In this document: in pieces, positions 1 to 64,000 of the stretch
Numbering within the stretch: position 1 is the first letter of the stretch
How the letters are laid out: the number at the start of each line of letters is the position of its first letter
Assembly: GCF_024448165.1 (NCBI RefSeq)
Contig: NZ_JAMOLN010000001.1
Span: forward strand, 1 to 64,000
Length of the DNA: 64,000 nt
Direction of reading: 5' to 3'
Source of the DNA: Streptomyces longispororuber
Lineage (GTDB): Bacteria > Actinomycetota > Actinomycetes > Streptomycetales > Streptomycetaceae
Position numbers and translations under genes: made by a program
Notes under the pieces: model-generated
Told to the model about the DNA's origin: nothing
What the model saw: the letters and a program-made list of their open reading frames with translations, nothing else
Databases searched by the model: none

Positions 1-1
1 G

Positions 2-1354
2 ATGCCGCTGCGCCTCGCCCGGTACGGCGTCCCGCTCTCGGACACCGCCCCGGCCGGCCTCGCCGGCGGAATCGAACTCCCCGAGCAGTTCCCGCCGACG
101 GACGCCCGCAGCAACCAGGACAGCGCAGCAGCGATGGAAGCGACTCAAGCGGCGCGGCTCGATGTAAGTGCCCTCGCGCACCTGGATTCTCAACATCCGC
201 AACCAGACATGGCCACGGCCCAGGGATCCTCGTTCGCAGAACCAGTTCACACAGTCCATGACCAAAGCGCCGACTCCATAGGCTCCTTCGAGGCCCGCCA
301 GCGTTGCGATTCCGAAGATCCCGTCGGGTCGGTGCAGGTGCCGCCCACACGCCAGCTGCCCGATGGGCACGACCACCGGCCACTTGACGACAACTCCCCA
401 TCCCCGCACGTAACGGCCCCGCTCGAAGCCGCCGACCGCGCCCAGAAATCTGCACCACACCCCGCGATCCTGGATCCCCGCGAGCATCGGTCCGCCGACA
501 CCCACCGGGCCACACCCGGCAGCCAGCAGGCCGTACCGCACGAGCAGTTGGCCGATGCGCACCCGGATGAGACTGGGGGAAGCCGGCCCGACGCCCCGGG
601 CCCCGCTGACCGGCACACACCGGACAATCCGAATGCGGGGCTGCTGCCCGACCACTCCCCCACCGAGGCGAACCCACGTGGACCCGGCACAGACCGCCCC
701 GCAGCCGCGCAACAGGAGCACGGCCAGCATCGGAAGCCAGCCCCGGTGCCCACCCAACGGCAGCGGGCCACCGTCGACGCCCCCCTGCAACCCACCAGTA
801 CTCAGCCCGGCGAGCACGCCGCCGAAACAGACTCCTCACCGGAGCTGCCGGCGATGAAGGCCCCCGACCACTACTACCTCGCCTACACCCACTACCTGGA
901 CCGGCACGGCCGAGAACCTAAAGGCGCCACCGCCTACACAGAACTGGCCCAACACCTCGCCAACCAAGGCATATTCGGACCGACAGGACGCCCCGTCAGC
1001 GCCAGCACCCTGCGCCGCTACGCCCTCGAACAACGCATCTATCACCGCTGGACCCACGCCTACGACACCCACGGAAAGCCGCCGACCTCAGAACAACTGC
1101 TGCAACGCCTCGCCGACGACCGCGTCAAGGCAGGCAACCGCCCCCTCACCGTCCACGACCTTCAACGCGCCGAACACCTCGCCACCGGCTTCCACCGCCG
1201 CCACACCACCCTCCACCACCACAACCACCCCCCACAACAACCACCACGCCCCACACACACCCCACCCGAAGACACCGCCACGACACCAGAACCCGCCGGC
1301 GAACGACAGCACCACACCACGGACGACCACCCACCCCTCCCTACGGAAAGGTGA
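2..1354 (+). CDS. SpdB2/DUF2637-like mobile-element protein, C-terminal part (partial at left edge)
   Basis: The reading frame is already open at the window edge, so the true start is probably outside. About 280 residues of low-complexity, Pro/His/Asp/Gln-rich linker are followed by a compact domain at about residues 285-400. That domain contains DHYYLAYTHYLDRHGREP, an STLRRYALEQRIY segment and NRPLTVHDLQRAEH, and then a His/Pro/Thr-rich tail. From memory, this C-terminal domain resembles the end of Streptomyces SpdB2/DUF2637 proteins, which take part in intramycelial plasmid spread. The membrane part expected of such proteins would lie upstream and is not visible. The small downstream gene starts 10 bases after the stop, as in integrative-element operons. 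The family call is from recall and is moderate at best; that it is a real coding frame is more secure. Confidence 0.45.
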   Translation: MPLRLARYGVPLSDTAPAGLAGGIELPEQFPPTDARSNQDSAAAMEATQAARLDVSALAHLDSQHPQPDMATAQGSSFAEPVHTVHDQSADSIGSFEARQRCDSEDPVGSVQVPPTRQLPDGHDHRPLDDNSPSPHVTAPLEAADRAQKSAPHPAILDPREHRSADTHRATPGSQQAVPHEQLADAHPDETGGSRPDAPGPADRHTPDNPNAGLLPDHSPTEANPRGPGTDRPAAAQQEHGQHRKPAPVPTQRQRATVDAPLQPTSTQPGEHAAETDSSPELPAMKAPDHYYLAYTHYLDRHGREPKGATAYTELAQHLANQGIFGPTGRPVSASTLRRYALEQRIYHRWTHAYDTHGKPPTSEQLLQRLADDRVKAGNRPLTVHDLQRAEHLATGFHRRHTTLHHHNHPPQQPPRPTHTPPEDTATTPEPAGERQHHTTDDHPPLPTER

Positions 1355-1364
1355 ATCCACCGGC

Positions 1365-1490
1365 ATGACTGCTCTACGCATCGGCACCGACCTGAAGATG
1401 TCCCCCATCACGCTGCCCGACCACCCACAGAAGGCCCACGAGATCATCCAGTCGGTCGCCTACCTCCTCGCAAGCGGGCATTCCAGTTAG
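1365..1490 (+). CDS. Short 41-residue protein, probably truncated, next to the IS5-type insertion
   Basis: The ATG at 1365 follows GGAAAGGTGAA, a usable ribosome binding site, and the frame encodes MTALRIGTDLKMSPITLPDH and about 20 more residues. The start resembles small plasmid or integrative-element proteins of the DUF3846 kind, but that is a weak impression. The TAG stop coincides with the TA target duplication of the adjacent 5.5 kb element. Joining the two flanks across the element still gives a TAG at this point, so the insertion did not create the stop and the gene may already have been cut short. It sits 10 bases downstream of the SpdB2-like frame and was probably co-transcribed with it. 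Confidence 0.35.
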   Translation: MTALRIGTDLKMSPITLPDHPQKAHEIIQSVAYLLASGHSS

Positions 1491-1535
1491 GGCGTGTATC
1501 GAAAGTGGATCTTGAGCGGTGCATGATCTCGGTTC

Positions 1536-2411
1536 ATTAGTCGGGGAGATCTCACGGACGAGCAGTGGGCGACGCTGGAGCCGTTGCTGCCGAAGGGGAC
1601 GAGGACGGGGCGGCCGCCGGTCTGGCCTCGGCGGCAGTTGATCGACGGCATACGGTTCCGTGTCCGGACCGGTGTTCCATGGCGGGACGTGCCTGCCGAG
1701 TACGGACCGTGGAGTCGGGTCTACGACTTGTTCCGCCGATGGCAGCGAGGCGGAACCTGGCAGCGGATACTTACACGGCTCCAGTCCCAGGCCGACGCGA
1801 AGGGTGCGATCGTGTGGGACCTGAGCGTCGACTCCACGGTCTGTCGTGCTCACCAGCATGCTGCCGGGGCGCGCAAGCAGGGTGACCTGCAGAAAGAACC
1901 ACCGGGCGGAGTGCTCGCCGAGCCTGGTGATCACGGGCTGGGACGCTCGCGCGGCGGGTTCACCACCAAGCTGCACCTGTCCGTCGAGCAAAGCCAGAAA
2001 CCCCTGTCGATCGTGGTCACCGCAGGACAACGCGGGGACTCACCTCAGTTCGAACCCGTGCTGGAGAAGGTCCGCGTGCCTCGCATCGGGCCGGGCCGGC
2101 CGCGCGTCCGCCCTCATCGCGTGCGGGCTGACAAGGCGTACGCGTCTCGCAGGAACCGCGCTTACCTGCGCCGACGCGGGATCCGTTGCACCATCCCGGA
2201 CAAGGCTGACCAGGCGCGCAACCGCCGAAAGCTCGGCGCCCGTGGCGGCCGACCGCCACGCTTCGACCCGGTCGACTACCGGAAACGACATGCGGTCGAG
2301 TGCGGGATCAACCGTCTCAAACGGCACCGTGCGGTCGCCACCCGGTACGACAAGCTTGCGGTCCGCTACGAGGCAACCGTCCATGTCGCCGCCATCAACG
2401 AGTGGCTGTGA
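1536..2411 (+). CDS. IS5-family (IS427-like) DDE transposase
   Basis: The roughly 290-residue protein begins with the [17 protein letters not shown] motif of the IS5/IS427 N-terminal domain. The catalytic residues are in [14 protein letters not shown] (first Asp), [16 protein letters not shown] (second Asp) and [15 protein letters not shown] (Glu), and the C-terminus [10 protein letters not shown] is complete. It cuts and pastes the element bounded by the 18 bp repeats. Many IS427 relatives split this protein over two frames joined by a programmed frameshift; here it is one uninterrupted frame. No ATG or GTG precedes the conserved N-terminus: an in-frame TGA is at 1524-1526 and the first plausible start is ATT at 1536, with TTG at 1584 as a shorter alternative. 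The start is therefore uncertain, and expression may be weak or use an unusual codon. Confidence 0.85.
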
Positions 2412-2616
2412 CCTCTGTGCGAGCGTCATCCGTGGGTGGGCAGTGCGGGGCGGGCAGGCTGAGCATCGCGAGGGGCCGAATAGACGGTCGGCGAGGGCTT
2501 CGGTGCGGTCGGTGGAGTGAAAGTCGTGAGGCGAACGGTCGACGCTGTCGCGGCGTCTTATACGGTCGGCGGCTCACCCGATGGGACTGCGTGCGAACCG
2601 TGCTGCGCGGGCCGTG

Positions 2617-3291
2617 TCAGGTGGGGGGCACCTGGCCGAGCCGGCTCTGGTAGGCGAGGACGACGAGCTGGGCGCGGTCCCGGGCGCCGAGTTTCGTCAT
2701 GGCGTGCTGGATGTGGGTGCGGACGGTCAGGACGCTGACGACGAGTTGTTCGGCGATGTCCTGGTTGGACTTGCCGAGGGCCGCGAGGGCGGTGATCTCG
2801 CGTTCGCGGGGCGTGAGTATGGCCAGCTGGTCCGGATCCACGTGCGGGGCACTGGGGCGTGGGGTGCTGAGGAAGCGGGCGATGAGGGTGCGGGTGGCGC
2901 CCGGGGAGAGGAGGGCGTCGCCGGCGGCGATGGTCCGGATGCCCGCGAGGAGGGTGTCGGTGGTGACGTACTTGCCGAGGAACCCGCTGGCGCCGGCGCG
3001 CAGGGCCCGGGCGACGTGTTCGTCGGTCTCGAAGGTGGTCAGGACCAGGACCCGGGTGGCCGCGAGTGCGGGGTCGGCGCAGATCGTCGCGGTGGCGGTG
3101 AGGCCGTCGGATCCCGGCATGCGGATGTCCATGACCACCACGTCGGGGTGGTGGGCGCGGGTGAGTTCCACGGCGTCGTCGCCGTTGGCGGCTTCGGCGA
3201 CGACTTCGAGGTCGGGGCAGGAGTCGATGAGGAGCCGGAAGGTTCCCCGCAGGAGGGCCTGGTCGTCGGCGAGGAGAACGCGGATGGTCAA
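2617..3291 (-). CDS. NarL/FixJ-family response regulator
   Basis: A 224-residue regulator. The receiver domain occupies about residues 3-118 with acidic pair Asp9-Asp10, phosphoacceptor Asp55 in VVVMDIRMPG, Thr in VLTTF and Lys in GFLGKY. A LuxR/NarL HTH follows at about 153-215 (LTPREREITALAALGKSNQDIAE region). The start codon overlaps the stop of the kinase gene by four bases (ATGA), so the two are translationally coupled and form a cognate pair. Being inside the IS5-bounded unit and just downstream of the MMPL transporter, it most likely controls that transporter, as in many actinobacterial efflux loci; that target is inference. The length is normal for the family. Confidence 0.93.
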   Translation of the reverse strand: MTIRVLLADDQALLRGTFRLLIDSCPDLEVVAEAANGDDAVELTRAHHPDVVVMDIRMPGSDGLTATATICADPALAATRVLVLTTFETDEHVARALRAGASGFLGKYVTTDTLLAGIRTIAAGDALLSPGATRTLIARFLSTPRPSAPHVDPDQLAILTPREREITALAALGKSNQDIAEQLVVSVLTVRTHIQHAMTKLGARDRAQLVVLAYQSRLGQVPPT

Positions 3292-4502
3292 CGGGGGGCC
3301 TGTCCGTTCAGGGTGTGGGGTTGCAGGGGCAGGGCGGTGGTGACGAGGAACCCGCCTTCGGGACGGGGTCCGGCGCGCAGGTCCCCGCCGACGGAGTGGG
3401 CGCGTTCCCGCATGCCGATCAGTCCGTAGCCGCCCCGCCCGGTGCCGATTGCCGGCGCCGACGGGGCGGTGGTGCCGTCGTCGGTGACGGTGAGGACGAT
3501 CCGGTTGCCGGTGTAGGCCAGGGTGACGTGGGCCGTGGTGCCGGCCGCGTGCTTGGTGACGTTGGTCAGGGCTTCCTGGATGATCCGGTAGGCCGTCAGG
3601 TCCACCCCGGGCGACAAGGGCTCGGGGGTCCCCTGGGTGGTGAGGGTGACGTCCAGCCCGGCGCCGCGGTAGGCGTCGAGCATGGCGGGAAGCTGATCGA
3701 GACCGGGAGCGGGCTCCAGAAAGTCCGTATCGCTCTCACCGTCCTGGCGCAGGAGCCCGACCACGGAGGTGAGTTCGTACAGGGCCGAGGACGTGGTGCG
3801 CGACAGATCCGACAGGATGCGCTGCGCCTGCTCGGGGTGGGTGGGGGCGAGATGGGCGGCGGTTCCGGCCTGGGCGTTGGCGAGGGCCATGTGGTGGGCG
3901 ACGACGTCGTGGAGTTCGCGGGCGATGCGCACGCGTTCCTCGGTGACGCGCAGCCGGGCTTCTTCCTCGCGGGTGTGTTCGGCGTGTTCGGCGCGGGCGT
4001 GCACGGAGTCGAGGTAGGCGCGGCGCAGGCGGACCCGGCTGCCGATGACGAGCGGGAGCACCAGCCAGAGGAACGGGCCGGTGATCTGCAGGGCGGGTGA
4101 GGTGTCCGGCGGGAGGCGGAGCAGGCTGGTGCCGATGACGACGACGATGATGACGCCGCCGTACAGGCGGGCGGTGCGCTGCTCGTTGAGGGCGGCCATC
4201 CAGTACAGGGCGACCATGGCAGGGGCCAGGGTGAGCGGGGTCAGGAGGTAGCCGAGGTCGGTGGTGGTGATCGCGCCCGCGGCGGTCAGGACGGCGATGG
4301 TGCGCGGGGCGCGCCGGCACGCGAGGATGCCGAGGCAGGCGACGGCGGCGACGAGCTGCGCCGGCCATTCCCGGCTGGGGTAGGGGGTGCCGGGCGTGCT
4401 GATCTTGGATCCGTAGACGGCGCAGCCAAACAGCGCGAGCGCGATCAACGCGTCGGCGATGTGGGGGTGCCGCTCGGTGTGTCGTTCCAGCTTCGAGGCC
4501 AT
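3288..4502 (-). CDS. NarL-type sensor histidine kinase (HisKA_3)
   Basis: A 404-residue membrane kinase if started at ATG 4502 (MASKLERHTERH), which precedes the first membrane segment; GTG 4508 is also possible. A frame extending to 4733 is open, but its extra residues are low-complexity and overlap the end of the MMPL gene. Four to five hydrophobic helices are followed by a short coiled linker. The HisKA_3 dimerisation helix carries phosphoacceptor His in IARELHDVVAHH, and the GHKL ATPase has the N-box ALTNVTKHA and the G-box GRGGYGLIGMRERA. It phosphorylates the regulator encoded immediately downstream. The input signal cannot be read from the sequence; having no extracellular domain of note suggests membrane-stress or lipophilic-compound sensing. 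Confidence 0.9.
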   Translation of the reverse strand: MASKLERHTERHPHIADALIALALFGCAVYGSKISTPGTPYPSREWPAQLVAAVACLGILACRRAPRTIAVLTAAGAITTTDLGYLLTPLTLAPAMVALYWMAALNEQRTARLYGGVIIVVVIGTSLLRLPPDTSPALQITGPFLWLVLPLVIGSRVRLRRAYLDSVHARAEHAEHTREEEARLRVTEERVRIARELHDVVAHHMALANAQAGTAAHLAPTHPEQAQRILSDLSRTTSSALYELTSVVGLLRQDGESDTDFLEPAPGLDQLPAMLDAYRGAGLDVTLTTQGTPEPLSPGVDLTAYRIIQEALTNVTKHAAGTTAHVTLAYTGNRIVLTVTDDGTTAPSAPAIGTGRGGYGLIGMRERAHSVGGDLRAGPRPEGGFLVTTALPLQPHTLNGQAPR

Positions 4503-4623
4503 GGCCACAGGTCTTCTCCAGGGGGTGGTGCCCTTTCCATGCTCCCCGACGCGCGTGCCCGCGACCCCCGGGACCTGCCGGTGACATGTGTCTCGGCGGG
4601 TCCCGGGGGCCGGCGGGCCGTCG

Positions 4624-6885
4624 TCAGCCGCGCGGGGAGCCGATCGTGTGCAGGGGGTGGGCCTCTGCCGGGGTGGGCGCCGGGGCGGAGTGGGACAGGG
4701 ACTCGCCTTCGATGTCGACGCGGGGAAGGACACGGTCGAGGCGGGCCGGGAGCCACCAGGCCCGGCTCCCCAGGAGGGCGAGGACGGCGGGCACGATCGT
4801 CATCCGGACCACGAAGGCGTCCAGCAGGACGGCCGCGGCGAGACCGAAGCCGATCATCTTCATCATCGCGTCGCTGCCGCTGACGAACCCCGCGAAGACC
4901 GCGATCATGATCAGAGCGGCGGCGACCACGACCCGCGCGCTCTGCCCGAAGCCCGACAGGACGGCCTGGCGGGCGTCCTCCCCCCGGGCGTGGGATTCAC
5001 GAATGCGGGAGACGAGGAACACCTCGTAGTCCATGGCCAGACCGAAGGAGATCCCGGCGAGGAAGATCGGCATCATCGACTGGATCGGCCCGGTGGCGTT
5101 CACCCCGAGCAGACTGCCGAGCCACCCCCACTGGAACACGGCGACGAGCATGCCCAGCCCGGCCAGCAGCGACAGGACGAAACCGACCGTCGCCTTCAGC
5201 GGCACCAGCAGCGACCGGAAGACGACCAGCAGCAACAGGAACGCCAGACCGACCACGGCCAGGACGTAGGGCAGCAGCGCCCCGCTGACCTTCTGCGCGA
5301 TGTCGATGTTGGCGGCGGTCAGTCCGGTGACGAGGTAGCCGGCGCCGGTCTCCTTCTCGATCGCGTCGCGGTGGTCGCGGATCGTGTTGACCAGGTCGGT
5401 GGTCTCCTGGGCGTCCGGCGCGGCGGCCGGGATCGCGCTGACCACCGCGGTGTTCCCCCGCTCGTCGAACTGGGGCGGGGAGACGGACACCACGCCGGGC
5501 AGATCACCGATCTTCTCGGCGACGGCAGCAGCCGCCCGCGCCGGGTCCGGCGCGTCGCCGGCGGTGACCACGAGGGTGAGCTGCCCGTTGTAGCCGGGGC
5601 CGAACGCGCGGCTGATGTCGTCGTAGGCCCGCCGCTGGGTGTCCGACGTCGGAAGAACGGCGTTGCCCGCTTCGCCGAGCTTGAGGCTCGCGGCGGGCAC
5701 GGCCAGGACTCCCAGGCCGATGACGGACACCAGCAGCACCGTCAGCGGGCGGCGCATGACGAACGCGGCCCACCGGCTCCCGAGGTTCGGCTTGACCCGC
5801 CCCACCGCCACCGGCTTCTTGCGGCGGGTGGCGCGCGGCAGGACCGCGCGCGGCCAGAACCCGAGCAGCGCGGGAGTGACCGTCACCGCGACCAGCACGG
5901 CCACCGCAACCGTCGCGGCGGCGGCCAGCCCCATCTTCGTCACCGACGGAATCCCGACCACGGCCAGGCCCCCCAGCGCGATGATCACGGTCAGCCCGGC
6001 GAACACCACCGCGGAGCCCGCCGTGCCCACCGCCCGCCCGGCGGCCTCACGCGGATCGTGCCCCGCTTCCCGTTCCTCACGGAAGCGGGAAACGATGAAC
6101 AGCCCGTAGTCGATCCCGACCGCGAGCCCGAGCATCAGCCCCAGCGACAACGCCGACCCCGACAAACCCAGAGCACTGGAGAGGGCCATGATCGCGGCGA
6201 GGCTCAGACCCACCCCGATCGCCGCCGTGAGCAACGGCAGCCCGGCCGCCACCAGCGACCCGAACGTCAGCACCAGCACGAGCGCGGCGATCGCCACACT
6301 CACGATCACCCCGGCCCCCTCCGACGGAGCGGTGTGCAGCGCGTTGCCACCGATCTCGACCGTGAGCCCCGCCGCGTGCCCCCGGTCGACAGCGTCCTGC
6401 AACGCGTCCTTCGTGGCCGTGGTGAGATCGTCCGAGACAGCCGTGTAGTTCACGGTCGCCAGCGCCGTGGAACCGTCCTCGCTCACCGTGTGATCGGCGA
6501 ACGGATCACTCGCACCGGCCACCTGCGAGGAATTCGCCGCCTCACCGACCGCCTCGCCGATCGCCTTCTCGTACGCCGAAGCCGTGACCTTGCGCCCGTC
6601 CGGCGCCACGAACACCAACTGCGCGCTCGCACCGTCCGCGTTCGCGTGGAAATCCCGATCCAGCAGATCGTTCGCCTGCTGAAGCTCCGTCCCAGGAATG
6701 GTGTCGTCGTCCGGCGGGGCCGCGGGAGCCTGAGCAGCAGCCGCCGCCACACCCCCCACCACCGCCAGCCACAGCACCACCACGAGCCACCGGCGTCGGA
6801 AGGCACCCCGGCCCAGCCGGTACAACAAAGCTGCCATCAGCAGAACACCCCAGATCAGAGCAGAAACGAACCTGCCCAGCCTCAC
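4624..6885 (-). CDS. MMPL/RND-family membrane transporter
   Basis: 753 residues, the usual size for a two-repeat actinobacterial MMPL protein. One helix near the N-terminus is followed by a large extracytoplasmic loop, then a five-helix block with GIDYGLFIVSRFREER (MMPL motif, first repeat), a second loop, and a second five-helix block with GLAMDYEVFLVSRIRE. These Asp-Tyr motifs line the proton pathway of the family. It is expected to export lipids, polyketides or drugs by proton motive force; the substrate is unknown. It is the first gene of a minus-strand unit, about 120 bases ahead of the kinase. A 7 bp palindrome lies 66 bases upstream of the start. It is a passenger of the IS5-bounded element, a likely route of horizontal spread. 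Confidence 0.92.
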   Translation of the reverse strand: MRLGRFVSALIWGVLLMAALLYRLGRGAFRRRWLVVVLWLAVVGGVAAAAAQAPAAPPDDDTIPGTELQQANDLLDRDFHANADGASAQLVFVAPDGRKVTASAYEKAIGEAVGEAANSSQVAGASDPFADHTVSEDGSTALATVNYTAVSDDLTTATKDALQDAVDRGHAAGLTVEIGGNALHTAPSEGAGVIVSVAIAALVLVLTFGSLVAAGLPLLTAAIGVGLSLAAIMALSSALGLSGSALSLGLMLGLAVGIDYGLFIVSRFREEREAGHDPREAAGRAVGTAGSAVVFAGLTVIIALGGLAVVGIPSVTKMGLAAAATVAVAVLVAVTVTPALLGFWPRAVLPRATRRKKPVAVGRVKPNLGSRWAAFVMRRPLTVLLVSVIGLGVLAVPAASLKLGEAGNAVLPTSDTQRRAYDDISRAFGPGYNGQLTLVVTAGDAPDPARAAAAVAEKIGDLPGVVSVSPPQFDERGNTAVVSAIPAAAPDAQETTDLVNTIRDHRDAIEKETGAGYLVTGLTAANIDIAQKVSGALLPYVLAVVGLAFLLLLVVFRSLLVPLKATVGFVLSLLAGLGMLVAVFQWGWLGSLLGVNATGPIQSMMPIFLAGISFGLAMDYEVFLVSRIRESHARGEDARQAVLSGFGQSARVVVAAALIMIAVFAGFVSGSDAMMKMIGFGLAAAVLLDAFVVRMTIVPAVLALLGSRAWWLPARLDRVLPRVDIEGESLSHSAPAPTPAEAHPLHTIGSPRG

Positions 6886-6950
6886 CCCCGAACCCGGCGC
6901 GGGTCTTCATGCTCCTGCGGGTACTTCCCCACTACCGCAACCGCACGAGC

Positions 6951-6971
6951 CCTACTGCCAGAGCAGTAGGT
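6951..6971. promoter_or_regulatory. Inverted repeat upstream of the MMPL gene, candidate operator
   Basis: CCTACTG (6951-6957) is followed after a 7-base spacer by its exact complement CAGTAGG (6965-6971). It lies about 66 bases before the transporter start and inside the right end of the IS5-bounded unit. It fits a dimeric regulator site, possibly for the NarL-type regulator encoded in the same element. No other function is evident. Confidence 0.4.
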
Positions 6972-7029
6972 CAACTCTTCACAACCGCGTCAGTCACTGA
7001 TCTGGATTCACTTTCGATACACGCCCTAG

Positions 7030-7464
7030 CGGGCTCAGCTGGCTCACCCTCCCCGCCACGGCTGAGCGAGTCCCAAATTGCCCAATTGAACTTCGAGTTG
7101 ATTAAGGGCCCGCTTGCACATGGCTGGCCTGATCAACTGAAGTCGGCCTCGCTCAGCGGCTGTTGCCGGTCAGTCAGAGCGTGGGGCTTGGCGAGGTCGG
7201 CACGAACACTGGAGCCTGATTTCTGACCTCCAGGCGCCAACTAGTAGTCCCGGAACTCATCGATGGATCCCGCGCTGTCGCCACACAGGCCAATGACACC
7301 CAGGTCTTCCTCGGCCCGGATTAAGACGCTGTCGTGGAGAACCTTTATGGCTTCGGCGGACGTACCTCAATGGGCCCCGTCGGGCCTCCGGCGGAAACTA
7401 CCGTTCCTCGCTCGCGCAGCTGATCTTCTGATGTCCAACGGCTGGCCATGGATGCCTGTTCGGC
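7030..7464. other. Gene-free stretch between the IS5-bounded element and the split membrane gene
   Basis: No frame here has codon usage or motifs that support a gene. The last 100 bases or so (about 7357-7464) resemble the sequence at about 31655-31769, which lies in the same position downstream of the third paralogous membrane gene. The duplication therefore extended past the coding region. Confidence 0.5.
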
Positions 7465-8234
7465 TCAAGTCACCCGCTGGTCGGCGTGGTCGTTTTCGAG
7501 CGTACGACGGCGTTCCTGTTCGCGCTTGGAGTAGGCGGTCGCCCGGATTGCCTCATCGCTCTCCAGGCCCGATCCCAGCGCACCGCCCACGGTAGCGACC
7601 GAAGCAACGAACCATGCCAGCGTCACGTAGTCCGCCGCGCCCAACGGGGACCGTGTGAGAGACGCGAATACGCGGTCGTTGAGAATGAACAGCGCCCACA
7701 GGAAGTTGATGACCATCAAGCCGATGTAGCAGACAAGTACTCCGATGCCGACGGTCACGATCGTCGAGGTGTTGTAGAGCCTCGCCTTCTGTCTCGCCTC
7801 CGGCGAAATCTTCGACGGGTGATGCCATAGCTGCGCGTCCACGATCAGCCATCCGATCATGATCGCGAGAGATCCGACCGTGGCAATGACAAGACGGGGC
7901 GTACTGAGAGCTTGAGCCAGACTCCAGACGGTCGAGTTCACGGTGGCGATGGCCCCGGTTGCGAGCGCGGCCGCCAGCGCTTTCGACAGGCCCGGTACCA
8001 GCCGCCACGGCCGGTTGGCGCGGACCATCCCCAACAGCACCCGTAGATTGCCCCTCAGGCCGCTGACGACGTACCGAAGATCAGCCGCACCTTCGCCGCC
8101 GGCCGGGTCCGGGTGGACAGATCTGAAACGTCCGGCCAACGGTGCCGGCAGCTGTTGGCGTCGCAGTCCCCCGCCAGCCTCCTTGATCTGCGAATCCACC
8201 AGGCCGAGTACGGCTTCTTCCACGATCCGCCTAG

Positions 8235-9614
8235 TAGGACTTTGTTAGGTGGTGTCGTAGGGCTGCCAGGGTGCGGGTTGGTGTCAGGTCGGGCAGTGTC
8301 CTGACCAGGTGGCCAGCATCTGCTGGAGGAGGTCGAGGGCCTGGTAGAGGGTCAGGCCCCGGCAGGGGCTTTTGGGGCGGTGCGCTGTTCGGTCAGGAAC
8401 AGGTGGGCCGCGGTCACCAGGGTGACGTGGCGGTGCCAGCCGTCCCAGGACCGGCCCTCGAAGTGGTCGAGACCGAGGGCGGTCTTCAGCTCGCGGTAGT
8501 CGTGCTCGATGCGCCAGCGGGTCTTGGCGAGCCGGACCAGGACACGGGGTGGCAGGTCGGCGGGCAGGTTGGAGAGCCAGTACCTGACCGGCTCGTCGGC
8601 ATCGTGGGGCCACTGGGCGATCAGCCAGCGCAGGCCGATGGTGCCGTCGTCGGCCGGTTCGGGGCGACGACCGGCCGGACGGACCCGCACGAACACGAAC
8701 CGGGCCCGCATCCGGCCTCTTGAGCCCCGCCGCCAGTCGACGGTGACGGCCTGGCCGCGGCCCGCGGCCCGCACGTGCTCGCGCAGGCTGACCGGACGGG
8801 TCCGGTAGCGGGGCAGCGACCGTGGCCCCAGTCCGCTGTAGGGCAGGGTGACGGGTTCGCTGTCCGCCGGGTAGGCGGTCAACTCGCCCTTGACCTGCAG
8901 AACATAAGCCAGCTGCCGCTCCTCCAGCCCTCTGCGGAAGAAGGCACTGTTGCCGTATCCGGCATCCGCGGCCACCACCGCGGGCCGCAGGCCGAGCCCG
9001 GCCAGCTCATCCAGCATCGCCAACGCCAGCGTCCACTTGGGCCGGTGGTGCACCTCGGGCGGGATCCGGCAGGCCCGGCGCCGCTCGGCAGCCGCCGGCC
9101 GGTCCCAGCTCTCGGGCACGAACAGCCGCCAGGCCAGCGGGCAGGACGCGCGGTCGGTGGCCGCGTGCACGCTCACCGCGACCTGGCAGTTGGCGGTCTT
9201 ACCCAGCGGCGGGCAGTACTGCGCCGCCGCTGCGGGCGAATGGCCGCCATCCTTGGGGAAACCGGTGTCGTCCACCACCCACGCCTCGGGCCGGACCACG
9301 GCCACCGCCCGGCGGGCCAGTCGCTGCTGAACCGCGGCGACGGACCAGGTCGACGACGTCACGAACTGCTGCAGCCCCTGGTGATCGACACCGAGCCGAC
9401 GGGCCATCGGCAGCATCGACTTACGCCGCCCGTCCAGCAGCAGGCCCCGCAGATACAGCCCGCCCTTGGCCCGCTGATCCGACCGCACCAAAGGTGCAAA
9501 CACCTCCGCCGCAAAGTCCTCCAGCCGGTCACGGCAACCGGCAAGCTCCTCCGGAGTCATACACCCAGCGAACTACCAGATCCTCAACCTGACCAGCCAC
9601 CTAACAAAGTCCTA
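8235..9614 (-). mobile_element. IS701-family insertion sequence, complete (1380 bp)
   Basis: The perfect terminal repeats TAGGACTTTGTTAGGTGG (8235-8252) and its complement (9597-9614) bound the element. They are flanked by a 4-base CTAG duplication (8231-8234 and 9615-9618), the YTAR-type target known for IS701. One transposase gene fills it. Ends, target duplication and transposase are all intact, so this copy is probably recent and possibly active. Confidence 0.93.
8352..9560 (-). CDS. IS701-family DDE transposase
   Basis: 402 residues, the normal length. The catalytic acids are visible in AWVVDDTGFPKDG (Asp), VVAADAGYGNSAFF (Asp) and WRIEHDYRELKTALG (Glu, followed by LDHFEGRSW). LDGRRKSMLPMARRLG and CQVAVSVHAAT are further family motifs. 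Starting at ATG 9560, it is the only gene in the element and reads in the same direction as the membrane gene it disrupts. A related but truncated IS701 element occurs at 34546-35907. Confidence 0.93.
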   Translation of the reverse strand: MTPEELAGCRDRLEDFAAEVFAPLVRSDQRAKGGLYLRGLLLDGRRKSMLPMARRLGVDHQGLQQFVTSSTWSVAAVQQRLARRAVAVVRPEAWVVDDTGFPKDGGHSPAAAAQYCPPLGKTANCQVAVSVHAATDRASCPLAWRLFVPESWDRPAAAERRRACRIPPEVHHRPKWTLALAMLDELAGLGLRPAVVAADAGYGNSAFFRRGLEERQLAYVLQVKGELTAYPADSEPVTLPYSGLGPRSLPRYRTRPVSLREHVRAAGRGQAVTVDWRRGSRGRMRARFVFVRVRPAGRRPEPADDGTIGLRWLIAQWPHDADEPVRYWLSNLPADLPPRVLVRLAKTRWRIEHDYRELKTALGLDHFEGRSWDGWHRHVTLVTAAHLFLTEQRTAPKAPAGA

Positions 9615-9982
9615 CTAGCTCGTGTCTGAAGCCGAAAGCCACCCAGCGGAGGCAGGGACAAAAGTGCCAGGCCGCGCTCGTGATGCACATCGACGACCAG
9701 CGTGTGTCCATCGGCGTGCAGGGGAAGGTCTGTGAGAGCCACGACCACGTCCCAGCTCTCCGCGCCCGCGCGGTCCCTGATCCGTCGCATCAACGTGAGC
9801 GGGTCCTCACTGCCCGAGGTGAAGGGCTCGCTCACCACCTCTACATCGAACCGCCGGCCTCGGCCGGACTTGGCGGCGAGCCGGGCCGGAAGAACGCGAG
9901 CCATGCGCTGCGCCACCTCCGTCGGCGCGTCCGGATCCGCCAGAAGAGCAACGACCGCAACTTTTGAAGAAGACACCCGCAC

Positions 9983-10399
9983 GACCCAACCTCCTCACGA
10001 CTGCCGCTGGAACACATAGGCCGCCAGGATGCCCCAGCGGGTGGTGGCACGGCCAGGCGAGGGTGATCGTCAGAAGGGTGCCCGGTGAACCGGAAGGCGT
10101 CCTGACGTGCCGGACCACTGCATGCCGTTGACATCCTCGGCGGCGCAGCGCGCTCGCCGCCGGGCACCACCACCTGTTCAAACCGGCACCTCGACTGGGG
10201 CGGGCGTTCACCGGCGCGGCCTTGGGCGAGGGACTTGAGGAGGACCTCCGTCCGGCGGCAGCACTCGGTCGGCCCCGCTGGACGCCCCCGGCAGTCGGCG
10301 CGCAGGCCGCCTGCGTCGGCGGGGCGCCGGAGCCGTAAGACGGGGCCTGGTGGCGGCGCCTGTCGCGCGGTTCCCGGGGTGATGAGGTAGTCAGGAACG
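9983..10399. other. Intergenic region upstream of the UvrA-like gene
   Basis: No credible gene. It separates the divergent starts of the split membrane gene and the UvrA-like gene and should hold both promoters. A TTGACA hexamer occurs near 10128 but has no convincing partner -10 element. Confidence 0.35.
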
Positions 10400-12868
10400 G
10401 TGAGCAAGGACTCGATCGACGCCTTCGTGCGTGTCCGGGGCGCCAGTGAGAACAACCTGCGGAACGTCGATGTCGACGTTCCGCGGGACGCGATGGTCGC
10501 CTTCACAGGCGTCTCCGGTTCAGGCAAGTCCTCGCTCGCGTTCGGCACGCTCTATGCGGAGGCCCAGCGGCGTTACTTCGAGTCCGTGGCACCGTACGCC
10601 CGACGGCTGCTGCAACAGGTCGGGGCACCGCACATGCAGGAGATCACTGGGCTGCCACCCGCTGTGGCCCTGCAGCAGCGGCGCGGGTCGCCCAGCTCGC
10701 GCTCGACGGTCGGCACCATCACCACGCTGTCCAATCTGCTGCGCATGCTGTACTCCCGCGCCGGAACCTATCCGCGCGGGGCCGACCGGCTGGAAGCCGA
10801 GTCGTTCTCGCCCAACACCGCGGCCGGCGCCTGCCCGGAATGCCACGGGCTGGGCGTCGTGCACGACGTCGCCGAGGACCTGCTCGTCCCAGACCCGTCG
10901 CTGAGCATCCGCGAGGGGGCGATCGCCGCCTGGCCGGGGGCATGGCAGGGCGCCAACCTGCGCAGTGTCGTGAGCGGCCTGGGGATCGACATCGACCGGC
11001 CATGGCGCAGGCTCAGGAAGAAGGACCGGGACTGGCTGCTGTACACGGAAGAGCAGCCCTCCGTGTACATCGAGCCGGAGGAGGACCGCGTCGACTACGG
11101 GTACCAGGGCAGGTTCTGGAGCGCCCGCAGCCACGTCATGCACGTCCTCGCCGACTCCAAGAGCGAGAAGATGCGCGAACGGGCGCTCCGGTTCGTCAGG
11201 AGTGTGCCCTGCCCCGCCTGTCACGGGAGCGGACTGCGGCCCGAGGCGCTCGCCGTGACCTTCGCCGGACGCTCCATCGCCGAGATCAACGGGATGCCGC
11301 TCACCGAGGTCGTGGCGCTGCTGCGGCCCGTCACGGGGCGGTCCGAGGCCGACGCCACTACGTCGACCGCCGGATCCGGCGAGACGACCGAGGTCGCGGT
11401 CCGGATCTGCGGCGACCTGGTCGCGCGGGTCGACGTCCTGCTCGGCCTGGGCCTGGGGTACCTCAGCCTCGGGCGCCGCTCGACGACCCTGTCTCCCGGC
11501 GAGGCGCAACGCCTGCGGATCGCCACCCAGCTGCGCTCGGGGCTGTTCGGCGTCGTCTACGTCCTCGACGAACCCTCCGCGGGCCTGCACCCGGCTGACG
11601 CGGAACCGCTGCTGGACGTGCTGGACCGCCTCAAGGCGGCGGGCAACTCGCTGTTCGTCGTGGAGCACGACATGGACGTCGTACGGCGGGCGGACTGGGT
11701 GGTCGACATCGGCCCCGGCGCGGGCGAGGGCGGCGGACGCGTGCTGTACAGCGGCCCGGTCGCCGGTCTCGAACGGATCGGGGAGTCGGCCACGAGCCGG
11801 TACCTGTTCGGGCGCGCCCGGCCGCGCGGCCACCGCCCGCGCACACCGCACGGCTGGCTGCACCTGCGCGGCGTCTCCCGCCACAATCTGCACGACGTGT
11901 CCGTCGACGTACCCCTCTGCGTACTGACGGCGGTGACGGGCGTGTCCGGTTCCGGAAAGTCGACGCTGGTGACGCAGGTGCTCGCCGAGGTCGTCCGTGG
12001 CCACCTCGGGCTCGCACCCGAGGAGCCCGACGAGGCGCAACTGGAAGTCGACGTCCAGGACACGTCGGGGGTCGAGTCGTTCGACCGGCTGGTCCGGGTC
12101 GACCAACGGCCCATCGGCCGGACCCCCCGGTCCAACCTGGCCACGTACACGGGGATGTTCGACGCCGTGCGCAAGCTGTACGCGGCGACGGACGAGGCCC
12201 GGGCACGTGACTACTCGGCCGGGCGGTTCTCCTTCAACATGCCCGACGGGCGGTGCGAGACCTGCCAGGGCGAAGGATTCGTCGCGGTAGAACTGCTGTT
12301 TTTGCCCGGCACCTACGCCCCCTGCCCGACCTGCCAGGGCGCCCGGTACAACGCCGAGACGCTGGAAGTCACCTACCGCGGCAAGAACATCTCAGAGGTG
12401 CTGGCCATGCCCGTCGACGCCGCCGCCACGTTCCTGTCCGGCGTTCCAGCCGCCTCCCGCAGTCTGGAGACGTTGCGCGACGTGGGCCTGGGGTACCTGC
12501 GTCTGGGCCAGCCCGCCACGGAACTCAGCGGCGGTGAGGCGCAACGCATCAAACTGGCCACCGAACTGCAGCGGGCACGCCGCGGGCACACGCTCTACCT
12601 TCTCGACGAGCCCACAGCGGGACTGCACCCCTCGGACATCGCTCTGCTGCTGCGCCAGCTGCACCGGCTCGTCGACGCCGGCAACACGGTCGTCCTCGTC
12701 GAACACGACTTGGACACGATCGCCACCGCCGACTGGGTCATCGACCTCGGCCCGGGCGGCGGCGACGCGGGTGGGCGGCTGGTCGCGGCGGGACCGCCGG
12801 CCAAGGTGGCAAGGTCCCGCCGCAGCGCCACCGCGCCCTACCTCGCCGCCCGCCTCGCCCGCTCCTGA
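10400..12868 (+). CDS. UvrA2-type ABC ATPase (excinuclease subunit A-like)
   Basis: 822 residues starting at GTG 10400, clearly shorter than housekeeping UvrA (about 950-1010) and typical of class II UvrA, which lacks the UvrB-binding domain. It has two ABC modules: Walker A GVSGSGKSSLAFG and GVSGSGKSTLVTQ, signatures LSPGEAQRLRIATQL and LSGGEAQRIKLATEL, and Walker B regions VLDEPSAGLHPAD and LLDEPTAGLHPSD. The zinc modules are CPECHGLG/CPACHGSG and CETCQGEGF/CPTCQGARY. Proteins of this class are linked to DNA damage tolerance or to self-resistance against DNA-binding drugs in Streptomyces. A stand-alone UvrA2 in a stress island fits a lesion-tolerance role. No UvrB or UvrC is nearby. Confidence 0.92.
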   Translation: MSKDSIDAFVRVRGASENNLRNVDVDVPRDAMVAFTGVSGSGKSSLAFGTLYAEAQRRYFESVAPYARRLLQQVGAPHMQEITGLPPAVALQQRRGSPSSRSTVGTITTLSNLLRMLYSRAGTYPRGADRLEAESFSPNTAAGACPECHGLGVVHDVAEDLLVPDPSLSIREGAIAAWPGAWQGANLRSVVSGLGIDIDRPWRRLRKKDRDWLLYTEEQPSVYIEPEEDRVDYGYQGRFWSARSHVMHVLADSKSEKMRERALRFVRSVPCPACHGSGLRPEALAVTFAGRSIAEINGMPLTEVVALLRPVTGRSEADATTSTAGSGETTEVAVRICGDLVARVDVLLGLGLGYLSLGRRSTTLSPGEAQRLRIATQLRSGLFGVVYVLDEPSAGLHPADAEPLLDVLDRLKAAGNSLFVVEHDMDVVRRADWVVDIGPGAGEGGGRVLYSGPVAGLERIGESATSRYLFGRARPRGHRPRTPHGWLHLRGVSRHNLHDVSVDVPLCVLTAVTGVSGSGKSTLVTQVLAEVVRGHLGLAPEEPDEAQLEVDVQDTSGVESFDRLVRVDQRPIGRTPRSNLATYTGMFDAVRKLYAATDEARARDYSAGRFSFNMPDGRCETCQGEGFVAVELLFLPGTYAPCPTCQGARYNAETLEVTYRGKNISEVLAMPVDAAATFLSGVPAASRSLETLRDVGLGYLRLGQPATELSGGEAQRIKLATELQRARRGHTLYLLDEPTAGLHPSDIALLLRQLHRLVDAGNTVVLVEHDLDTIATADWVIDLGPGGGDAGGRLVAAGPPAKVARSRRSATAPYLAARLARS

Positions 12869-13354
12869 CAACGATGCAAAGGGCAGATGCAGCTCTCGCT
12901 GCCGGGCTACCCACCCGAGACCGGATGACTGCCTGGGCGAACTGCTCGACGATGGCGGCGAAGAAGGCCGGCAGGTCAGTGGGTGATCAGCTGCAAGTGA
13001 CCCGGCCGTCGGTGACGACCTCCTCGTCGAAGTATGGGTTCTCACCACGACGTCGCTGCCCGCGTCTTCACCGACCGGCCGATGATCGAGGCCCTGACGA
13101 CCGTCTCCCTGACAGTGGTTGCCGCCGAGGAGAAGGACCGCACCGTCGGCGTGTTGGATTTGTTCATGTCCCAGGAGAGGCAAGGTCGAGTTCCTGCCGG
13201 ATGCGGTTGGCGACGGCTCTGGCGCCATCAGGTCGGATGGCTTCTCCAGCGTGTCACCACGCACTTCAGTGACTGGACGAAGACGTTCACGCAACAGCGC
13301 CTTCGCCCAGACCGGCACCAAGTCCTTCCGCCTCGCCCGCACCAAGGCCCAGAA
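12869..13354. other. Gene-free stretch with decayed sequence of unknown origin
   Basis: Several short frames run through this stretch but none has recognisable motifs or consistent codon bias. It links the end of the UvrA2-like gene to a MerR-type relic and is probably degraded former coding DNA. Confidence 0.35.
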
Positions 13355-13672
13355 CGAACAAACCCGGAGACACTGCGTCGTTGCGACGCACTCGGCCTGC
13401 TGACCGATGCGCGCGTCGACCCGGTGACCGGCTACCGCCTCTACGCACCGGAACAACTGGACCAGGCTCGACTGGTCGCCTGGCTCCGCCGCCAAGTAAT
13501 GCCCCTGACTCGCATTCAACACGTCCGCACGCTGAGTGCAGGCGCGGCAGCCCTGAAGGTCCGCGCGATCTGGGCCCAGGTCGAGGCCGCCACGCCGCAC
13601 AGCGGGATGTGGCCACCTTCCTCATCGGCCATCTGTCCCGGAAGCAGCCCGCCATGTCTCGACTGCCAAGTC
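13355..13672 (+). pseudogene. Relic of a MerR-family transcriptional regulator
   Basis: The stretch TLRRCDALGLLTDARVDP, then VTGYRLYAPEQLDQARLVAW and LRRQVMPLTRIQHVRTL, is the winged HTH and start of the coiled region of a MerR regulator of the DUF-fused, multidrug-responsive kind. The normal YYDxxGLL motif has become RCDALGLL and the N-terminal strand with its start codon is missing. After QVEAAT the frame is lost, and the expected continuation RDVATFLIGHLSRKQPAMS appears in another frame at about 13607-13665. There is thus at least one frameshift and a lost 5' end. Confidence 0.7.
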
Positions 13673-13716
13673 CCTGGTAATCCCTGACGCCGCCAGTGCC
13701 CACGTATGGAGCCACG

Positions 13717-15912
13717 TCACCAACCCCGGTTCTCGTGTGCTGATTCGTCACCTTCCGCGGCCAAAGCCGCCCGCGCCCGCTGCTGTTCGCGAGCGGAGCC
13801 GATGTCCCGTTCCAGGGGTGTACGGCTCACCGCGGTCGCGAGGTCTTCCAAGGCCTGCTGCTGCAATTCCGCACCGCGCCGCAGCACGGGGTCCACCACA
13901 GCGTCTGGCGGCCACTCCTGGAGCGCCTCCTCCACGCGTCCCCAGTCCGGATTTCTGTGCCCGCGCATGTCGACCGCTGCCTGCGCAGTGTCCGCTTCCA
14001 GGGCCTCGGCGAGCCGCTCCGCCTGTGGTATAAACGTGCTGTCGGCCCGCGGGACGCGGCTCTTCATGAGCATCGTCGCCCTGTCGAACCTCTTGAGCGC
14101 CTCCTGCGCCTCCTCCGCCTCGCGTGATGTCAGGCCCCTAGGAGGGATCGGTTCCTGTCGTGCCCGGTCGTATGCTTCCTTCCAGGCGGCACCTGTTTCC
14201 CTGCTCGCCAGTTGGGCCCGGCGCACGTCGGCGCGATGCTCCCTGGTCGGTTCGGCGTAGCTGCGGAGCACCGCGGCTGCGTAGCGGCCGTTCGCGGCCA
14301 GCCAATCCGCCAGACGCCCCGGCAGCCGGGGCGTCTCCCACGCGGGAAACACCACGTACGCCAGCATTGCCAGGGCCCCGCCCAGCAGAGTGAGCACCAC
14401 TCGCTCCGGGACCGTCTGCTCCCATGCCTGGCCGCCCATGGCGAGCAGGAAGACGACGTATGCGGCGGTGAAGCACTGGGAGTAGGCGTAGCCGGTACGG
14501 ATCAGCGTGTAGGCGAGACCTGCCGAAACCACAGCCAGTACGCCGAACAGCCGGGCGTCCGGGCCCAGGGCCCGCACCATCCCGGTGGCGAGCGCGACCC
14601 CCACCAGGGTCCCGGCGAGACGGGCGACCGCGCGCGCGTACGTCCGATGGAAGTCCGGCCGCATCACCATCACCGCGGCGACGGGCGCCCAGTAGCCGTG
14701 GCCCAGCGGCAGCCGGGTGGCGATGAGATAGCCGAGCACGGTTACCGTCGCCAGGCGGACGGCGTGCCGGAACACGGGCGAGTCCGGGCGCAGCTCCCGG
14801 CGGACCGAGCGCACGACAACCGGGACCAGCCGCAGCATCGTGGGGCGCACGAGGAACTGGGTGCCCGCAGGGCCGTCCGGGGTGGGCGTCCTCCCCCGCG
14901 TCCTACTACGCATGCTGACCCGCGTGCTGCCGCTCCCGGCGATCTCGAGCGCCTCGCCGAGCGATTGCACGAGGCGCTCGGCGGCCTGCCGCGCGGAGCC
15001 CTCCAGCACCTCGTGCTCGTCATCGATGCGCAAGACCTCGGCGCTCTCGGGCGGCACCTCTGCCGGAGTGCCCCGGCGGATCGAACGGGCGGCCGCGTCC
15101 AGCACGTCGGCGGCTGCGCCGAGCAACTCCCGTGCGCGGTCCCGCCCGGCTCCCTCCGCCGGGGCGCCGACGTCCGGGTCGGCGAGCGCGGCGACGGCCG
15201 GCAGAATGCGCTCGGCAAGGCCCCGGGGGCCGTGGAGAACGGTGGGACGGGTGCGCGCCTGTGACGGCGTCACGGCCGCCGCGTCCCGGGCCGTCATCAA
15301 GGGCTCGGGGTCGAACGCGGCGGTCGGGTCGTGACGCAACCGACGGGCGTAGTCCGCGACGGCGGCCAGGGCATCGGCGAGCGCGTCCCGGTGCGCCCCC
15401 CACCGGCGGATCGGGAACAGCAGGATCAGCACGGCCTGCGCCACGCCCCCGAGCGCGATGACACCGGCGTGCTCCAGAGCTCGCCCGGCGCTCGTGGGCA
15501 GGGTGATGGTCACCAGCATGCTGCCGACCGTCGTCGCCGCGACGATCCCCGCGGTCGACCCGAGGGACCAGGTCATCCCCGCGGCGAAGGCCCATACGGC
15601 CAGCAGCGGGAGGAACGTCACGAGGGTCCCCGCTGCCAGATAGCCCACGAAGGTGCTGAGCGCCAGGCCGGCGCCCGCGCCGAGCGCGATCACTTTGCGT
15701 GGACGCCAGGTGCGCTGGAAAGTGGATGCGCCCGCGGAATAGGCGCCGAGAGCGGCGGACGCGGCGTATGCAGGGGAGGCCAGCCACAGAGCCGGAGCGA
15801 TGATGATCGCCAACCCGGCCGCCGTGCGCAAGGCGAGCAGAGGCTCCAGTCGCGCCTCCTCGATCGTGAGCCCGGATCGCACGATTTCCCGGAGGGCCCG
15901 CAGCCACGTCAC
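13717..15912 (-). CDS. FUSC-family (aromatic acid exporter-like) membrane protein
   Basis: 731 residues with two membrane blocks of about five to six helices. Block one runs from about residue 25 to 170 (PALWLASPAYAASAALGAY) and block two from about 400 to 550 (the ATRLPLGHGYWAPVAAVMV core typical of FUSC_2). A cytoplasmic linker separates them, and a long Glu/Arg-rich, probably coiled-coil C-terminal tail of about 180 residues follows. Family members such as YccS and AaeB are implicated in export of aromatic acids or in envelope stress; the substrate here is unknown. It stands alone on the minus strand, about 115 bases upstream of the end of the next membrane gene, paralogue B. Confidence 0.85.
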   Translation of the reverse strand: MTWLRALREIVRSGLTIEEARLEPLLALRTAAGLAIIIAPALWLASPAYAASAALGAYSAGASTFQRTWRPRKVIALGAGAGLALSTFVGYLAAGTLVTFLPLLAVWAFAAGMTWSLGSTAGIVAATTVGSMLVTITLPTSAGRALEHAGVIALGGVAQAVLILLFPIRRWGAHRDALADALAAVADYARRLRHDPTAAFDPEPLMTARDAAAVTPSQARTRPTVLHGPRGLAERILPAVAALADPDVGAPAEGAGRDRARELLGAAADVLDAAARSIRRGTPAEVPPESAEVLRIDDEHEVLEGSARQAAERLVQSLGEALEIAGSGSTRVSMRSRTRGRTPTPDGPAGTQFLVRPTMLRLVPVVVRSVRRELRPDSPVFRHAVRLATVTVLGYLIATRLPLGHGYWAPVAAVMVMRPDFHRTYARAVARLAGTLVGVALATGMVRALGPDARLFGVLAVVSAGLAYTLIRTGYAYSQCFTAAYVVFLLAMGGQAWEQTVPERVVLTLLGGALAMLAYVVFPAWETPRLPGRLADWLAANGRYAAAVLRSYAEPTREHRADVRRAQLASRETGAAWKEAYDRARQEPIPPRGLTSREAEEAQEALKRFDRATMLMKSRVPRADSTFIPQAERLAEALEADTAQAAVDMRGHRNPDWGRVEEALQEWPPDAVVDPVLRRGAELQQQALEDLATAVSRTPLERDIGSAREQQRARAALAAEGDESAHENRGW

Positions 15913-16027
15913 GGATCGAGGCTAGCCCGGCCCTCCACCGGGCCGCGCCAGCCACGCCGCGCCCTCGGATCCCTCACCGCTTGCGCCCGTGGCCGGACCC
16001 GTCACGAACCGCCGGCGCATCGGCGAC

Positions 16028-17161
16028 TCAGGCCACCGGCTGGTCACCGTAGTCGCCTTGGAGCATGTGGCGACGTTCCTTTTCGCGCTCGGAGTAGGTA
16101 GCTGCGCGGATCGCCTCGTCGCTCTCCAACCCTGATCCCAGGGCACCGCCCACCGTGGCGACAGACGCGACAAACCAGGACAAAGTTAGGTACGCCGAGC
16201 CGTCCAGGGGCGTACGTGTCATGGAAGCGAACACTCGGCCGTTGAGGATGAACAGCGCCCACACCAAGTTGATGACCATCAAACCCGCGTAGCAGGCGAG
16301 CGCCCCGATGCCCACGGTCAGGACCGTCGAGGTGTTGTAGAGCCGCGCCCTCTGCCGCGATTCCGGCGATGCCTCCGATGATCGATGCCAGAGCTCTCCG
16401 TCGACGATCAGCCAGCCAATCATGAGTCCGACGGACCCGGCCGTGGCGATCACGAGGCGTGGTGCGCTCAGGGCCCCGGCGAGGCTCCAGGTGGTGGAGT
16501 CCAGGGTGGCGATGGCCCCCGTGGCGAGTGCGGCCGCCAGGGCTTTCGACAGACCCGGCACCAACCGCCAAGGCCGGTTGGCGCGGACCATACCGACGAG
16601 CACCCGCAGGTAGCCGCGCGGCCCGCTGACCACGTAACGGAGATCGGCGGTTTCCGTCTCACCGACCGGGCCCGGATGGACAGGCGTGAGGCGACCGGCG
16701 AAAGGCCCCAGAAGCGGCTGACTCCGCGGAAGCCCGTCGGTCCCAGTGGCCTGTGGGCCCGCCAGGCCGAGCACGGCTTCCTCCACGGCCCGCCGAGCCC
16801 TCGTCTGCAGCCGCAAGCCACCCAGAGAAGGAAGAGACAGCAGCGCCAAGCCGTGTTCGTGACTCAGATCGACCACGATCTTGCGCCCTTGTGAGTGCAG
16901 CGGAAGGTCGGTGAGGGCCACGACGATGTCCCAGTTCTCGCTACGTCCGCGGTTCATGATCCGGTGCATCAAGGTGGGCGGGTCCTCGGTCCCTGAGGTG
17001 AATGGCTCACTGATCACCTCAACGTCGAACCGTCGGCCCTCGCCCGCCTTTTCGGCGAGCCGGTCAGGAAGTGTCCGAGCCATGCGCAGCGCGATGTCCG
17101 TGGGCGCGTCCGGATCCGCCAGGAGAGCCACGACCGTAACGCCCTGCGACGACACCCGCAC
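16028..17161 (-). CDS. Uncharacterised four-helix membrane protein (paralogue B)
   Basis: 377 residues from GTG 17161 (RVSSQGVTVVALLADP). The soluble N-terminal half has GRRFDVEVISEPFTSGTEDP, ENWDIVVALTDLPLHSQGR and LALLSLPSLGGLRLQTRARR. A linker with DLRYVVSGPRGYLRVL follows, then four helices beginning WRLVPGLSKALAAALATGA and ending WFVASVATVGGALGSGLES, with a charged C-terminus. It is one of three paralogues in this window and the most divergent of them; it lacks the downstream repeat shared by copies A and C. From recall, homologues are widespread in Streptomyces without assigned function. The conserved ALTDLPL segment and strand-rich N-terminus suggest a folded ligand- or protein-binding domain on the membrane anchor. 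Confidence 0.8.
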   Translation of the reverse strand: MRVSSQGVTVVALLADPDAPTDIALRMARTLPDRLAEKAGEGRRFDVEVISEPFTSGTEDPPTLMHRIMNRGRSENWDIVVALTDLPLHSQGRKIVVDLSHEHGLALLSLPSLGGLRLQTRARRAVEEAVLGLAGPQATGTDGLPRSQPLLGPFAGRLTPVHPGPVGETETADLRYVVSGPRGYLRVLVGMVRANRPWRLVPGLSKALAAALATGAIATLDSTTWSLAGALSAPRLVIATAGSVGLMIGWLIVDGELWHRSSEASPESRQRARLYNTSTVLTVGIGALACYAGLMVINLVWALFILNGRVFASMTRTPLDGSAYLTLSWFVASVATVGGALGSGLESDEAIRAATYSEREKERRHMLQGDYGDQPVA

Positions 17162-17349
17162 GACCGGCCCACTCTCCTCGGCTACCCCTCCGCAACTGGC
17201 AAGGGTTCACAGGATGCCCCGGGGCGCGGCCGAAGCCGCGGTGACACGCTGCTCTTGCGGGTCCCCTTCATGGGCTGCTCGTCGACCATGAAGGCGGCGG
17301 GGCCAGACGTGGCCGTTGGGGCAGCTACGCGGATCCATCAGAGGCAGGC

Positions 17350-19107
17350 TCAGCGCGAGGAGACGGGTCCGTCCGCGATGGGCCGATGTCCCTCGGAGTC
17401 GGCGGCGGCCAGGTTCCCCCTCCTTTCCCGGTGCTCATGGACGAGGCGGATCGCCATGGCGCCTTCACCGGTCGCCGAGGCCACCCGTTTCACGGAGCCG
17501 CTTCGGACGTCGCCGGCGGCGAAGACCCCGGGAAGGGTGGTCTCCAGCAGCATCGGATCGCGGCCCAGCGCGGCCAACTGATCCGCATCGGCCACCGCCT
17601 GGGCGTCGGCGCCGGTGAGGACGAAGCCCTTCTCGTCCAGAGCCAGCACACCCCTGAGCCAGTCGGTGCGCGGCCGGGCTCCGATGAACACGAACAGCGC
17701 TGCGGCCCGCAGCTCGCGGTGCTCACCGCTTGCGTTGTCCTCCACCGTCAGCGACTCCAGTCTCTCCCTCCCACCGGCGCCGCGTACTTCGGTGTGGAGC
17801 AACACCTCGATCTTGGGGTGCTGTTCCACCTGGTCCACCAGGTAGCGGGACATGTCGGCGTTGAGGTCACCGCCCCGGACGAGGAGGTGAACCCTGGGCG
17901 CGTGGTTGGCGAGGAACAGCGCAGCCTGCCCGGCGGAGTTCCCGCCGCCGACCACGGCCACCGGATCCGCCTGGCAGAGACTGGCCTCGTGGACCGTCGC
18001 CGCGTAGTAGACACTGGTGCCTTCCAGGCGGTCGAGGCCCGGCACTTCGAGCCTGCGGTACAACACGCCCGAGGTGAGCACCACGGCGCCCGCTCGGACC
18101 CGGGACCCGTCCGTGAAGGTGACGGCGTACTCATGGTCCTGCGGGATGAGCCCGCTGACCTCCGCCGGCACCATGAGACGGGCACCGAACTTGTGGGCCT
18201 GGAGCACCGCGCGTTCGATGAGCTCGCCCCCGGAGATGCCCGATGGGAAGCCGAGATAGTTTTCGATGCGTGACGAGGTGGCAGCCTGGCCCCCGGTGGC
18301 GACCGCGTCGACGGTGACCGTGGTGAGACCGTCGGAAGCCCCGTACACGGAGGCAGCGAGTCCCGCGGGGCCGGCTCCGACGACCAGCACGTCGCACCGT
18401 CCGCCATCGGACGAGGAGGTGGGGGCAGGCAGCCCGATCAGCCGGGCGAGTTCGGCGTTGCTCGGATTGCGCAGCACCCTGTCGCCCTGCCAGAGGACCA
18501 CCGGTGTCTCCTCGGTACGGATGGCGAACCGGCGCAGTAGTGCCTCGGCCTCCTTGTCCTTCTCCAGATCCACCCAACGGTGGGGCAACCGGTTGCGTGC
18601 GGCGAACTCCCGCAGCCGCAGGGTGTCCGGTGAATAGCACGATCCCAGGATCCGGAAGCCGGCGCCGAGGCCGATGAGCAAGTATCTGCGGCCCAGGTAG
18701 GCGCGGAGGATCAGGTCGCCGAGGACCGGATCGCGGCCGACCAGAGCGCGTTGCCGCTCCACCGGTACGGCCAGGATCTCGCCCGCCTGGCGCATCACGG
18801 CGGTGTCGAACGCTGCCTGCCCCTCCAGCAGCCCGAGTTCGCCGAGGAACCGGCCGGGTCCGTGCACGGCCACTGTCCGCTCGTCGGGCCCGCCCTGGTC
18901 GTGGATGATCTCGACGGACCCACTGAGGATCGCGAGGAACTCGCGGATCGGCCGGCCCTCGCGGTACAGCACCTCGCCCTCGGCGGTCCTGCGGCGTTCG
19001 CCGTGCGCTGCGAGGCTCTCGAGCTGCTCCGGCGTGAGGCGCGGGAACGCTCCGTACCGGTCAGGCGTCTCAGCGACCGCACCGTCCCTGGGCTCGGTCG
19101 TGCTCAT
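17350..19107 (-). CDS. Cyclic nucleotide-binding domain fused to a thioredoxin-reductase-like FAD oxidoreductase
   Basis: 585 residues from ATG 19107. Residues about 20-135 form a cNMP-binding (CAP_ED) beta roll (FLAILSGSVEIIHD, GRFLGELGLLEGQAAF). Residues about 140-225 look like a glutaredoxin-type insert (WVDLEKDKEAEALLRRF, TPVVLWQGDRVLRNPSN). The rest is a TrxB-like fold with FAD motif VLVVGAGPAGLAASVYG, NAD(P)H motif VAVVGGGNSAGQAALFL and FAD tail TTLPGVFAAGDVRSGSVKR. The redox CxxC of true thioredoxin reductases is absent: the segment reads YYAATVHEASLCQ, with one Cys. It probably uses flavin chemistry on another partner. Its start overlaps the stop of the UBP zinc finger gene (TGATG), so they are coupled; the thioredoxin gene lies just upstream. 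Confidence 0.88.
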   Translation of the reverse strand: MSTTEPRDGAVAETPDRYGAFPRLTPEQLESLAAHGERRRTAEGEVLYREGRPIREFLAILSGSVEIIHDQGGPDERTVAVHGPGRFLGELGLLEGQAAFDTAVMRQAGEILAVPVERQRALVGRDPVLGDLILRAYLGRRYLLIGLGAGFRILGSCYSPDTLRLREFAARNRLPHRWVDLEKDKEAEALLRRFAIRTEETPVVLWQGDRVLRNPSNAELARLIGLPAPTSSSDGGRCDVLVVGAGPAGLAASVYGASDGLTTVTVDAVATGGQAATSSRIENYLGFPSGISGGELIERAVLQAHKFGARLMVPAEVSGLIPQDHEYAVTFTDGSRVRAGAVVLTSGVLYRRLEVPGLDRLEGTSVYYAATVHEASLCQADPVAVVGGGNSAGQAALFLANHAPRVHLLVRGGDLNADMSRYLVDQVEQHPKIEVLLHTEVRGAGGRERLESLTVEDNASGEHRELRAAALFVFIGARPRTDWLRGVLALDEKGFVLTGADAQAVADADQLAALGRDPMLLETTLPGVFAAGDVRSGSVKRVASATGEGAMAIRLVHEHRERRGNLAAADSEGHRPIADGPVSSR

Positions 19108-19370
19108 CAGACCAGGGCCTCGTGAACGAAGCACCAGCGCCAGTCCTCTCCCGGCTCGAAGGACCGCACGACGGGGTGGCCGACGGTTCCCGCGTGCTGT
19201 CGAGCGTGCTTGTGAGGAGAGGAGTCGCAGCAGCCGACGTGCCCGCAGGTGAGACAGAGGCGCAGGTGCACCCACGGGGAATGCTCCTTGAGGCACTCCT
19301 CGCAGCCGTCGGGGGTGCGCGGGGTCACTGGGCGCACCATCGCCAGGTGGGGGTCGGGAAGCGTGGCCAT
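19107..19370 (-). CDS. UBP-type zinc finger protein
   Basis: 87 residues made of a single ZnF-UBP domain: CEECLKEHSPWVHLRLCLTC, then GHVGCCDSSPHKHARQHAG and WRWCFVHE, giving the Cys/His zinc ligands in family order. In eukaryotes the fold binds ubiquitin C-termini; bacterial stand-alone copies are common in actinobacteria and frequently sit beside the cNMP/TrxR fusion, as here. The stop codon overlaps the next start by one base, so the pair is co-translated. A role as a redox or zinc partner of that enzyme is inference. Confidence 0.88.
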   Translation of the reverse strand: MATLPDPHLAMVRPVTPRTPDGCEECLKEHSPWVHLRLCLTCGHVGCCDSSPHKHARQHAGTVGHPVVRSFEPGEDWRWCFVHEALV

Positions 19371-19457
19371 GAGGGTCTCCTTCGGGGAATGAGTCTGATC
19401 GGCCGCAGCCCGTGGGGTTCGGATGCGTGGGGGTCCCAGATCACCTCGCCATCGGAT

Positions 19458-19916
19458 TCACTCTCCTGCCGTCGTGTGCCGGCCCTCCATCGCCTGCTCG
19501 ACCCACGAGCGCAGAGCGTGCGCTGGTGCCGCGCCGGCCTTTCGGGCGATCGTCTCGCCCTTGTCCAGGACGAGGAGGGTCGGCACGGCCTGCACTTCGA
19601 AGCGCCGACTGAGCCGTGGGTTCTTGTCGATGTCGACCTTGGCGAGCTTGATCCGTCCGGCGAGGTCGCGGGCGACCTCTTCGAGGGCGGGGCTGACCAT
19701 GCGGCAGGGGCCGCACCACGTGGCCCAGAGGTCGACGACGACGGGCACGGTGGCCTGCTCGACGACCTCGGCGAAGTCGTCGTCGCCCGCGTCCACGAGC
19801 CAGGGCAGGGGTTGCTTGCATCGGCCGCACCTGGGTCGTCCCTCGGCGGCCACGGGAATCCGGTTGCCGCGCCCGCAGTTGGGGCAGGTCACCGTCGTCG
19901 TCCGGGTGGTGCTCAC
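19458..19916 (-). CDS. trxC: Thioredoxin with N-terminal zinc ribbon (Trx2/TrxC type)
   Basis: 152 residues. The N-terminal ribbon has CPNCGRGNR and CGRCKQPLP (two CxxC pairs), as in the stress-induced Trx2/TrxC class. The thioredoxin fold has active site [23 protein letters not shown] and cis-Pro in [10 protein letters not shown]. It reduces protein disulfides in the cytoplasm. Its ATG overlaps the clpB stop by four bases, so it is the last gene of the dnaK-grpE-dnaJ-cbpM-clpB operon. The zinc-ribbon class is known to be oxidative-stress induced and resistant to overoxidation, which fits a chaperone operon. Confidence 0.93.
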
Positions 19917-22552
19917 GCCGCCCTCGCTCCCTTCACGTCCTCGGGCTGGTCGTAGGTGACCACCAGCTCTCCGTGCTCGGCGTCGACGCGGATCTTCGCG
20001 CCGTCCTGGACGTCGCCGCGCAGCAGGGCGCGTCCGACGAGAGTCTCGACCTCGTGGGAGATGTAGCGCCGCAGCGGTCGGGCCCCGTACACCGGGTCGA
20101 AACCCTGATGGGCAATCAACTCGCGTGCCGCGTCGGTGAGTTCGACGGTGATGCGGCGATCGGCGAGGCGGTGGCGCAGCTCGTCGAACTGCAGCTCCAC
20201 GATCCGCTCGATCTGCCGCTCACCGAGCGGCCTGAACAGCACGATGTCGTCGACGCGGTTGAGGAACTCCGGACGGAAGTGCCCGCGCAGCTCGCCCATC
20301 ACCAGGGCGCGGGCGTCCGGCTTGACCTCGCCTTCGGCGGTGGCGCCGTCGAGGAGGTGCTCGGAGCCGATGTTGGACGTCATGATGATCACCGTGTTGC
20401 GGAAGTCGACGGTGCGGCCCTGAGCATCGGTGATGCGGCCGTCGTCGAGGATTTGCAACAGAGTGTTGAAGACATCGGTGTGCGCCTTCTCGATCTCGTC
20501 GAACAGCACCACCGAGTACGGCTTGCGGCGTACGGCCTCGGTGAGCTGGCCGCCCTCCTCGTAGCCCACATATCCGGGCGGTGCGCCCATGAGCCGGCTG
20601 ACGGTGTGCCGCTCCTGGTACTCGCTCATGTCGAGCCGGACCATGTTCTCCTCGGAGTCGAACAGGGCCCGGGCGAGGGTCTTGGCCAACTCGGTCTTCC
20701 CGACGCCGGTGGGACCGAGGAAGATGAACGAGCCGATGGGGCGGCGAGGGTCACGGATGCCGGAGCGGGCGCGGATGATGGCATCGGCGACGAGCTTGAC
20801 AGCCTCGTCCTGGCCGATCACGCGCTCGCGCAGGATCTCGTCGAGGCGCAGCAGTTTCTCGCGTTCGCCCTCCTGGAGACGGGCGACGGGGACGCCGGTC
20901 CAGGCGGCGACGATCTCAGCGATCTCCTCCTCGGTAACGACCTCGCGCAGCAGCCGGTTCTGCCCTTGTTTGGCAGCCAGTTGCTCCTCCTCCGCGGCAA
21001 GCCTGCGCTCCAGGTCCTGGAGGCGGCCGTAGCGGAGTTCGGCGGCGCGGTTGAGGTCGTAGGCCCGTTCGGCCTCCTCCGCATCGAGGCGGACCTGCTC
21101 CAGTTCCTGGCGCAGCTCCTGCACACGGCGGATCGCCTGCCGTTCGGCATCCCACTGGGCGTGTTTGGAGTCGGCCTCTGCGCGCAGGTCGGCCAGTTCC
21201 TTGCGCAGCTCTGCCAGGCGGGCCTCACTGGCGGGATCGGTCTCCTTCGAGAGGGCGGCGTCCTCGATCTCCAGGCGGGTGACGCGGCGGGTGATCTCGT
21301 CGAGTTCGGCGGGCATGGAGTCGATCTCGGTACGCAGCCGGGCGCACGCCTCGTCGACGAGGTCGATGGCCTTGTCGGGCAGGAACCGGTCGGTGATGTA
21401 GCGGTGGCTGAGGGTGGCCGCGGAGACCAGTGCCGTGTCCTGGATCTTCACTCCGTGGAAGACCTCCAGGCGTTCGCGCAGTCCGCGCAGGATGGAGATG
21501 GTGTCCTCCACGCCCGGCTCGTCGACCACCACCTGCTGGAAGCGGCGTTCGAGAGCGGCGTCCTTCTCGATGTGCTTGCGGTACTCGTCGAGGGTGGTGG
21601 CGCCGATCATGTGGAGTTCGCCGCGCGCGAGCATCGGCTTGAGCATGTTCCCCGCGTCCATGGCCCCTTCGGCGGCGCCCGCCCCGACGACGGTGTGGAG
21701 TTCGTCGACGAAGAGCAGGATGCCCCCCTGAGCGGCCTTGACCTCGCTAAGCACAGCCTTGAGCCGTTCCTCGAACTCACCCCGGTACTTGGCGCCGGCG
21801 ACGAGCGAGCCCATGTCGAGGGCGAACACGATCTTGTCGCGGAGCCCTTCGGGCACGTCGCCGCGGACGATGCGCTGAGCGAGACCCTCGATGATGGCGG
21901 TCTTACCGACACCGGGATCGCCGATGAGAACGGGGTTGTTCTTGGACTTGCGGCTGAGGATCTGGGTGACGCGGCGGATCTCGGAGTCCCGGCCGATGAC
22001 CGGGTCGAGGCTGCCGGTCCTTGCCTCGGCGACGAGATCGCGGCCGTACTTCTCCAGAGCCTCGTAGGCCACTTCGGGGTTGGCGGAGGTGACGCGCTGG
22101 TTCCCTCGGACCTGGGTGAGCGCGCTCAGGAACGAGTCCCTGGTGATGCCGGCCTCCTTGAGCAGGCGCCCGGCGGTGGTCGACGAGCCCTCATCCGCCA
22201 GGGCGAGCAGGAGGTGCTCCACGGACACGTACTCGTCCTTGAGGCGTTTGGCCTCCCGTTCGGCAGCATCGAGCAGGCGGGACAGACGCTGGGTGACGAA
22301 GACCTGGCCGGGGGCCGCGCCGGGGCCGGTGACCCTCGGGCGGCGGGAGAGTTCCTCGCGCACAGCCGCGCGCAGTTCGTTCGGATCGGTACCGGCCTGT
22401 TGCACCAACCGCGATATCAGACCGTCCTCCTGATCGAGGAGTGCGAGCAACAGGTGTTCCCCGTCGACCTCGGTCTGCCCCATGCCGACGGCCGCGGTCT
22501 GGGCTTCCTGGAGGGCTTCCTGGGACTTCTGGGTGAGACGGTTCATGTCCAT
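19913..22552 (-). CDS. clpB: ClpB disaggregase
   Basis: 879 residues. The N-terminal Clp repeat domain ([19 protein letters not shown]) is followed by AAA module one with Walker [10 protein letters not shown] and Walker B LFVDELH. The middle coiled-coil domain (about residues 400-530, with [20 protein letters not shown]) and AAA module two with GPTGVGKTE and [10 protein letters not shown] complete the protein. No ClpP-binding IGF loop was noticed. It extracts and refolds aggregated proteins together with DnaK, which is encoded in the same operon. The start region overlaps the end of cbpM by 10 bases; the internal ATG at 22546 (MNRLTQKSQ) is an equally good start. It is probably an accessory paralogue, since Streptomyces chromosomes carry another clpB. 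Confidence 0.96.
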
Positions 22553-22950
22553 GGGGGGTTTTCACTCCTCGTGCCGCGCCCTTGCAGGGCGGCTTCGAGC
22601 AGGCTGATGCGATCGAGCAGGTCGAGCACCAGGCCGATCGAGGCGTAGTTGAGGCAGAGTCCGGAGCGCAGCCGTTGGATGCGGCCGAGCACCGCCGGGG
22701 CCGTGGGATCGAACACCAGGTGCCCCGCGGCGTCGCGGTCGGCGTCGACCAGTCCGAGGGCGACGAACCGGCGGATCAGGTCAGGGTGGAGGCCCGAGCG
22801 ACGGGCCACGGCGTCCAGGGAGAGTCCGCGGACGGGCACGAGCGCGTACCGGACAGCCGTCGCGGCGGTGAGGCCGGTGCCCGTTCGTACCGGACGGTCG
22901 CCCATGCCGGCCCGGCCGGTGCCTGCCGCTCCCGCGGGTCGATCGTTCAT
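22543..22950 (-). CDS. cbpM: CbpM-like chaperone modulator (MerR-like fold)
   Basis: 135 residues. After a Gly/Arg-rich N-terminal 30 residues comes a MerR-like winged-helix segment ([20 protein letters not shown], then [17 protein letters not shown]) and a helical C-terminus ([20 protein letters not shown]). This is the layout of CbpM, which binds the J domain of CbpA-type DnaJ and regulates it; related proteins such as HspR repress dnaK operons. The start overlaps the dnaJ stop (ATGA) and its 3' end overlaps clpB. Either a J-domain inhibitor or an HspR-like autoregulator is possible; the absence of a visible HAIR palindrome upstream of dnaK favours the first. Confidence 0.82.
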
Positions 22951-23900
22951 CGCGTCCTCCTGGGGTCGAAGGAAGATGTGGCGGCGAGTTCCTCGAACAG
23001 TTCGCGCTCCCGATCGCCCAGGGTGGGCGGCACCATGACGCGGAGTTCGGCGTACAGGTCGCCGTCGGCGCCGCGCGGATTGGGCATGCCCTCGCCGCGC
23101 AGCCGCAGTCGCCGACCGCTGGACGAACCCGCGGGCACGGTGACCTTGGCCGTGCCACCGCCAGGGGTGGGCACGGGCACGGTCGCACCGAGGGCCGCTT
23201 CCCAGGGGGTGACGGGGACCTGGACGTGGACGTCGCGGCCGTCAAGACGGAACTGTGGGTGGGGCTGGATACGCACCCGCAGGTACAGGTCGCCTCCGGG
23301 GGCGTCACCACTCCCCCGACCACCCTCCCCCGCGAGCCGGATGCGCTGTCCGTCGGTGACGCCCGGCGGCACGTTGACCTCGTACCGCCGCGGCTGCCCG
23401 GTGGGCCCGGCGAGCGTGACGGTGCGACGGCCGCCCTTGAACGCCTCCTCCACGGTGAGCGGCAGCTCGGCCTCCTGGTCGGCTCCCGGTGCGCCGCCGC
23501 GGGCGGCGCCTGCTCCGAAGATCGAGCCGAGCAGGTCCTCGAAGTCGACACCGTCTGCTCCGAAGTCGTCGCCGAAGCCTGTGGCGTACCGGACTCGGGG
23601 GCCGCCCGCGCCCGCGGTCCTCCGGGCGCGGGAGCCACCGCCCGCCCCGGCCGCGACCCGTTCGTCAAAGTCCTCGGGGATCTTGCGGAAGTCCTCGCCG
23701 AAGCGGTCGTAACGGGCCCGGGTCTTCGGGTCTGACAGGACGCTGTATGCCTCGTTGAGGTCCTTGAAGCGTTCCTCCGCTCCCGGGTCCTTGTTGACGT
23801 CGGGGTGATATTTGCGGGCGAGCCGGCGATAGGCCTGCTGGATCTCGTCCTGGCTCGCTGTCCGGGACACGCCCAGTACCTCGTACAAGTCCTGTGCCAT
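22947..23900 (-). CDS. cbpA: DnaJ/CbpA-type J-domain co-chaperone
   Basis: 317 residues. The J domain occupies 1-70 with the catalytic HPD in [11 protein letters not shown]; a Gly/Phe-poor linker rich in Gly/Arg/Ala follows, then the two-lobed C-terminal substrate domain ([18 protein letters not shown] to the end). The four CxxCxGxG zinc repeats of housekeeping DnaJ are absent, making it the CbpA class. It delivers clients to DnaK and stimulates its ATPase. It lies between grpE (7-base gap) and cbpM (4-base overlap). The pairing with cbpM confirms the CbpA assignment. Confidence 0.93.
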
Positions 23901-23906
23901 GACGGG

Positions 23907-24527
23907 TCACTCCCGCTTCGCGACAGTCACGGCGGCGGGCCTGAGCTGCCGTTCGCCGTCCCCGTATCCGGGGCGCAGCACGTCGACGACCGTGCCCGGC
24001 GAGGCGTCGGGGTCCTGGACGACGCCGATCACCTCGTGCCGGGCCGGGTCGAAGGCGACGCCGTTCTCCGCGTGCCGCGGGTAGCCGAGCAGTTCGAGAA
24101 CGTTCACCGCCTGGTCGCGGACGGCTCGAACGCCCTCCACGACCGGGCCCGCGTCGGCGCCGGCGTGGGTCAGGGCGAGTTCGAGGTTGTCGAGGACGGG
24201 CAGGAAGGCGGCGGCTGTACGGGAACGCTCGGCGGTGCGCTCCCGCTCCAGTTCCCTGACGTGGCGCTTGCGCAGGTTGTCGAGGTCGGCGAGCGCGCGA
24301 CGCCAGCGGTCCTCCAGTTCCTTGAGCTCGGCCGTGTACTCGTCCTCGGACGGTGCGGGGCCGCCGCCGGCCCCGCCGAGGTCGGGTTGCTCGTCCGTGG
24401 CAGGCCCGCGACCCGCCGGCGGAACCGCGGGTGGCGAAGCGCCGGGAAGAGGACCTGCGGCGTCCTCCGAAGCCGGATCGGTGTGGTCGGGTCCGGCCGG
24501 GTCAGGCTGGTTGGGGTGGATCGGCAT
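23907..24527 (-). CDS. grpE: GrpE nucleotide exchange factor
   Basis: 206 residues. A long acidic/Pro-rich N-terminal tail (about 70 residues) precedes the coiled-coil ELKELEDRWRRALADLDNL with RKRHVRELERERT. The C-terminal beta domain (GVAFDPARHEVIGVVQDPDA, then GTVVDVLRPGYGDGERQLRP) is the DnaK-contacting wing. It releases ADP from DnaK. It starts 10 bases after the dnaK stop, within the chaperone operon. Confidence 0.93.
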   Translation of the reverse strand: MPIHPNQPDPAGPDHTDPASEDAAGPLPGASPPAVPPAGRGPATDEQPDLGGAGGGPAPSEDEYTAELKELEDRWRRALADLDNLRKRHVRELERERTAERSRTAAAFLPVLDNLELALTHAGADAGPVVEGVRAVRDQAVNVLELLGYPRHAENGVAFDPARHEVIGVVQDPDASPGTVVDVLRPGYGDGERQLRPAAVTVAKRE

Positions 24528-24536
24528 AGCGGTGCC

Positions 24537-26429
24537 TCAGTCCTTGTCGAACTCGGCGTCGATGACGTCGTCGCCACTGCCGCTCGTGGGACCGCCGGTG
24601 GTGGCGTCCTGCCCCGGGCCACCCGTGTCGGCGGCGCCCTGGTGGGCCGCCAGCCCCGCGAGCAACTGCTGGAGTTCGGAGGTCAGGGGCCGCACGCGTT
24701 CGACGTCCGCCTCTTCCTTGACCGCCGCCCGGGCATCGGACACGAGCATCTCGGCGCGTGCCTTTTCGTGCGCGGGCGCCGCGTCGCCCAGTTCCGCGAG
24801 GCGCTTCTCGACCTGGTAAGCCACGGCGTCGAGCTCGTTGCGGGCGTCGACGGCCTCGCGGAGTGCCTGGTCCTGGCCCTGGTTCCGCTCGGCCTCCTGG
24901 ACCATGCGTTCGACCTCACTGCGGTCCAGGTTGGAGCTCTCGCTGATCGTGATGCCCTGTTCCTTGCCGGTGTCCTGATCGCGGGCCGTGACGTTGAGGA
25001 TCCCGTTGGCGTCGATGTCGAAGGTGACCTCGATGTGCGCTTCGCCCCGCGGCGCCGGCCGGATGTCGGTGAGCTGGAACTTCCCCAGCACCCGGTTGTC
25101 GGCGGCCAGCTCGCGCTCGCCCTGGAGGACGACGATGTCGACGGCGGGCTGGTTGTCCTCGGCCGTGGAGAAGGTCTCGGAGCGGCGCACCGGGATGGTG
25201 GTGTTCCGCTCGATGATCTTCGTCATCACGCCGCCACGTGTCTCGACCCCCAGCGACAGAGGGGTGACATCGAGCAGCAGGACGTCCTTGACCTCACCCT
25301 TGAGCACCCCGGCCTGGATCGCGGCGCCCAGGGCCACGACCTCATCGGGGTTGACGCTCATGTTGGGTTCCTTGCCGCCGGTCAGTCGGCGCACGAGGGC
25401 CTGAACGGCGGGGATACGTGTGGAACCGCCGACGAGGATGACCTCGTCGATGTCGCTCTCGCCGACCTTGGCATCGGTCATGGCCTGCTGGACTGGTCCG
25501 AGGCACCGCTCCACCAGGTCGCTGGTGATCTGTTCGAAGGTGGACCGCATGATCGAGTCGGTGAGGTGCTTGGGGCCCGAGGCGTCGGCCGTGATGAACG
25601 GCAGGCTGACCTGCGTCTGTGTCACCGAACTCAGCTCGGTCTTGGCCTTCTCCGCCGCCTCGAACAGTCGCTGCAAGGCCTGCGGGTCCTTGCGCAGGTC
25701 GATGCCGTTCTCCTTCTGGAAGCCGTCCGCGAGGTGATCCACCAGACGCCGGTCGAAGTCGTCGCCGCCCAGGTGGCTGTCACCGGCGGTGGAGCGCACC
25801 TCCACCACGCCGTCGCCGACGTCGAGGATGCTCACGTCGAAGGTGCCGCCGCCCAGGTCGAAGACGAGGACGGTCTCGTGCTGCTGCTTGTCCATGCCGT
25901 ATGCGAGGGCTGCGGCTGTCGGCTCATTGATGATCCGCAGCACCTCCAGTCCGGCTATCCGACCGGCGTCCTTGGTGGCCGTGCGCTGGGCGTCGTTGAA
26001 GTAGGCGGGAACCGTGATGACCGCCTCAGTGACCCGTTCCCCCAGCTGCTTTGAGGCGTCCTCGGTGAGTTTGCGCAGCACTTGGGCGCTGATCTCTTCA
26101 GGCGCGTACAACTTGTCGCGCACCTTGAAGCGGGCCTCCCCGCCGTCGCCCTCGACGACGTCGTACGCGACCGCCCTGGCCTCGTCGGAGATCTCATCGA
26201 AGTGCCGACCGATGAACCGCTTGGCCGAGTAAATGGTCCCCTTGGGGTTGAGAATCGCCTGGCGCCGGGCCATCTGGCCCACCAGACGCTCGCCGTTGTC
26301 GGTGAAGGCCACTACAGATGGTGTCGTGCGGTTGCCCTCGCTGTTGGGCACCACGGACGGCTCGCCGCCCTCCCACACGGCGATCACCGAGTTCGTGGTA
26401 CCCAGGTCGATACCCACTGCCTTGGCCAT
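24537..26429 (-). CDS. dnaK: DnaK (Hsp70) chaperone
   Basis: 630 residues from ATG 26429, preceded by GGGAGGAG at a good distance; the longer open frame to 26477 lacks Hsp70 similarity before [14 protein letters not shown]. The ATPase domain shows [22 protein letters not shown] and [15 protein letters not shown]. The substrate domain begins near [17 protein letters not shown], with [14 protein letters not shown]. The tail ends [11 protein letters not shown]. It heads the stress operon dnaK-grpE-cbpA-cbpM-clpB-trxC. The standard Streptomyces dnaK operon has hspR as last gene and a separate clpB, so this arrangement marks an accessory, probably transferred, copy. Confidence 0.96.
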
Positions 26430-26483
26430 GAGAATCTCCTCCCGGTGCGGCGGCCCTGCGCCGACTCTCCGGATCACGTTCGT

Positions 26484-26627
26484 TCAGGTTCGAGTGGAAT
26501 CTCCGCCGGTGGTACGCAGCGCCGAGCAACCGTAGGGCCTCGTCGGCGACCGCCCCGCAGCGCGTTCGGCTTCCTCGTACGTCTTGGGCGAGAAAACCGG
26601 CCTGCGAGGTTGCTCGGTCATCGCCAT
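26484..26627 (-). CDS. Possible 47-residue leader protein upstream of dnaK
   Basis: ATG 26627 (MAMTEQPRRPVFSPKTYEEA) is preceded by GAAGGACGG and ends 54 bases before dnaK. The sequence is not recognised. The first 20 residues look natural; the C-terminal half looks frame-shifted, because another frame here reads VADEALRLLGAAYHRRRF. It may be a truncated small gene in the dnaK leader. Confidence 0.3.
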   Translation of the reverse strand: MAMTEQPRRPVFSPKTYEEAERAAGRSPTRPYGCSALRTTGGDSTRT

Positions 26628-26848
26628 CGCCCCGTCCTTCCTGCCGATACCGGCGGAGGCTGCAGCTCTGTCCACGATCGCCAGCCGGGTGGCTTCGCGC
26701 CTCCACCTGACGAGTCAGAAGTGCACGGGCCCGGTAGCCCCACGAGTATGAGAGAGAAGAATCTGGACATCTCGGATGAGCCGCCCCCGAGTGGGTAGGC
26801 GTCAGAGCGATCGCCTCCCCGGAGCTCTGGGGAGAACGGAGTGATCCC
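26628..26848. other. Divergent promoter region between the dnaK operon and the PucR-type regulator
   Basis: No gene is supported. The region must hold promoters for both directions. I looked for the HspR HAIR palindrome (CTTGAGT-N7-ACTCAAG) and for CIRCE and saw neither. No GGGTAC-type sigma-B site is present on the dnaK side. Confidence 0.35.
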
Positions 26849-28630
26849 ATGGCCGGCAGCCGGGCACACAACGTGTACGGCCGCTGCTCCGACTGGGAGG
26901 GCAACCTTCCGCCGGGTAGCGCCGGGCGGCATCCCGCGGACACACGGAGAAAGCCGCGACCATCCGCTACGAGCCCGGTCGACGAGGCCCTCCACGAGCT
27001 GGTGGCCCTTTCCCGCGCCCTGCTCGAAGCCCCGGACGAAGGCGAGATCCTGCGCCTGGCCATGCACCACATTGCCGCCGCCGGGCCATACAGTGCCGAA
27101 GCCGGATACCTCGAGGTAGACGGTGATCTGGTCCCCAGTCCCAGGAACGATTACACCCATGCCGCAGCCGTGGACCGAAGGGTCCGGGAGCTGGAGGGGC
27201 AGGACGGTCCAGTGACCGTCCCCGGCAGGCCCTGGGGCAGGGCCCTGGCGCTGCGCGGGCTGGAGAGACTTCACGGATACCTTGTGGTGACGTCCCGAAC
27301 CCGCCCTACGGGGGCCCAGCGATCCCAGCTCGCCACGCTCGTCCGGCAGACCGCTACTGCTCTGTCAGTCGCTTTCGCGCAGCGCCGCCAACGCGAGGAC
27401 GCGGTGGAGCTTCACCGGGTCAAGGAGGAACGCGCGACTCTTCAGCAGCAGCTGATCTCCGTGGTGGCTGAGCTGGGGTACCAGCAGGCCGTTCATGCGC
27501 TCATGGCCGACATCGCCGCCTCGGGCGGCGGTGAGGAGGCCGTCACCCGCGCACTGCATGAGCTCACCGGACTTCCCGCGCTGGTCGAAGACCGCTTCGG
27601 ACGGCTGAAGGCCTGGTCGGGTCCCGGCCGACCCGACCCCTACCCGGAACCGGACCCTGTCCGCCACAACGACATGCTGCACGCAGTCGCCCGGGAGGTC
27701 GGGCCCGTACGGATCAAGGACCGGCTGATCACTCTGGTCCGCCCACACGGCGAGATCCTGGGCGTGCTGGCGCTGGTCGACGCCCTGAATGAGGCCGACG
27801 AACACACCGTGTTCGCCCTGGAACACGCCGCCGCGTCGCTCGCCCTGGAGCTGGCGCACCTGCGCAATCTGGCCGAAGTGGAGTTGAGGCTGCACCGTGA
27901 GCTGGTCGACGACCTCCTGGCAGGGACGGACACCGCGAGCGCCTACGCCCGGTCCGAGGCGGTCGGACACGACCTGCGCCGCAGCCACTACGTCGTCGTC
28001 GTGAAGTGGTCGAACCGGACTGCGGACGATTCGTTCGCCCAGACCGTGGGCCGGGCGGCCTCTGCCGTCGGCATGCGCTCGCTGCTGACCCGACGCTCCG
28101 ACCACGTAGTCCTGGTCGCTGACGACAGGCCGCACGCTCGCGCGCTGCACGAGGCGCTCACCCGGGAAACCGGAACACGGTCCGGGACGATCGGGGTGAG
28201 CGCTCCTTCCGACTCCGTGCCCGACATCCCCCACCGCTACCAGGAGGCGCAGCGCGCCCTCGAAGTGCGCCTCAATTCCCGCGAGCGGTACGGCACGACC
28301 TTCTTCGACGAGCTCGGCCTGTACCGCATCCTGGGACCCGGCGCCGGTCATCAGGAACTGGAGACGTTCGTCCACGATTGGCTCGGGCAGCTCATGGCCT
28401 ACGACTCCCAGCATCACACGGCCATGGTGGAGACCCTCACCCGGTACTTCGACTGCGGCGGCAACTACGACGAGGCCGCCGCGTCCCTCGCGATCCACCG
28501 CAGCACGCTGCGCTATCGGCTGCAGCGCATCCGCGAGATCAGCGGAAACGACCTCGCGAACGTCGAAGACCGGCTCAACCTCCAGGTGGCGACCCGAGTG
28601 TGGAAGATCGTGCTGAGCGGATCCGACTGA
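26849..28630 (+). CDS. PucR/CdaR-family transcriptional regulator with GAF-like sensor
   Basis: 593 residues from ATG 26849 with GGAG upstream. An N-terminal GAF-like region (LHELVALSRALLEAPDEGEI) is followed by a coiled linker (KEERATLQQQLISVV) and a second GAF-like segment (HTVFALEHAAASLALELAHL). The CdaR GGDEF-like region comes next. The C-terminal PucR HTH (YFDCGGNYDEAAASLAIHRS, then TLRYRLQRIREISG) is diagnostic. Regulators of this family respond to metabolites of purine, sugar-acid or aromatic metabolism. It is convergent with acetate kinase, with 6 bases between the stops. Its targets are not evident; dnaK lies divergently upstream and is one candidate. Confidence 0.88.
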   Translation: MAGSRAHNVYGRCSDWEGNLPPGSAGRHPADTRRKPRPSATSPVDEALHELVALSRALLEAPDEGEILRLAMHHIAAAGPYSAEAGYLEVDGDLVPSPRNDYTHAAAVDRRVRELEGQDGPVTVPGRPWGRALALRGLERLHGYLVVTSRTRPTGAQRSQLATLVRQTATALSVAFAQRRQREDAVELHRVKEERATLQQQLISVVAELGYQQAVHALMADIAASGGGEEAVTRALHELTGLPALVEDRFGRLKAWSGPGRPDPYPEPDPVRHNDMLHAVAREVGPVRIKDRLITLVRPHGEILGVLALVDALNEADEHTVFALEHAAASLALELAHLRNLAEVELRLHRELVDDLLAGTDTASAYARSEAVGHDLRRSHYVVVVKWSNRTADDSFAQTVGRAASAVGMRSLLTRRSDHVVLVADDRPHARALHEALTRETGTRSGTIGVSAPSDSVPDIPHRYQEAQRALEVRLNSRERYGTTFFDELGLYRILGPGAGHQELETFVHDWLGQLMAYDSQHHTAMVETLTRYFDCGGNYDEAAASLAIHRSTLRYRLQRIREISGNDLANVEDRLNLQVATRVWKIVLSGSD

Positions 28631-28636
28631 TGCCAC

Positions 28637-29764
28637 TTACAACAGCTGTGTCGGCGGGGGAATCGAGAGAGCCCGGGTCTCAAGGTCGATCTGCTGAGCC
28701 TCTCCGGTAGGAACTACCACGACAGGAATGCGTGCGTCGGGTGCGCTGACGATCTCAGGCCGTTCGGCGATCACTGGTCGCAGACCGCCCGTGAGGCCCA
28801 ACACAGACAACCGGGCGCACACCTCTTCACGTACCTCAGGCTGATCCTCACCGATCTCACCGGTGAAGACCAGGGCGTCCAGGCGGCTCAAAGACGCGGC
28901 CATCCCGGCGATACCGCGACGGCAATGGTGGGTGAAGACATCAAGGGCGAGTGCAGCACGTTCGTCGCCCGCCGCCCGACTGCGGACCAGGTCGCGCGTG
29001 TCGTCCGAAGTGCCGGAGAGGGCGAGGAGACCGGACTTGTGGTTCAGAGCGTCTTCGATCTCGTCCACCGACACATTCTTCCGTTTCAGCAACCAGGTCA
29101 GGGCGCCAGGGTCGACGCTGCCGCTGCGACGACTCATCACCAAACCCTCCAACGGCGTAAAGCCCATCGTCGTGTCGACGCTGTGCCCCTCACGCACGGC
29201 GCAGGCGGAGCAGCCGCCGCCAAGGTGCACCATCACCAACTGCAGTTGCACCGGGCGGCGGCCGAGGAGTTCAGCGGTGCGGGCCAGCGCCCAGGCGTAG
29301 GACAGACCATGGAAGCCGTAGCGGCGCAGTCCGTACGCCTCGCGCCAGCGGGCAGGTACGGCGTACTCCCGTGCGCAGGCCGGTAGGCCGGAGTGGAATA
29401 CGGTGTCGAAGCAGACCACGTGCGGAACGTCGGGCAGCAGATCCCGAGCCGCGTCCAGAACGGTCAACGCCTGCGGGACGTGCAAGGGCGCGAGGTCTGC
29501 CACCCGATCCAAGCGAGCACGCACATCGTCATCGAGCAGGGTGTGGCTGCGCATTTCCAAGCCGCCGTGGGCGATGCGGTGACCCACGGCTGTAGGAGCC
29601 GGCCCTTCCCTCAGCAATTGCCACAGGGAATCGAACGCGGCTTCGCCTGGAGGAGAATCGCTGTGATGTTCGTTGAGGACCTCACCGCCTTCCCCGAAGA
29701 CCGTCAGACGCAAACTCGATGACCCCGCGTCTGTCACCAATACCGGGCTGATTCGTGTTCGCAC
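28637..29764 (-). CDS. ackA: Acetate kinase
   Basis: 375 residues from GTG 29764, which has GGAGAGG eight bases upstream; a TTG at 29791 would add nine unrelated residues. The ASKHA fold motifs are LVTDAGSSSLRLTVF (phosphate 1), GHRIAHGG, CFDTVFHSG, RYGFHGLSY, MVHLGGGCSACAV and VFTGEIGED. It interconverts acetyl phosphate plus ADP with acetate plus ATP. No phosphotransacetylase or phosphoketolase is beside it, so it may consume acetyl phosphate made elsewhere, giving ATP under low respiration. A near-consensus sigma-B-type promoter lies about 85 bases upstream. It is slightly shorter than typical AckA (about 400). Confidence 0.92.
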   Translation of the reverse strand: MRTRISPVLVTDAGSSSLRLTVFGEGGEVLNEHHSDSPPGEAAFDSLWQLLREGPAPTAVGHRIAHGGLEMRSHTLLDDDVRARLDRVADLAPLHVPQALTVLDAARDLLPDVPHVVCFDTVFHSGLPACAREYAVPARWREAYGLRRYGFHGLSYAWALARTAELLGRRPVQLQLVMVHLGGGCSACAVREGHSVDTTMGFTPLEGLVMSRRSGSVDPGALTWLLKRKNVSVDEIEDALNHKSGLLALSGTSDDTRDLVRSRAAGDERAALALDVFTHHCRRGIAGMAASLSRLDALVFTGEIGEDQPEVREEVCARLSVLGLTGGLRPVIAERPEIVSAPDARIPVVVVPTGEAQQIDLETRALSIPPPTQLL

Positions 29765-29848
29765 ACACCGATCCTCTCCATCGTTCCGCAACGTGTTCCG
29801 AAAGAGGCATCACGACTTTCGTATCGGGCTTCCATGCCCCGGCCCTGA

Positions 29849-29874
29849 GTACCCGATCCGACCACCCAGGAAAC
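29849..29874 (-). promoter_or_regulatory. SigB-type promoter upstream of acetate kinase (GTTT-N16-GGGTAC)
   Basis: On the minus strand GTTT (29874-29871), a 16-base spacer and GGGTAC (29854-29849) match the published Streptomyces SigB consensus GNNT-N14-16-GGGTAC/T in its best form. The GTG start at 29764 is about 85 bases downstream. Confidence 0.6.
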
Positions 29875-30360
29875 GGAAAATTCTGCGAGACGATTCCAGC
29901 GGACCAGTAACGTTCGGCGCAAAGATTGGCCGAGTGCTCGGATTTAGAGGCCCTGATAGAAGCCGGTTGTGGTGTGGCCGTCGGGCCTTGTGCGGGATCT
30001 TGTTCGTGCTGCATACCGGCACTCAGTGGGAGTACCCAAGACGCCATTTCTGCGGCCGGGGAAACGACCGTCGTGGTTCTTCAGGGCCCGAGTCAGCATC
30101 GTCCGGTCCATGAGATCGCCGCCAACGTGGCCCCAGAGCCAGGCCGGATGCGGCCGCGACACCAACGCGGTGGCCGCCGCCGGTTCACGCGGTCGCGGCG
30201 GTGTGGACGTATGCCCGCGCCGCCTCGACAGGAGTCGTCGCCGCTGTTGGGATGACCGATGCGAGGCCGCAGCACGCGTCCGACCACGGCCGAGCCGGGG
30301 TAGGACGCCGCCCGTCGGCCGGCACGGTCCGGTAATCGGACGGCCGGTCGCCTGGGATCC
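29875..30360. other. Gene-free stretch upstream of acetate kinase
   Basis: Frames here are short and show no motifs. The region ends at the stop codon of the broken dehydrogenase gene. Nothing further can be supported. Confidence 0.35.
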
Positions 30361-31508
30361 TTAACGTTCGTGGCCGTCGGGATGCAGGACCACCTTCGTC
30401 CAGCCCTCGTCACGGGCGTCGAAGTGCTCGTAGGCGCTGGGAGCTTCGTCCAGGCCGAGCTCGTGGGAGACGAGGAAGCTCGGCTTCGCCTTCCCGCCGG
30501 CGACCAGATCCCGCAGCGCCCGGTTGTACCTCTTCACCGGCGCCTGCCCGGTGCCCATGCGCTGGCCCTTGAACCACATCGTCCCGAAGTCGATCGGAAC
30601 CTTGCCCTTCGCCTCCAGCTCGCCCTGGGCCTCTGCGCCGCCTGGGTCCTCGGGCAGGAAGACGCCCACCACGCCGATGCTGCCCGTGAACCTGACCGAG
30701 TCGATCAGTCCGTTGAGTGTGAGGCTTGCGTCCTCTTGGCCGTCGGGGTCGTGTGCCTGGTAACCGACGCATTCGCAGCCGTTGTCGGCATCCAGGCCGA
30801 GGGTGGCCTCCTTAACGACCTCCGCCGGGTCCTGCTCGGCGGTGTTGATCGGGATGGCGCCGATCTCCTCCGCCTTGCGCAGCCGGTCGGGCTGGTGGTC
30901 GGCCACCCAGACGCGGCCGGCGCCCTTGAGGACGGCGGAGTAGGCCGCCATCAGCCCGACGGGTCCGGCCCCGAAGACGATGGTCTGGTCGCCATCTCGG
31001 TGGCGTGGTAGCCGGTGGGGAAGATGTCGGCGAGCATCACGTAGTCGCTCTGCCGCTCGGCGGCGTCCTCGCCCAGGCGCAGCGCGTTGAAGTCGCCGTA
31101 GGGCACGCGCAGCAGTTCGGCCTGGCCGCCCTGGTAGGGGCCCATGTCGGCGAAGCCGTAGGCGGCTCCCGCGAGGTCGGGTTCCGGCTGCATGGTGAGG
31201 CAGTAGTTGGTCAGCCCGCGCTCGCACTGCTTGCAGAAGCCGCAGGCGATGTTGAAGGGCAGGACGACGTACTCGCCGACCTGTACCTTGCTGACGGCCG
31301 GGCCGACTTCGACGACCTGGCCCATGTTCTCGTGTCCCAGTGTGCGGCCGGACTCGAACGAGGTGCGGCCCTCGTACATGTGCAGGTCCGAACCGCAGAT
31401 GTTGGTGGCGGTGATCTTGACGATGATGTCGCAGGGGTGCTCGATCTTCGCGTCCGGCACGTCCTTCACTGTGACCGTGCGCGGTCCGTCGTATACCGCT
31501 GCTTTCAT
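30361..31508 (-). pseudogene. Zinc-dependent formaldehyde/alcohol dehydrogenase, frameshifted
   Basis: Starting at ATG 31508 (MKAAVYDGPRTVTVKDVPDA), the frame keeps zinc ligands in ICGSDLHMYEGR and GHENMGQV and the structural-zinc cysteines of CGFCKQCERG, and runs to GYHATEMA near 30995. Coding then continues one frame over as GDQTIVFGAGPVGLM to the normal C-terminus WTKVVLHPDGHER. Compared with the intact relative at 48100-49230, about 16 bases encoding D-V-x-P are missing at the junction, which shifts the frame. The two halves align well otherwise, so the lesion is recent. The gene would have encoded a second enzyme of the glutathione-independent formaldehyde dehydrogenase type. Confidence 0.85.
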
Positions 31509-31654
31509 GATGACTCGCCTTGGTGTCACGGCACGGCGAGAACTACGAAGGGGTTCACGGCTCAAGGGTTCCCAGCGAACCAACAGCCTGAGTCGCGAAA
31601 GCGGTCATGGGTGACGCCGTCCCGCCGGGGAGGATCCCCCATCAGCTCGGCGGG

Positions 31655-31769
31655 CATACCTCACGGGGCTCCGTCAGCCTCCGGCACGAACGACTGCTCT
31701 CTGATCGCTCAGCCGATGTTCTGATGTCCACCGGCCGGCCCTGGATGCCTGTATGGCCCAAGTCACCCG
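31655..31769. repeat. Repeat shared with about 7357-7464, downstream of membrane paralogues C and A
   Basis: The segment ending TGCCTGTATGGCCCAAGT matches TGCCTGTTCGGCTCAAGT at the equivalent place after paralogue A, with further matching blocks such as TTCTGATGTCCA in both. Similarity of non-coding DNA beyond the stop codon indicates a segmental duplication rather than independent acquisition. Confidence 0.6.
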
Positions 31770-32867
31770 CTAGTCGCCGTGGTCACCTTCCACCGTACGA
31801 CGGCGTTCCTGTTCGCGCTTGGAGTAGGCGGCCGCCCGGACCGCCTCGTCGCTCTCCAGGCCCGATCCCAGCGCACCACCCACGGTGGCGACCGAAGCAA
31901 CGAACCAGGCCAGCGTCACGTAATCCGCCGCGTTCAACGGCGATCGCGTGAGAGAGGCGAATACCCGGTCGTTGAGAACGAACAGCGCCCACAGGAAGCT
32001 GATGACCATCAAGCCGACGTAACAGGCAAGTACGCCGATGCCGACGGTCACGACTGTCGAGGCGTTGTAGAGCCTCGCCCTCTGTCTCGCCTCCGGCGAG
32101 CTCTTCGACGGGCGATGCCACAACTGCGCGTCCACGATCAGCCATCCGATCATGATCGCGAGAGATCCGATCGTGGCAATCACGAGACGGGGCGTGCTCA
32201 GGGCTTCGGCCAGACTCCAGACGGTCGAGTTCACGGTGGCGATGGCCCCGGTCGCCAGTGCAGCCGCCAGCGCCTTCGACAGACCCGGCACCAGCCGCCA
32301 GGGCCGGTTGGCGCGGACCATCCCCGCAAGCACCCGCAGGCGGCCCCGGCTGCCGCTGACGACGTACCGGAGATCAGCCGCGTCCTCACCACCGACCGGG
32401 TCCGGGTGGACAGGCACGATGTGTCCGGCGAACGGCGTCGGCAGCGGTTGACGTGGCAGGCTGCCTTCATCGTCACCAATCCGCGGGTCCATGAGGCGGA
32501 GTACGGCTTCTTCCACAGCCTGCCGGGCTCTCCTCTGCAGCCGCAAGCCACCCAATGAGGGCAGTGACAACAGTGCCAGCCCACGCCCGTGCTGCATGTC
32601 CACCACCAGCGTGTGCCCGTCGGCGCGCAGTGGAAGGTCGGTGAGGGCGACGACCACGTCCCAGTTCTCCGCGTCCGCGCGGTCCCTGATCCGGCGTATC
32701 AACGTGGGCGGGTCCTCGCTGCCCGAGGTCAAGGGCTCACTCACCACCTTGATCTCGAACCGTCGCCCCGGGGATCTCGCGGCGAGCCGAGCAGGGGGAA
32801 CCCGGGCCATACGCTGCGCGACCTCCGTCGGCGCGTCCGGATCCGCCAGAAGGGCGACGACCGTCAC
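31770..32867 (-). CDS. Uncharacterised four-helix membrane protein (paralogue C)
   Basis: 365 residues from GTG 32867 (TVVALLADPDAPTEVAQRMA). It has the same architecture as paralogues A and B: a soluble N-terminal half with ENWDVVVALTDLPLRADGH and GLALLSLPSLGGLRLQRRAR, then four helices from WRLVPGLSKALAAALATGA to VGGALGSGLESDEAVRA. Compared with A and B the first five or so residues before TVVALL have changed and the usual RVSS start is lost; a GTG at the following codon may serve. It is closest to copy A, including 3' flanking DNA. It is transcribed alone, about 260 bases downstream of the broken dehydrogenase. Confidence 0.78.
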   Translation of the reverse strand: MTVVALLADPDAPTEVAQRMARVPPARLAARSPGRRFEIKVVSEPLTSGSEDPPTLIRRIRDRADAENWDVVVALTDLPLRADGHTLVVDMQHGRGLALLSLPSLGGLRLQRRARQAVEEAVLRLMDPRIGDDEGSLPRQPLPTPFAGHIVPVHPDPVGGEDAADLRYVVSGSRGRLRVLAGMVRANRPWRLVPGLSKALAAALATGAIATVNSTVWSLAEALSTPRLVIATIGSLAIMIGWLIVDAQLWHRPSKSSPEARQRARLYNASTVVTVGIGVLACYVGLMVISFLWALFVLNDRVFASLTRSPLNAADYVTLAWFVASVATVGGALGSGLESDEAVRAAAYSKREQERRRTVEGDHGD

Positions 32868-33076
32868 TTCGAAGACGACCCGCCCGTACGACCCGATCCC
32901 TCACGGCTGCTGCTGGAGCTCATGTGTCGAAAGGATGCCTCATCGGCAGCCGAGGTCCGGGGGTGACACGCTTGCCCACACATGCCTGGTGCCGTCCTCG
33001 TCACCATTTCGGTGGTGCTCGTACTGCCTGGTTCTCCAGCGCTGTGGTCCAAGTCAGGCGGACAGCTTCGCGGTCC

Positions 33077-34246
33077 CTACAGGCGTGTCTCGGAGAGGGT
33101 TGTCGAGGGTGTCACGCCATAGCGCTGTCGGTAGGCGGCGGCGAACCTGCCGAGGTGGGTGAAGCCCCAGCGGTAGGCGACGTCGGTGACGGTCGCCTGC
33201 CCCGGTTCCTTCGCGCGCAACTCCTCATGGGCGCGGACCAGGCGTGTCCGGCGCAGGTAATCCATGGGAGACATGTCCACGTGCCGGCGAAATCCCTCCT
33301 GCAGCCCTCGAATGCCCACCCCGGAGATCTCCGCGAGGGCTGCCACGGTGAACGGATGCTCCGGGTGTGCCTCCATGGCGTCGATGGCGCGCTTGACCGG
33401 AGCGGGACGGCTGGGTGGAGCCGGCCGCGCCAGTTCTTCGCGGTACGGATGATCCGCTGCCAGCAGCAGGCCGTTCAACAGCGCCTCGCGCACGCTGGCA
33501 GCCACAAGTTCCTGCCCGAGAAGCCCTTGGGATGTCTGAGCGTCCTCCGCCGCCATCCGTGCCAGTCGGGCCCAACTGCGCCCAGGGCCACTGGAAACGT
33601 CCATGGAAGGGTACAGCCGGAGGGGCAACCGGATCGGGGTGTCGAGCAGACGCTCCAGTTGGAGTTCCAGTGCGGGCCGTTCGATCTTCACCGCGAGAAG
33701 TCGGCAGTCACCGCTCCATCGGTCCAGCACCGTGTTGCGGCCCGGCTGGAAGACGGCGGCTTCGCCCACGGTCGCGAGGAGTGGATCGCGACTTCCTTGA
33801 TGCCATGCCATGGATCCGGACAGTGGTATGTCGACGTGGTACGCGCCGAGCTCGCCGAACCCCATACGCAGATCTGCGCCGAACTCCAGGGCGCCAAGCG
33901 TCACACCGTGGAGTCGGCTGACCGCGAAGTACCCGGAGAGGACTGACGATGGCTGGAGCAGGTCGACGACGTTGTTGTAGAAGTTCTGCCCGATGATCTG
34001 CCGGGCCTCGTCCAGGTCGCCGGTGCGGAGTCGGACCGGCCGGGTGGTTTCGGCGTGGAGAGCCGAAACCACCTCGGGCCGTGACCCAGTCTGTGACATG
34101 GGGGCCGGTACAGGAGCGATCCCTTCGGGAGGACACGGTTCCCCGGCGGCGGCCCGATTGCGGGCCGCCGCCGAGTCGGCAGTCCGCGGATCGAGCGACG
34201 GAATCATGCGTTCCTGCGAATCACCGGCATCAGAATCGTTCGGCAT
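33077..34246 (-). CDS. AraC-family transcriptional regulator
   Basis: 389 residues. An N-terminal AraC_binding_2-like cupin region (about 60-230) is followed by a two-HTH AraC domain at the C-terminus: FTVAALAEISGVGIRGLQEG, then FRRHVDMSPMDYLRRTRLVR and VTDVAYRWGFTHLGRFAAAY, ending in QRYGVTPSTTL. A start further in, at MSQTGSRPEV, is also possible because the first 50 residues are low-complexity. Relatives often regulate catabolic oxygenase genes, and none is adjacent. Its neighbours are a membrane paralogue and an insertion cluster, so its target may have been separated from it. Confidence 0.88.
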   Translation of the reverse strand: MPNDSDAGDSQERMIPSLDPRTADSAAARNRAAAGEPCPPEGIAPVPAPMSQTGSRPEVVSALHAETTRPVRLRTGDLDEARQIIGQNFYNNVVDLLQPSSVLSGYFAVSRLHGVTLGALEFGADLRMGFGELGAYHVDIPLSGSMAWHQGSRDPLLATVGEAAVFQPGRNTVLDRWSGDCRLLAVKIERPALELQLERLLDTPIRLPLRLYPSMDVSSGPGRSWARLARMAAEDAQTSQGLLGQELVAASVREALLNGLLLAADHPYREELARPAPPSRPAPVKRAIDAMEAHPEHPFTVAALAEISGVGIRGLQEGFRRHVDMSPMDYLRRTRLVRAHEELRAKEPGQATVTDVAYRWGFTHLGRFAAAYRQRYGVTPSTTLSETRL

Positions 34247-34541
34247 TCATGCAAGTTTGCCGCCCCACCCGTCTGAGCTTGCGCCACATCGCGCCGCAGT
34301 GGCTGATCGGCTGCGTTAAATGGATCATCGCGTGTGTTGACCGGACTAAGTCGGCAGAGAGCTCTGACTAACGTTGCCCCGGAGGGCTCATCAGCCCTCC
34401 CGCCGTACCGGCCGACGGACCATCGCCCGGTGCGACCGCGACCGTCGTCCTGGGCGCCCGGACCCCGCGCTCAGGACGACGGACTGCGCCGTGTGCCGAA
34501 ACCGCCGGCCGACAGCGCCCCCCGTTCCGCGGACCAGGCCA
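34247..34541. other. Intergenic stretch between the AraC regulator and the second IS701 element
   Basis: No gene is supported. The promoter of the AraC gene should lie at its left end, and the CTAG target of the IS701 element is at 34542-34545. Confidence 0.3.
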
Positions 34542-34545
34542 CTAG

Positions 34546-35907
34546 TAGGACTCCGTTAAGTCTGCGTGGATCTTGTCGCGGTTCGCTGCCCGGAATTGAG
34601 GAGTGGACGGTGGCAGGTGGTGCAGGTGCCGGTCCAGCACCTCAGGACGTCCTGGAGGAGCTCGAGGACCTGGTAGAGGGTGAGGCCGGCATGGGGGCTT
34701 TTGGGGAGAGCCGCTGTTCGGTGAGGAAGGCATGGGCCGCGGTCACGAGGGTGACGTGGTGATGCCAGCCCGGCCAGGAGCGTCCCTCGAAGTGGTCAAG
34801 ACCCAGGCCGTGCTTGAGCTCTCGGTAGTCGTGCTCGACCCGCCAGCGCAGCTTCGCGCAACTGACGAGGTCCTTAAGCGGGGTCTGGACCGGGAGGTTC
34901 GAGAACCAGCATTCGGTGGGTGTTTCGGAGTTCAGGGGCCACTCAGCCAGCAGCCACAGGTCGGGCAGAACGCCGTCCCACCAGCCTTGTTCGGCCGAGG
35001 CTTGGGCTCGCAGCGGGCGGGTGATGGAGTTGCTGGCGGGGCGGACACGCATGGCTGCGAAATGTGAGCGCATCGGACCGTGGGAGCCGTGGCGCCAGGT
35101 GATTTCGGTGAAGGCGGACCGTCCCAGATTGATGGCGTGGGCAGTCACGGCCGGTGGGGCCTGACGGTAACGGGGCTGGGGCCAGCAGCCGTTGATGCCC
35201 TTGCGGGCGGGTGCCTCGGGCACGGCGTCGAAAGGGTGGGCCGTAACGTCGGAGCGGATGGAAAGCACGTAGTTGAGGCCGCGTTCGGTGAGTTCGCCGC
35301 GGAAGGTTGCGTTGGCTCCGTAGGCCGCGTCGGCGAGTACGACGCGGGGCGGGACGCCCCAGCCGGTGAGTTCGTCGAGGATGTCCAGGGCGAGCCGCCA
35401 TTTCTCGCGGTGCCCGATCTCGGCCGGCACCTTGCAGGCAGCGCGGCGCTCGGCATCGTCGGCCCACTCCTTGGGCAGGAACAGACGCCACTGCAGGGGG
35501 CACGACGCCGTGGCGGTGCAGGCGTGCACGCTCACCGCGACCTGGCAGTTGGCCCGTTTGCCCATCGCCCCGCAGTACTGCGGGGCGACTGCTACGGGCA
35601 TCCGGCCGTCCTTGGGGAAGGACACGTCGTCGACCACCCACGCCTCGGGGCTGATCCGCGCACTCATCCGCTCAGCAATGCGCCGACGCACCGGCAGCGG
35701 GTCCCAGGTGGACTGGTTCACGAACTGCTGCAGGTTCTGCTCGTTGCCGTCCGGAAGCCGCGACGCCATCGCCTGGACCGACTTCCGGCGCCCGTCCAGC
35801 ATCAGACCCCGCAGATAGCAGTCACTCTTGTCCCGCTGGTCCTTGCGCGGTACTGAGGCAAACACATCAGCGACGAAGAAGGCCAACCTCGCCCGGACAC
35901 GGTTCAC
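34546..35907 (-). mobile_element. IS701-family element, truncated at one end
   Basis: The left terminal repeat TAGGACTCCGTTAAG follows CTAG (34542-34545) and differs from the complete IS701 at 8235 in only a few positions. The transposase runs to within about ten codons of its normal start and then meets the inverted-repeat structure at 35908. No second terminal repeat was found out to 37460, so the 5' end of the element was lost when that structure arrived. Confidence 0.75.
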
Positions 35908-35922
35908 TTTGACCTGCCCCAC
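34642..35922 (-). CDS. IS701-family transposase with replaced N-terminus
   Basis: 426 residues if started at GTG 35922. The conserved body is intact, with AWVVDDVSFPKDGRMPV (Asp), VVLADAAYGANATF (Asp) and WRVEHDYRELKHGLG (Glu), plus LDHFEGRSW and LDGRRKSVQAMASRL. The first few residues come from the abutting inverted repeat (GQVKVNR), replacing the roughly ten N-terminal residues seen in the complete element. It might still be translated but cannot mobilise its own element, which has lost one end. Confidence 0.75.
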   Translation of the reverse strand: MGQVKVNRVRARLAFFVADVFASVPRKDQRDKSDCYLRGLMLDGRRKSVQAMASRLPDGNEQNLQQFVNQSTWDPLPVRRRIAERMSARISPEAWVVDDVSFPKDGRMPVAVAPQYCGAMGKRANCQVAVSVHACTATASCPLQWRLFLPKEWADDAERRAACKVPAEIGHREKWRLALDILDELTGWGVPPRVVLADAAYGANATFRGELTERGLNYVLSIRSDVTAHPFDAVPEAPARKGINGCWPQPRYRQAPPAVTAHAINLGRSAFTEITWRHGSHGPMRSHFAAMRVRPASNSITRPLRAQASAEQGWWDGVLPDLWLLAEWPLNSETPTECWFSNLPVQTPLKDLVSCAKLRWRVEHDYRELKHGLGLDHFEGRSWPGWHHHVTLVTAAHAFLTEQRLSPKAPMPASPSTRSSSSSRTS

Positions 35923-35956
35923 GTCCCGGGTTCCAGTTCTGGTGGCTACTGCTCTA

Positions 35957-37098
35957 TTCGGGGTGTTGTCGGGAGGAGTGACGGGCGGTGATCCCTGCGG
36001 TAGGCCGGTGGTATGCGGTATGCACAGGGCGGTGGGCTGACCGCCGAACGGCAGCACTTTCGTGAACGGATCCGGCTCGAGGCCGGTGAACGGTTCGAGC
36101 AGGGTGAGAAGAACGCGCTGATCGCGAAGGAACTGCGGGTCAGTGTGCGCTCGGTGGAGCGCTGGCGGCGGGCCTGGCGCCAGGGCGGGACGGCCGCCCT
36201 GGCCTCGGCCGGGCCTTCGAAGCTGCCCAGACTCAGTGATGACCGATTCACCGAACTGGAACGGGAGTTGGCCCGGGGGCCGGCGGTGCACGGCTGGGAA
36301 GACCAGCGCTGGACCCTGGCGAGGATCCGCATACTGATCTTCCGGCAATTCGCACTGGAGGTCTCGCAGGCGGCGGTGTGGCGGCTGCTGCACCGGCACG
36401 GCTGGTCCTGGCAGTCACCCGCCCGCCGGGCCGTGGAACGCGACGAATTCGCGGTCCAGCTGTGGAAGAAGAACGTGTGGCCGCAGGCGGAATGACTGCG
36501 GCGGCGCTGGGCGCCTTCCTTGTCTTCGAGGACGAGGCGGGGTTCGGGATGACCCCGGCACGGGCCCGGACCTGGGGCCGGCGCGGACAGACGCCGGTGG
36601 TGCGGGTGCGCGGCCGGTCCTGGCGCCGCTATTCGATCGCCGCCCTGTGCTGCTACCGGCCAGGCGAGCCTTCCCGGCTGATCTTCCGGCCCCGCCGTCA
36701 CCGCAAGCACCACGGAAAGGGACGCAACAGTTTCGCCTGGACCGATTACCGCGACCTCATCGTCCGCGCCCACATCCAGCTCAGGGCTCCCATCGTCCTC
36801 ATCTGGGACAATCTCAACACCCACCGGACCGCCGGGATGCGCCAGTACGCGGCAGGCCACGACTGGCTCACCATCGTTCATCTGCCCTCCTATGCACCGG
36901 ACTTGAACCCGGTAGAGGGCGTCTGGTCACTGCTGCGGCGCGGCCCGCTGGCCAATGTCGCCTTCACCGACGACGACCATCTCGAACACACCCTCCGCCG
37001 CGGCCTGCGGCACATTCAACGCCACCCCGAACTCATCGACGGCTGCCTCACCGGCACCGGACTCAGGCTGACTCACTATCCGACGACAACACCCCGAA
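35957..37098 (+). mobile_element. IS630-family insertion sequence (about 1.14 kb)
   Basis: The ends TTCGGGGTGTTGTCG (35957-35971) and CGACAACACCCCGAA (37084-37098) are inverted repeats flanked by TA on both sides (35955-35956 and 37099-37100), the IS630 target duplication. The restored target is CTAG, the known IS630 preference, in the loop of a palindrome. Two overlapping frames encode the transposase. Confidence 0.88.
36013..36495 (+). CDS. IS630-family transposase, N-terminal frame (OrfA)
   Basis: 160 residues from ATG 36013. It has two HTH segments: EKNALIAKELRVSVRSVERW (helix-turn-helix 23-like) and the winged-helix part FALEVSQAAVWRLLHRHGWS. The stop TGA at 36493-36495 overlaps the ATG of the downstream frame (ATGA). 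IS630 transposases in Streptomyces are often made from two frames by a -1 frameshift or by coupling; both are possible here. Confidence 0.88.
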   Translation: MRYAQGGGLTAERQHFRERIRLEAGERFEQGEKNALIAKELRVSVRSVERWRRAWRQGGTAALASAGPSKLPRLSDDRFTELERELARGPAVHGWEDQRWTLARIRILIFRQFALEVSQAAVWRLLHRHGWSWQSPARRAVERDEFAVQLWKKNVWPQAE

Positions 37099-37109
37099 TA
37101 GGTCAGTAG
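36492..37109 (+). CDS. IS630-family transposase, catalytic frame (OrfB, DDE_3)
   Basis: 205 residues from ATG 36492. The catalytic acids appear in FLVFEDEAGFGM (Asp), VLIWDNLNTHRTAG (Asp) and LPSYAPDLNPVEGVWS (Glu), the DDE_3 pattern. The frame is also open upstream to 36378, but that part is not homologous to the family. The stop lies just outside the inner terminal repeat. With OrfA it forms the complete transposase of this element. Confidence 0.88.
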   Translation: MTAAALGAFLVFEDEAGFGMTPARARTWGRRGQTPVVRVRGRSWRRYSIAALCCYRPGEPSRLIFRPRRHRKHHGKGRNSFAWTDYRDLIVRAHIQLRAPIVLIWDNLNTHRTAGMRQYAAGHDWLTIVHLPSYAPDLNPVEGVWSLLRRGPLANVAFTDDDHLEHTLRRGLRHIQRHPELIDGCLTGTGLRLTHYPTTTPRIGQ

Positions 37110-37147
37110 TCACCGAGACTGGAGCCCAAATGGTGGGGCAGGTCAAA

Positions 37148-37460
37148 CCTGTCACCCAGAGCTGCAGCAGACCCCTCTCCTCAGGGCCGCGCAGGGCACT
37201 GAGTAGCCACAGCGGGCCCGCCGAGTCCGTGCAGGTCGTCGGGCTTCACCCGCCTCGCCCTGTTCGACACGCAGGGAGCACGGGCATACGGCGTCCGCAG
37301 TCGGGCCACGTGGAAGAGTGCGTTCCCGTCAGCCGCCTTTGCCGGTCAGCCGGCGCATCCGGCACCTTCCCGCCGGATTCCGGCGGTACCTCCGTGTGCG
37401 CGCCCCTCAACAGGGCACCCGACGCCGCCAGGGGAACGTGCCCTGGACGAGGAGAACACC
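37148..37460. other. Gene-free stretch upstream of the VOC/Mrp genes
   Basis: No coding frame has supporting motifs. GAGGAGAACACC immediately before the ATG at 37461 is a good ribosome binding site. A promoter for the VOC-Mrp genes should lie here, but no clear -35/-10 pair or GGGTAC site was seen. Confidence 0.35.
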
Positions 37461-37829
37461 ATGCCTGTAGCCACCTACTGTCTGACCGCCGTGGATTGCC
37501 CCGATCCTCCTGCTCTGGCCGACTTCTACGCCGCCCTTCTCGGCGGCGAGGTGAAGAAGTTGAGGGACGACTGGTACGACGTGTACGCGCCGGGCGGCCA
37601 TCGCATCGCCTTCCAACGGGCTGAGGGCCACCAGCCGCCGCAGTGGCCCCGCGCGGACGACTCTCAGCAGCTCCACATCGACCTGAACGTCACGGACATG
37701 GCGGCAGCGGAGGCCGCCGTACTGTCGCTCGGCGCCATGCCCCTGGATCTGGAGGACCGGAACGGGCAGCGCGGGTTCCGCGTCTATGCCGATCCCGCAG
37801 GTCACCCGTTCTGCCTGTGCCGCGCCTGA
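37461..37829 (+). CDS. VOC-family (glyoxalase-like) protein
   Basis: 122 residues with two beta-alpha-beta-beta-beta modules. CLTAVDCPDPPALADFYAAL opens the first, GHRIAFQRAEGHQPPQWP lies in the middle, and HIDLNVTDMAAAEAAV with YADPAGHPFCLCRA forms the second. Members bind a divalent metal and act as lyases, dioxygenases or drug-binding proteins; the Streptomyces Glyoxalase_6-type group has no fixed substrate. GAGGAG precedes the ATG. The stop overlaps the proposed start of the mrpE-like gene, so it may be the first gene of the antiporter operon. A decayed relative lies at 58075-58476. Confidence 0.85.
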   Translation: MPVATYCLTAVDCPDPPALADFYAALLGGEVKKLRDDWYDVYAPGGHRIAFQRAEGHQPPQWPRADDSQQLHIDLNVTDMAAAEAAVLSLGAMPLDLEDRNGQRGFRVYADPAGHPFCLCRA

Positions 37830-38044
37830 CCCACGGCTCGTCCGACGACGGGCGCAGCGGGCAGCGGGGCGGCGGACTCCTGCGCTCCGGTGTCGAGTTC
37901 CTGGGCTGGTGGGCAGCTCTTGTCGCGCTGTGGATTGTGCTGATCAGCGGCATCGACGCGTGGGAGCTGGGGGTCGGAGCCGCTTGCGCCTTCGCCGGAG
38001 CCCTGGCGGCCACCGCGGCTCGTCGCGCGGCGGGTGCCGAGTGA
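37817..38044 (+). CDS. mnhE: MrpE/MnhE-like antiporter subunit (short)
   Basis: 75 residues from GTG 37817, inside the end of the VOC gene. After a charged N-terminal 30 residues there are two hydrophobic helices around EFLGWWAALVALWIVLISG and VGAACAFAGALAATAARRA. Position and topology fit the MnhE subunit, which is usually 150 or more residues elsewhere; actinobacterial versions in this gene order are short. It overlaps the next gene by four bases (GTGA). It assists assembly of the multi-subunit cation/proton antiporter. Confidence 0.65.
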   Translation: MPRLTHGSSDDGRSGQRGGGLLRSGVEFLGWWAALVALWIVLISGIDAWELGVGAACAFAGALAATAARRAAGAE

Positions 38045-38502
38045 ACGCCTGGCTGTGGTGCGGAACCACCTTTCTGGGACTCGGCCTGCCTCCCGTGATC
38101 TGGGGTGTGGCGTCCGGACCGCTGTCCCGCAGAGTGCTGGCGCAGAACACGGGCAGCACGGTCGTCGCTCTGGCCTTCCTCCTACTCGCCCAGGGGTACG
38201 CGCGCCCCTCGTACACGGATCTCTCCCTGGTCCTGTCGCTGCTCGGCCCGGTCGGCACTCTCGTCTGCGTGCGGCTGCTGGCCGACGACCTGTCGGCAGG
38301 TGCATCTCGCTGGTCCACGGCGGTGACTGCCCTGTGCGTCGCGGCCTCGCTGGCGGTGACCGCCGCCGTGTGCGCGGCGGCGGCTCCCGGCAGGCCGATG
38401 GTGAAACTCCTGCTCATCGGGGCGCTGGTGGCGCTCGGCAATGTGATCGCCGCACGGGCGCTGTCCGTGGGCGTGCTGGAGGAGGCGGACGGTACGCGAT
38501 GA
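38041..38502 (+). CDS. MrpF/G-like antiporter membrane subunit
   Basis: 153 residues from GTG 38041. At least four helices are visible: CGTTFLGLGLPPVIWGVASG, NTGSTVVALAFLLLAQGYA, DLSLVLSLLGPVGTLVCVRL and a C-terminal pair including LLLIGALVALGNVIAARAL. The second-third helix segment resembles MrpF, with the R-P-S-Y-T-D-L-S-L-V pattern before a helix. The extra helices could represent a merged MrpG, which is otherwise missing from the operon. It lies between the MnhE-like gene (4-base overlap) and the DUF4040 gene (43 bases). Confidence 0.6.
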   Translation: MNAWLWCGTTFLGLGLPPVIWGVASGPLSRRVLAQNTGSTVVALAFLLLAQGYARPSYTDLSLVLSLLGPVGTLVCVRLLADDLSAGASRWSTAVTALCVAASLAVTAAVCAAAAPGRPMVKLLLIGALVALGNVIAARALSVGVLEEADGTR

Positions 38503-38545
38503 ACGACGTGAACCCGGAGACGAGACGTGAACTCGGAGGTGAGGT

Positions 38546-38818
38546 GTGGTGAGCGAGGATCTGGTCGTCTCCGTCTGCCTCGTGCTGGTCGCCGCGTCAG
38601 CCACCGTCGCGGTCGCGGTACGTGAGCCGGTCCGGCAGGCACTGGTGCTGGCGGTGCTGGGACTGGCTCTGGCCGCGCTCTTCACGGTCCTGCAGGCACC
38701 GGACGTGGCCCTCTCCCAGCTGGCCGTCGGATCCGTGCTGACGCCGTTGCTGATCCTGCTGTCGGTGCGCAAGGTCAGACGCCGTGGGCATCCGACCGGT
38801 GACGAGGCGCAGCGGTGA
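38546..38818 (+). CDS. DUF4040 (MbhD/MnhA C-terminal-like) antiporter subunit
   Basis: 90 residues from GTG 38546 (or 38549). Three helices are present: LVVSVCLVLVAASATVAVAV, ALVLAVLGLALAALFTVL and SQLAVGSVLTPLLILLSV. The motif QAPDVALSQLAVGSVLTPLL is the DUF4040/MbhD signature, corresponding to part of the long MrpA C-terminus in classical Mrp complexes. It overlaps the following gene by four bases (GTGA). Confidence 0.8.
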   Translation: MVSEDLVVSVCLVLVAASATVAVAVREPVRQALVLAVLGLALAALFTVLQAPDVALSQLAVGSVLTPLLILLSVRKVRRRGHPTGDEAQR

Positions 38819-39576
38819 CGATCCGGATGCGGCGCTGGGTCATGGGGACCGGGGCGATCGGTCTGGCGGCGCTGTTCGTCGCCGCGTTCATGCGTCTGCC
38901 GCGCTTCGGTGGCGACCGGCATCCCTACGGTGACCGCGCCACCGACGCGGCCCTCACCCGGCACACCGCCAACGTGGTCTCCTCGATCAACTTCGATCTG
39001 CGGGCGTTCGACACCTTGGGCGAGGAGTCCATCCTGTTCGCCGCCGTCCTGGGCACCGTCGTACTGCTGCGGCAGACCCGCGAGGAGGACCGGGTGCCGC
39101 CGCGCTCCGCCGCCGTCGACCCCTGGGTGCGGCGCTATGCGCTCGCCGCGCTGCCCGTCGCCCTTGTGGTCGGCCTGTACGTGGTCGCACACGGTCAGCT
39201 GAGCCCGGGCGGCGGTTTTCAGGGCGGCGTCATCGTGGCCACCGCCGTGCATCTCCTCTACATCGGGGTGGACTACCGGGCTCTGGAGAGGATCCGTCCG
39301 GTGGCCCTCTACGAGGTGGGCGACGCGGTCGGCGAAGCCGCCTATCTGCTCGTCGGTGCAGCCGCACTGATCGGCGGCTCCGCCTTCCTGGCCAACACCC
39401 TCCTGCCGTACGGGACGTTCAACACCCTCACCTCCGGCGGGGTCGTCCCACTGCTGAATCTGGCGGTCGGCATCGAAGTGGCCTGTGCGGTCGTCGTGCT
39501 GGTGTCCCGGTTCCTCGACCAGGCCGTGGAGATCACCGACGCGGCATCGGACGCGGAGGGGGCGGGCACGAGGTGA
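38815..39576 (+). CDS. mnhB: MnhB-type antiporter subunit with MbhE-like N-terminus
   Basis: 253 residues. The N-terminal part (about 1-90) has two helices and the NVVSSINFDLRAFDTLGEES motif of the MrpA/MbhE junction. The C-terminal part (about 105-235) is MnhB, with four helices and VVAHGQLSPGGGFQGGVIVA. It contributes to the membrane arm that couples cation exit to proton entry. Overlaps on both sides (4 bases each) show tight coupling with the DUF4040 and MnhC genes. Confidence 0.88.
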   Translation: MTIRMRRWVMGTGAIGLAALFVAAFMRLPRFGGDRHPYGDRATDAALTRHTANVVSSINFDLRAFDTLGEESILFAAVLGTVVLLRQTREEDRVPPRSAAVDPWVRRYALAALPVALVVGLYVVAHGQLSPGGGFQGGVIVATAVHLLYIGVDYRALERIRPVALYEVGDAVGEAAYLLVGAAALIGGSAFLANTLLPYGTFNTLTSGGVVPLLNLAVGIEVACAVVVLVSRFLDQAVEITDAASDAEGAGTR

Positions 39577-39923
39577 CGCACCTCTTCCCCTATCTGATCG
39601 CCGGATGGATCTTCCTCGTCGGCTGCTACGGGCTCGCCACGAGCCGGCACCTCGTGCACGCCGTCGGCTGCCTGGCGGTCTGCCAGTCCGCCACCTACGT
39701 GCTCCTGCTCGCTGTCGGCTACCGCGAGGGTGGCACCGCGCCCGTCCACTCCGATCTGGCCCCGCACTCCCGCCCTCTGGTCGACCCTGTGGTGCAGGCG
39801 CTCACCCTCACCGACGTGGTCGTGGGCGCGACGGTCACCGCCCTGCTCCTGGCCCTCGTGATCCAAGTGGCCAAACGCCACGGCACCGTCGACCCCGATG
39901 AACTTTCTGAGCTGCGCGGATGA
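39573..39923 (+). CDS. mnhC: MnhC/NuoK-type antiporter subunit
   Basis: 116 residues, three helices, homologous to Nuo[21 protein letters not shown] (helix 1), [20 protein letters not shown] (helix 2, with the usual conserved residues) and a final helix after [20 protein letters not shown]. Subunits of this type carry a buried acidic residue needed for ion movement. It overlaps both neighbours by four bases within the operon. Confidence 0.88.
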
Positions 39924-41686
39924 ACTCACTTCTGCCGCTGGTCGTGACCCTGCCCCTGATGGGCGCCGCGTTCCTCGTCGCGGTCGGCCGTGTGCTGCCG
40001 CGTATCGCCGCCGACGCCGTCGCGGCCTCGGTGGCGGTCTCGACCGCCGCGCTCGCCACGGTGCTCCTCGCGCACGCTTCGCCGGATGCCACGGAGTGGG
40101 TCGGGGGATGGGAACCCGTCGGCGGGAGGAGCGTGGGCATCGTTCTGATCGGTGACGCGCCCGGCACCGGGCTCGCAGCCCTCGTGTCCCTGCTCACCGT
40201 GTTCGTCCTCGCCTATTCCTGGCGCTACTTCGACGAGATGCCGCACGGGAACGCGGGTGCCTTCCCGGCGCTCGTCCTGCTCTTCCAGGCGGGGATGTGC
40301 GGATTCGCGCTGACCGGTGATCTCTTCAACGCATTCGTCTTCTTCGAGCTGATGGGAGTCGTCGCGTACGCCCTGACGGGGTACCGCGTGGAGGAGCCCA
40401 AGGCCGTACAGGGAGCTCTCACCTTCGGCGTCGTCAACTCCCTTGGCGCGTACGCCACGTTGATGGGGATCGCCCTGTTGTACGCCCGTACCGGTGAGCT
40501 GGGTATGCGGCAGATCGGTGCCGCGCTCTCGGCCGGGGGTCCACCGGACGGGCTGGTTCTGGGCGCCTTCGTCCTGGTGATGACGGGCCTGCTGGTGAAG
40601 GCCGCGGCTGTCCCGTTCCATTTCTGGCTGCCGGATGCCCACGCAGTGGCGCCGACCCCGGTGTGCATGCTGCTGTCCGGGGTCATGGTCGAGCTCGGTG
40701 TCTACGGTGTGTGGCGGGTGTACACCACCGTCTTCGCCGGACCGGGCGGGCTGCCCGCCGCCGACTTCACGCACTGCCTGGTGGTGCTCGGAGCCGTCAC
40801 CGCCGTACTGGGTGCGGTGATGTGCTGGCAGCAGCACCACCTCAAGCGCATGCTCGCCTATTCAACGATCGCCCACACGGGGCTCTTCCTGGTGGGGATC
40901 AGTCTCCTGCGGCCCGAGTCGACCGCCGGGGTCGCCCTCTATGTGGTGGGCCATGCCGGTGTGAAGGCCGCCCTGTTCGCCTGCACCGGGATCTTGCTCG
41001 ACCGGTACGGCAGCGTGGACGAACGTGAACTGCACGGTAGGGGACGGGAGCTGCGTGCCGTCGGCGTCCTGTTCGGCGTGGCCGCAGTCGCCCTGCCGGG
41101 CTTGCCGCCCTTCGGAACGGGGCTGGGCAAGGGCGTCATCGAGGAGGCCGGGGGCGGCACCGTCACCGCGCTCTTCCTGGCCGTCTCCGTGGCCACGGGA
41201 GCGGCCGTACTGCGCGCCGGGGCGCGGGTGTTCCTGGGCGCCGGTCCGCACCCCAGGGAGTCGGCGGAGTCGTCCGGGTCGACGTCCGGGGACGAGGAGC
41301 CCGAGACCCGCGAGCGGCTCGGGCGGCGGGTCCCACTGCCGATGGTGGCCGTTCCGGGGCTGCTGCTGGCGGGCGCGCTGGCCCTGGGGATCTTCCCGTC
41401 CGTGGCGGCCGGGTTCGGCAGGGCGTTCGGCGCCCCGGAGGCCGCCGCGCCACACTGGACGCTCGCGGCCGTGCTGACCGGCGTGCTGTCCACCGCGTGC
41501 GCGGCCGGGGCCGCGGCCCTCGCCGTACGACGGACAGCGCCGGCGGAACCGTACGCCTGGACCGGACCGCTGCGTCGCCTCCACTCGGGGCACGTCGGGG
41601 ACTACATCGCCTGGTTTCTGCTCGGCACGGCCGCCCTGGCAGGACTGGCCCTGCCCGGCATCGTCAGCGGCGGCCTGCTGCCCTGA
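39920..41686 (+). CDS. mnhD: MnhD-type proton/cation antiporter subunit (NuoM/N-like)
   Basis: 588 residues with about 14 helices. The Proton_antipo_M core includes [20 protein letters not shown] (the glutamate and lysine region), [20 protein letters not shown] (lysine helix and HFWLPDAH) and [20 protein letters not shown]. It is a proton channel subunit of the Mrp complex and the last gene of the operon. No separate full-length MrpA exists here: its pieces are represented by this subunit plus the DUF4040/MnhB proteins, as in group-2-like or Mbh-like complexes. The stop is followed directly by a relic of an LLM oxidoreductase on the other strand. Confidence 0.9.
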
Positions 41687-41690
41687 GCCC

Positions 41691-41781
41691 GTGCGTCGGA
41701 CAGCGCGGCCCGCGCCTGGTCGAGGAGCTCCGCGGGCGTGAACCCCTGGCTCGCCAGGGCGTATTCGTAGCGTGCCGTCAC
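41691..41781 (-). pseudogene. 5' relic of an LLM-class F420-dependent oxidoreductase
   Basis: From GTG 41781 the minus strand reads TARYEYALASQGFTPAELLD then QARAA. This closely matches the first 25 residues of the intact LLM enzyme at 54117-55073 (TRFGYFLASEEFTPAQLLE). Homology stops at about 41695, where the mnhD 3' end begins. The GTG overlaps the isochorismatase stop by four bases, so an isochorismatase-LLM operon was cut by recombination at this spot. Confidence 0.75.
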
Positions 41782-42362
41782 TCGCTCTTCGCGTGGTCGC
41801 TCCCCGCGTCCCGGGTGAACGTGACGTCCTGGCCCCGGACGATGCGCGCGCCCATGTTCCTGCGCATCATCTCCATTGCCGCGTCGGCGAGTTCGGGGTG
41901 AATGGGGGCGACGGCATCGGAGACTACCGTCACGTCCAGGTGCCGGATATGGGCATCCAGCGCCGAATACAGCACGCATTGCTCGGTGACCTGGCCGCAC
42001 AGGACGACGTGACGCACTCCCAGTTCCCACAACAGATACGTCAGCGGTGTCTCGTAGAAGATCGAGTGCCGCGCCTTAACGACGAACAGCGCGTCGTCGT
42101 CCGGCAGGATCGGCTCGACCAGATCCGCATGGGGACCGGTCAGGGCCGCGTCGACAAGTTCGCCATGGTGAGAACGCCATTGGCCGAAGTTGTCGTTGGC
42201 GTACACCACCAGGACGCCACGGGCGCGTGCCGCCACGAGCAGCTCGGCGATGACCGGCACGACCTTCCGGGCCTCGGGCACCAGTAGGCCTGCATCGCGG
42301 TGGTCGTACGTGTTGATCATGTCGATCACGATCACGGCGGACGACGGGTGGACGGTGCTCAT
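41778..42362 (-). CDS. Isochorismatase-like cysteine hydrolase (paralogue 1)
   Basis: 194 residues from ATG 42362. The fold motifs are VIVIDMINTYDHRDAG (catalytic Asp), DALFVVKARHSIFYETPL (catalytic Lys) and HVVLCGQVTEQCVLYSALDA (catalytic Cys after the cis-peptide). Members hydrolyse isochorismate, nicotinamide or N-carbamoyl compounds; the substrate is unknown. A close paralogue is at 57511-58074, sharing VYANDNFGQWRSHHGE and most of the rest. A truncated LLM relic overlaps its 3' end. It is the last complete gene before the junction with the Mrp operon. Confidence 0.88.
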   Translation of the reverse strand: MSTVHPSSAVIVIDMINTYDHRDAGLLVPEARKVVPVIAELLVAARARGVLVVYANDNFGQWRSHHGELVDAALTGPHADLVEPILPDDDALFVVKARHSIFYETPLTYLLWELGVRHVVLCGQVTEQCVLYSALDAHIRHLDVTVVSDAVAPIHPELADAAMEMMRRNMGARIVRGQDVTFTRDAGSDHAKSE

Positions 42363-42588
42363 GGTCACGGCTTCAGCAGGGTCCCCACCATGCCGTCTTC
42401 CTTGTCGACGGCACGGACCGCGCGCTCCTCGGCGCACTCGTGCCTGCGTCCCTCTGTGCAATTCGCTCCTGCGGGCATGACGCGTTCCTCTCCTCGGCGA
42501 AGGGCCCCCTACCAGGGGCTCACATCGCGCGGCGTCCTGCCAGGTGAACGTCTGTGGCGGAGGGCGCTGCGCGTACCGCGCCGGCGCC

Positions 42589-43548
42589 TCATGTCTGTGA
42601 GGGATCCACGTCCGCGGCCGCGTACTGCGGGCCGACCGTGTAGCGGGGATCCTCGGCCGACGCGATGCCCGCCGCGAAGATGCCGAACCGTGTGCACGCG
42701 GAGCCGGCGAGGAGGGCCAGTCCCGCCACGACGGCCGCAGGGCGGCTGCGCCGGGCGAGAAGGGCCGCGCCCGCCGCGCCCGCGACGGTAAGTGCCTCGG
42801 CGTAGCGCAGCAGCGTTCCCGCACGGCCGGACCGGTAGGTCTCCGCCACCATGCCCAGGTCGCGTTCGGCTGCCCGGATCGCGATCTGCTCGGACGCGGC
42901 GGCCAGCGCCGCCGCGCAGGTCGCCGGGGCGTTCTCCCCTGTGGGGCCAAGGACGAGAGCCATGCCGGACGCGGCGGCGGTGGCCGATGCGGCGAAGACA
43001 TAGGGCAGTTGACGGTGGGCGCCGTGCCAGGCGGGTACCGCGGTGTCCGCCGCCAGCACCCCCGTGTAGGTGGCGAGGGCGGGACCGAGCAAAGCGGCGC
43101 CGGTGGTCGCCGCCACGCCGGTGCGGGGCAGACGGCCGGTGGCGGCGGTCAGTGCGGCGACGCCGGCCGCCGGGCCGTAGACGCTGAGGAGCCAGGAGCC
43201 GACGCTCATCGGTGAGGTGGGCTTGATGACCCTCAGCATATTCGGGAAGCGGCTCGGCACACCGAGGTCGTTGACGAGCGCGGCAGCGGACAGGGTGACC
43301 GACGCGAGCGAAGATGCCTTCAGTGCGGTGGCCGTCCTCGGCCGCCCGGTGAGGTGAGCGCCTGCCGCGAGCACCGAGCCCGCGCCGGCGAGCCCGCCCA
43401 GGAAGAAGTAGCCCGCGATGTCGCGCGCCGCCCAGGACGGGGCCTTGATGATCGGCCTGCCGTAGTACGAGCCGAACTCGGCGCGCGGGACCATGAGTTC
43501 CTCGCCGCGTCCCTTGCGGCCACGCCGCCGCGATCCCGTGGCGCTCAT
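42589..43548 (-). CDS. NrfD-type membrane anchor subunit of formate dehydrogenase
   Basis: 319 residues from ATG 43548, overlapping the iron-sulfur gene by four bases. About eight helices, with the NrfD/PsrC-like motifs DIAGYFFLGGLAGAGSVLAA near the start and VGSWLLSVYGPAAGVAALTA. The early YYGRPIIKAPSWAARDIAGY segment is typical of actinobacterial NrfD proteins linked to formate dehydrogenase. It carries no haem ligands of its own and passes electrons from the iron-sulfur subunit to menaquinone. It completes a three-gene alpha-beta-NrfD operon. Confidence 0.88.
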   Translation of the reverse strand: MSATGSRRRGRKGRGEELMVPRAEFGSYYGRPIIKAPSWAARDIAGYFFLGGLAGAGSVLAAGAHLTGRPRTATALKASSLASVTLSAAALVNDLGVPSRFPNMLRVIKPTSPMSVGSWLLSVYGPAAGVAALTAATGRLPRTGVAATTGAALLGPALATYTGVLAADTAVPAWHGAHRQLPYVFAASATAAASGMALVLGPTGENAPATCAAALAAASEQIAIRAAERDLGMVAETYRSGRAGTLLRYAEALTVAGAAGAALLARRSRPAAVVAGLALLAGSACTRFGIFAAGIASAEDPRYTVGPQYAAADVDPSQT

Positions 43549-44492
43549 CGCCGTGCCTTTCCTCGCAGGACGGCCGGGGCCGCGAAGGACATCGCGAGAC
43601 CACCGACCAGGGACAGAGCCGCGACGCCCGCGTGCTTCCACATGGCGGGGAGGTCCCGGGTCGTGACGACCGGGTCAGGGGGCAGCCCGTACACCTCGGG
43701 CCGGTCCAGGAGGAGGAAGAACGCTCCGTCGCCGCCGACGCCGTCCTCGGGGTGGTGCCCGTAGAGACGCGCCTCGCTCACCCCCGACTCGTGCAGTTGG
43801 TCGACGCGCAGCGCGGCACGCTCACGCAGCTCGTCGAGCGGGCCGAACTGGATGGATTCCGTCGGGCAGGCCTTCGCGCAGGCCGGTTCCTGACCGGCGC
43901 CGAGACGGTCGTAGCAGAGGGTGCACTTGAACGCCCGGCCGTCGGACGGGCGTTGCTCGATGACGCCGTACGGACATGCGGGCACGCAATAGCCGCAGCC
44001 GTTGCAGATGTCCTCCTGCACCACGACGGTGCCGAACTCGGTGCGGAAGAGTGACCCCGTGGGGCACACGTCCAGACACGCGGCGTGCGTGCAGTGCTTG
44101 CACACGTCGGACGACATCAACCAGCGCATGTCGGAAGCGCTACCGCTGCCCTGTGTCGCGGCGTCTTCCGGCCCCTCCGGTTGCGTCCCGGCCATCGGCA
44201 GAACCGTGCGTCCTGCCGGGGTGGGCGGGCCGTCGGCGGGCGCCGACTGTTCGATGAATGCCACGTGCCGCCATGTGGAGCTGCCCAGACCCTGGGTGTT
44301 GTCGTAGCTCATGCCGCTCAACGACAGCCCGTCCTCCGGGATCGCGTTCCACTCCTTGCACGCGACTTCGCAGGCCTTGCATCCGATGCACACGGACGTG
44401 TCGGTGAAGAACCCCACCCGTGGCGGGGCGTCCTCGTGACCCGCGTCGCGTGCCGGATCCGGTTCTGGGCCGCTGAGCAGGTTGCGGGTCAC
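43545..44492 (-). CDS. Formate dehydrogenase iron-sulfur (beta) subunit
   Basis: 315 residues. It has four [4Fe-4S] binding clusters of cysteines: TSVCIGCKACEVACKEWN, SDVCKHCTHAACLDVCPTG, EDICNGCGYCVPACPYGV and CTLCYDRLGAGQEPACAKAC. A C-terminal single helix (WKHAGVAALSLVGGLAMSF) should anchor it to the membrane next to NrfD. It relays electrons from the molybdopterin subunit. The gene overlaps the alpha gene by four bases and the NrfD gene by four, so stoichiometric expression is expected. Confidence 0.93.
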   Translation of the reverse strand: MTRNLLSGPEPDPARDAGHEDAPPRVGFFTDTSVCIGCKACEVACKEWNAIPEDGLSLSGMSYDNTQGLGSSTWRHVAFIEQSAPADGPPTPAGRTVLPMAGTQPEGPEDAATQGSGSASDMRWLMSSDVCKHCTHAACLDVCPTGSLFRTEFGTVVVQEDICNGCGYCVPACPYGVIEQRPSDGRAFKCTLCYDRLGAGQEPACAKACPTESIQFGPLDELRERAALRVDQLHESGVSEARLYGHHPEDGVGGDGAFFLLLDRPEVYGLPPDPVVTTRDLPAMWKHAGVAALSLVGGLAMSFAAPAVLRGKARR

Positions 44493-47400
44493 TTCTTCGG
44501 CTCCGTTCCCGTCTCGTCGGTGATGCCCGCCCTCCGGCGGTACGCGGCGACCAGCTTCGGCAGGTCCGGGCCCCGTGGGCGCCTGCCCGCGATGATGTCC
44601 GCCGTCAGCGCCTTGTCCTCCTGGATGTGGGAGTTGGGATCGAGCGCGATCGCGACCAGTTCGTTGGCCGCGTCCCCGGTGGCCACGCCGTTCGGCCCCC
44701 AGTGGAACGGCAGCCCGATCTGGTGCACCGTCCGCCCGTGCACGGTCAGCGGCTTCAGCCGCTCGGTCACCATCACCCGCGCCTCGATGGCGTTACGCGC
44801 GGTGACGATGGTCGCCCAGCCGCCGTGCACGAGGCCCCGCTCGGCGGCGAGCTGGGGAGAGAGCTCGCAGAAGAACTCCGGCTGCAGTTCGGACAGGTAG
44901 GACGACCAGCGGCTCATTCCGCCCGCGGTGAAGTGCTCGGTCAGACGGTGGGTGGTGACGATGTACGGATAGACGTCGGCGCCGGGTTCGTCGCCGCTCG
45001 GGTGGTAGCGGTTGCCCTCGCGCGGACGCAGCTGCCGGGTGGGAGAGCGCGACCACGAGGGATACAGGGCGTTGGCGAAGGGCGAGTCCTGCGGCTCGTA
45101 GTGGGTCGGGAGCGGTCCGTCCTCGAGGCCGGCCGGCGCGTACAGCCAGCCCTTGCCGTCGGCCTGCATGATGAACGGGTCGTCGCCGCGCAGCGCGTCG
45201 GGCCCGGTGGCGCCGTCCGGCGGCACGTAGTCCGGGGGCCGATCGGGCACGAAGTCGGGCACGTCGTGGCCCGTCCACCGGCCGGCGTCCTCGTCCCACC
45301 ACACGTAGGACTTGCGGTCGCTCCAGGGCGTTCCGTCCGGGGCGGCGGACGCACGGTTGTACAGAATGCGCCGGTTCGCCGGCCACGCCCAGGCCCAGTC
45401 GGCGGCCACCCAGTCCTGTTCCGTGTGCGGAGTGCGGCGGGCCGCCCGGTTCACGCCGTCGGCGAAGACACCGCAGTAGATCCAGCATCCGCACCGGGTC
45501 GAGCCGTCGCCCTTCAACTGGGTGTAGGAGGACAGCGGCTCCCCGTTCGGGCCATGGCCGTTGATCTCGGCGAGGACCGAGGCGGCGACGGGTTCGCGCA
45601 GCGGGCCGTCCACCGGATAGTCCCAGGTCAGGTCCTGCACGGCCCGGTCCATGGGGTCGTTTGACGCGGCCAGTCTCTCCTTGATGCGTCGGCCCAGGTG
45701 GTACATGAACCACAGATCGCTGCGAGCGTCGCCGTCCGGCTCGACCGCCGCGTGGTGCCACTGCAGCCAGCGGTTGGTGTTGGTGAACGAGCCGGACTTC
45801 TCCGTGTGCGCCGCGGCGGGAAAGAAGAAGACCTCCGTGCCGATGTCCTCGGTGCGCATCTCCCCGGTCTCGATCTCCGGGCCGTCCTGCCACCAGGTCG
45901 CCGATTCGATCAGCGAGAAGTCCCGTACGACCAGCCACTCCAGCTCCGCCATGCCCATGCGCTGCAGCCGCGTGTTGGCCGAGCCGACCGCGGGATTCTC
46001 GCCCATCAGGAAGTAGCCCTTGCACGTGCCGTCGAGCTGCGCGAGCACGGTGTCGTACGTGCTGTGGGAGCCGGTCAGGCGCGGGAGATGGTCGAAGCAG
46101 AAGTCGTTGTCCGCCGTGGCTGCGTCGCCGTAGTACGCCTTGAGCAGGCTGACGAAGTAGGAGCGCATCTCGCCCCAGAAGCCCTTGTCCGTCCGGCTGG
46201 CCGTGACGAACGCGTCCAGGTCCTCGTGCGCATGCGCGTGCGGCATCGGCAGATAGCCGGGCAGCAGGTTGAACAGCGTCGGGATGTCGCTGGATCCCTG
46301 GATGGAGGCGTGCCCGCGCAACGCCTGGATGCCGCCACCGGGGCGGCCGATGTTGCCGAGCAGCAGTTGCAGGACGCTGGCCGCGCGGATGTACTGCGAC
46401 CCCACGGAGTGCTGCGTCCAGCCGACCGCGTAGGCGAAGGCGCTGGTCCGTTCGCGCCCGGAGTTGGACGTCAGGGCGTCGCACACCTCCAGGAACGTCT
46501 CCCGCGCTACTCCGCAGGTCTGTTCGACGAGTTCTGGGGTGTAGCGCGCGTAGTGACGCTTGAGGATCTGGAAGACGCAGCGGGGGTGCTGCAGGGTCTC
46601 GTCCCGGGCCGGGTCGCCGTGAGCCTGGGCGCCGCCCGAGCCCTGCGTCTCCGCTCCCCCGGCGGCACTGATCCTGGCCTGGGCGCCCTCGCCGACGCGA
46701 CGCTCGTACTGTTCGTCGACCTCTCCGGTGGGCTGCTGCACCTCCTCGCCCTCGTACTGCCAGCTCTCGGGGTCGTAGTGGCGCTCTTCCTCGTTCAGGC
46801 CGGAGAAGACGCCGCCCAGATCCTCGGTGTCCTGGAAGTCCTTGCTCACCAAGGTCGCCGCGTTCGTGTACGCGAGCACGTACTCGCGAAAGTCCTTCTC
46901 CTCGGTCAGGACGTGGTTGATGATGCCGCCGAGGAAGGCGATGTCGCTGCCCGCGCGGAGGGGGACGTGCAGGTCTGCCAGCGCGCTGGTGCGGGTGAAG
47001 CGCGGGTCAACGTGGATGATCCGCGCGCCCCGCGCCTTGGCCTCCATCACCCACTGGAATCCGACGGGGTGGGCCTCGGCGAAGTTCGAGCCCTGGATCA
47101 CGATGCAGTCGGCGTGCTGCAGGTCCTGCATGAACGTGGTCGCGCCACCGCGTCCGAAGGAGGAGCCGAGTCCCGCGACGGTGGAGCTGTGACAGACCCT
47201 CGCCTGGTTCTCCACCTGGACCACGCCGAGCCCGGTCAGCAACTTCTTGATCAGGTAGTTCTCCTCGTTGTCCAGCGTCGCGCCGCCAAGACTGGCAATC
47301 CCGAGCGTGCGGGCCGTGCGGAGTCCGTCGTGTTCCCACTCCCAGGTGCGGCGCCGGGTCTCGACCACTCGGTCGGCGACCATGTCCATCGCCGTCTCCA

Positions 47401-47758
47401 GATCGAGCGGCTCCCAGTCCCGCGCGTAGGGGCGACGGTAGAGGACCTCGTGACGGCGCGCGGATCCGGTGGTGAGCTGGAGCGTCGCCGAACCCTTCGG
47501 GCACAGGCGCCCCCGGCTCACCGGGGAGTCCGGATCGCCCTCGATCTGAACGACCCGGTCGTCCTTGACGTAGATCTCCTGACCGCATCCGACCGCACAG
47601 TAGGGGCAGACCGACTTCACGACCCGGTCGGCGGTGTCAGTCCGCGGGCGCAGGGTCTCGCTGCGCGGCGACATCGCGGCCGAGCCCCGCCCCAGCGGGT
47701 CGGCTCCGGTGATCTGGCGCAAGACCGGCCAGTCGAGGATCCGGTTGCGAGCACCCAT
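44489..47758 (-). CDS. Formate dehydrogenase molybdopterin (alpha) subunit, cysteine type
   Basis: 1089 residues from ATG 47758, which has GGAGG six bases upstream (a GTG at 47776 lies before that site). The [4Fe-4S] ligands are Cys51, Cys54, Cys58 and Cys86 in CPYCAVGCGQEIYVKD and RLCPKGS. The molybdenum ligand position is Cys189 in ENQARVCHSSTVAGL (TGT codon), where E. coli FdnG has selenocysteine. The C-terminal molydop-binding domain includes HRLTEHFTAGGMSRW and LPFHWGPNGVATG. No twin-arginine signal is visible at the N-terminus, so the active site probably faces the cytoplasm, unlike FdnG. It oxidises formate to CO2; the divergent formaldehyde dehydrogenase would supply formate. Confidence 0.93.
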   Translation of the reverse strand: MGARNRILDWPVLRQITGADPLGRGSAAMSPRSETLRPRTDTADRVVKSVCPYCAVGCGQEIYVKDDRVVQIEGDPDSPVSRGRLCPKGSATLQLTTGSARRHEVLYRRPYARDWEPLDLETAMDMVADRVVETRRRTWEWEHDGLRTARTLGIASLGGATLDNEENYLIKKLLTGLGVVQVENQARVCHSSTVAGLGSSFGRGGATTFMQDLQHADCIVIQGSNFAEAHPVGFQWVMEAKARGARIIHVDPRFTRTSALADLHVPLRAGSDIAFLGGIINHVLTEEKDFREYVLAYTNAATLVSKDFQDTEDLGGVFSGLNEEERHYDPESWQYEGEEVQQPTGEVDEQYERRVGEGAQARISAAGGAETQGSGGAQAHGDPARDETLQHPRCVFQILKRHYARYTPELVEQTCGVARETFLEVCDALTSNSGRERTSAFAYAVGWTQHSVGSQYIRAASVLQLLLGNIGRPGGGIQALRGHASIQGSSDIPTLFNLLPGYLPMPHAHAHEDLDAFVTASRTDKGFWGEMRSYFVSLLKAYYGDAATADNDFCFDHLPRLTGSHSTYDTVLAQLDGTCKGYFLMGENPAVGSANTRLQRMGMAELEWLVVRDFSLIESATWWQDGPEIETGEMRTEDIGTEVFFFPAAAHTEKSGSFTNTNRWLQWHHAAVEPDGDARSDLWFMYHLGRRIKERLAASNDPMDRAVQDLTWDYPVDGPLREPVAASVLAEINGHGPNGEPLSSYTQLKGDGSTRCGCWIYCGVFADGVNRAARRTPHTEQDWVAADWAWAWPANRRILYNRASAAPDGTPWSDRKSYVWWDEDAGRWTGHDVPDFVPDRPPDYVPPDGATGPDALRGDDPFIMQADGKGWLYAPAGLEDGPLPTHYEPQDSPFANALYPSWSRSPTRQLRPREGNRYHPSGDEPGADVYPYIVTTHRLTEHFTAGGMSRWSSYLSELQPEFFCELSPQLAAERGLVHGGWATIVTARNAIEARVMVTERLKPLTVHGRTVHQIGLPFHWGPNGVATGDAANELVAIALDPNSHIQEDKALTADIIAGRRPRGPDLPKLVAAYRRRAGITDETGTEPKK

Positions 47759-47862
47759 CGCTCCTCCAACGCTCACGGCACGTAACGAGTCTCCTGCGGG
47801 CCCGTGCGACCGGCGACTTCAAGCACTACAGCGCGTGACCGGGGCGGTGTGCCCGTCGCCAG

Positions 47863-47887
47863 GTACCCCTCCTCCGACGGACGACAC
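47863..47887 (-). promoter_or_regulatory. SigB-type promoter upstream of the formate dehydrogenase operon (GTGT-N15-GGGTAC)
   Basis: On the minus strand GTGT (47887-47884), 15 bases, then GGGTAC (47868-47863) fit GNNT-N14-16-GGGTAC. The alpha-subunit start at 47758 is about 105 bases downstream. A matching site faces the other way at 47984-48008. Confidence 0.5.
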
Positions 47888-47983
47888 TTCCGTCTCGGTG
47901 CCGCATGTCGTCCCCGGCTCGTGTCCGGGTGCTGTTTGGAGACCAGCACGTCCTGTGCGGGAGGACACCGGTCCGCGCCCGAT

Positions 47984-48008
47984 GCGTCATCCCCATGGAC
48001 GTGGGTAC
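47984..48008 (+). promoter_or_regulatory. SigB-type promoter upstream of formaldehyde dehydrogenase (GCGT-N15-GGGTAC)
   Basis: GCGT (47984-47987), a 15-base spacer and GGGTAC (48003-48008) fit the SigB-type pattern, 92 bases before ATG 48100. Together with the site at 47863-47887 it would drive the two halves of a formaldehyde-to-CO2 pathway divergently from one intergenic region. Confidence 0.5.
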
Positions 48009-48099
48009 CCAGCTGCCGGATCGCGACATTCCGGTCCTGACGGCACTGTTGGCCGAACCGGTGACTCGGGTGAAGGCACAGACAGGGACGGTGAGGACG

Positions 48100-49230
48100 A
48101 TGAAGGCACTGGTCTACGAGGGACCGCGGGAGGTGCAGGTCAAGGACGTTCCCGATGCGAAGATCGAGCGTCCCACCGACGTCCTCGTACGGATCACCTC
48201 CACCAACATCTGCGGGTCCGACCTCCACATGTACGAGGGCCGCACCACGATGGAGCCCGGTCGTATCCTCGGCCACGAGAACCTCGGGGAGGTCATCGAG
48301 GTCGGCGCGGGAGTGGACCGGGTACGCGTCGGGGACCGCGTGTGCCTGCCGTTCAACGTGGGATGCGGATTCTGCGCCAACTGCGAGCGGGGCTTCACCG
48401 GGTTCTGCCTCACCGTCGACTCCGACACCCCGGGCGGCGCCTACGGATTCGCCGAGATGGGCACCTACTCCGGCGGTCAGGCCGAGATCCTTCGAGTGCC
48501 GTGGGCGGACTTCAACTGCCTGGTGCTTCCCGAGGACGCCGAGGAGCGCGAGAACGACTACGTCATGCTGGCCGACATCTTTCCTACCGGCTACCACGCT
48601 ACGGAGCTGGCCGACGTGTCGCCGGGCGAGTCGGTGGTCGTCTACGGCGCCGGGCCGGTCGGACTCATGGCCGCCTACTCGGCGCGACTGCGCGGGGCGG
48701 CCCAGGTGATCGTGGTGGACCGACAACCCGACCGGCTCCGGCTCGCCGAGAGGGCCGGGGCGATTGCCGTGGACGACTCCGGCGGTGACCACGTCGAGCA
48801 GATCAGGGAGCTGACCGACGGCGGGGCCGACAAGGGCTGCGAGTGTGTCGGCTACCAGGCTCACGACCCGCAGGGCAACGAGACACCCGAATCGACGATG
48901 AACGACCTGGTGGCATCGGTACGCGCGACTGGCGCCATCGGTGTCGTCGGCGTGTTCCTGCCCCAGGACGACGGCGCCCCGACGAAGCTGACGCAGGACG
49001 GCAGGCTGCCCTTCGACTTCGGCCAGTTCTGGTTCAAGGGGCAGCGCATCGGAACGGGGCAGGCCAACGTCAAGAGGTACAACCGCTACCTGGGCAACCT
49101 CATCCATCACGGGCGCGCCGAACCGTCGTTCGTCGTCTCCCACGAACTCCCCCTCTCTGAGGGGGCCGAGGCGTACCGCAAGTTCGACGACCGCGAGGAC
49201 GGCTGGACCAAGGTCGTACTCAAGCCTTGA
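48100..49230 (+). CDS. Zinc-dependent, glutathione-independent formaldehyde dehydrogenase-type enzyme
   Basis: 376 residues from ATG 48100, with GTGAGGACG just upstream; an open frame upstream to 47905 is unrelated. The catalytic zinc ligands are in NICGSDLHMYEGR and LGHENLGEV, the structural zinc cysteines in CGFCANCERGFTGFC, and the NAD motif is VVVYGAGPVGLMAAYSARL. The segment DIFPTGYHATELA and the ECVGYQAHDPQGNE region are features of the Pseudomonas-type formaldehyde dehydrogenase (dismutating) branch. The likely reaction is formaldehyde to formate with NAD. The divergent formate dehydrogenase operon fits this. A frameshifted relative lies at 30361-31508. Confidence 0.87.
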   Translation: MKALVYEGPREVQVKDVPDAKIERPTDVLVRITSTNICGSDLHMYEGRTTMEPGRILGHENLGEVIEVGAGVDRVRVGDRVCLPFNVGCGFCANCERGFTGFCLTVDSDTPGGAYGFAEMGTYSGGQAEILRVPWADFNCLVLPEDAEERENDYVMLADIFPTGYHATELADVSPGESVVVYGAGPVGLMAAYSARLRGAAQVIVVDRQPDRLRLAERAGAIAVDDSGGDHVEQIRELTDGGADKGCECVGYQAHDPQGNETPESTMNDLVASVRATGAIGVVGVFLPQDDGAPTKLTQDGRLPFDFGQFWFKGQRIGTGQANVKRYNRYLGNLIHHGRAEPSFVVSHELPLSEGAEAYRKFDDREDGWTKVVLKP

Positions 49231-49417
49231 CCGGCCGGAAGCAAGCGCGATGGGGACAGCGGATACTTCGAGCACATAGCCGGTCGGCCGGCCACGAAAT
49301 GGCGACTTGGGGTCCCCTCCGGTACAGGAGGGCTCGGCCGGGTCAGGACAGTAGGGTGCCGCCCGTGGCATTGCGGGTCTCCGCGGTAATGAAGCTCGCC
49401 TCGCCGAAGGCGTTTGC

Positions 49418-49640
49418 GTGTACGACGCCTGGCACGGCCCCGGACAGTGGGCGGCGACGAAACGCGCGCTGTCCGGACTGGGCACTGCGAGCGTGGCCGT
49501 CGACACGCCGGGGCTCGGCTTCGACGCACCCCTGCCCGGCCGAGCAGCACCTGATGATCGCGGAAGCCGACTGGGCCCTCCCCGGTAACCCGTTCACCGT
49601 GCACACCCCGCCCGGCAGCCACCGCCCGTTCGCCGACTGC
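49418..49640 (+). pseudogene. Relic of an alpha/beta hydrolase
   Basis: One frame from 49418 reads VYDAWHGPGQWAATKRALSG then LGTASVAVDTPGLGFDAP, the N-terminal strand and loop of a small alpha/beta hydrolase. A second frame from 49554 reads MIAEADWALPGNPFTVHTPP then GSHRPFADCP, the conserved C-terminal His region. The middle of the protein (about 130 residues, including the nucleophile elbow) is gone and the frames differ, so the gene is dead. Confidence 0.65.
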
Positions 49641-49863
49641 CCTCGTGACGCTCGGGGTGCGGGCGTGTCTGCCCCGCGGGATCCCCGCGATCCTGCCCGG
49701 CGAGCGTCTGACCGAGCCCGTGCTGACCTATCTGCGCACGGGAGTGCAGGCTGGAATGAACCTTCCCGACGCGGCCGACCCGACCGTCACCGCCGTGCGT
49801 GTCGTCAAGTGAGCCCAACGCGCCGTACGCCGTTTCGCACCCCGAAAACGCGAGGAGGAAGCC

Positions 49864-50379
49864 GTGCCGCACCACCACCCGGACAGCGGGCGCGAGGAAA
49901 CCGCCGAACAGCGGGCGGACCGACGATGGGCGGACCTCGTCCAAGAGATGCGGGTCGCCCTCACGGGCGTGCAGATCCTCTTCGGATTCCTGCTCACCGT
50001 CGTGTTCATGCCCCGCTTCCCTCAGCTGTCCACCACAGACCGGAACATCTACATCGTGACCGTGCTCCTCGGCTCGGCATCGACGGGTGCCCTGATCGGG
50101 CCGGTCGCCTTCCACCGCCTGGTCACCGGACGTCGCATCAAACCCCAGGCGGTGATCTGGGCGTCCCGGCTCACCGTGGTCGGGCTGGTCCTGCTGCTGT
50201 GCACCCTGACCTCGGCTCTGCTGCTGATTCTGCGGGTTGCGATGCACGACGCACTCGCACCGCTCCTCGTCGCGGCCATCCTCGTGTGGTATCTGGTGTG
50301 CTGGTTCGCCCTGCCTTTGTGGGCACGGACCCGCTACACCGAGTCCGGTCCGTCATCAGCGGACAACAACACGGAGTGA
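49864..50379 (+). CDS. DUF6328-family four-helix membrane protein
   Basis: 171 residues from GTG 49864 with GAGGAAGCC upstream. A charged N-terminal 30 residues (REETAEQRADRRWADLVQEM) precede four helices: QILFGFLLTVVFMPRFPQL, YIVTVLLGSASTGALIGPVA, a third around LTVVGLVLLLCTLTSALLLI, and APLLVAAILVWYLVCWFALP. The VALTGVQILFGFLLTV segment is typical of this actinobacterial family, whose function is unknown. It stands alone between the hydrolase relic and a convergent membrane gene. Confidence 0.8.
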   Translation: MPHHHPDSGREETAEQRADRRWADLVQEMRVALTGVQILFGFLLTVVFMPRFPQLSTTDRNIYIVTVLLGSASTGALIGPVAFHRLVTGRRIKPQAVIWASRLTVVGLVLLLCTLTSALLLILRVAMHDALAPLLVAAILVWYLVCWFALPLWARTRYTESGPSSADNNTE

Positions 50380-50403
50380 CACCGCGTGCGGAGGCCGGCT
50401 GCT

Positions 50404-50784
50404 TCAATGCAGGACGCTCACCGCTCGGGCGATGACCAGGAGCGACGTCAGGAGCGCGGGGCCGTCCTTCACTCCCGCCTGGACCAGTTGCTGGATCAAC
50501 GTGGCGAGCGCGGCCAGATTACTCACCGCGATGATGGCCACGAGGGTGAGCGACAGGACGCGGAAGTGGCGGGTGAGCCGGCGTGGGTTGATCGCCACCA
50601 GCGGCACCAGCAGGACGACTTCCAGTGCGGGCAGGACGTAGCGCGGGGCGAGCAGGAGTTGCTCGGGCAGCAGGAGGTAGAGCCCGACCGCTGTCAGCGT
50701 CGCGACGACGGCGGGCAGCCGGGCCTCGCCGCGTCGCTGGTGACGGGGGTGTCGGTGCTGGGCATCGGCCCGGGTAAGAGGCAC
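50404..50784 (-). CDS. Small integral membrane protein, C-terminally short
   Basis: 126 residues. Three helices are visible around VVATLTAVGLYLLLPEQLLL, YVLPALEVVLLVPLVAINP and LTLVAIIAVSNLAALATLIQ, with the VINPRR-type loop between. It resembles a common Streptomyces membrane family of roughly 220 residues, in which a fourth helix and a W-Y-W-E-F motif follow; here the frame stops after ARAVSVLH, so the C-terminal third is missing. It is either a truncated gene or a short variant. It is the last gene of the minus-strand redox cluster. Confidence 0.55.
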   Translation of the reverse strand: MPLTRADAQHRHPRHQRRGEARLPAVVATLTAVGLYLLLPEQLLLAPRYVLPALEVVLLVPLVAINPRRLTRHFRVLSLTLVAIIAVSNLAALATLIQQLVQAGVKDGPALLTSLLVIARAVSVLH

Positions 50785-50827
50785 GGGTCATCCTCCGGTC
50801 CGCCGGCGCTCGTCCGGTTCCCTCCGG

Positions 50828-51394
50828 TCAGCTGCCGGTGAGGTGTTCGCGGATGGCGGTGACGAAGGCGTCCAGATCCTTCGGGGTGCGCGAGGTGATC
50901 AGCGGATAGCCGCCCGCCCGGTCCCCCACCACCGGTTCGTCCAACCACGCCTTGGCACCCGCGTTGGTGACGTCGGTGCGCAGGGACGGGTAGGAGGTGA
51001 GGGTCTTGCCCCGCAGCACGTCGGCCTCGACCAGCGCCCAAGGGCCGTGACAGATAGCGGCAACGGGCCGGCCGCTCGCCGCGAACGCCTTCACCGTGTC
51101 GACAGCGGCCGTCTGCAGTCGCAGCTGGTCGGCGTTGAGCGTGCCGCCGGGAAGGAGCAGCAGATCGTGCGGGGCGGCGCCCAGGGCCTCGAAGGGGACG
51201 TCCGGGTCCACGCTCTCGCCCGGATCCTTGTCGCCCTGCAGCGTCTGGACGGGATCCGTGCTGACCGCAGCGACAGTGACATCGGCGCCGCCGTCGCGCA
51301 ACTGCCCCAGCGGCACAAGGAGTTCGTCCTGCTCGACGCCGTAGTTGGTGACCAGGGCCAGGACACTGCGGCCCTCGAGTCGTCGTTCAGTCAT
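50828..51394 (-). CDS. DJ-1/PfpI-family protein
   Basis: 188 residues of one class I glutamine-amidotransferase-like domain. The nucleophile elbow is AAICHGPWALVEAD with the catalytic Cys; an acidic residue before it and LLLPGGTLNADQLRLQ complete the site. Family members act as deglycases or glyoxalase III, or as stress chaperones. The N-terminal SVLALVTNYGVEQDELLVPL matches the PfpI/YhbO group. It follows the flavoprotein gene by 46 bases and is probably in the same transcript. Protection from reactive carbonyls would fit the aldehyde-oxidising genes nearby. Confidence 0.88.
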   Translation of the reverse strand: MTERRLEGRSVLALVTNYGVEQDELLVPLGQLRDGGADVTVAAVSTDPVQTLQGDKDPGESVDPDVPFEALGAAPHDLLLLPGGTLNADQLRLQTAAVDTVKAFAASGRPVAAICHGPWALVEADVLRGKTLTSYPSLRTDVTNAGAKAWLDEPVVGDRAGGYPLITSRTPKDLDAFVTAIREHLTGS

Positions 51395-51440
51395 GAGCTC
51401 GGCCTTTCTGTACGGGCTGTGTCGGGCGAGCGGAGGCCGG

Positions 51441-52043
51441 TCATTCGGCCGCCGGGTATGGGTGTTCCTTCAGGAGCTTGGCGAGGTGGACGGTGTTGGC
51501 GGCGAGCGTGTGCGTGGTGTCCGCCACGGCTTCAGGCGTCTCGCCGAGGTCCTGGTAGTCGGTGCCCTGCTGGGCCTCCCCCACCCAGTAGGTGACCGCG
51601 CCGGGGGCGAGGGAGAACCCAACGTCGTTCAGGGCCTGGAAGACGTCCGCGCTGACCTTGTGCGCGCCGTCCTCGTTGCCGACCACGGCGACCGCGGCGG
51701 CCTTGCCGTACATGAGCGGGCGCCCGTGTTCGTCCATCTGCGAGGAGTCGGCGTTGAGCCGTTCCAGGACGCGCTGGCAGATGCTGGAGGGGTGCCCCAG
51801 CCAGATCGGCGTGGCGATGACGAGGATGTCGGATTGCAGCACCTTGTCGCGCAGCAGTGGCCAGGCGTCCCCCTCCCCCATATCCGTCTCGATGCCGGGG
51901 CGTACGTCATGGTCGGCGACGCGGACCGTCTCGGTCGCCACGCCGAGTTTGTCCAGTTCGGTACAGACCTGGTCCGACAGCAACTGGCTGCTTGACCGGG
52001 CCGGGGAAGCGTTAAGAGTGCAGACCAGGGACAGGGCGAGCAT
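51441..52043 (-). CDS. NADPH-dependent FMN reductase/flavodoxin-like protein
   Basis: 200 residues from ATG 52043 (MLALSLVCTLNASPARSSSQ). The FMN phosphate loop is TLNASPARSSSQLL, the middle has DILVIATPIWLGHPSSICQR, and AAVAVVGNEDGAHKVSADVF follows, all typical of the flavodoxin_2/WrbA-like fold. It reduces quinones or delivers electrons from NAD(P)H. It lies 50 bases downstream of the di-iron enzyme gene and could act as its reductase, which is inference. Confidence 0.85.
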   Translation of the reverse strand: MLALSLVCTLNASPARSSSQLLSDQVCTELDKLGVATETVRVADHDVRPGIETDMGEGDAWPLLRDKVLQSDILVIATPIWLGHPSSICQRVLERLNADSSQMDEHGRPLMYGKAAAVAVVGNEDGAHKVSADVFQALNDVGFSLAPGAVTYWVGEAQQGTDYQDLGETPEAVADTTHTLAANTVHLAKLLKEHPYPAAE

Positions 52044-52093
52044 GGTCGGTTCCTTCCTGTACGGAACGGGACGGTCGGCGGGAGGCCACCGGG

Positions 52094-53122
52094 TCAAAGG
52101 GATGCCGGCTCGGGCAGCGGGGAGCGCAGGGCGCTGCGGCCGTCGCGCCACGCGTTCAAGAGCGTGGCGGCGAGGCGGTCTTCGAGGAGGCCGGTGGCCT
52201 GCACGCCGAAGGCGACGTCGGCGTCGAGTTCGGGTTCGCACGCCAGCAAGCCGCCCACGACCTCGCGGCGGACGACCTGTTCGTGCACAGCGTCCGCCTC
52301 GACGTGTTCGTCGTAGAAGCGCTGTGCGGCCGGCCCCGCCTTCATGCGGCGCAGGGCCTCGGCCAGCCGCCGGGAGCCGGGTGAGGAGGTGATCTCGACG
52401 GCGGCGAAATGACCCACGAGCGCGCCACGCAGGGACCGGTGCAGGCCCAACAGCGACATGAGGTTGACCGTGGCGAGGGCTTCGGCAGGCGCCGTGTCGA
52501 GGTAGAAGCCGTACGTGGCGTCCAGGGACAGATCCCGCATCAGGTCGGCGAAGAGACTGGCGTGGATGTCCTCGGCCCGGCCGGCACCGAACTCGTCGTA
52601 CTCGACCGCGACCATCGCGGCCTTCGCCGTCCCGTGCAGACGGGGAATGACCCAGGCGTGCGGGTCGGCTTCCTTGAGGTGGTAGAGCGAGCGCAGGGCC
52701 GCGTACTCGCGGACCTGCCACCGCTCGCCGTCGCGGTGCAGGTGGTGGCTGACACTGTGCGGGTCGTGGCCGGCCGGTTCGATCAGGAGTGCGTCCAGGG
52801 TGCTCGCCGCGTCCATGTCTGGCGTCGCATCGGCCCTCAGCGCTCCGAGGAAGTACTCCTCCAGGTTCCGGCGCAGGGCGAGAAGGGTGGGGTCCCACTC
52901 GCGGTCGTCGTCGACACTGTCGAAGCCCTGGTAGTGCAGTTCGTAGAGCACGTACAGCGCGAGGTGCAGATCGTCGCCGTACGGATCCAGCGCCAGGTTC
53001 ACGGACGAGGCCGACGCGGGAACAGCCGCGCGCCGCAATGCTGCCAGCAGACCCTCCGAGACCGGGCCGCGGGCTTCGGGCAGCGGCGGCCTGCGACAGC
53101 GGGACTCGAACGTGACAGTCAC
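52094..53122 (-). CDS. Haem-oxygenase-like iron-containing redox enzyme (HDO family)
   Basis: 342 residues, all helical. Candidate metal ligands sit in a Glu/His pattern: ELHYQGFDSVDDDREWDP, AVEYDEFGAGRAEDIHASLF (Glu, Asp and His) and FYDEHVEADAVHEQVV. These are the hallmarks of the haem-oxygenase-like di-iron oxidase superfamily. Known members oxygenate amines or fatty acids or fragment amino acids; the substrate here is unknown. Its start overlaps the CDGSH gene stop by four bases (ATGA), implying a fixed functional pairing. The flavoprotein downstream and methyltransferase upstream suggest a small-molecule pathway. Confidence 0.8.
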   Translation of the reverse strand: MTVTFESRCRRPPLPEARGPVSEGLLAALRRAAVPASASSVNLALDPYGDDLHLALYVLYELHYQGFDSVDDDREWDPTLLALRRNLEEYFLGALRADATPDMDAASTLDALLIEPAGHDPHSVSHHLHRDGERWQVREYAALRSLYHLKEADPHAWVIPRLHGTAKAAMVAVEYDEFGAGRAEDIHASLFADLMRDLSLDATYGFYLDTAPAEALATVNLMSLLGLHRSLRGALVGHFAAVEITSSPGSRRLAEALRRMKAGPAAQRFYDEHVEADAVHEQVVRREVVGGLLACEPELDADVAFGVQATGLLEDRLAATLLNAWRDGRSALRSPLPEPASL

Positions 53123-53370
53123 GGTGATCCCTCCTGTTCAGCGGGACCGTTCTCTGGCGACGGCCCCGCGTCCTTGGGACGTTTCCGGTGGCTGGTGTCG
53201 CACCAGGGGAAGGTCCGGCTGCGGCGGCACGTGCACAGCGCCACGCGGAACCGGTGGGAGGTGTGCACGGTCCCCGCCTCGTCGACGACCTCCACGGGCC
53301 CCTCGACCAAGAAGGGGCCCATTTCGCGGCTCACCGTCACGCGGGGCGTACGGTCATGAGCGCTCGGCAC
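53119..53370 (-). CDS. CDGSH-type iron-sulfur protein
   Basis: 83 residues. The cluster-binding signature is ALCTCRRSRTFPWCDTSHRK, the C-x-C-x-n-C-D-x-S-H pattern giving three Cys and one His as [2Fe-2S] ligands. The protein begins with a strand-rich MGPFLVEGPVEVVDE segment, as in MitoNEET-like bacterial proteins. It probably transfers an electron or a cluster to the di-iron enzyme encoded next. The gene overlaps the methyltransferase by 17 bases and the HDO gene by four, so the three are one translational unit. Confidence 0.9.
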   Translation of the reverse strand: MPSAHDRTPRVTVSREMGPFLVEGPVEVVDEAGTVHTSHRFRVALCTCRRSRTFPWCDTSHRKRPKDAGPSPENGPAEQEGSP

Positions 53371-54061
53371 GAACGATCACCAGCCCTTCCTTCTCCGCGT
53401 CACCGTCCAGGTACCCCTGGGCACACAACCAGTCACGCCGGCCTCGCGTGACTGGACCGAACGGCACCTGGGCCCGGTCCATGACCCGCGCCGCCATCCC
53501 CAGCGCGCCCAACCCCTCGATCGTCTGCGTGACGCCGCACAGTTCGGAGTGGACCATCAAGAGGGTGCCGCCCGGCCGCAGGACACGAGCGGCGGTGGCA
53601 CAGACTCTGTCCACCACACCACGGCCGCCCGCTCCGCCTTCCCACGCCCGGGCCGCACCGCGCGGTGCCCGCCGCCCGGGCGCGCTCGGGACGTAGGGCG
53701 GATTGCTGACAACCAGATCGAACGAGGCGTCCTCCAGTCCCGTGCCGACCGCTGCCAGATCGCCCCTGCGCACCGTGATCGAGGCGCCGTTGAGCCAGGC
53801 ATTCAGGCGTGCCGTCCACACCGCCCGCCAGGCGACGTCGAGGGCCGTCACCCGGGCACCGCGCAGTGCGGCGGCCACGGCCACGGCTCCCGAGCCCGTG
53901 CCTAGATCCACAGCCGTAGTCCGTTCGCCGACGTCTTCATCGTTCAGGGCGCGCAGCAGCAGCCACGTGTCGGCTTGCGGCGCGTATACGCCGTACGGGG
54001 AGAGGAGGCGGAGCCCTGAGCGGGCCACCGCCCCGTCGCGGGGCCGGGCAGTCGTCGTCAC
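53354..54061 (-). CDS. HemK2/MTQ2-type SAM-dependent methyltransferase
   Basis: 235 residues from GTG 54061 (TTTARPRDGAVARSGLRLL); an open frame to 54217 adds unrelated residues. The SAM motif is VDLGTGSGAVAVAAALRGA and the catalytic motif is VVSNPPYVPSAPG (NPPY), the signature of glutamine or amino-group N-methyltransferases of the HemK2 branch. The first 30 residues have SPYGVYAPQADTWLL, typical of the family. It is the first gene of the run methyltransferase-CDGSH-HDO-flavoprotein-PfpI. It may modify the peptide or small molecule on which the di-iron enzyme acts. Confidence 0.85.
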   Translation of the reverse strand: MTTTARPRDGAVARSGLRLLSPYGVYAPQADTWLLLRALNDEDVGERTTAVDLGTGSGAVAVAAALRGARVTALDVAWRAVWTARLNAWLNGASITVRRGDLAAVGTGLEDASFDLVVSNPPYVPSAPGRRAPRGAARAWEGGAGGRGVVDRVCATAARVLRPGGTLLMVHSELCGVTQTIEGLGALGMAARVMDRAQVPFGPVTRGRRDWLCAQGYLDGDAEKEGLVIVRAERS

Positions 54062-54116
54062 AAGTGCCTCGTGACAGACCGTGTACGGGATGGGATGCGG
54101 CGTGCCCCGGGCCTCA

Positions 54117-55073
54117 TCAGCTGTCCAGCTGCGGCAGGACGTTGCTGCGGTAGAAGTCGAAGAAACCCTGCTGTTCAGGGCCGATCTGACCGATATACAC
54201 CTCGTCGAAGCCCGCATCGATGTATGCGGTCACGGCCTGCACGTGTTCGTCCACGTCGTCGCCGCAGACCATGCCGTCGGCGACCGCTTCCTCGGTCACG
54301 AGCGTCGACGCCTGCTCGAAGTGGGCGGGGTCGGGGAGCACCTGGCCGAGTTCGCCGGGCAGGAACTGGGTCGGCCACAACCGATGGGCCGTCTTGACCG
54401 CCTGGTCGCGGTCGGCGCCCCAGCACACCTTCACCCCGCCGAGCACGGGCTTCTGCCCGCCGCCGGCCCGCCGGAACTGGCCCACCAGATCGGGGTCCGG
54501 CGTCATGGTGACGAATCCGTCCCCGATCCGGCCGGCTACTGCGGCGGCCTTGGGCCCGAACCCGGACACGTAGATCGGCACCGGCTCGTCGGGCACGGTA
54601 TAGAGGCGGGCGTTCTCCACCGTGTAGTACTTGCCGCGGTGCGTGACCTCCTCGCCGCTCTGCAGGCTCCGGATGACCTGGACAGCTTCCTCCAGCATGT
54701 CCAGGCGTACGTCGACGGCCGGCCAATGGTCCCCGAGAATGTGCTCGTTGAGGGCCTCGCCGCTGCCCACCCCGAACCGGAATCGGTTATCGGTGAGCAC
54801 GCCGGAGGTCGCGAGGGCCTGGGCGGTGAGGGCCGGGTGCATCCGCATGGTGGGACAGGTGACGAACGTCGTCACGGGCAGTGACGTCACCTGGGCAAGT
54901 GCCCCGATCATCGACCAGACGAACGGACTCTGCCCCTGCTCCCCGGTCCACGGGTGGTAGTGGTCGGAGATGGCCAACGCGGTGAAGCCGGCCTGTTCCG
55001 CAGCTCGTGCCTGCTCCAACAACTGGGCGGGCGTGAATTCCTCGCTCGCCAGGAAATACCCGAAACGCGTCAC
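54117..55073 (-). CDS. LLM-class F420-dependent oxidoreductase
   Basis: 318 residues from GTG 55073 (TRFGYFLASEEFTPAQLLEQ), a TIM-barrel of the luciferase-like monooxygenase family. Motifs include AISDHYHPWTGEQGQSPFVW, RFGVGSGEALNEHILGDHWP and the DEVYIGQIGPEQQ segment of the FGD-like/TIGR03557 group, which use coenzyme F420. Sugar-6-phosphate, alcohol or aldehyde substrates are known for relatives. It is separate from the methyltransferase operon by 55 bases. A SigB-type site lies about 190 bases upstream. The 5' relic of a relative is at 41691-41781. Confidence 0.9.
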   Translation of the reverse strand: MTRFGYFLASEEFTPAQLLEQARAAEQAGFTALAISDHYHPWTGEQGQSPFVWSMIGALAQVTSLPVTTFVTCPTMRMHPALTAQALATSGVLTDNRFRFGVGSGEALNEHILGDHWPAVDVRLDMLEEAVQVIRSLQSGEEVTHRGKYYTVENARLYTVPDEPVPIYVSGFGPKAAAVAGRIGDGFVTMTPDPDLVGQFRRAGGGQKPVLGGVKVCWGADRDQAVKTAHRLWPTQFLPGELGQVLPDPAHFEQASTLVTEEAVADGMVCGDDVDEHVQAVTAYIDAGFDEVYIGQIGPEQQGFFDFYRSNVLPQLDS

Positions 55074-55410
55074 GACCTGCTCCTCACTGCACCCTCGTGC
55101 ACGACACCGAAGCCCGCTCGTCACATGAGCCTCGTGGGAATGCAGCTCGGCCCGCGCACAGGTTGCGCGGGGCTCGCAGCCGCCTCTCGGCCCGGCCGCC
55201 CTTCCCAGCTTGCGCGCCCCTGACCAGGAACACCACACGAGTCACTTCGAAGGCCCCGTGTACCCGAAGCAGACATTCCAAAGCCTCGCCGCTTTGATGC
55301 GACGCCGCCCGTGACACACACCGGCCATCCCGGTGCCGGGACACGGCACATGCCCTTGCATGCGGCAGCAAGTGTGCTTCGGCTCCTGCCGTCGGGACAC
55401 CCGAGGACGC
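55074..55410. other. Divergent promoter region of the LLM oxidoreductase and EamA genes
   Basis: No gene is supported. The stretch contains the SigB-type site 55260-55284 pointing to the LLM gene. The EamA start at 55411 follows CCGAGGACGC, a fair ribosome binding site. Confidence 0.35.
55260..55284 (-). promoter_or_regulatory. SigB-type promoter upstream of the LLM oxidoreductase (GCTT-N15-GGGTAC)
   Basis: On the minus strand GCTT (55284-55281), a 15-base spacer and GGGTAC (55265-55260) match GNNT-N14-16-GGGTAC. The leader to the GTG at 55073 would be about 180 bases, longer than for the other candidates, so this site is the weakest of the five. Confidence 0.35.
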
Positions 55411-56265
55411 ATGGCCGCTCTCCTCGCTCTGGCCTCTGCTGTCTGTTACGGCGTGGTCGACTTCGCGGGCGGGATCCTGTCCCGCCGCCTTCCTTTCCTT
55501 ACCGTCACCGTCCTCGGCCAATTCGGCGGCCTGCTGTGCGCTGTCATAGCCGCCTTCCTCATTCCGGCACCGTCCGTGGACCCGGCCGACCTGTCCTGGG
55601 GAGCCCTGTCCGGCATCGGCAGCGGCCTCGCCATGCTGTGGCTCAACCGTGGCCTCAGCCGTGGGGCGATGAGCGTGGTGGTGCCGATCAGCGCCGTGAC
55701 GTCCGTGGCTCTGTCCGTGCTGGCCGGAGTGCTCGTCCTCGGCGATCGGCCCAGTCCTCTGGCATGGGTCGGTATCGCCGTCGCCGCGCCCGCACTGTGG
55801 CTGGTCTCCGGTGGCCGCAGCGCCGCGCCACGCAGAACCGGCCGGAGCGCGCCCACCGGCGCAGGCTCCGGTGCCCGGGACGGCCTGCTGGCGAGCGTGG
55901 CGGTCGCCGTGCAATATCTGGCACTGGCCCAGGCAGGGACGTCGAGCGGAGTGTGGCCGGTGGCGGCGGGGCGGGCCGCGGCCGTCGTGGTGCTGCTGCC
56001 GGTCGCCGGGCGGTCGCTGCGCGTGCCGTCGCCGGTCCGCGGTGCGCAAGCCCTTGCGATCGGTGCGGGCGCGGCCCTGGGGCTGGTCCTGTATCTGCTG
56101 GCGGCCCAGCGTCAGATGCTCGCAGTCGTCGTGGTCCTGGCGTCCCTGTATCCGGTTTTGCCGGTGGTACTGGGCATCCGGCTCCTTCATGAACGGGTCG
56201 ACCGGCGCCGGGCGGCAGGACTGGTGGGCACGCTTGCCGCCACCGTGCTGCTCGCGCTCGGTTGA
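55411..56265 (+). CDS. EamA-family (DMT superfamily) membrane transporter
   Basis: 284 residues from ATG 55411. Ten helices in two five-helix repeats: the first opens with AALLALASAVCYGVVDFAGG and contains LWLNRGLSRGAMSVVVPISA, and the second runs from LLASVAVAVQYLALAQAG to LVGTLAATVLLALG with LASLYPVLPVVLGI. These are EamA signatures. Relatives export amino acids, nucleosides or small metabolites. It is followed after about 100 bases by a small LPFR protein. The substrate cannot be assigned. Confidence 0.88.
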   Translation: MAALLALASAVCYGVVDFAGGILSRRLPFLTVTVLGQFGGLLCAVIAAFLIPAPSVDPADLSWGALSGIGSGLAMLWLNRGLSRGAMSVVVPISAVTSVALSVLAGVLVLGDRPSPLAWVGIAVAAPALWLVSGGRSAAPRRTGRSAPTGAGSGARDGLLASVAVAVQYLALAQAGTSSGVWPVAAGRAAAVVVLLPVAGRSLRVPSPVRGAQALAIGAGAALGLVLYLLAAQRQMLAVVVVLASLYPVLPVVLGIRLLHERVDRRRAAGLVGTLAATVLLALG

Positions 56266-56363
56266 GGCTCTCCCGCCGCCGCCCAATGCCCGCGTTTCCC
56301 GAAGTGATCGACGGGCACCCGCAGGCGAACAACCCCTACGCAACGATGAAGAAGGTGACGTAC

Positions 56364-56492
56364 ATGTTCAAGGCCATCGCGGACGTGATCCGGTCCATCG
56401 GCGGCGCCGTCGCCACGGTCGTGACACTGCCCTTCCGCGCCGTGGCCCGTCTTTTCGGCGGAGCGTCTGACACCGCCCACGGCCACCACTGA
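56364..56492 (+). CDS. LPFR-motif small protein
   Basis: 42 residues from ATG 56364 with GAAGGTGA upstream; an in-frame ATG at 56346 would add six residues. The sequence MFKAIADVIRSIGGAVATVV continues TLPFRAVARLFGGAS, one amphipathic membrane helix followed by the LPFR motif and a short Gly/His tail. Such 40-50 residue proteins are common in Streptomyces, often as stress-responsive membrane peptides; the role is unknown. Confidence 0.75.
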   Translation: MFKAIADVIRSIGGAVATVVTLPFRAVARLFGGASDTAHGHH

Positions 56493-57165
56493 CTCCTCCC
56501 GATCGACTCGCGCGGCCCCGGGCACAGCCTGCGGGTGGTCCGTGTGACCGTCTCCCCTCAGCCCTGCGGGCCCGCTCCGACGACCGGGGGCGGGCCGCGT
56601 TGCTCAGCGGCGCCCCTTGAGCTGTTCGACGCCGACCGCGGCGAGTGCGATCTGGATGGCGAGTTCGATCCAGGGCAGAGCGTCGGCACGACGGACGTGG
56701 CCTGTCACCGTCCGCAATCCATGGACCGCCTCGCCCGTCGAGCGGGCGGAAGCCGCCGCCGACAACGTGGCCCGCCTGCTTCTCAAAGACCGCGGGGCCT
56801 CACGTCGTCAGCCATGAAGAGGCCCTGGAACACGGAAGTCGTCGATGCGGCGCTGGAGCCGAGCACACCGCGCCGGCGGCCAACTCGCCGTAGGCCGCCA
56901 CGTCCTCCCCCACCAAGCCCTGGACTTGATGCGGACCCACGCCATGGCCACCGGCATCCCTCTGCCGCCCATCACCGAGGCCGTCCTGGACGCCCCACCC
57001 TCGTGGGACGAAGGACCCTCCGAGCTTTAGGAACGGCTGCGGCGCACCGTGCGTCAGCCCGCTCCCCCAGGGGCACGCGAAGTGTCTACCGCCAACCCCC
57101 GTGTGGCGCCTCGGCGGACTGTATGAGCAACCTGATAGGGACCGCGAATACGGAAGGAACACGTC
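56493..57165. other. Decayed stretch with gene fragments
   Basis: The minus strand at about 56604-56700 reads ADALPWIELAIQIALAAVG, resembling the hydrophobic end of a small membrane protein. The plus strand at about 56880-57030 reads VGRHVLPHQALDLMRTHAMA, which could be the last helices of an ANTAR domain. Neither has a start or enough length to be a gene. The stretch is probably recombination debris. Confidence 0.4.
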
Positions 57166-57492
57166 ATGCCCGCAGGATCGAACCAGAAGCGAGAACGCCA
57201 GTACGAGCACGTCAAGGAGAGCGCGAAGCAGCGCGGGGAGTCCACGAAACGGGCGGAAGAGATCGCCGCCCGCACGGTGAACAAGCAGCGCGCCCGCTCC
57301 GGCGAGTCCCGCACCGCGAGCAGGAGTTCCGTCAGGGACCCCAAGTCGGCACCGCAGCGCGGTGGTTCGCGCTCGCACGAGGGCGCCCAGGGGCCCACCA
57401 AGGATCAGCTGTACAACGAGGCCCGGCAGAAGAACATCAAGGGCCGGTCGACCATGACCAAAGCCCAGCTGGCCCGAGCCGTGGGCCGCTGA
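57166..57492 (+). CDS. Plasmid stabilization-type small basic protein
   Basis: 108 residues from ATG 57166, with AAGGAACACGTC upstream. The protein is highly charged: the first half (QKRERQYEHVKESAKQRGES, TKRAEEIAARTVNKQRARSG) looks like an unstructured or helical nucleic-acid-binding arm. The end (TKDQLYNEARQKNIKGRSTM, TKAQLARAVG) is a Rho-N/SAP-like fold. Streptomyces relatives are annotated as plasmid stabilization proteins without experimental proof known to me. It is followed after 18 bases by the second isochorismatase gene and probably shares its transcript. Confidence 0.8.
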   Translation: MPAGSNQKRERQYEHVKESAKQRGESTKRAEEIAARTVNKQRARSGESRTASRSSVRDPKSAPQRGGSRSHEGAQGPTKDQLYNEARQKNIKGRSTMTKAQLARAVGR

Positions 57493-57510
57493 ACACCGCA
57501 CGGCGATCCC

Positions 57511-58074
57511 ATGGCGCACTGCTCCGCCGAGCGACAGACCGCCCTTGTCATCATCGACATGATCAATACCTACGGCCACGAGGACGCCGAGCTCCTGCTG
57601 CCCTCAGCGCGGAAGATCGTGCCGGTGATCGCCGGCTTGCTGACGGCGGCGCGCGCCGCCGGCCTGCCTGTGATCTACGCCAACGACAACTTCGGACAGT
57701 GGCGCTCCCACCACGGCGAGATCGTCGACGAGGCCCTGGCCGGGCCCCACGCGGACCTCGTGGAACCACTGCTCCCCGACGCGGAAGCGCTGTTCGTCGT
57801 CAAAGCCCGGCACTCGATCTTCTACGAGACGCCGCTGGCCTACCTGCTGTGGGAACTGGGCGTGCACCACGTCGTCCTGTGCGGGCAGGTGACCGAGCAA
57901 TGCGTGCTGTACTCCGCCTTGGACGCCCACATCCGGCACCTCGATGTCACCGTGGTGTCCGACGCCGTGGCCCACATTTATCCACAGCTGGCCGACGCAG
58001 CCCTGGAGATGATGCGCCGGAACATGGGTGCCAGGGTCCTCGCCCGGCACGACATCACGTTCACGCCGAGGTAA
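57511..58074 (+). CDS. Isochorismatase-like cysteine hydrolase (paralogue 2)
   Basis: 187 residues from ATG 57511. The catalytic Asp is in ALVIIDMINTYGHEDAELLL, the Lys in ALFVVKARHSIFYETPLAYL and the Cys in VVLCGQVTEQCVLYSALDAH. It is highly similar to the protein at 41778-42362 along its whole length, so one probably arose from the other or both came with related stress blocks. Here it is downstream of the plasmid-stabilization-type gene rather than next to an LLM gene. The substrate is unknown. Confidence 0.88.
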   Translation: MAHCSAERQTALVIIDMINTYGHEDAELLLPSARKIVPVIAGLLTAARAAGLPVIYANDNFGQWRSHHGEIVDEALAGPHADLVEPLLPDAEALFVVKARHSIFYETPLAYLLWELGVHHVVLCGQVTEQCVLYSALDAHIRHLDVTVVSDAVAHIYPQLADAALEMMRRNMGARVLARHDITFTPR

Positions 58075-58476
58075 TCAGTCGACCTTCGGTCCGTGGCTCA
58101 GGGACTGCCGAACCCTGAACGAGTGCCCGGCCGGATCCGTGCACAGGCGGGCCTCCGTCGGACCGCCTCGGCCCGACGCCTCGATCGGGATCCCGCCCAG
58201 GGCCACAATCCGGCGCTCCAACTCGGCGAAGCCGTCGGCTTCGACGAGGAAGTCGACATGAGCCTGGGACGCGTCCTCGGGCCGCGGCCAGCTCGGCGGG
58301 GTGGCGTTGAGGTCCCGCCGAAACCCCATGCGCAGCCCGTTCGGCGCCTGGATGTCGGTGCGGTTGCTGGTGGTTTACGGTCACGGCTCTGCGCCGAGCA
58401 ACTTCAGATAGGACTGGGCCAGTTCCTCCGGATACGAACACTCCAGCACGATCGCACCCGCAGTGATCAGTCCCAC
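58075..58476 (-). pseudogene. VOC-family protein with in-frame stop codons
   Basis: From GTG 58476 the frame reads GLITAGAIVLECSYPEELAQ then SYLKLLGAEP, followed by TGA and, one codon later, TAA. The same frame then resumes as PNGLRMGFRRDLNATPPSWP and ends with DPAGHSFRVRQ, the usual VOC C-terminus. The total length (about 133 codons) matches the family, so this is a VOC gene killed by a short scrambled segment. The 84-residue tail could still be translated from ATG 58329 but lacks the first module. Confidence 0.75.
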
Positions 58477-58593
58477 ACCGCCTCATTGGCTCATGCGGCG
58501 GGGGGCCGTGGCAGTGCCGGACAAACGGAACCGCGCGTGAACGGCGCGAAGTCGAGCCGTGCCCCGACCGCGTCCGTGCCGCCAGGACACCGC

Positions 58594-58821
58594 TCACGAG
58601 GCAAGCAGAGAGTCGTCCTCCACGCCCGTGCCAGGCAGCCGGTGGCGCGCCGCAATGAGCGCGGAGTCGATGTCACGCGTGCCGGTACTCACACACAGCA
58701 TGTACGCGAGGTCGTCCATGCGGTTTCGCACGTCTTCGGCACCGTTGCCCGCGTGCAGCACGCGCAGCGAGTCGTACTGCTCTACCAGGTTGTTCAGAAC
58801 CGCAGGGTGCGCCATCAGCAT
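58594..58821 (-). CDS. DUF5133-family protein
   Basis: 75 residues from ATG 58821 with GAAGGAG upstream. The family pattern is visible: MLMAHPAVLNNLVEQYDSLR, then MDDLAYMLCVSTGTRDIDSA and LIAARHRLPG. The family is almost restricted to Streptomyces and often lies near stress sigma factor or ANTAR genes; the function is unknown. A SigB-type promoter ends about 47 bases before the start, and the sigma factor gene lies divergently upstream. Confidence 0.88.
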   Translation of the reverse strand: MLMAHPAVLNNLVEQYDSLRVLHAGNGAEDVRNRMDDLAYMLCVSTGTRDIDSALIAARHRLPGTGVEDDSLLAS

Positions 58822-59198
58822 GGGGACTCCTTCGATCGCTCGCACCAGAGGCCTTGCCGTCACTTCAGTACCCCCGCCGCACGGCCACACGCATCAAGGG
58901 CAAGAGACGAACGCACCCCCTCCCCTCTCCCTGCACCGGGTTACGGACCCGAACGCCGGCGCTCCCGGACAACTGTGTTCCGGAGATGGCACGCCCATCA
59001 CCACGACGAGCACATCGTCCACTTCAGAAACCTAATCCCCACACGAGTCACGTGACCGTTTGCCGGTTCACATGCCGGGCAGGCGAAGCCGTGTGCTTGG
59101 GACAACAGGCGCAGCGAGAGGCAGCGGCACCGGACATCACGGCCCGTGCGTTTCTCGCGGTCACCTTGCCGAGTCCAGCGCTCGAGGAGCAATTTCTG
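58822..59198. other. Divergent promoter region of DUF5133 and the sigma factor gene
   Basis: No gene is supported. It contains the SigB-type site 58868-58892 for DUF5133. GAGGAGCAATTTCTG precedes the sigma factor ATG at 59199. I found no GGGTAC-type site directing the sigma gene itself. Confidence 0.4.
58868..58892 (-). promoter_or_regulatory. SigB-type promoter upstream of DUF5133 (GCGT-N15-GGGTAC)
   Basis: On the minus strand GCGT (58892-58889), a 15-base spacer and GGGTAC (58873-58868) fit the SigB-type consensus. The start codon at 58821 is 47 bases further on, an ideal leader length. Confidence 0.55.
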
Positions 59199-59987
59199 AT
59201 GGCTACTCGCCACTCGCACGACGACGCCCCCGACACCCAGCAAACCTTCGAGCGGCTCGCCGACGCCGCGGCAGGCCCCGAACACGACCTGCTCAGCAAC
59301 GAGCTGGTCGAAGCATGGCTTCCCATGGCCCACCGCCTCGCCAGCCGGTTCCGCAACAAGGGCGAGAACATGGACGACCTCCGCCAGGTCGCGGCCATCG
59401 GCCTGGTCAAGGCCGTCGACCGCTACGAGGTCGAACGCGGCGCCTTCGAGCCCTACGCCGTGCCGACCATCACCGGCGAACTGCGCCGCCACTTCCGTGA
59501 CCACACCTGGGACGTCCGGGTCCCCCGCCGCGTACAGGACCTGCGCAACAAGGTCCGCAGCACCCGCCGCGAGCTGGTCAACCAGCCCGGACGGCATGCC
59601 GAGCCCGGCATCGAGGAGATCGCCGCCGGCGCCGGCCTGACCCTCGACGAAGTCCGTGACGGGCTGGAAGCCCTCGACAGCTACAACGCCCTTTCCCTGG
59701 ACGCCGAAATCGGCCCCGCCGACGAGGGCCTCAGCCTCTCCGACAGCATCGGCGCAACCGAACCCGGATACGACCTGATCATCGACCGCGAAACCGCCAA
59801 GGAAGGGCTCAAGCACCTCGCCGAACGCGAACGCGCCATCTTGTACCTGCGCTTCTTCGAAGACATGACCCAAGCAGCCATCGCCGAAGAGATCGGCATC
59901 TCCCAGATGCACGTCTCACGCCTGATCACCCGCAGCTGCGCACAGGTCCGCGACCACGCCACACCGGGTGCCCAGCAAGCGGCCTGA
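59199..59987 (+). CDS. SigB/SigF/SigG-type alternative sigma factor
   Basis: 262 residues from ATG 59199. Region 2 has LPMAHRLASRFRNKGENMDD then LRQVAAIGLVKAVDRYEVER and FEPYAVPTITGELRRHFRD; region 3 has VPRRVQDLRNKVRSTRRELV; region 4 has LAERERAILYLRFFEDMTQA then AIAEEIGISQMHVSRLITRS. This is the SigB/F/G class of 260-290 residues, recognising GNNT...GGGTAC/T promoters. No anti-sigma (RsbW-like) or anti-anti-sigma gene is next to it, so control is probably from elsewhere or transcriptional. It may serve the promoters found in this window. Confidence 0.92.
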   Translation: MATRHSHDDAPDTQQTFERLADAAAGPEHDLLSNELVEAWLPMAHRLASRFRNKGENMDDLRQVAAIGLVKAVDRYEVERGAFEPYAVPTITGELRRHFRDHTWDVRVPRRVQDLRNKVRSTRRELVNQPGRHAEPGIEEIAAGAGLTLDEVRDGLEALDSYNALSLDAEIGPADEGLSLSDSIGATEPGYDLIIDRETAKEGLKHLAERERAILYLRFFEDMTQAAIAEEIGISQMHVSRLITRSCAQVRDHATPGAQQAA

Positions 59988-60098
59988 TCTTGGCAGCACA
60001 TCGTCCAACGGATGGCTCCAGCGAGGTCTTGCCGATCACCGTCTGTCGGGGCAGGGTGGCACAACGTACCCGCCCCCTGGCCCCCGGAGGCGATATCG

Positions 60099-60422
60099 GT
60101 GTCCACCACGCCGGAACAGTCCGCTGTAGACGACGAGGCCCCACCCGTCAGCGCCGAGGTCGAGGAATCGCGCGACGAGATCTCGCAGCTCAAGCACGCC
60201 GTGGATTCCCACGCCTCGGTCGACCAGGCCATCGGCGTGGTGCTCGCCGTGGGGCAGCTGACCCCGGCCGAGGCGTGGGACGTGCTCAGGGAACTCTCTA
60301 TGCGGACCAACATTAAACTCCGGCATGTCGCCGAGCTGCTGGTCGAGTGGGGCAAGACGGGTGAACTCACTGGGGAGATCCGCGCCGAACTGGACCGTCA
60401 ACTCCGTATGCGTCGCTCGTAG
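60099..60422 (+). CDS. ANTAR-domain protein without sensor (paralogue 1)
   Basis: 107 residues from GTG 60099, preceded by CCGGAGGCGATATC. After an acidic N-terminal 30 residues, ISQLKHAVDSHASVDQAIGV then VLAVGQLTPAEAWDVLRELS and LRHVAELLVEWG form the three-helix ANTAR domain. ANTAR domains bind paired RNA hairpins and prevent termination. No receiver or GAF domain is attached, as in other Streptomyces ANTAR-only proteins. It follows the sigma factor gene by 110 bases. A paralogue lies at 63165-63500 with an IS630 element between. Confidence 0.88.
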   Translation: MSTTPEQSAVDDEAPPVSAEVEESRDEISQLKHAVDSHASVDQAIGVVLAVGQLTPAEAWDVLRELSMRTNIKLRHVAELLVEWGKTGELTGEIRAELDRQLRMRRS

Positions 60423-60645
60423 ATGAGACAGGATGGCGGCGCTCTGCATCGGAGCACGGGCAGGGCTTCGGCGAGCAGTGTGAGGAAGGCTGCCATCGCT
60501 GGCGTCAGCAGGGGCTCCAGGGCCGGTCGTGCTCCGTGCCGCGGCCGGAAGGGTCGGCACCTTCTTGGGGAAGGTCGACTCAGGGCCCCTCCGAGAGCCT
60601 TGCACGAGGTAATGCCCGGCGGCCGTCCACGACAGCAGCGATCAT
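60423..60645. other. Gene-free stretch before the IS630 element
   Basis: Nothing recognisable. The CTAG target of the IS630 element is at 60646-60649. Confidence 0.3.
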
Positions 60646-60702
60646 CTAGTGCTCTGACCGGGTTGGATAGCCGGGTTGGTGGTCGGGGCACTTGGACGTG
60701 CG

Positions 60703-61851
60703 ATGACGTCCGATCCGACCGGTGGAGGTGCGGTGGCTGAGCCTGTCCGTGTGCGCAGATTGACCGACCAGGAAGGGCAGAAGCTGCAGCAGATCGTGCG
60801 CCGGGGCAGCACCAGTTCGGTGCGCCACCGGCACGCGATGATCCTGCTGGCCCCGGCCGGCGGGAACCGCGTCCCAGTCATCGCCCAGCTGGTGCAGGCG
60901 GACGAGGACACGGTCCGCGACGTGATCCACCCGTTCAACGAGTCTGTCTGGCCTGCCTGGACCCTCGCTGGGCGGGAGGCCGTCCCCGCCTGCTCAGTCC
61001 TGACGACGAGGACTTCGTCGTCACGACGGCCACCACCCGCCCGACCAAGCTCGGCCAGCCCTTCACGCGCTGGTCGATCCGCAAACTCGTCATCTACCTG
61101 CGACGCGTTCACAGCCGCGTGATCCGGATCGGCCGGGAGGCGTTACGGTGCCTACTCGCCCGCCGCGGCGTCACCTTCCAGCGCACGAAGACCTGGAAGG
61201 GATCCCCGGACCCGGACCGCGACGCCAAGCTTGACCGGATCGAGCACGTCCTGGACCGCTTCCCCGGCCGGGTCTTCCCATTCGATGAGTTCGGACCCCT
61301 GGGAATCCGCCCGACCGGCGGCTCGGGCTGGAACGCCTCCGGACACCCCGAAGGGCATCCCACGACCTATCACCGCACCCACGGGGGTCCGCTACTTCCA
61401 TGGCTGTTACTCAATCGGCGACGACACCCTGTGGGGCGTCAGCCCGCGCAAGAAGGGCGCCAGCAACACCTTGGCTGCGCTCAGATCGATCCGCGCGGCC
61501 CGCCCGGACGACGCCCCGCTCTACGTGATCTTGGACAACCTGTCCGCCCACAAGGGCGAGAGAATCCGTGCCTGGGCCAGGAAGAACCGGGTCGAGCTGT
61601 GCTTCACCCTCACCTACGCGTCCTGGGCGAATCCGATCGAGGCGCACTGCGGGCCGCTGCGGCAGTTCACCGTCGCCAACTCGAACCACCGCAACCACAC
61701 GGCCCAGACCAGGGCTCTGCACGCCTATCTGCGCTGGCGCAACGCCAACTCCCGCCACCGCGATGTCCTGGCGGCCGAACGCCGCGAACGCGCCCGGATC
61801 CGCAGCGAGAAGGGGATCCGCTGGGGCGGACGAGCCCAGATGGCAGCCTGA
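60703..61851 (+). pseudogene. IS630-family transposase with two frameshifts
   Basis: The N-terminal HTH part starts at ATG 60703 with VRVRRLTDQEGQKLQQIVRR and reaches VIHPFNE near 60941. The sequence continues in another frame with DDEDFVVTTATTRPTKLGQP and FPFDEFGPLGIRP (first catalytic acid) to HPTTYHRTHG near 61385. It then shifts again to VRYFHGCYSIGDDTLWG, VILDNLSAHKGERIRAW (second Asp) and FTLTYASWANPIEAHCG (Glu). All three segments match one transposase, so at least two indels have inactivated it. Confidence 0.88.
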
Positions 61852-62091
61852 TCAGTGGCTGACGTTCATCGTCGCGCACCCCGCGACGCCCAGTTTGGAC
61901 AGCACGCGCTGCAGTCGCTCCAGAGCCACGGCAGCTTCCAGACTCTCCGCGACTTCAAGGTCGAGATGGCAATGGCCCATGCCGCTGCCCGCCCCCGTGA
62001 CCTCGCCGTCGAGCTCGAACGCCGCTTCCAACGCCTCCTCGACCTCGTCACGGTCGATCGGCAGCCCCACGAAGACGATCTCCACAAACAC
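61852..62091 (-). CDS. Small protein of unknown function inside the IS630 element
   Basis: 79 residues from GTG 62091, with GGAGG six bases upstream; starts slightly further upstream are possible. The sequence FVEIVFVGLPIDRDEVEEAL, then EAAFELDGEVTGAGSGMGHC and HLDLEVAESLEAAVALERLQ and RVLSKLGVAGCATMNVSH, looks like a compact alpha/beta domain with a ferredoxin-like pattern. No family was recognised. It is convergent with the transposase, whose stop lies at its own stop. Its frame is intact while the transposase is broken, which suggests selection or recent capture. Confidence 0.55.
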   Translation of the reverse strand: MFVEIVFVGLPIDRDEVEEALEAAFELDGEVTGAGSGMGHCHLDLEVAESLEAAVALERLQRVLSKLGVAGCATMNVSH

Positions 62092-62139
62092 CACGGTCCT
62101 CCATCTCAACCCAGCGAACCATAGCGGTCACAGCACTAG

Positions 62140-63164
62140 GGAGCGCGTCGCCGCCGGGCCAGGGGCCGTGCCGGGGAGTTGCCGGTCCGCCGTCCTCGGG
62201 CGGCCGGAGCCGCATCGCCGACCGTACGGCTCCGGCCCTCCGTTCGCACTGCCGGTGATGGGCATCCTTCCGCATCCTTTGGCTCGGCGAACGGAGTGGT
62301 GCGATAGCACGGGGAGGGCCGTGCTATCACGAGCGGTGCTGTCTCCCGACACGGCGTCGCCCCGTACTTCATATCCGATACACGCGCGTAACAGCCCCCA
62401 CTAGGCAACATCCACTCCGAGCCTCCTCATGCGCCCACGCCCCGCATGGCCGCAGAGCCCGGGAAAGGAGGGCAGCAAGGCCCAGGAACGAGACCGTCCA
62501 GACGCCGCCCCGGCTGCTGTCCGGCGTACGGTCAAGCAGGGCGCATTCAGGTATGCGCGGTCCGCAAGGTAGGCGAGGAGGACGGCCGCTGCCAGCGTCA
62601 ATGGCGCGGCAGCGGCCGTCGTGTGCGCGGGACAGGGGGCTCCCCCCGGCCCCGCGTGGGTGTCCGCTGCGGCCCCGGCCGGCGGGAGCGCTCTGTCAGG
62701 CGGCAGCGGACGGGGGCTGGAGCCGTGTCTGTCGGCGAATGCGGCCCCAGCATGCCTCTGAGCCGCACGCGGTCATGCCGCCCCTGGGACTGGGAGGCGC
62801 GGCAGGGCGCGGGCGGTAACCGCAACGCTCACGGCGCTTACTCACAACACCTCCTCCAGAAGCGGAGCCTGGGCCAGGGGCGCGGTCTCGTTGCTCTCCA
62901 TCCCCTCAACAACGAACAGAGCACGCGCCAAGCCACGCCCCGGCCAACACACCCGGGCAAGGCCCACACCTCGGACGGGCCCTGCCAAGGGTTCGGGCCG
63001 ACGCCCTGCCATGCGGCATTTCGCGATCACGCGCTTCCGGGGATGTGCGACGTGCCAACGGAAGGAACAGGTCATCGCCGCGTTGAGGGGTTGCAGACCG
63101 TCCTGGGGCAGGGCACCGTGGGGGTACCCGACGCCGCAGCCCCCCATGTCCTCGGAGGCGAAGG
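62140..63164. other. One-kilobase stretch without a recognisable gene
   Basis: Frames on both strands are short or low-complexity and none has a convincing start with motif support. Two features stand out: a 10 bp perfect hairpin at 62303-62328 and GGGTAC at 63122-63127, 38 bases before the second ANTAR gene, though without a GNNT at the right distance. Confidence 0.4.
62303..62328. terminator. Perfect 10 bp stem-loop, terminator or RNA-binding site
   Basis: GATAGCACGG (62303-62312), loop GGAGGG, and CCGTGCTATC (62319-62328) form a perfect hairpin. No T-run follows on either strand, so it is not a classical rho-independent terminator. The loop is six bases and the hairpin lies between two ANTAR genes, so an ANTAR-type RNA target is conceivable, though a second hairpin was not identified. 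Confidence 0.35.
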
Positions 63165-63500
63165 TTGACGTCCAATGCCGAGCAGCCGTCCGAGCTGGCC
63201 GCCCACCTGGAAGCCGCCGAGGACAGGGTGGACGAGTTGCTCGGCGAAGTCCACCAGCTCAAGCATGCAGTGGCCTCACATGCGGATGTCGACCAGGCCA
63301 TCGGCGTTGTCCTCGCCGTCGGCCAACTGACACCGGCCGAAGCCTGGGATGTACTGCGGGAGACCTCCATGCACACGAACACCAAGCTGCGGCGCCTGGC
63401 CGAACTGGTCGTCGAGTGGGGACGGGGCGCCGAGTTGCCCGCAGACATCCGCACCGAGCTCGACCGCCAGCTCCGTGCCCGGCAGGCCGCGTCCGAGTAG
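63165..63500 (+). CDS. ANTAR-domain protein without sensor (paralogue 2)
   Basis: 111 residues from TTG 63165; GGAGG seven bases before it decides the start. After EDRVDELLGEVHQLKHAVAS comes HADVDQAIGVVLAVGQLTPA, then EAWDVLRETSMHTNTKLRRL and AELVVEWG. The core is nearly identical to the protein at 60099-60422, while the N-terminal 35 residues differ. It should bind RNA hairpins as an antiterminator or repressor. The two copies look like a tandem duplication later separated by the IS630 element and the one-kilobase stretch. Confidence 0.88.
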   Translation: MTSNAEQPSELAAHLEAAEDRVDELLGEVHQLKHAVASHADVDQAIGVVLAVGQLTPAEAWDVLRETSMHTNTKLRRLAELVVEWGRGAELPADIRTELDRQLRARQAASE

Positions 63501-63867
63501 GTCCACCAGGAGGCCTGTTGTCCGTGCCGTGCGGTGGTCTGGCGACTCGCCGATACACCTCAGCCCCGTGACGCTGCAATTCTGTCGACCCCGCAGGGGC
63601 GTCACACTGCTGCCGCCTTCGTGGGGCCGGTCGTCCGGCCCGTCTCGCCCGTCGATGGGCGAGGACCGGTGGATTCAGCCCGCCCCGGCACTCCGCACGG
63701 GACTGATCAAGACACCGTGGTGCCGGCCCCGATCCAGCGGACGGTCGTGTGGTCAGCACGCCCGCCCCCTGAAGTCGGGCCCGCGACGAAGGCGCCGTGC
63801 CACGCCACGGGCCCCAGCCGAAAGGGACCTGCCCGACGTGTGCTGACAACTCGCTCCCCCACCGCAA
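63501..63867. other. Gene-free stretch near the right edge
   Basis: Open frames here are low-complexity, Pro/Arg-rich and lack motifs. Nothing can be supported. Confidence 0.3.
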
Positions 63868-64000
63868 CTGAGGCCGCCGTCGGCAAGGAGCGACGTCAAA
63901 CCAGGGCGAGACTGGGAGGAGGCGCCCCAGCGACCGTGTGCCTGGTGTGATGAACGGCTGCCCTACAAGAAGCGCGGCCGCATGCCGCGTTACTGCAGTA
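63868..64000 (+). CDS. Start of a zinc-finger-like protein, partial at right edge
   Basis: The frame after the in-frame TGA at 63844 reads DWEEAPQRPCAWCDERLPYK and then KRGRMPRYCS before the window ends. The spacing CxxC...YCS is typical of small zinc-binding leaders of Streptomyces plasmid and regulatory proteins. No ATG or GTG precedes the motif in frame, so the start (CTG at 63868 is given) is uncertain, and the product cannot be named. Confidence 0.35.
   Translation, partial: MRPPSARSDVKPGRDWEEAPQRPCAWCDERLPYKKRGRMPRYCS

Follow-up and report, generated by a model that had tools for sequence, protein, structure and literature searches.

A probable cargo-carrying insertion sequence with a sensor-regulated efflux operon in Streptomyces longispororuber, and its IS5-family relatives

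Insertion sequences (IS) are usually treated as little more than their transposase, and the locus described here raises the question of whether an IS can carry a complete, regulated efflux operon from place to place. The window analysed, a stretch of 64,000 nucleotides from Streptomyces longispororuber (contig NZ_JAMOLN010000001.1, positions 1 to 64,000), holds an IS5-family transposase and three further genes between two identical IS ends. The 5,537-bp unit is probably a cargo-carrying transporter IS belonging to a Streptomyces IS5-family group, with an operon that would move as a block and a probable origin in two IS copies.

Ends, transposase and operon of the element

The 18-bp terminal repeat GGGCGTGTATCGAAAGTG lies at 1490-1507 on the forward strand and at 7009-7026 on the reverse strand, with 0 mismatches between the two copies. 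A TA dinucleotide of the target type stands directly outside the left repeat (1488-1489) and another outside the right repeat (7027-7028), so the element extends from 1490 to 7026, and the perfect, TA-flanked repeats 5.5 kb apart noted in a preliminary description of the locus are confirmed. With up to 3 mismatches allowed, the repeat matches the window at these 2 places only; two matches arose in 0 of 100 shuffles (mean 0.02), and the exact repeat has 2 copies in the whole 10.5-Mb genome, both of them ends of this element. Terminal inverted repeats agreeing at 18/18 bp with TA at both ends place the element with the IS5 family. The TA on both sides was rejected as proof of a single insertion, since TA also borders further copies of this IS.

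Inside the left repeat lies the transposase gene (1536-2411, forward strand), which has 291 codons if read from an ATT at 1536 and encodes 275 aa if read from the alternative TTG at 1584. The ATT stands where the start of relatives is annotated, and that start is ATG in 31 of the 38 elements counted, the window's own included. The frame is open to 2411 with 0 internal stops, and its product scores 261 bits against NF033580 'IS5 family transposase' (cut-off 110), which assigns it to this family and bears out the single-frame IS5 transposase first described. Pfam recognises DUF4096 and DDE_Tnp_1, and the protein contains sequence blocks that we take to be the DDE signature of the IS5 family.

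Homology among IS copies stops about 2 bp beyond the end of the transposase gene, and a junction between IS part and cargo (2412-2616) leads to an operon on the reverse strand that is convergent with the transposase. It comprises a NarL/LuxR-type response regulator (2617-3291; Pfam Response_reg and GerE), a HisKA_3 sensor histidine kinase (3288-4503, with its ATG at 4503; HisKA_3 and HATPase_c) and an MMPL-family transporter (4624-6837 in the open reading frame list, with ATG at 6837 and GTG at 6885 also possible; Pfam MMPL, 1.8e-96). All three genes said to fill the remainder of the element are thus identified by Pfam. The region between operon and right repeat (6838-7008) is the presumed promoter region, and about 28 bp of it beside the repeat resemble a left end. 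The MMPL pump would export a compound that its own kinase senses.

The unit and its parts in other genomes

Blast comparison of the 5.6-kb region with 392 genomes of the genus (357 scored, 35 left out) gave matches of two separate kinds, either the IS part alone or the pump-kinase-regulator block or parts of it, and among the matches listed the two are joined in the window's genome only. At more distant homologous pump-block loci (69-79% DNA identity, 1.5-kb flanks) the repeat is absent in 12 of 12, with up to 3 mismatches allowed. The same 5.5-kb unit at other locations and an empty site joining the flanks had been proposed as checks: a complete second copy was not found in the genus, family and Actinacidiphila genomes searched, and an empty site occurs in 0 of 382 genomes (partial matches in 13, none across the junction). 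The left junction region (2412-2616) is present at full length in the window's genome only, among 293 genomes of the order, with short matches in 38. A plasmid search with the element's right 429 bp gave no match, nor did a phage search with the IS part.

The right boundary of the cargo does recur. In Actinacidiphila alni CGMCC 4.3510 (NZ_FONG01000027, locus L111), 877 aligned bases are 95% identical to the window cargo, and the match begins exactly at the TA and right repeat, runs into the MMPL gene and breaks off there. The site itself differs from that in the window, as the DNA outside the repeat is unrelated and by eye resembles the end of another IS. A match extending from the TA and right repeat into the MMPL gene implies that right end and pump gene travelled together. 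A match of the same position and identity was obtained for genome G421, the only one to contain the element's right 189 bp in full among 394 genomes of the family and 35 genomes of Actinacidiphila; no further part of the window element occurs in that genome at such identity.

Related copies, their cargo and known passenger-carrying IS

The end sequence (at most 1 mismatch) is present in at least 132 of the 392 genus genomes. The surroundings of IS copies from genus genomes and from 15 named Streptomyces plasmids were sampled at 80 loci, which yielded 76 countable copies whose transposase 3′ end is intact, the window included and duplicates kept. A match to the repeat with at most 4 mismatches downstream of the transposase was taken as a right end. 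Such a match was found in 66 of the 76 copies, at distances of 2-4,595 bp; it stands beside TA in 56 of these 66, and chance matches may be among the 10 candidates without TA. The right end is absent in the other 10 copies, for some because the fetched stretch ends early. The plasmid copies have a right end in 15 of 15 cases, beside TA in 13. A TA-adjacent right end was found in 35 of 38 downstream regions with the real repeat and in none with 40 shuffled repeats, a test that measures specificity rather than frequency, since the 38 regions were picked for having a right end.

The common form among the relatives is a single transposase with a bare right end. A right end directly behind the stop codon, and thus a simple IS of 940 bp, is found at L198 only (1 of 66), and the closest MMPL relative carries the repeat; these two observations run against a picture in which only an IS of 0.9-1.0 kb exists elsewhere and the MMPL block is always free of repeats. 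A more distant copy, L011 in genome G329 (67-68% protein identity, last 47 residues unmatched), has its ends 862 bp apart and is possibly also a simple form. In 30 of 32 elements the joined target site conforms to YTAR. The idea that stop codons are specifically targeted was rejected, as open frames of at least 60 codons end at 22 of 32 insertions compared with 71 of 118 control YTAR sites.

The sequences between transposase and right end vary widely. A rough k-mer grouping gives about 33 cargo groups besides the simple IS, mostly with one gene facing the transposase, and the main cargo gene runs opposite to the transposase in 24 of the 31 classifiable groups, as in the window. Pfam names for this cargo include Glyoxalase_6 (two groups), DUF1877, SnoaL_2, AAA_33, LANC_like, ankyrin repeats, GNAT, an alpha/beta hydrolase with MarR, and DUF5713, and 7 of the 20 cargo proteins submitted have no Pfam match. 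The cargo of L073 is a short NTP_transf_2 protein with a resemblance to ANT(9) that falls short of the curated cut-off. Annotated cargo on plasmids includes a DinB protein (L168), a pyridoxamine-oxidase-like protein (L170) and a hydrolase with HTH (L175). The nearest functional parallel to the window element is the 3,030-bp plasmid element L176, which contains an HTH regulator and an MFS transporter and has a right end with 4 mismatches. Since the corresponding position is occupied by another additional gene in many relatives, the IS group seems to serve as a vehicle for varying cargo.

Units of this IS group move with their cargo, as is observed for a relative in genome G243, where two elements identical over 1,452 bp have different flanks and TA at both ends. 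No flank-to-flank match (1.2 kb left, 1.5 kb right) was found between members of the same cargo group in different genomes. The cargo-carrying reading of the window element, as first proposed, is therefore supported both by relatives whose transposase and right end enclose other genes, mostly in a matching arrangement, and by the exact recurrence of its right cargo boundary at an unrelated site in A. alni.

Several copies show further rearrangement. In genome G090 (L102), two elements about 15 kb apart are identical over 923 bp, a stretch reaching from the left end as far as the stop codon of the transposase, and have entirely different cargo; the pair was rejected as proof of recent cargo exchange, because gene conversion in the shared part would look alike. 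L081 was rejected as an independent 5.4-kb parallel, as it includes remnants of a second transposase and has the look of a fusion of two elements; compared with 66 plasmid records, it reached 80% coverage in none. The L083 element lies mid-way in a near-perfect inverted repeat, its 878-bp flanks being 99.9% identical in opposite orientation, and one flank is L100-like. L089 contains a long reverse-transcriptase-like frame that separates the transposase from its displaced 3′ tail, an insertion that looks like a group II intron and is similar in kind to an annotated ltrA beside the L177 copy; the remainder is 99% identical to the L068 cargo. L070 and L077 have a LanC-like gene segment in common (98.6%) together with differently ordered pieces of a further cargo group, a sign of rearrangement within the cargo.

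The suggestion that a cargo-carrying IS of this kind is undescribed does not hold, since the term transporter IS, or tIS, already exists for IS that contain passenger genes with no role in transposition (PMC3129680, PMC9330008, PMC7986276). The window element resembles these in having one transposase and one pair of IS ends with passenger genes between them, here the MMPL transporter, the kinase and the regulator. It differs in that the IS5-family group has cargo in most copies and that this cargo changes from copy to copy, whereas the review of the IS6 family names a single family member with one passenger gene. With the IS5 family (NF033580) it shares the transposase family, the short terminal repeats and the TA-type target, and it departs from that family in its length of 5.5 kb with three passenger genes, against a usual range of 850-1200 nt in one survey (PMC7371123). 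No description of an IS5-family group with usual, copy-varying cargo was recognised by title or start of abstract in searches of an open-access library. Transporter IS are thus already known, and what appears to be new is an IS5-family group whose cargo changes. A widespread IS group would then often carry single accessory genes, with a regulated efflux operon as the extreme, and annotation that ends at the usual IS length would overlook such cargo.

Probable traces of ancestral ends and rival explanations

How a distal right end could come into use is indicated by the sequences behind the transposase and inside the right repeat. Behind the transposase stop, the cargo elements match the L198 right end at 7.85 of 22 positions versus 5.68 at control offsets (sd 0.40, max 6.73), GCAC stands at the predicted right-end offset in 8 of 33 groups versus a control mean of 0.16 (max 2), and inside the distal right ends a left-end-like GATC occurs in 7 of 33 groups versus a control mean of 0.29 (max 2); as these position-specific tests were designed after the sequences had been viewed, their strength is overstated to some degree. 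A gapped test for a decayed right end, run earlier, was weakly positive (p = 0.044). The window element has no residue of an inner right end, with the lowest score of the 33 groups. Compared with the right end of the simple IS, the inner sides of the right ends show no overall rise (3.24 versus 3.14 of 12 positions at control offsets). A direct-orientation origin of distal right ends in general is accordingly unsupported, though L073 fits it, since a second transposase has left its tail there, in direct orientation, ahead of the right end.

The right end of the window element itself resembles a left end beyond the 18-bp repeat. Its outermost 46 bp are 81% identical to the left end of the same element and 81-85% identical to IS left ends in genomes G263, G251 and G210. 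For the 30 bp inside the right repeat, the left-end likeness is moderate: it scores 2.9 sd above 300 shuffles, a value that individual shuffles also attained, and 4.0 sd in a smaller shuffle run that excluded the element's own left end. Remains of inner right ends together with left-like distal ends suggest eroded two-copy ancestors, and a compound ancestor is most likely for the window element. With a compound transposon the element would share this probable origin as a gene block between two IS ends; it differs in having one transposase and one IS match at the locus, with no second IS body. A second IS copy lost at the right, put forward in the preliminary description, is therefore a likely origin of the unit and does not exclude the cargo-carrying reading.

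In the best-supported order of events, each step of which we infer from these traces, two IS copies would have come to flank a gene block, the inner right end of the left copy would have decayed or been lost, and the right copy, probably inverted, would have eroded down to its outer end, after which the transposase would have mobilised all DNA between the outer ends. The transposase would thus act, or have acted, on the left end and the distal right end, and the MMPL pump with its two-component system would be inserted at YTAR sites in a single piece; transposition of the whole 5.5-kb unit has presumably taken place in this way. The traces suggest a simple route from IS to gene carrier, in which the inner end decays and the distal end is used. 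The balance tips somewhat towards extending this to the whole group: after its own right end has decayed, the transposase would use a distal end, most copies would carry a different, usually single, gene facing the transposase directly behind its stop codon, and repeated capture between IS ends would add or exchange cargo, which in the window would have grown to a complete sensor-regulated efflux operon.

It is unlikely that the locus is the remnant of a plain compound transposon, in which two IS copies surrounded resident genes, deletion removed the right copy as well as the left copy's inner end, and a dead scar was left that never moved in its present form. Such a remnant would accord with the left-like right end of the window, with the second-transposase tail before the right end of L073, with the 255 nt of a second transposase present in L081, and with the single copy in the genome and the ATT start codon. 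Both terminal repeats are nevertheless perfect, the same eroded right end stands at another site in A. alni, and the usual form among relatives is a lone transposase followed by a bare right end, one such unit being present twice and identical in one genome. Chance proximity of a normal IS lacking its right end and an independent solo IS end, with a resident and unrelated operon between them, is very improbable given two perfectly identical ends with TA, the exact boundary held in common with A. alni and the same layout in relatives, even though repeat-free operon homologues are common in the genus and on plasmids and solo repeat copies with no transposase nearby do occur.

The DNA to the right of the element contains traces of other mobile sequences. 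At 8352-9560 on the reverse strand, 1.3 kb from the element, is a further transposase (Pfam DDE_5) unrelated to the first. About 100 bp of the right flank (7033-7135) have 70-76% matches in several genus genomes, two of them in G280 and two in G049, and in G364 this flank sequence gives two 41-bp matches in opposite orientation, about 2.5 kb apart, that resemble the ends of another mobile element.
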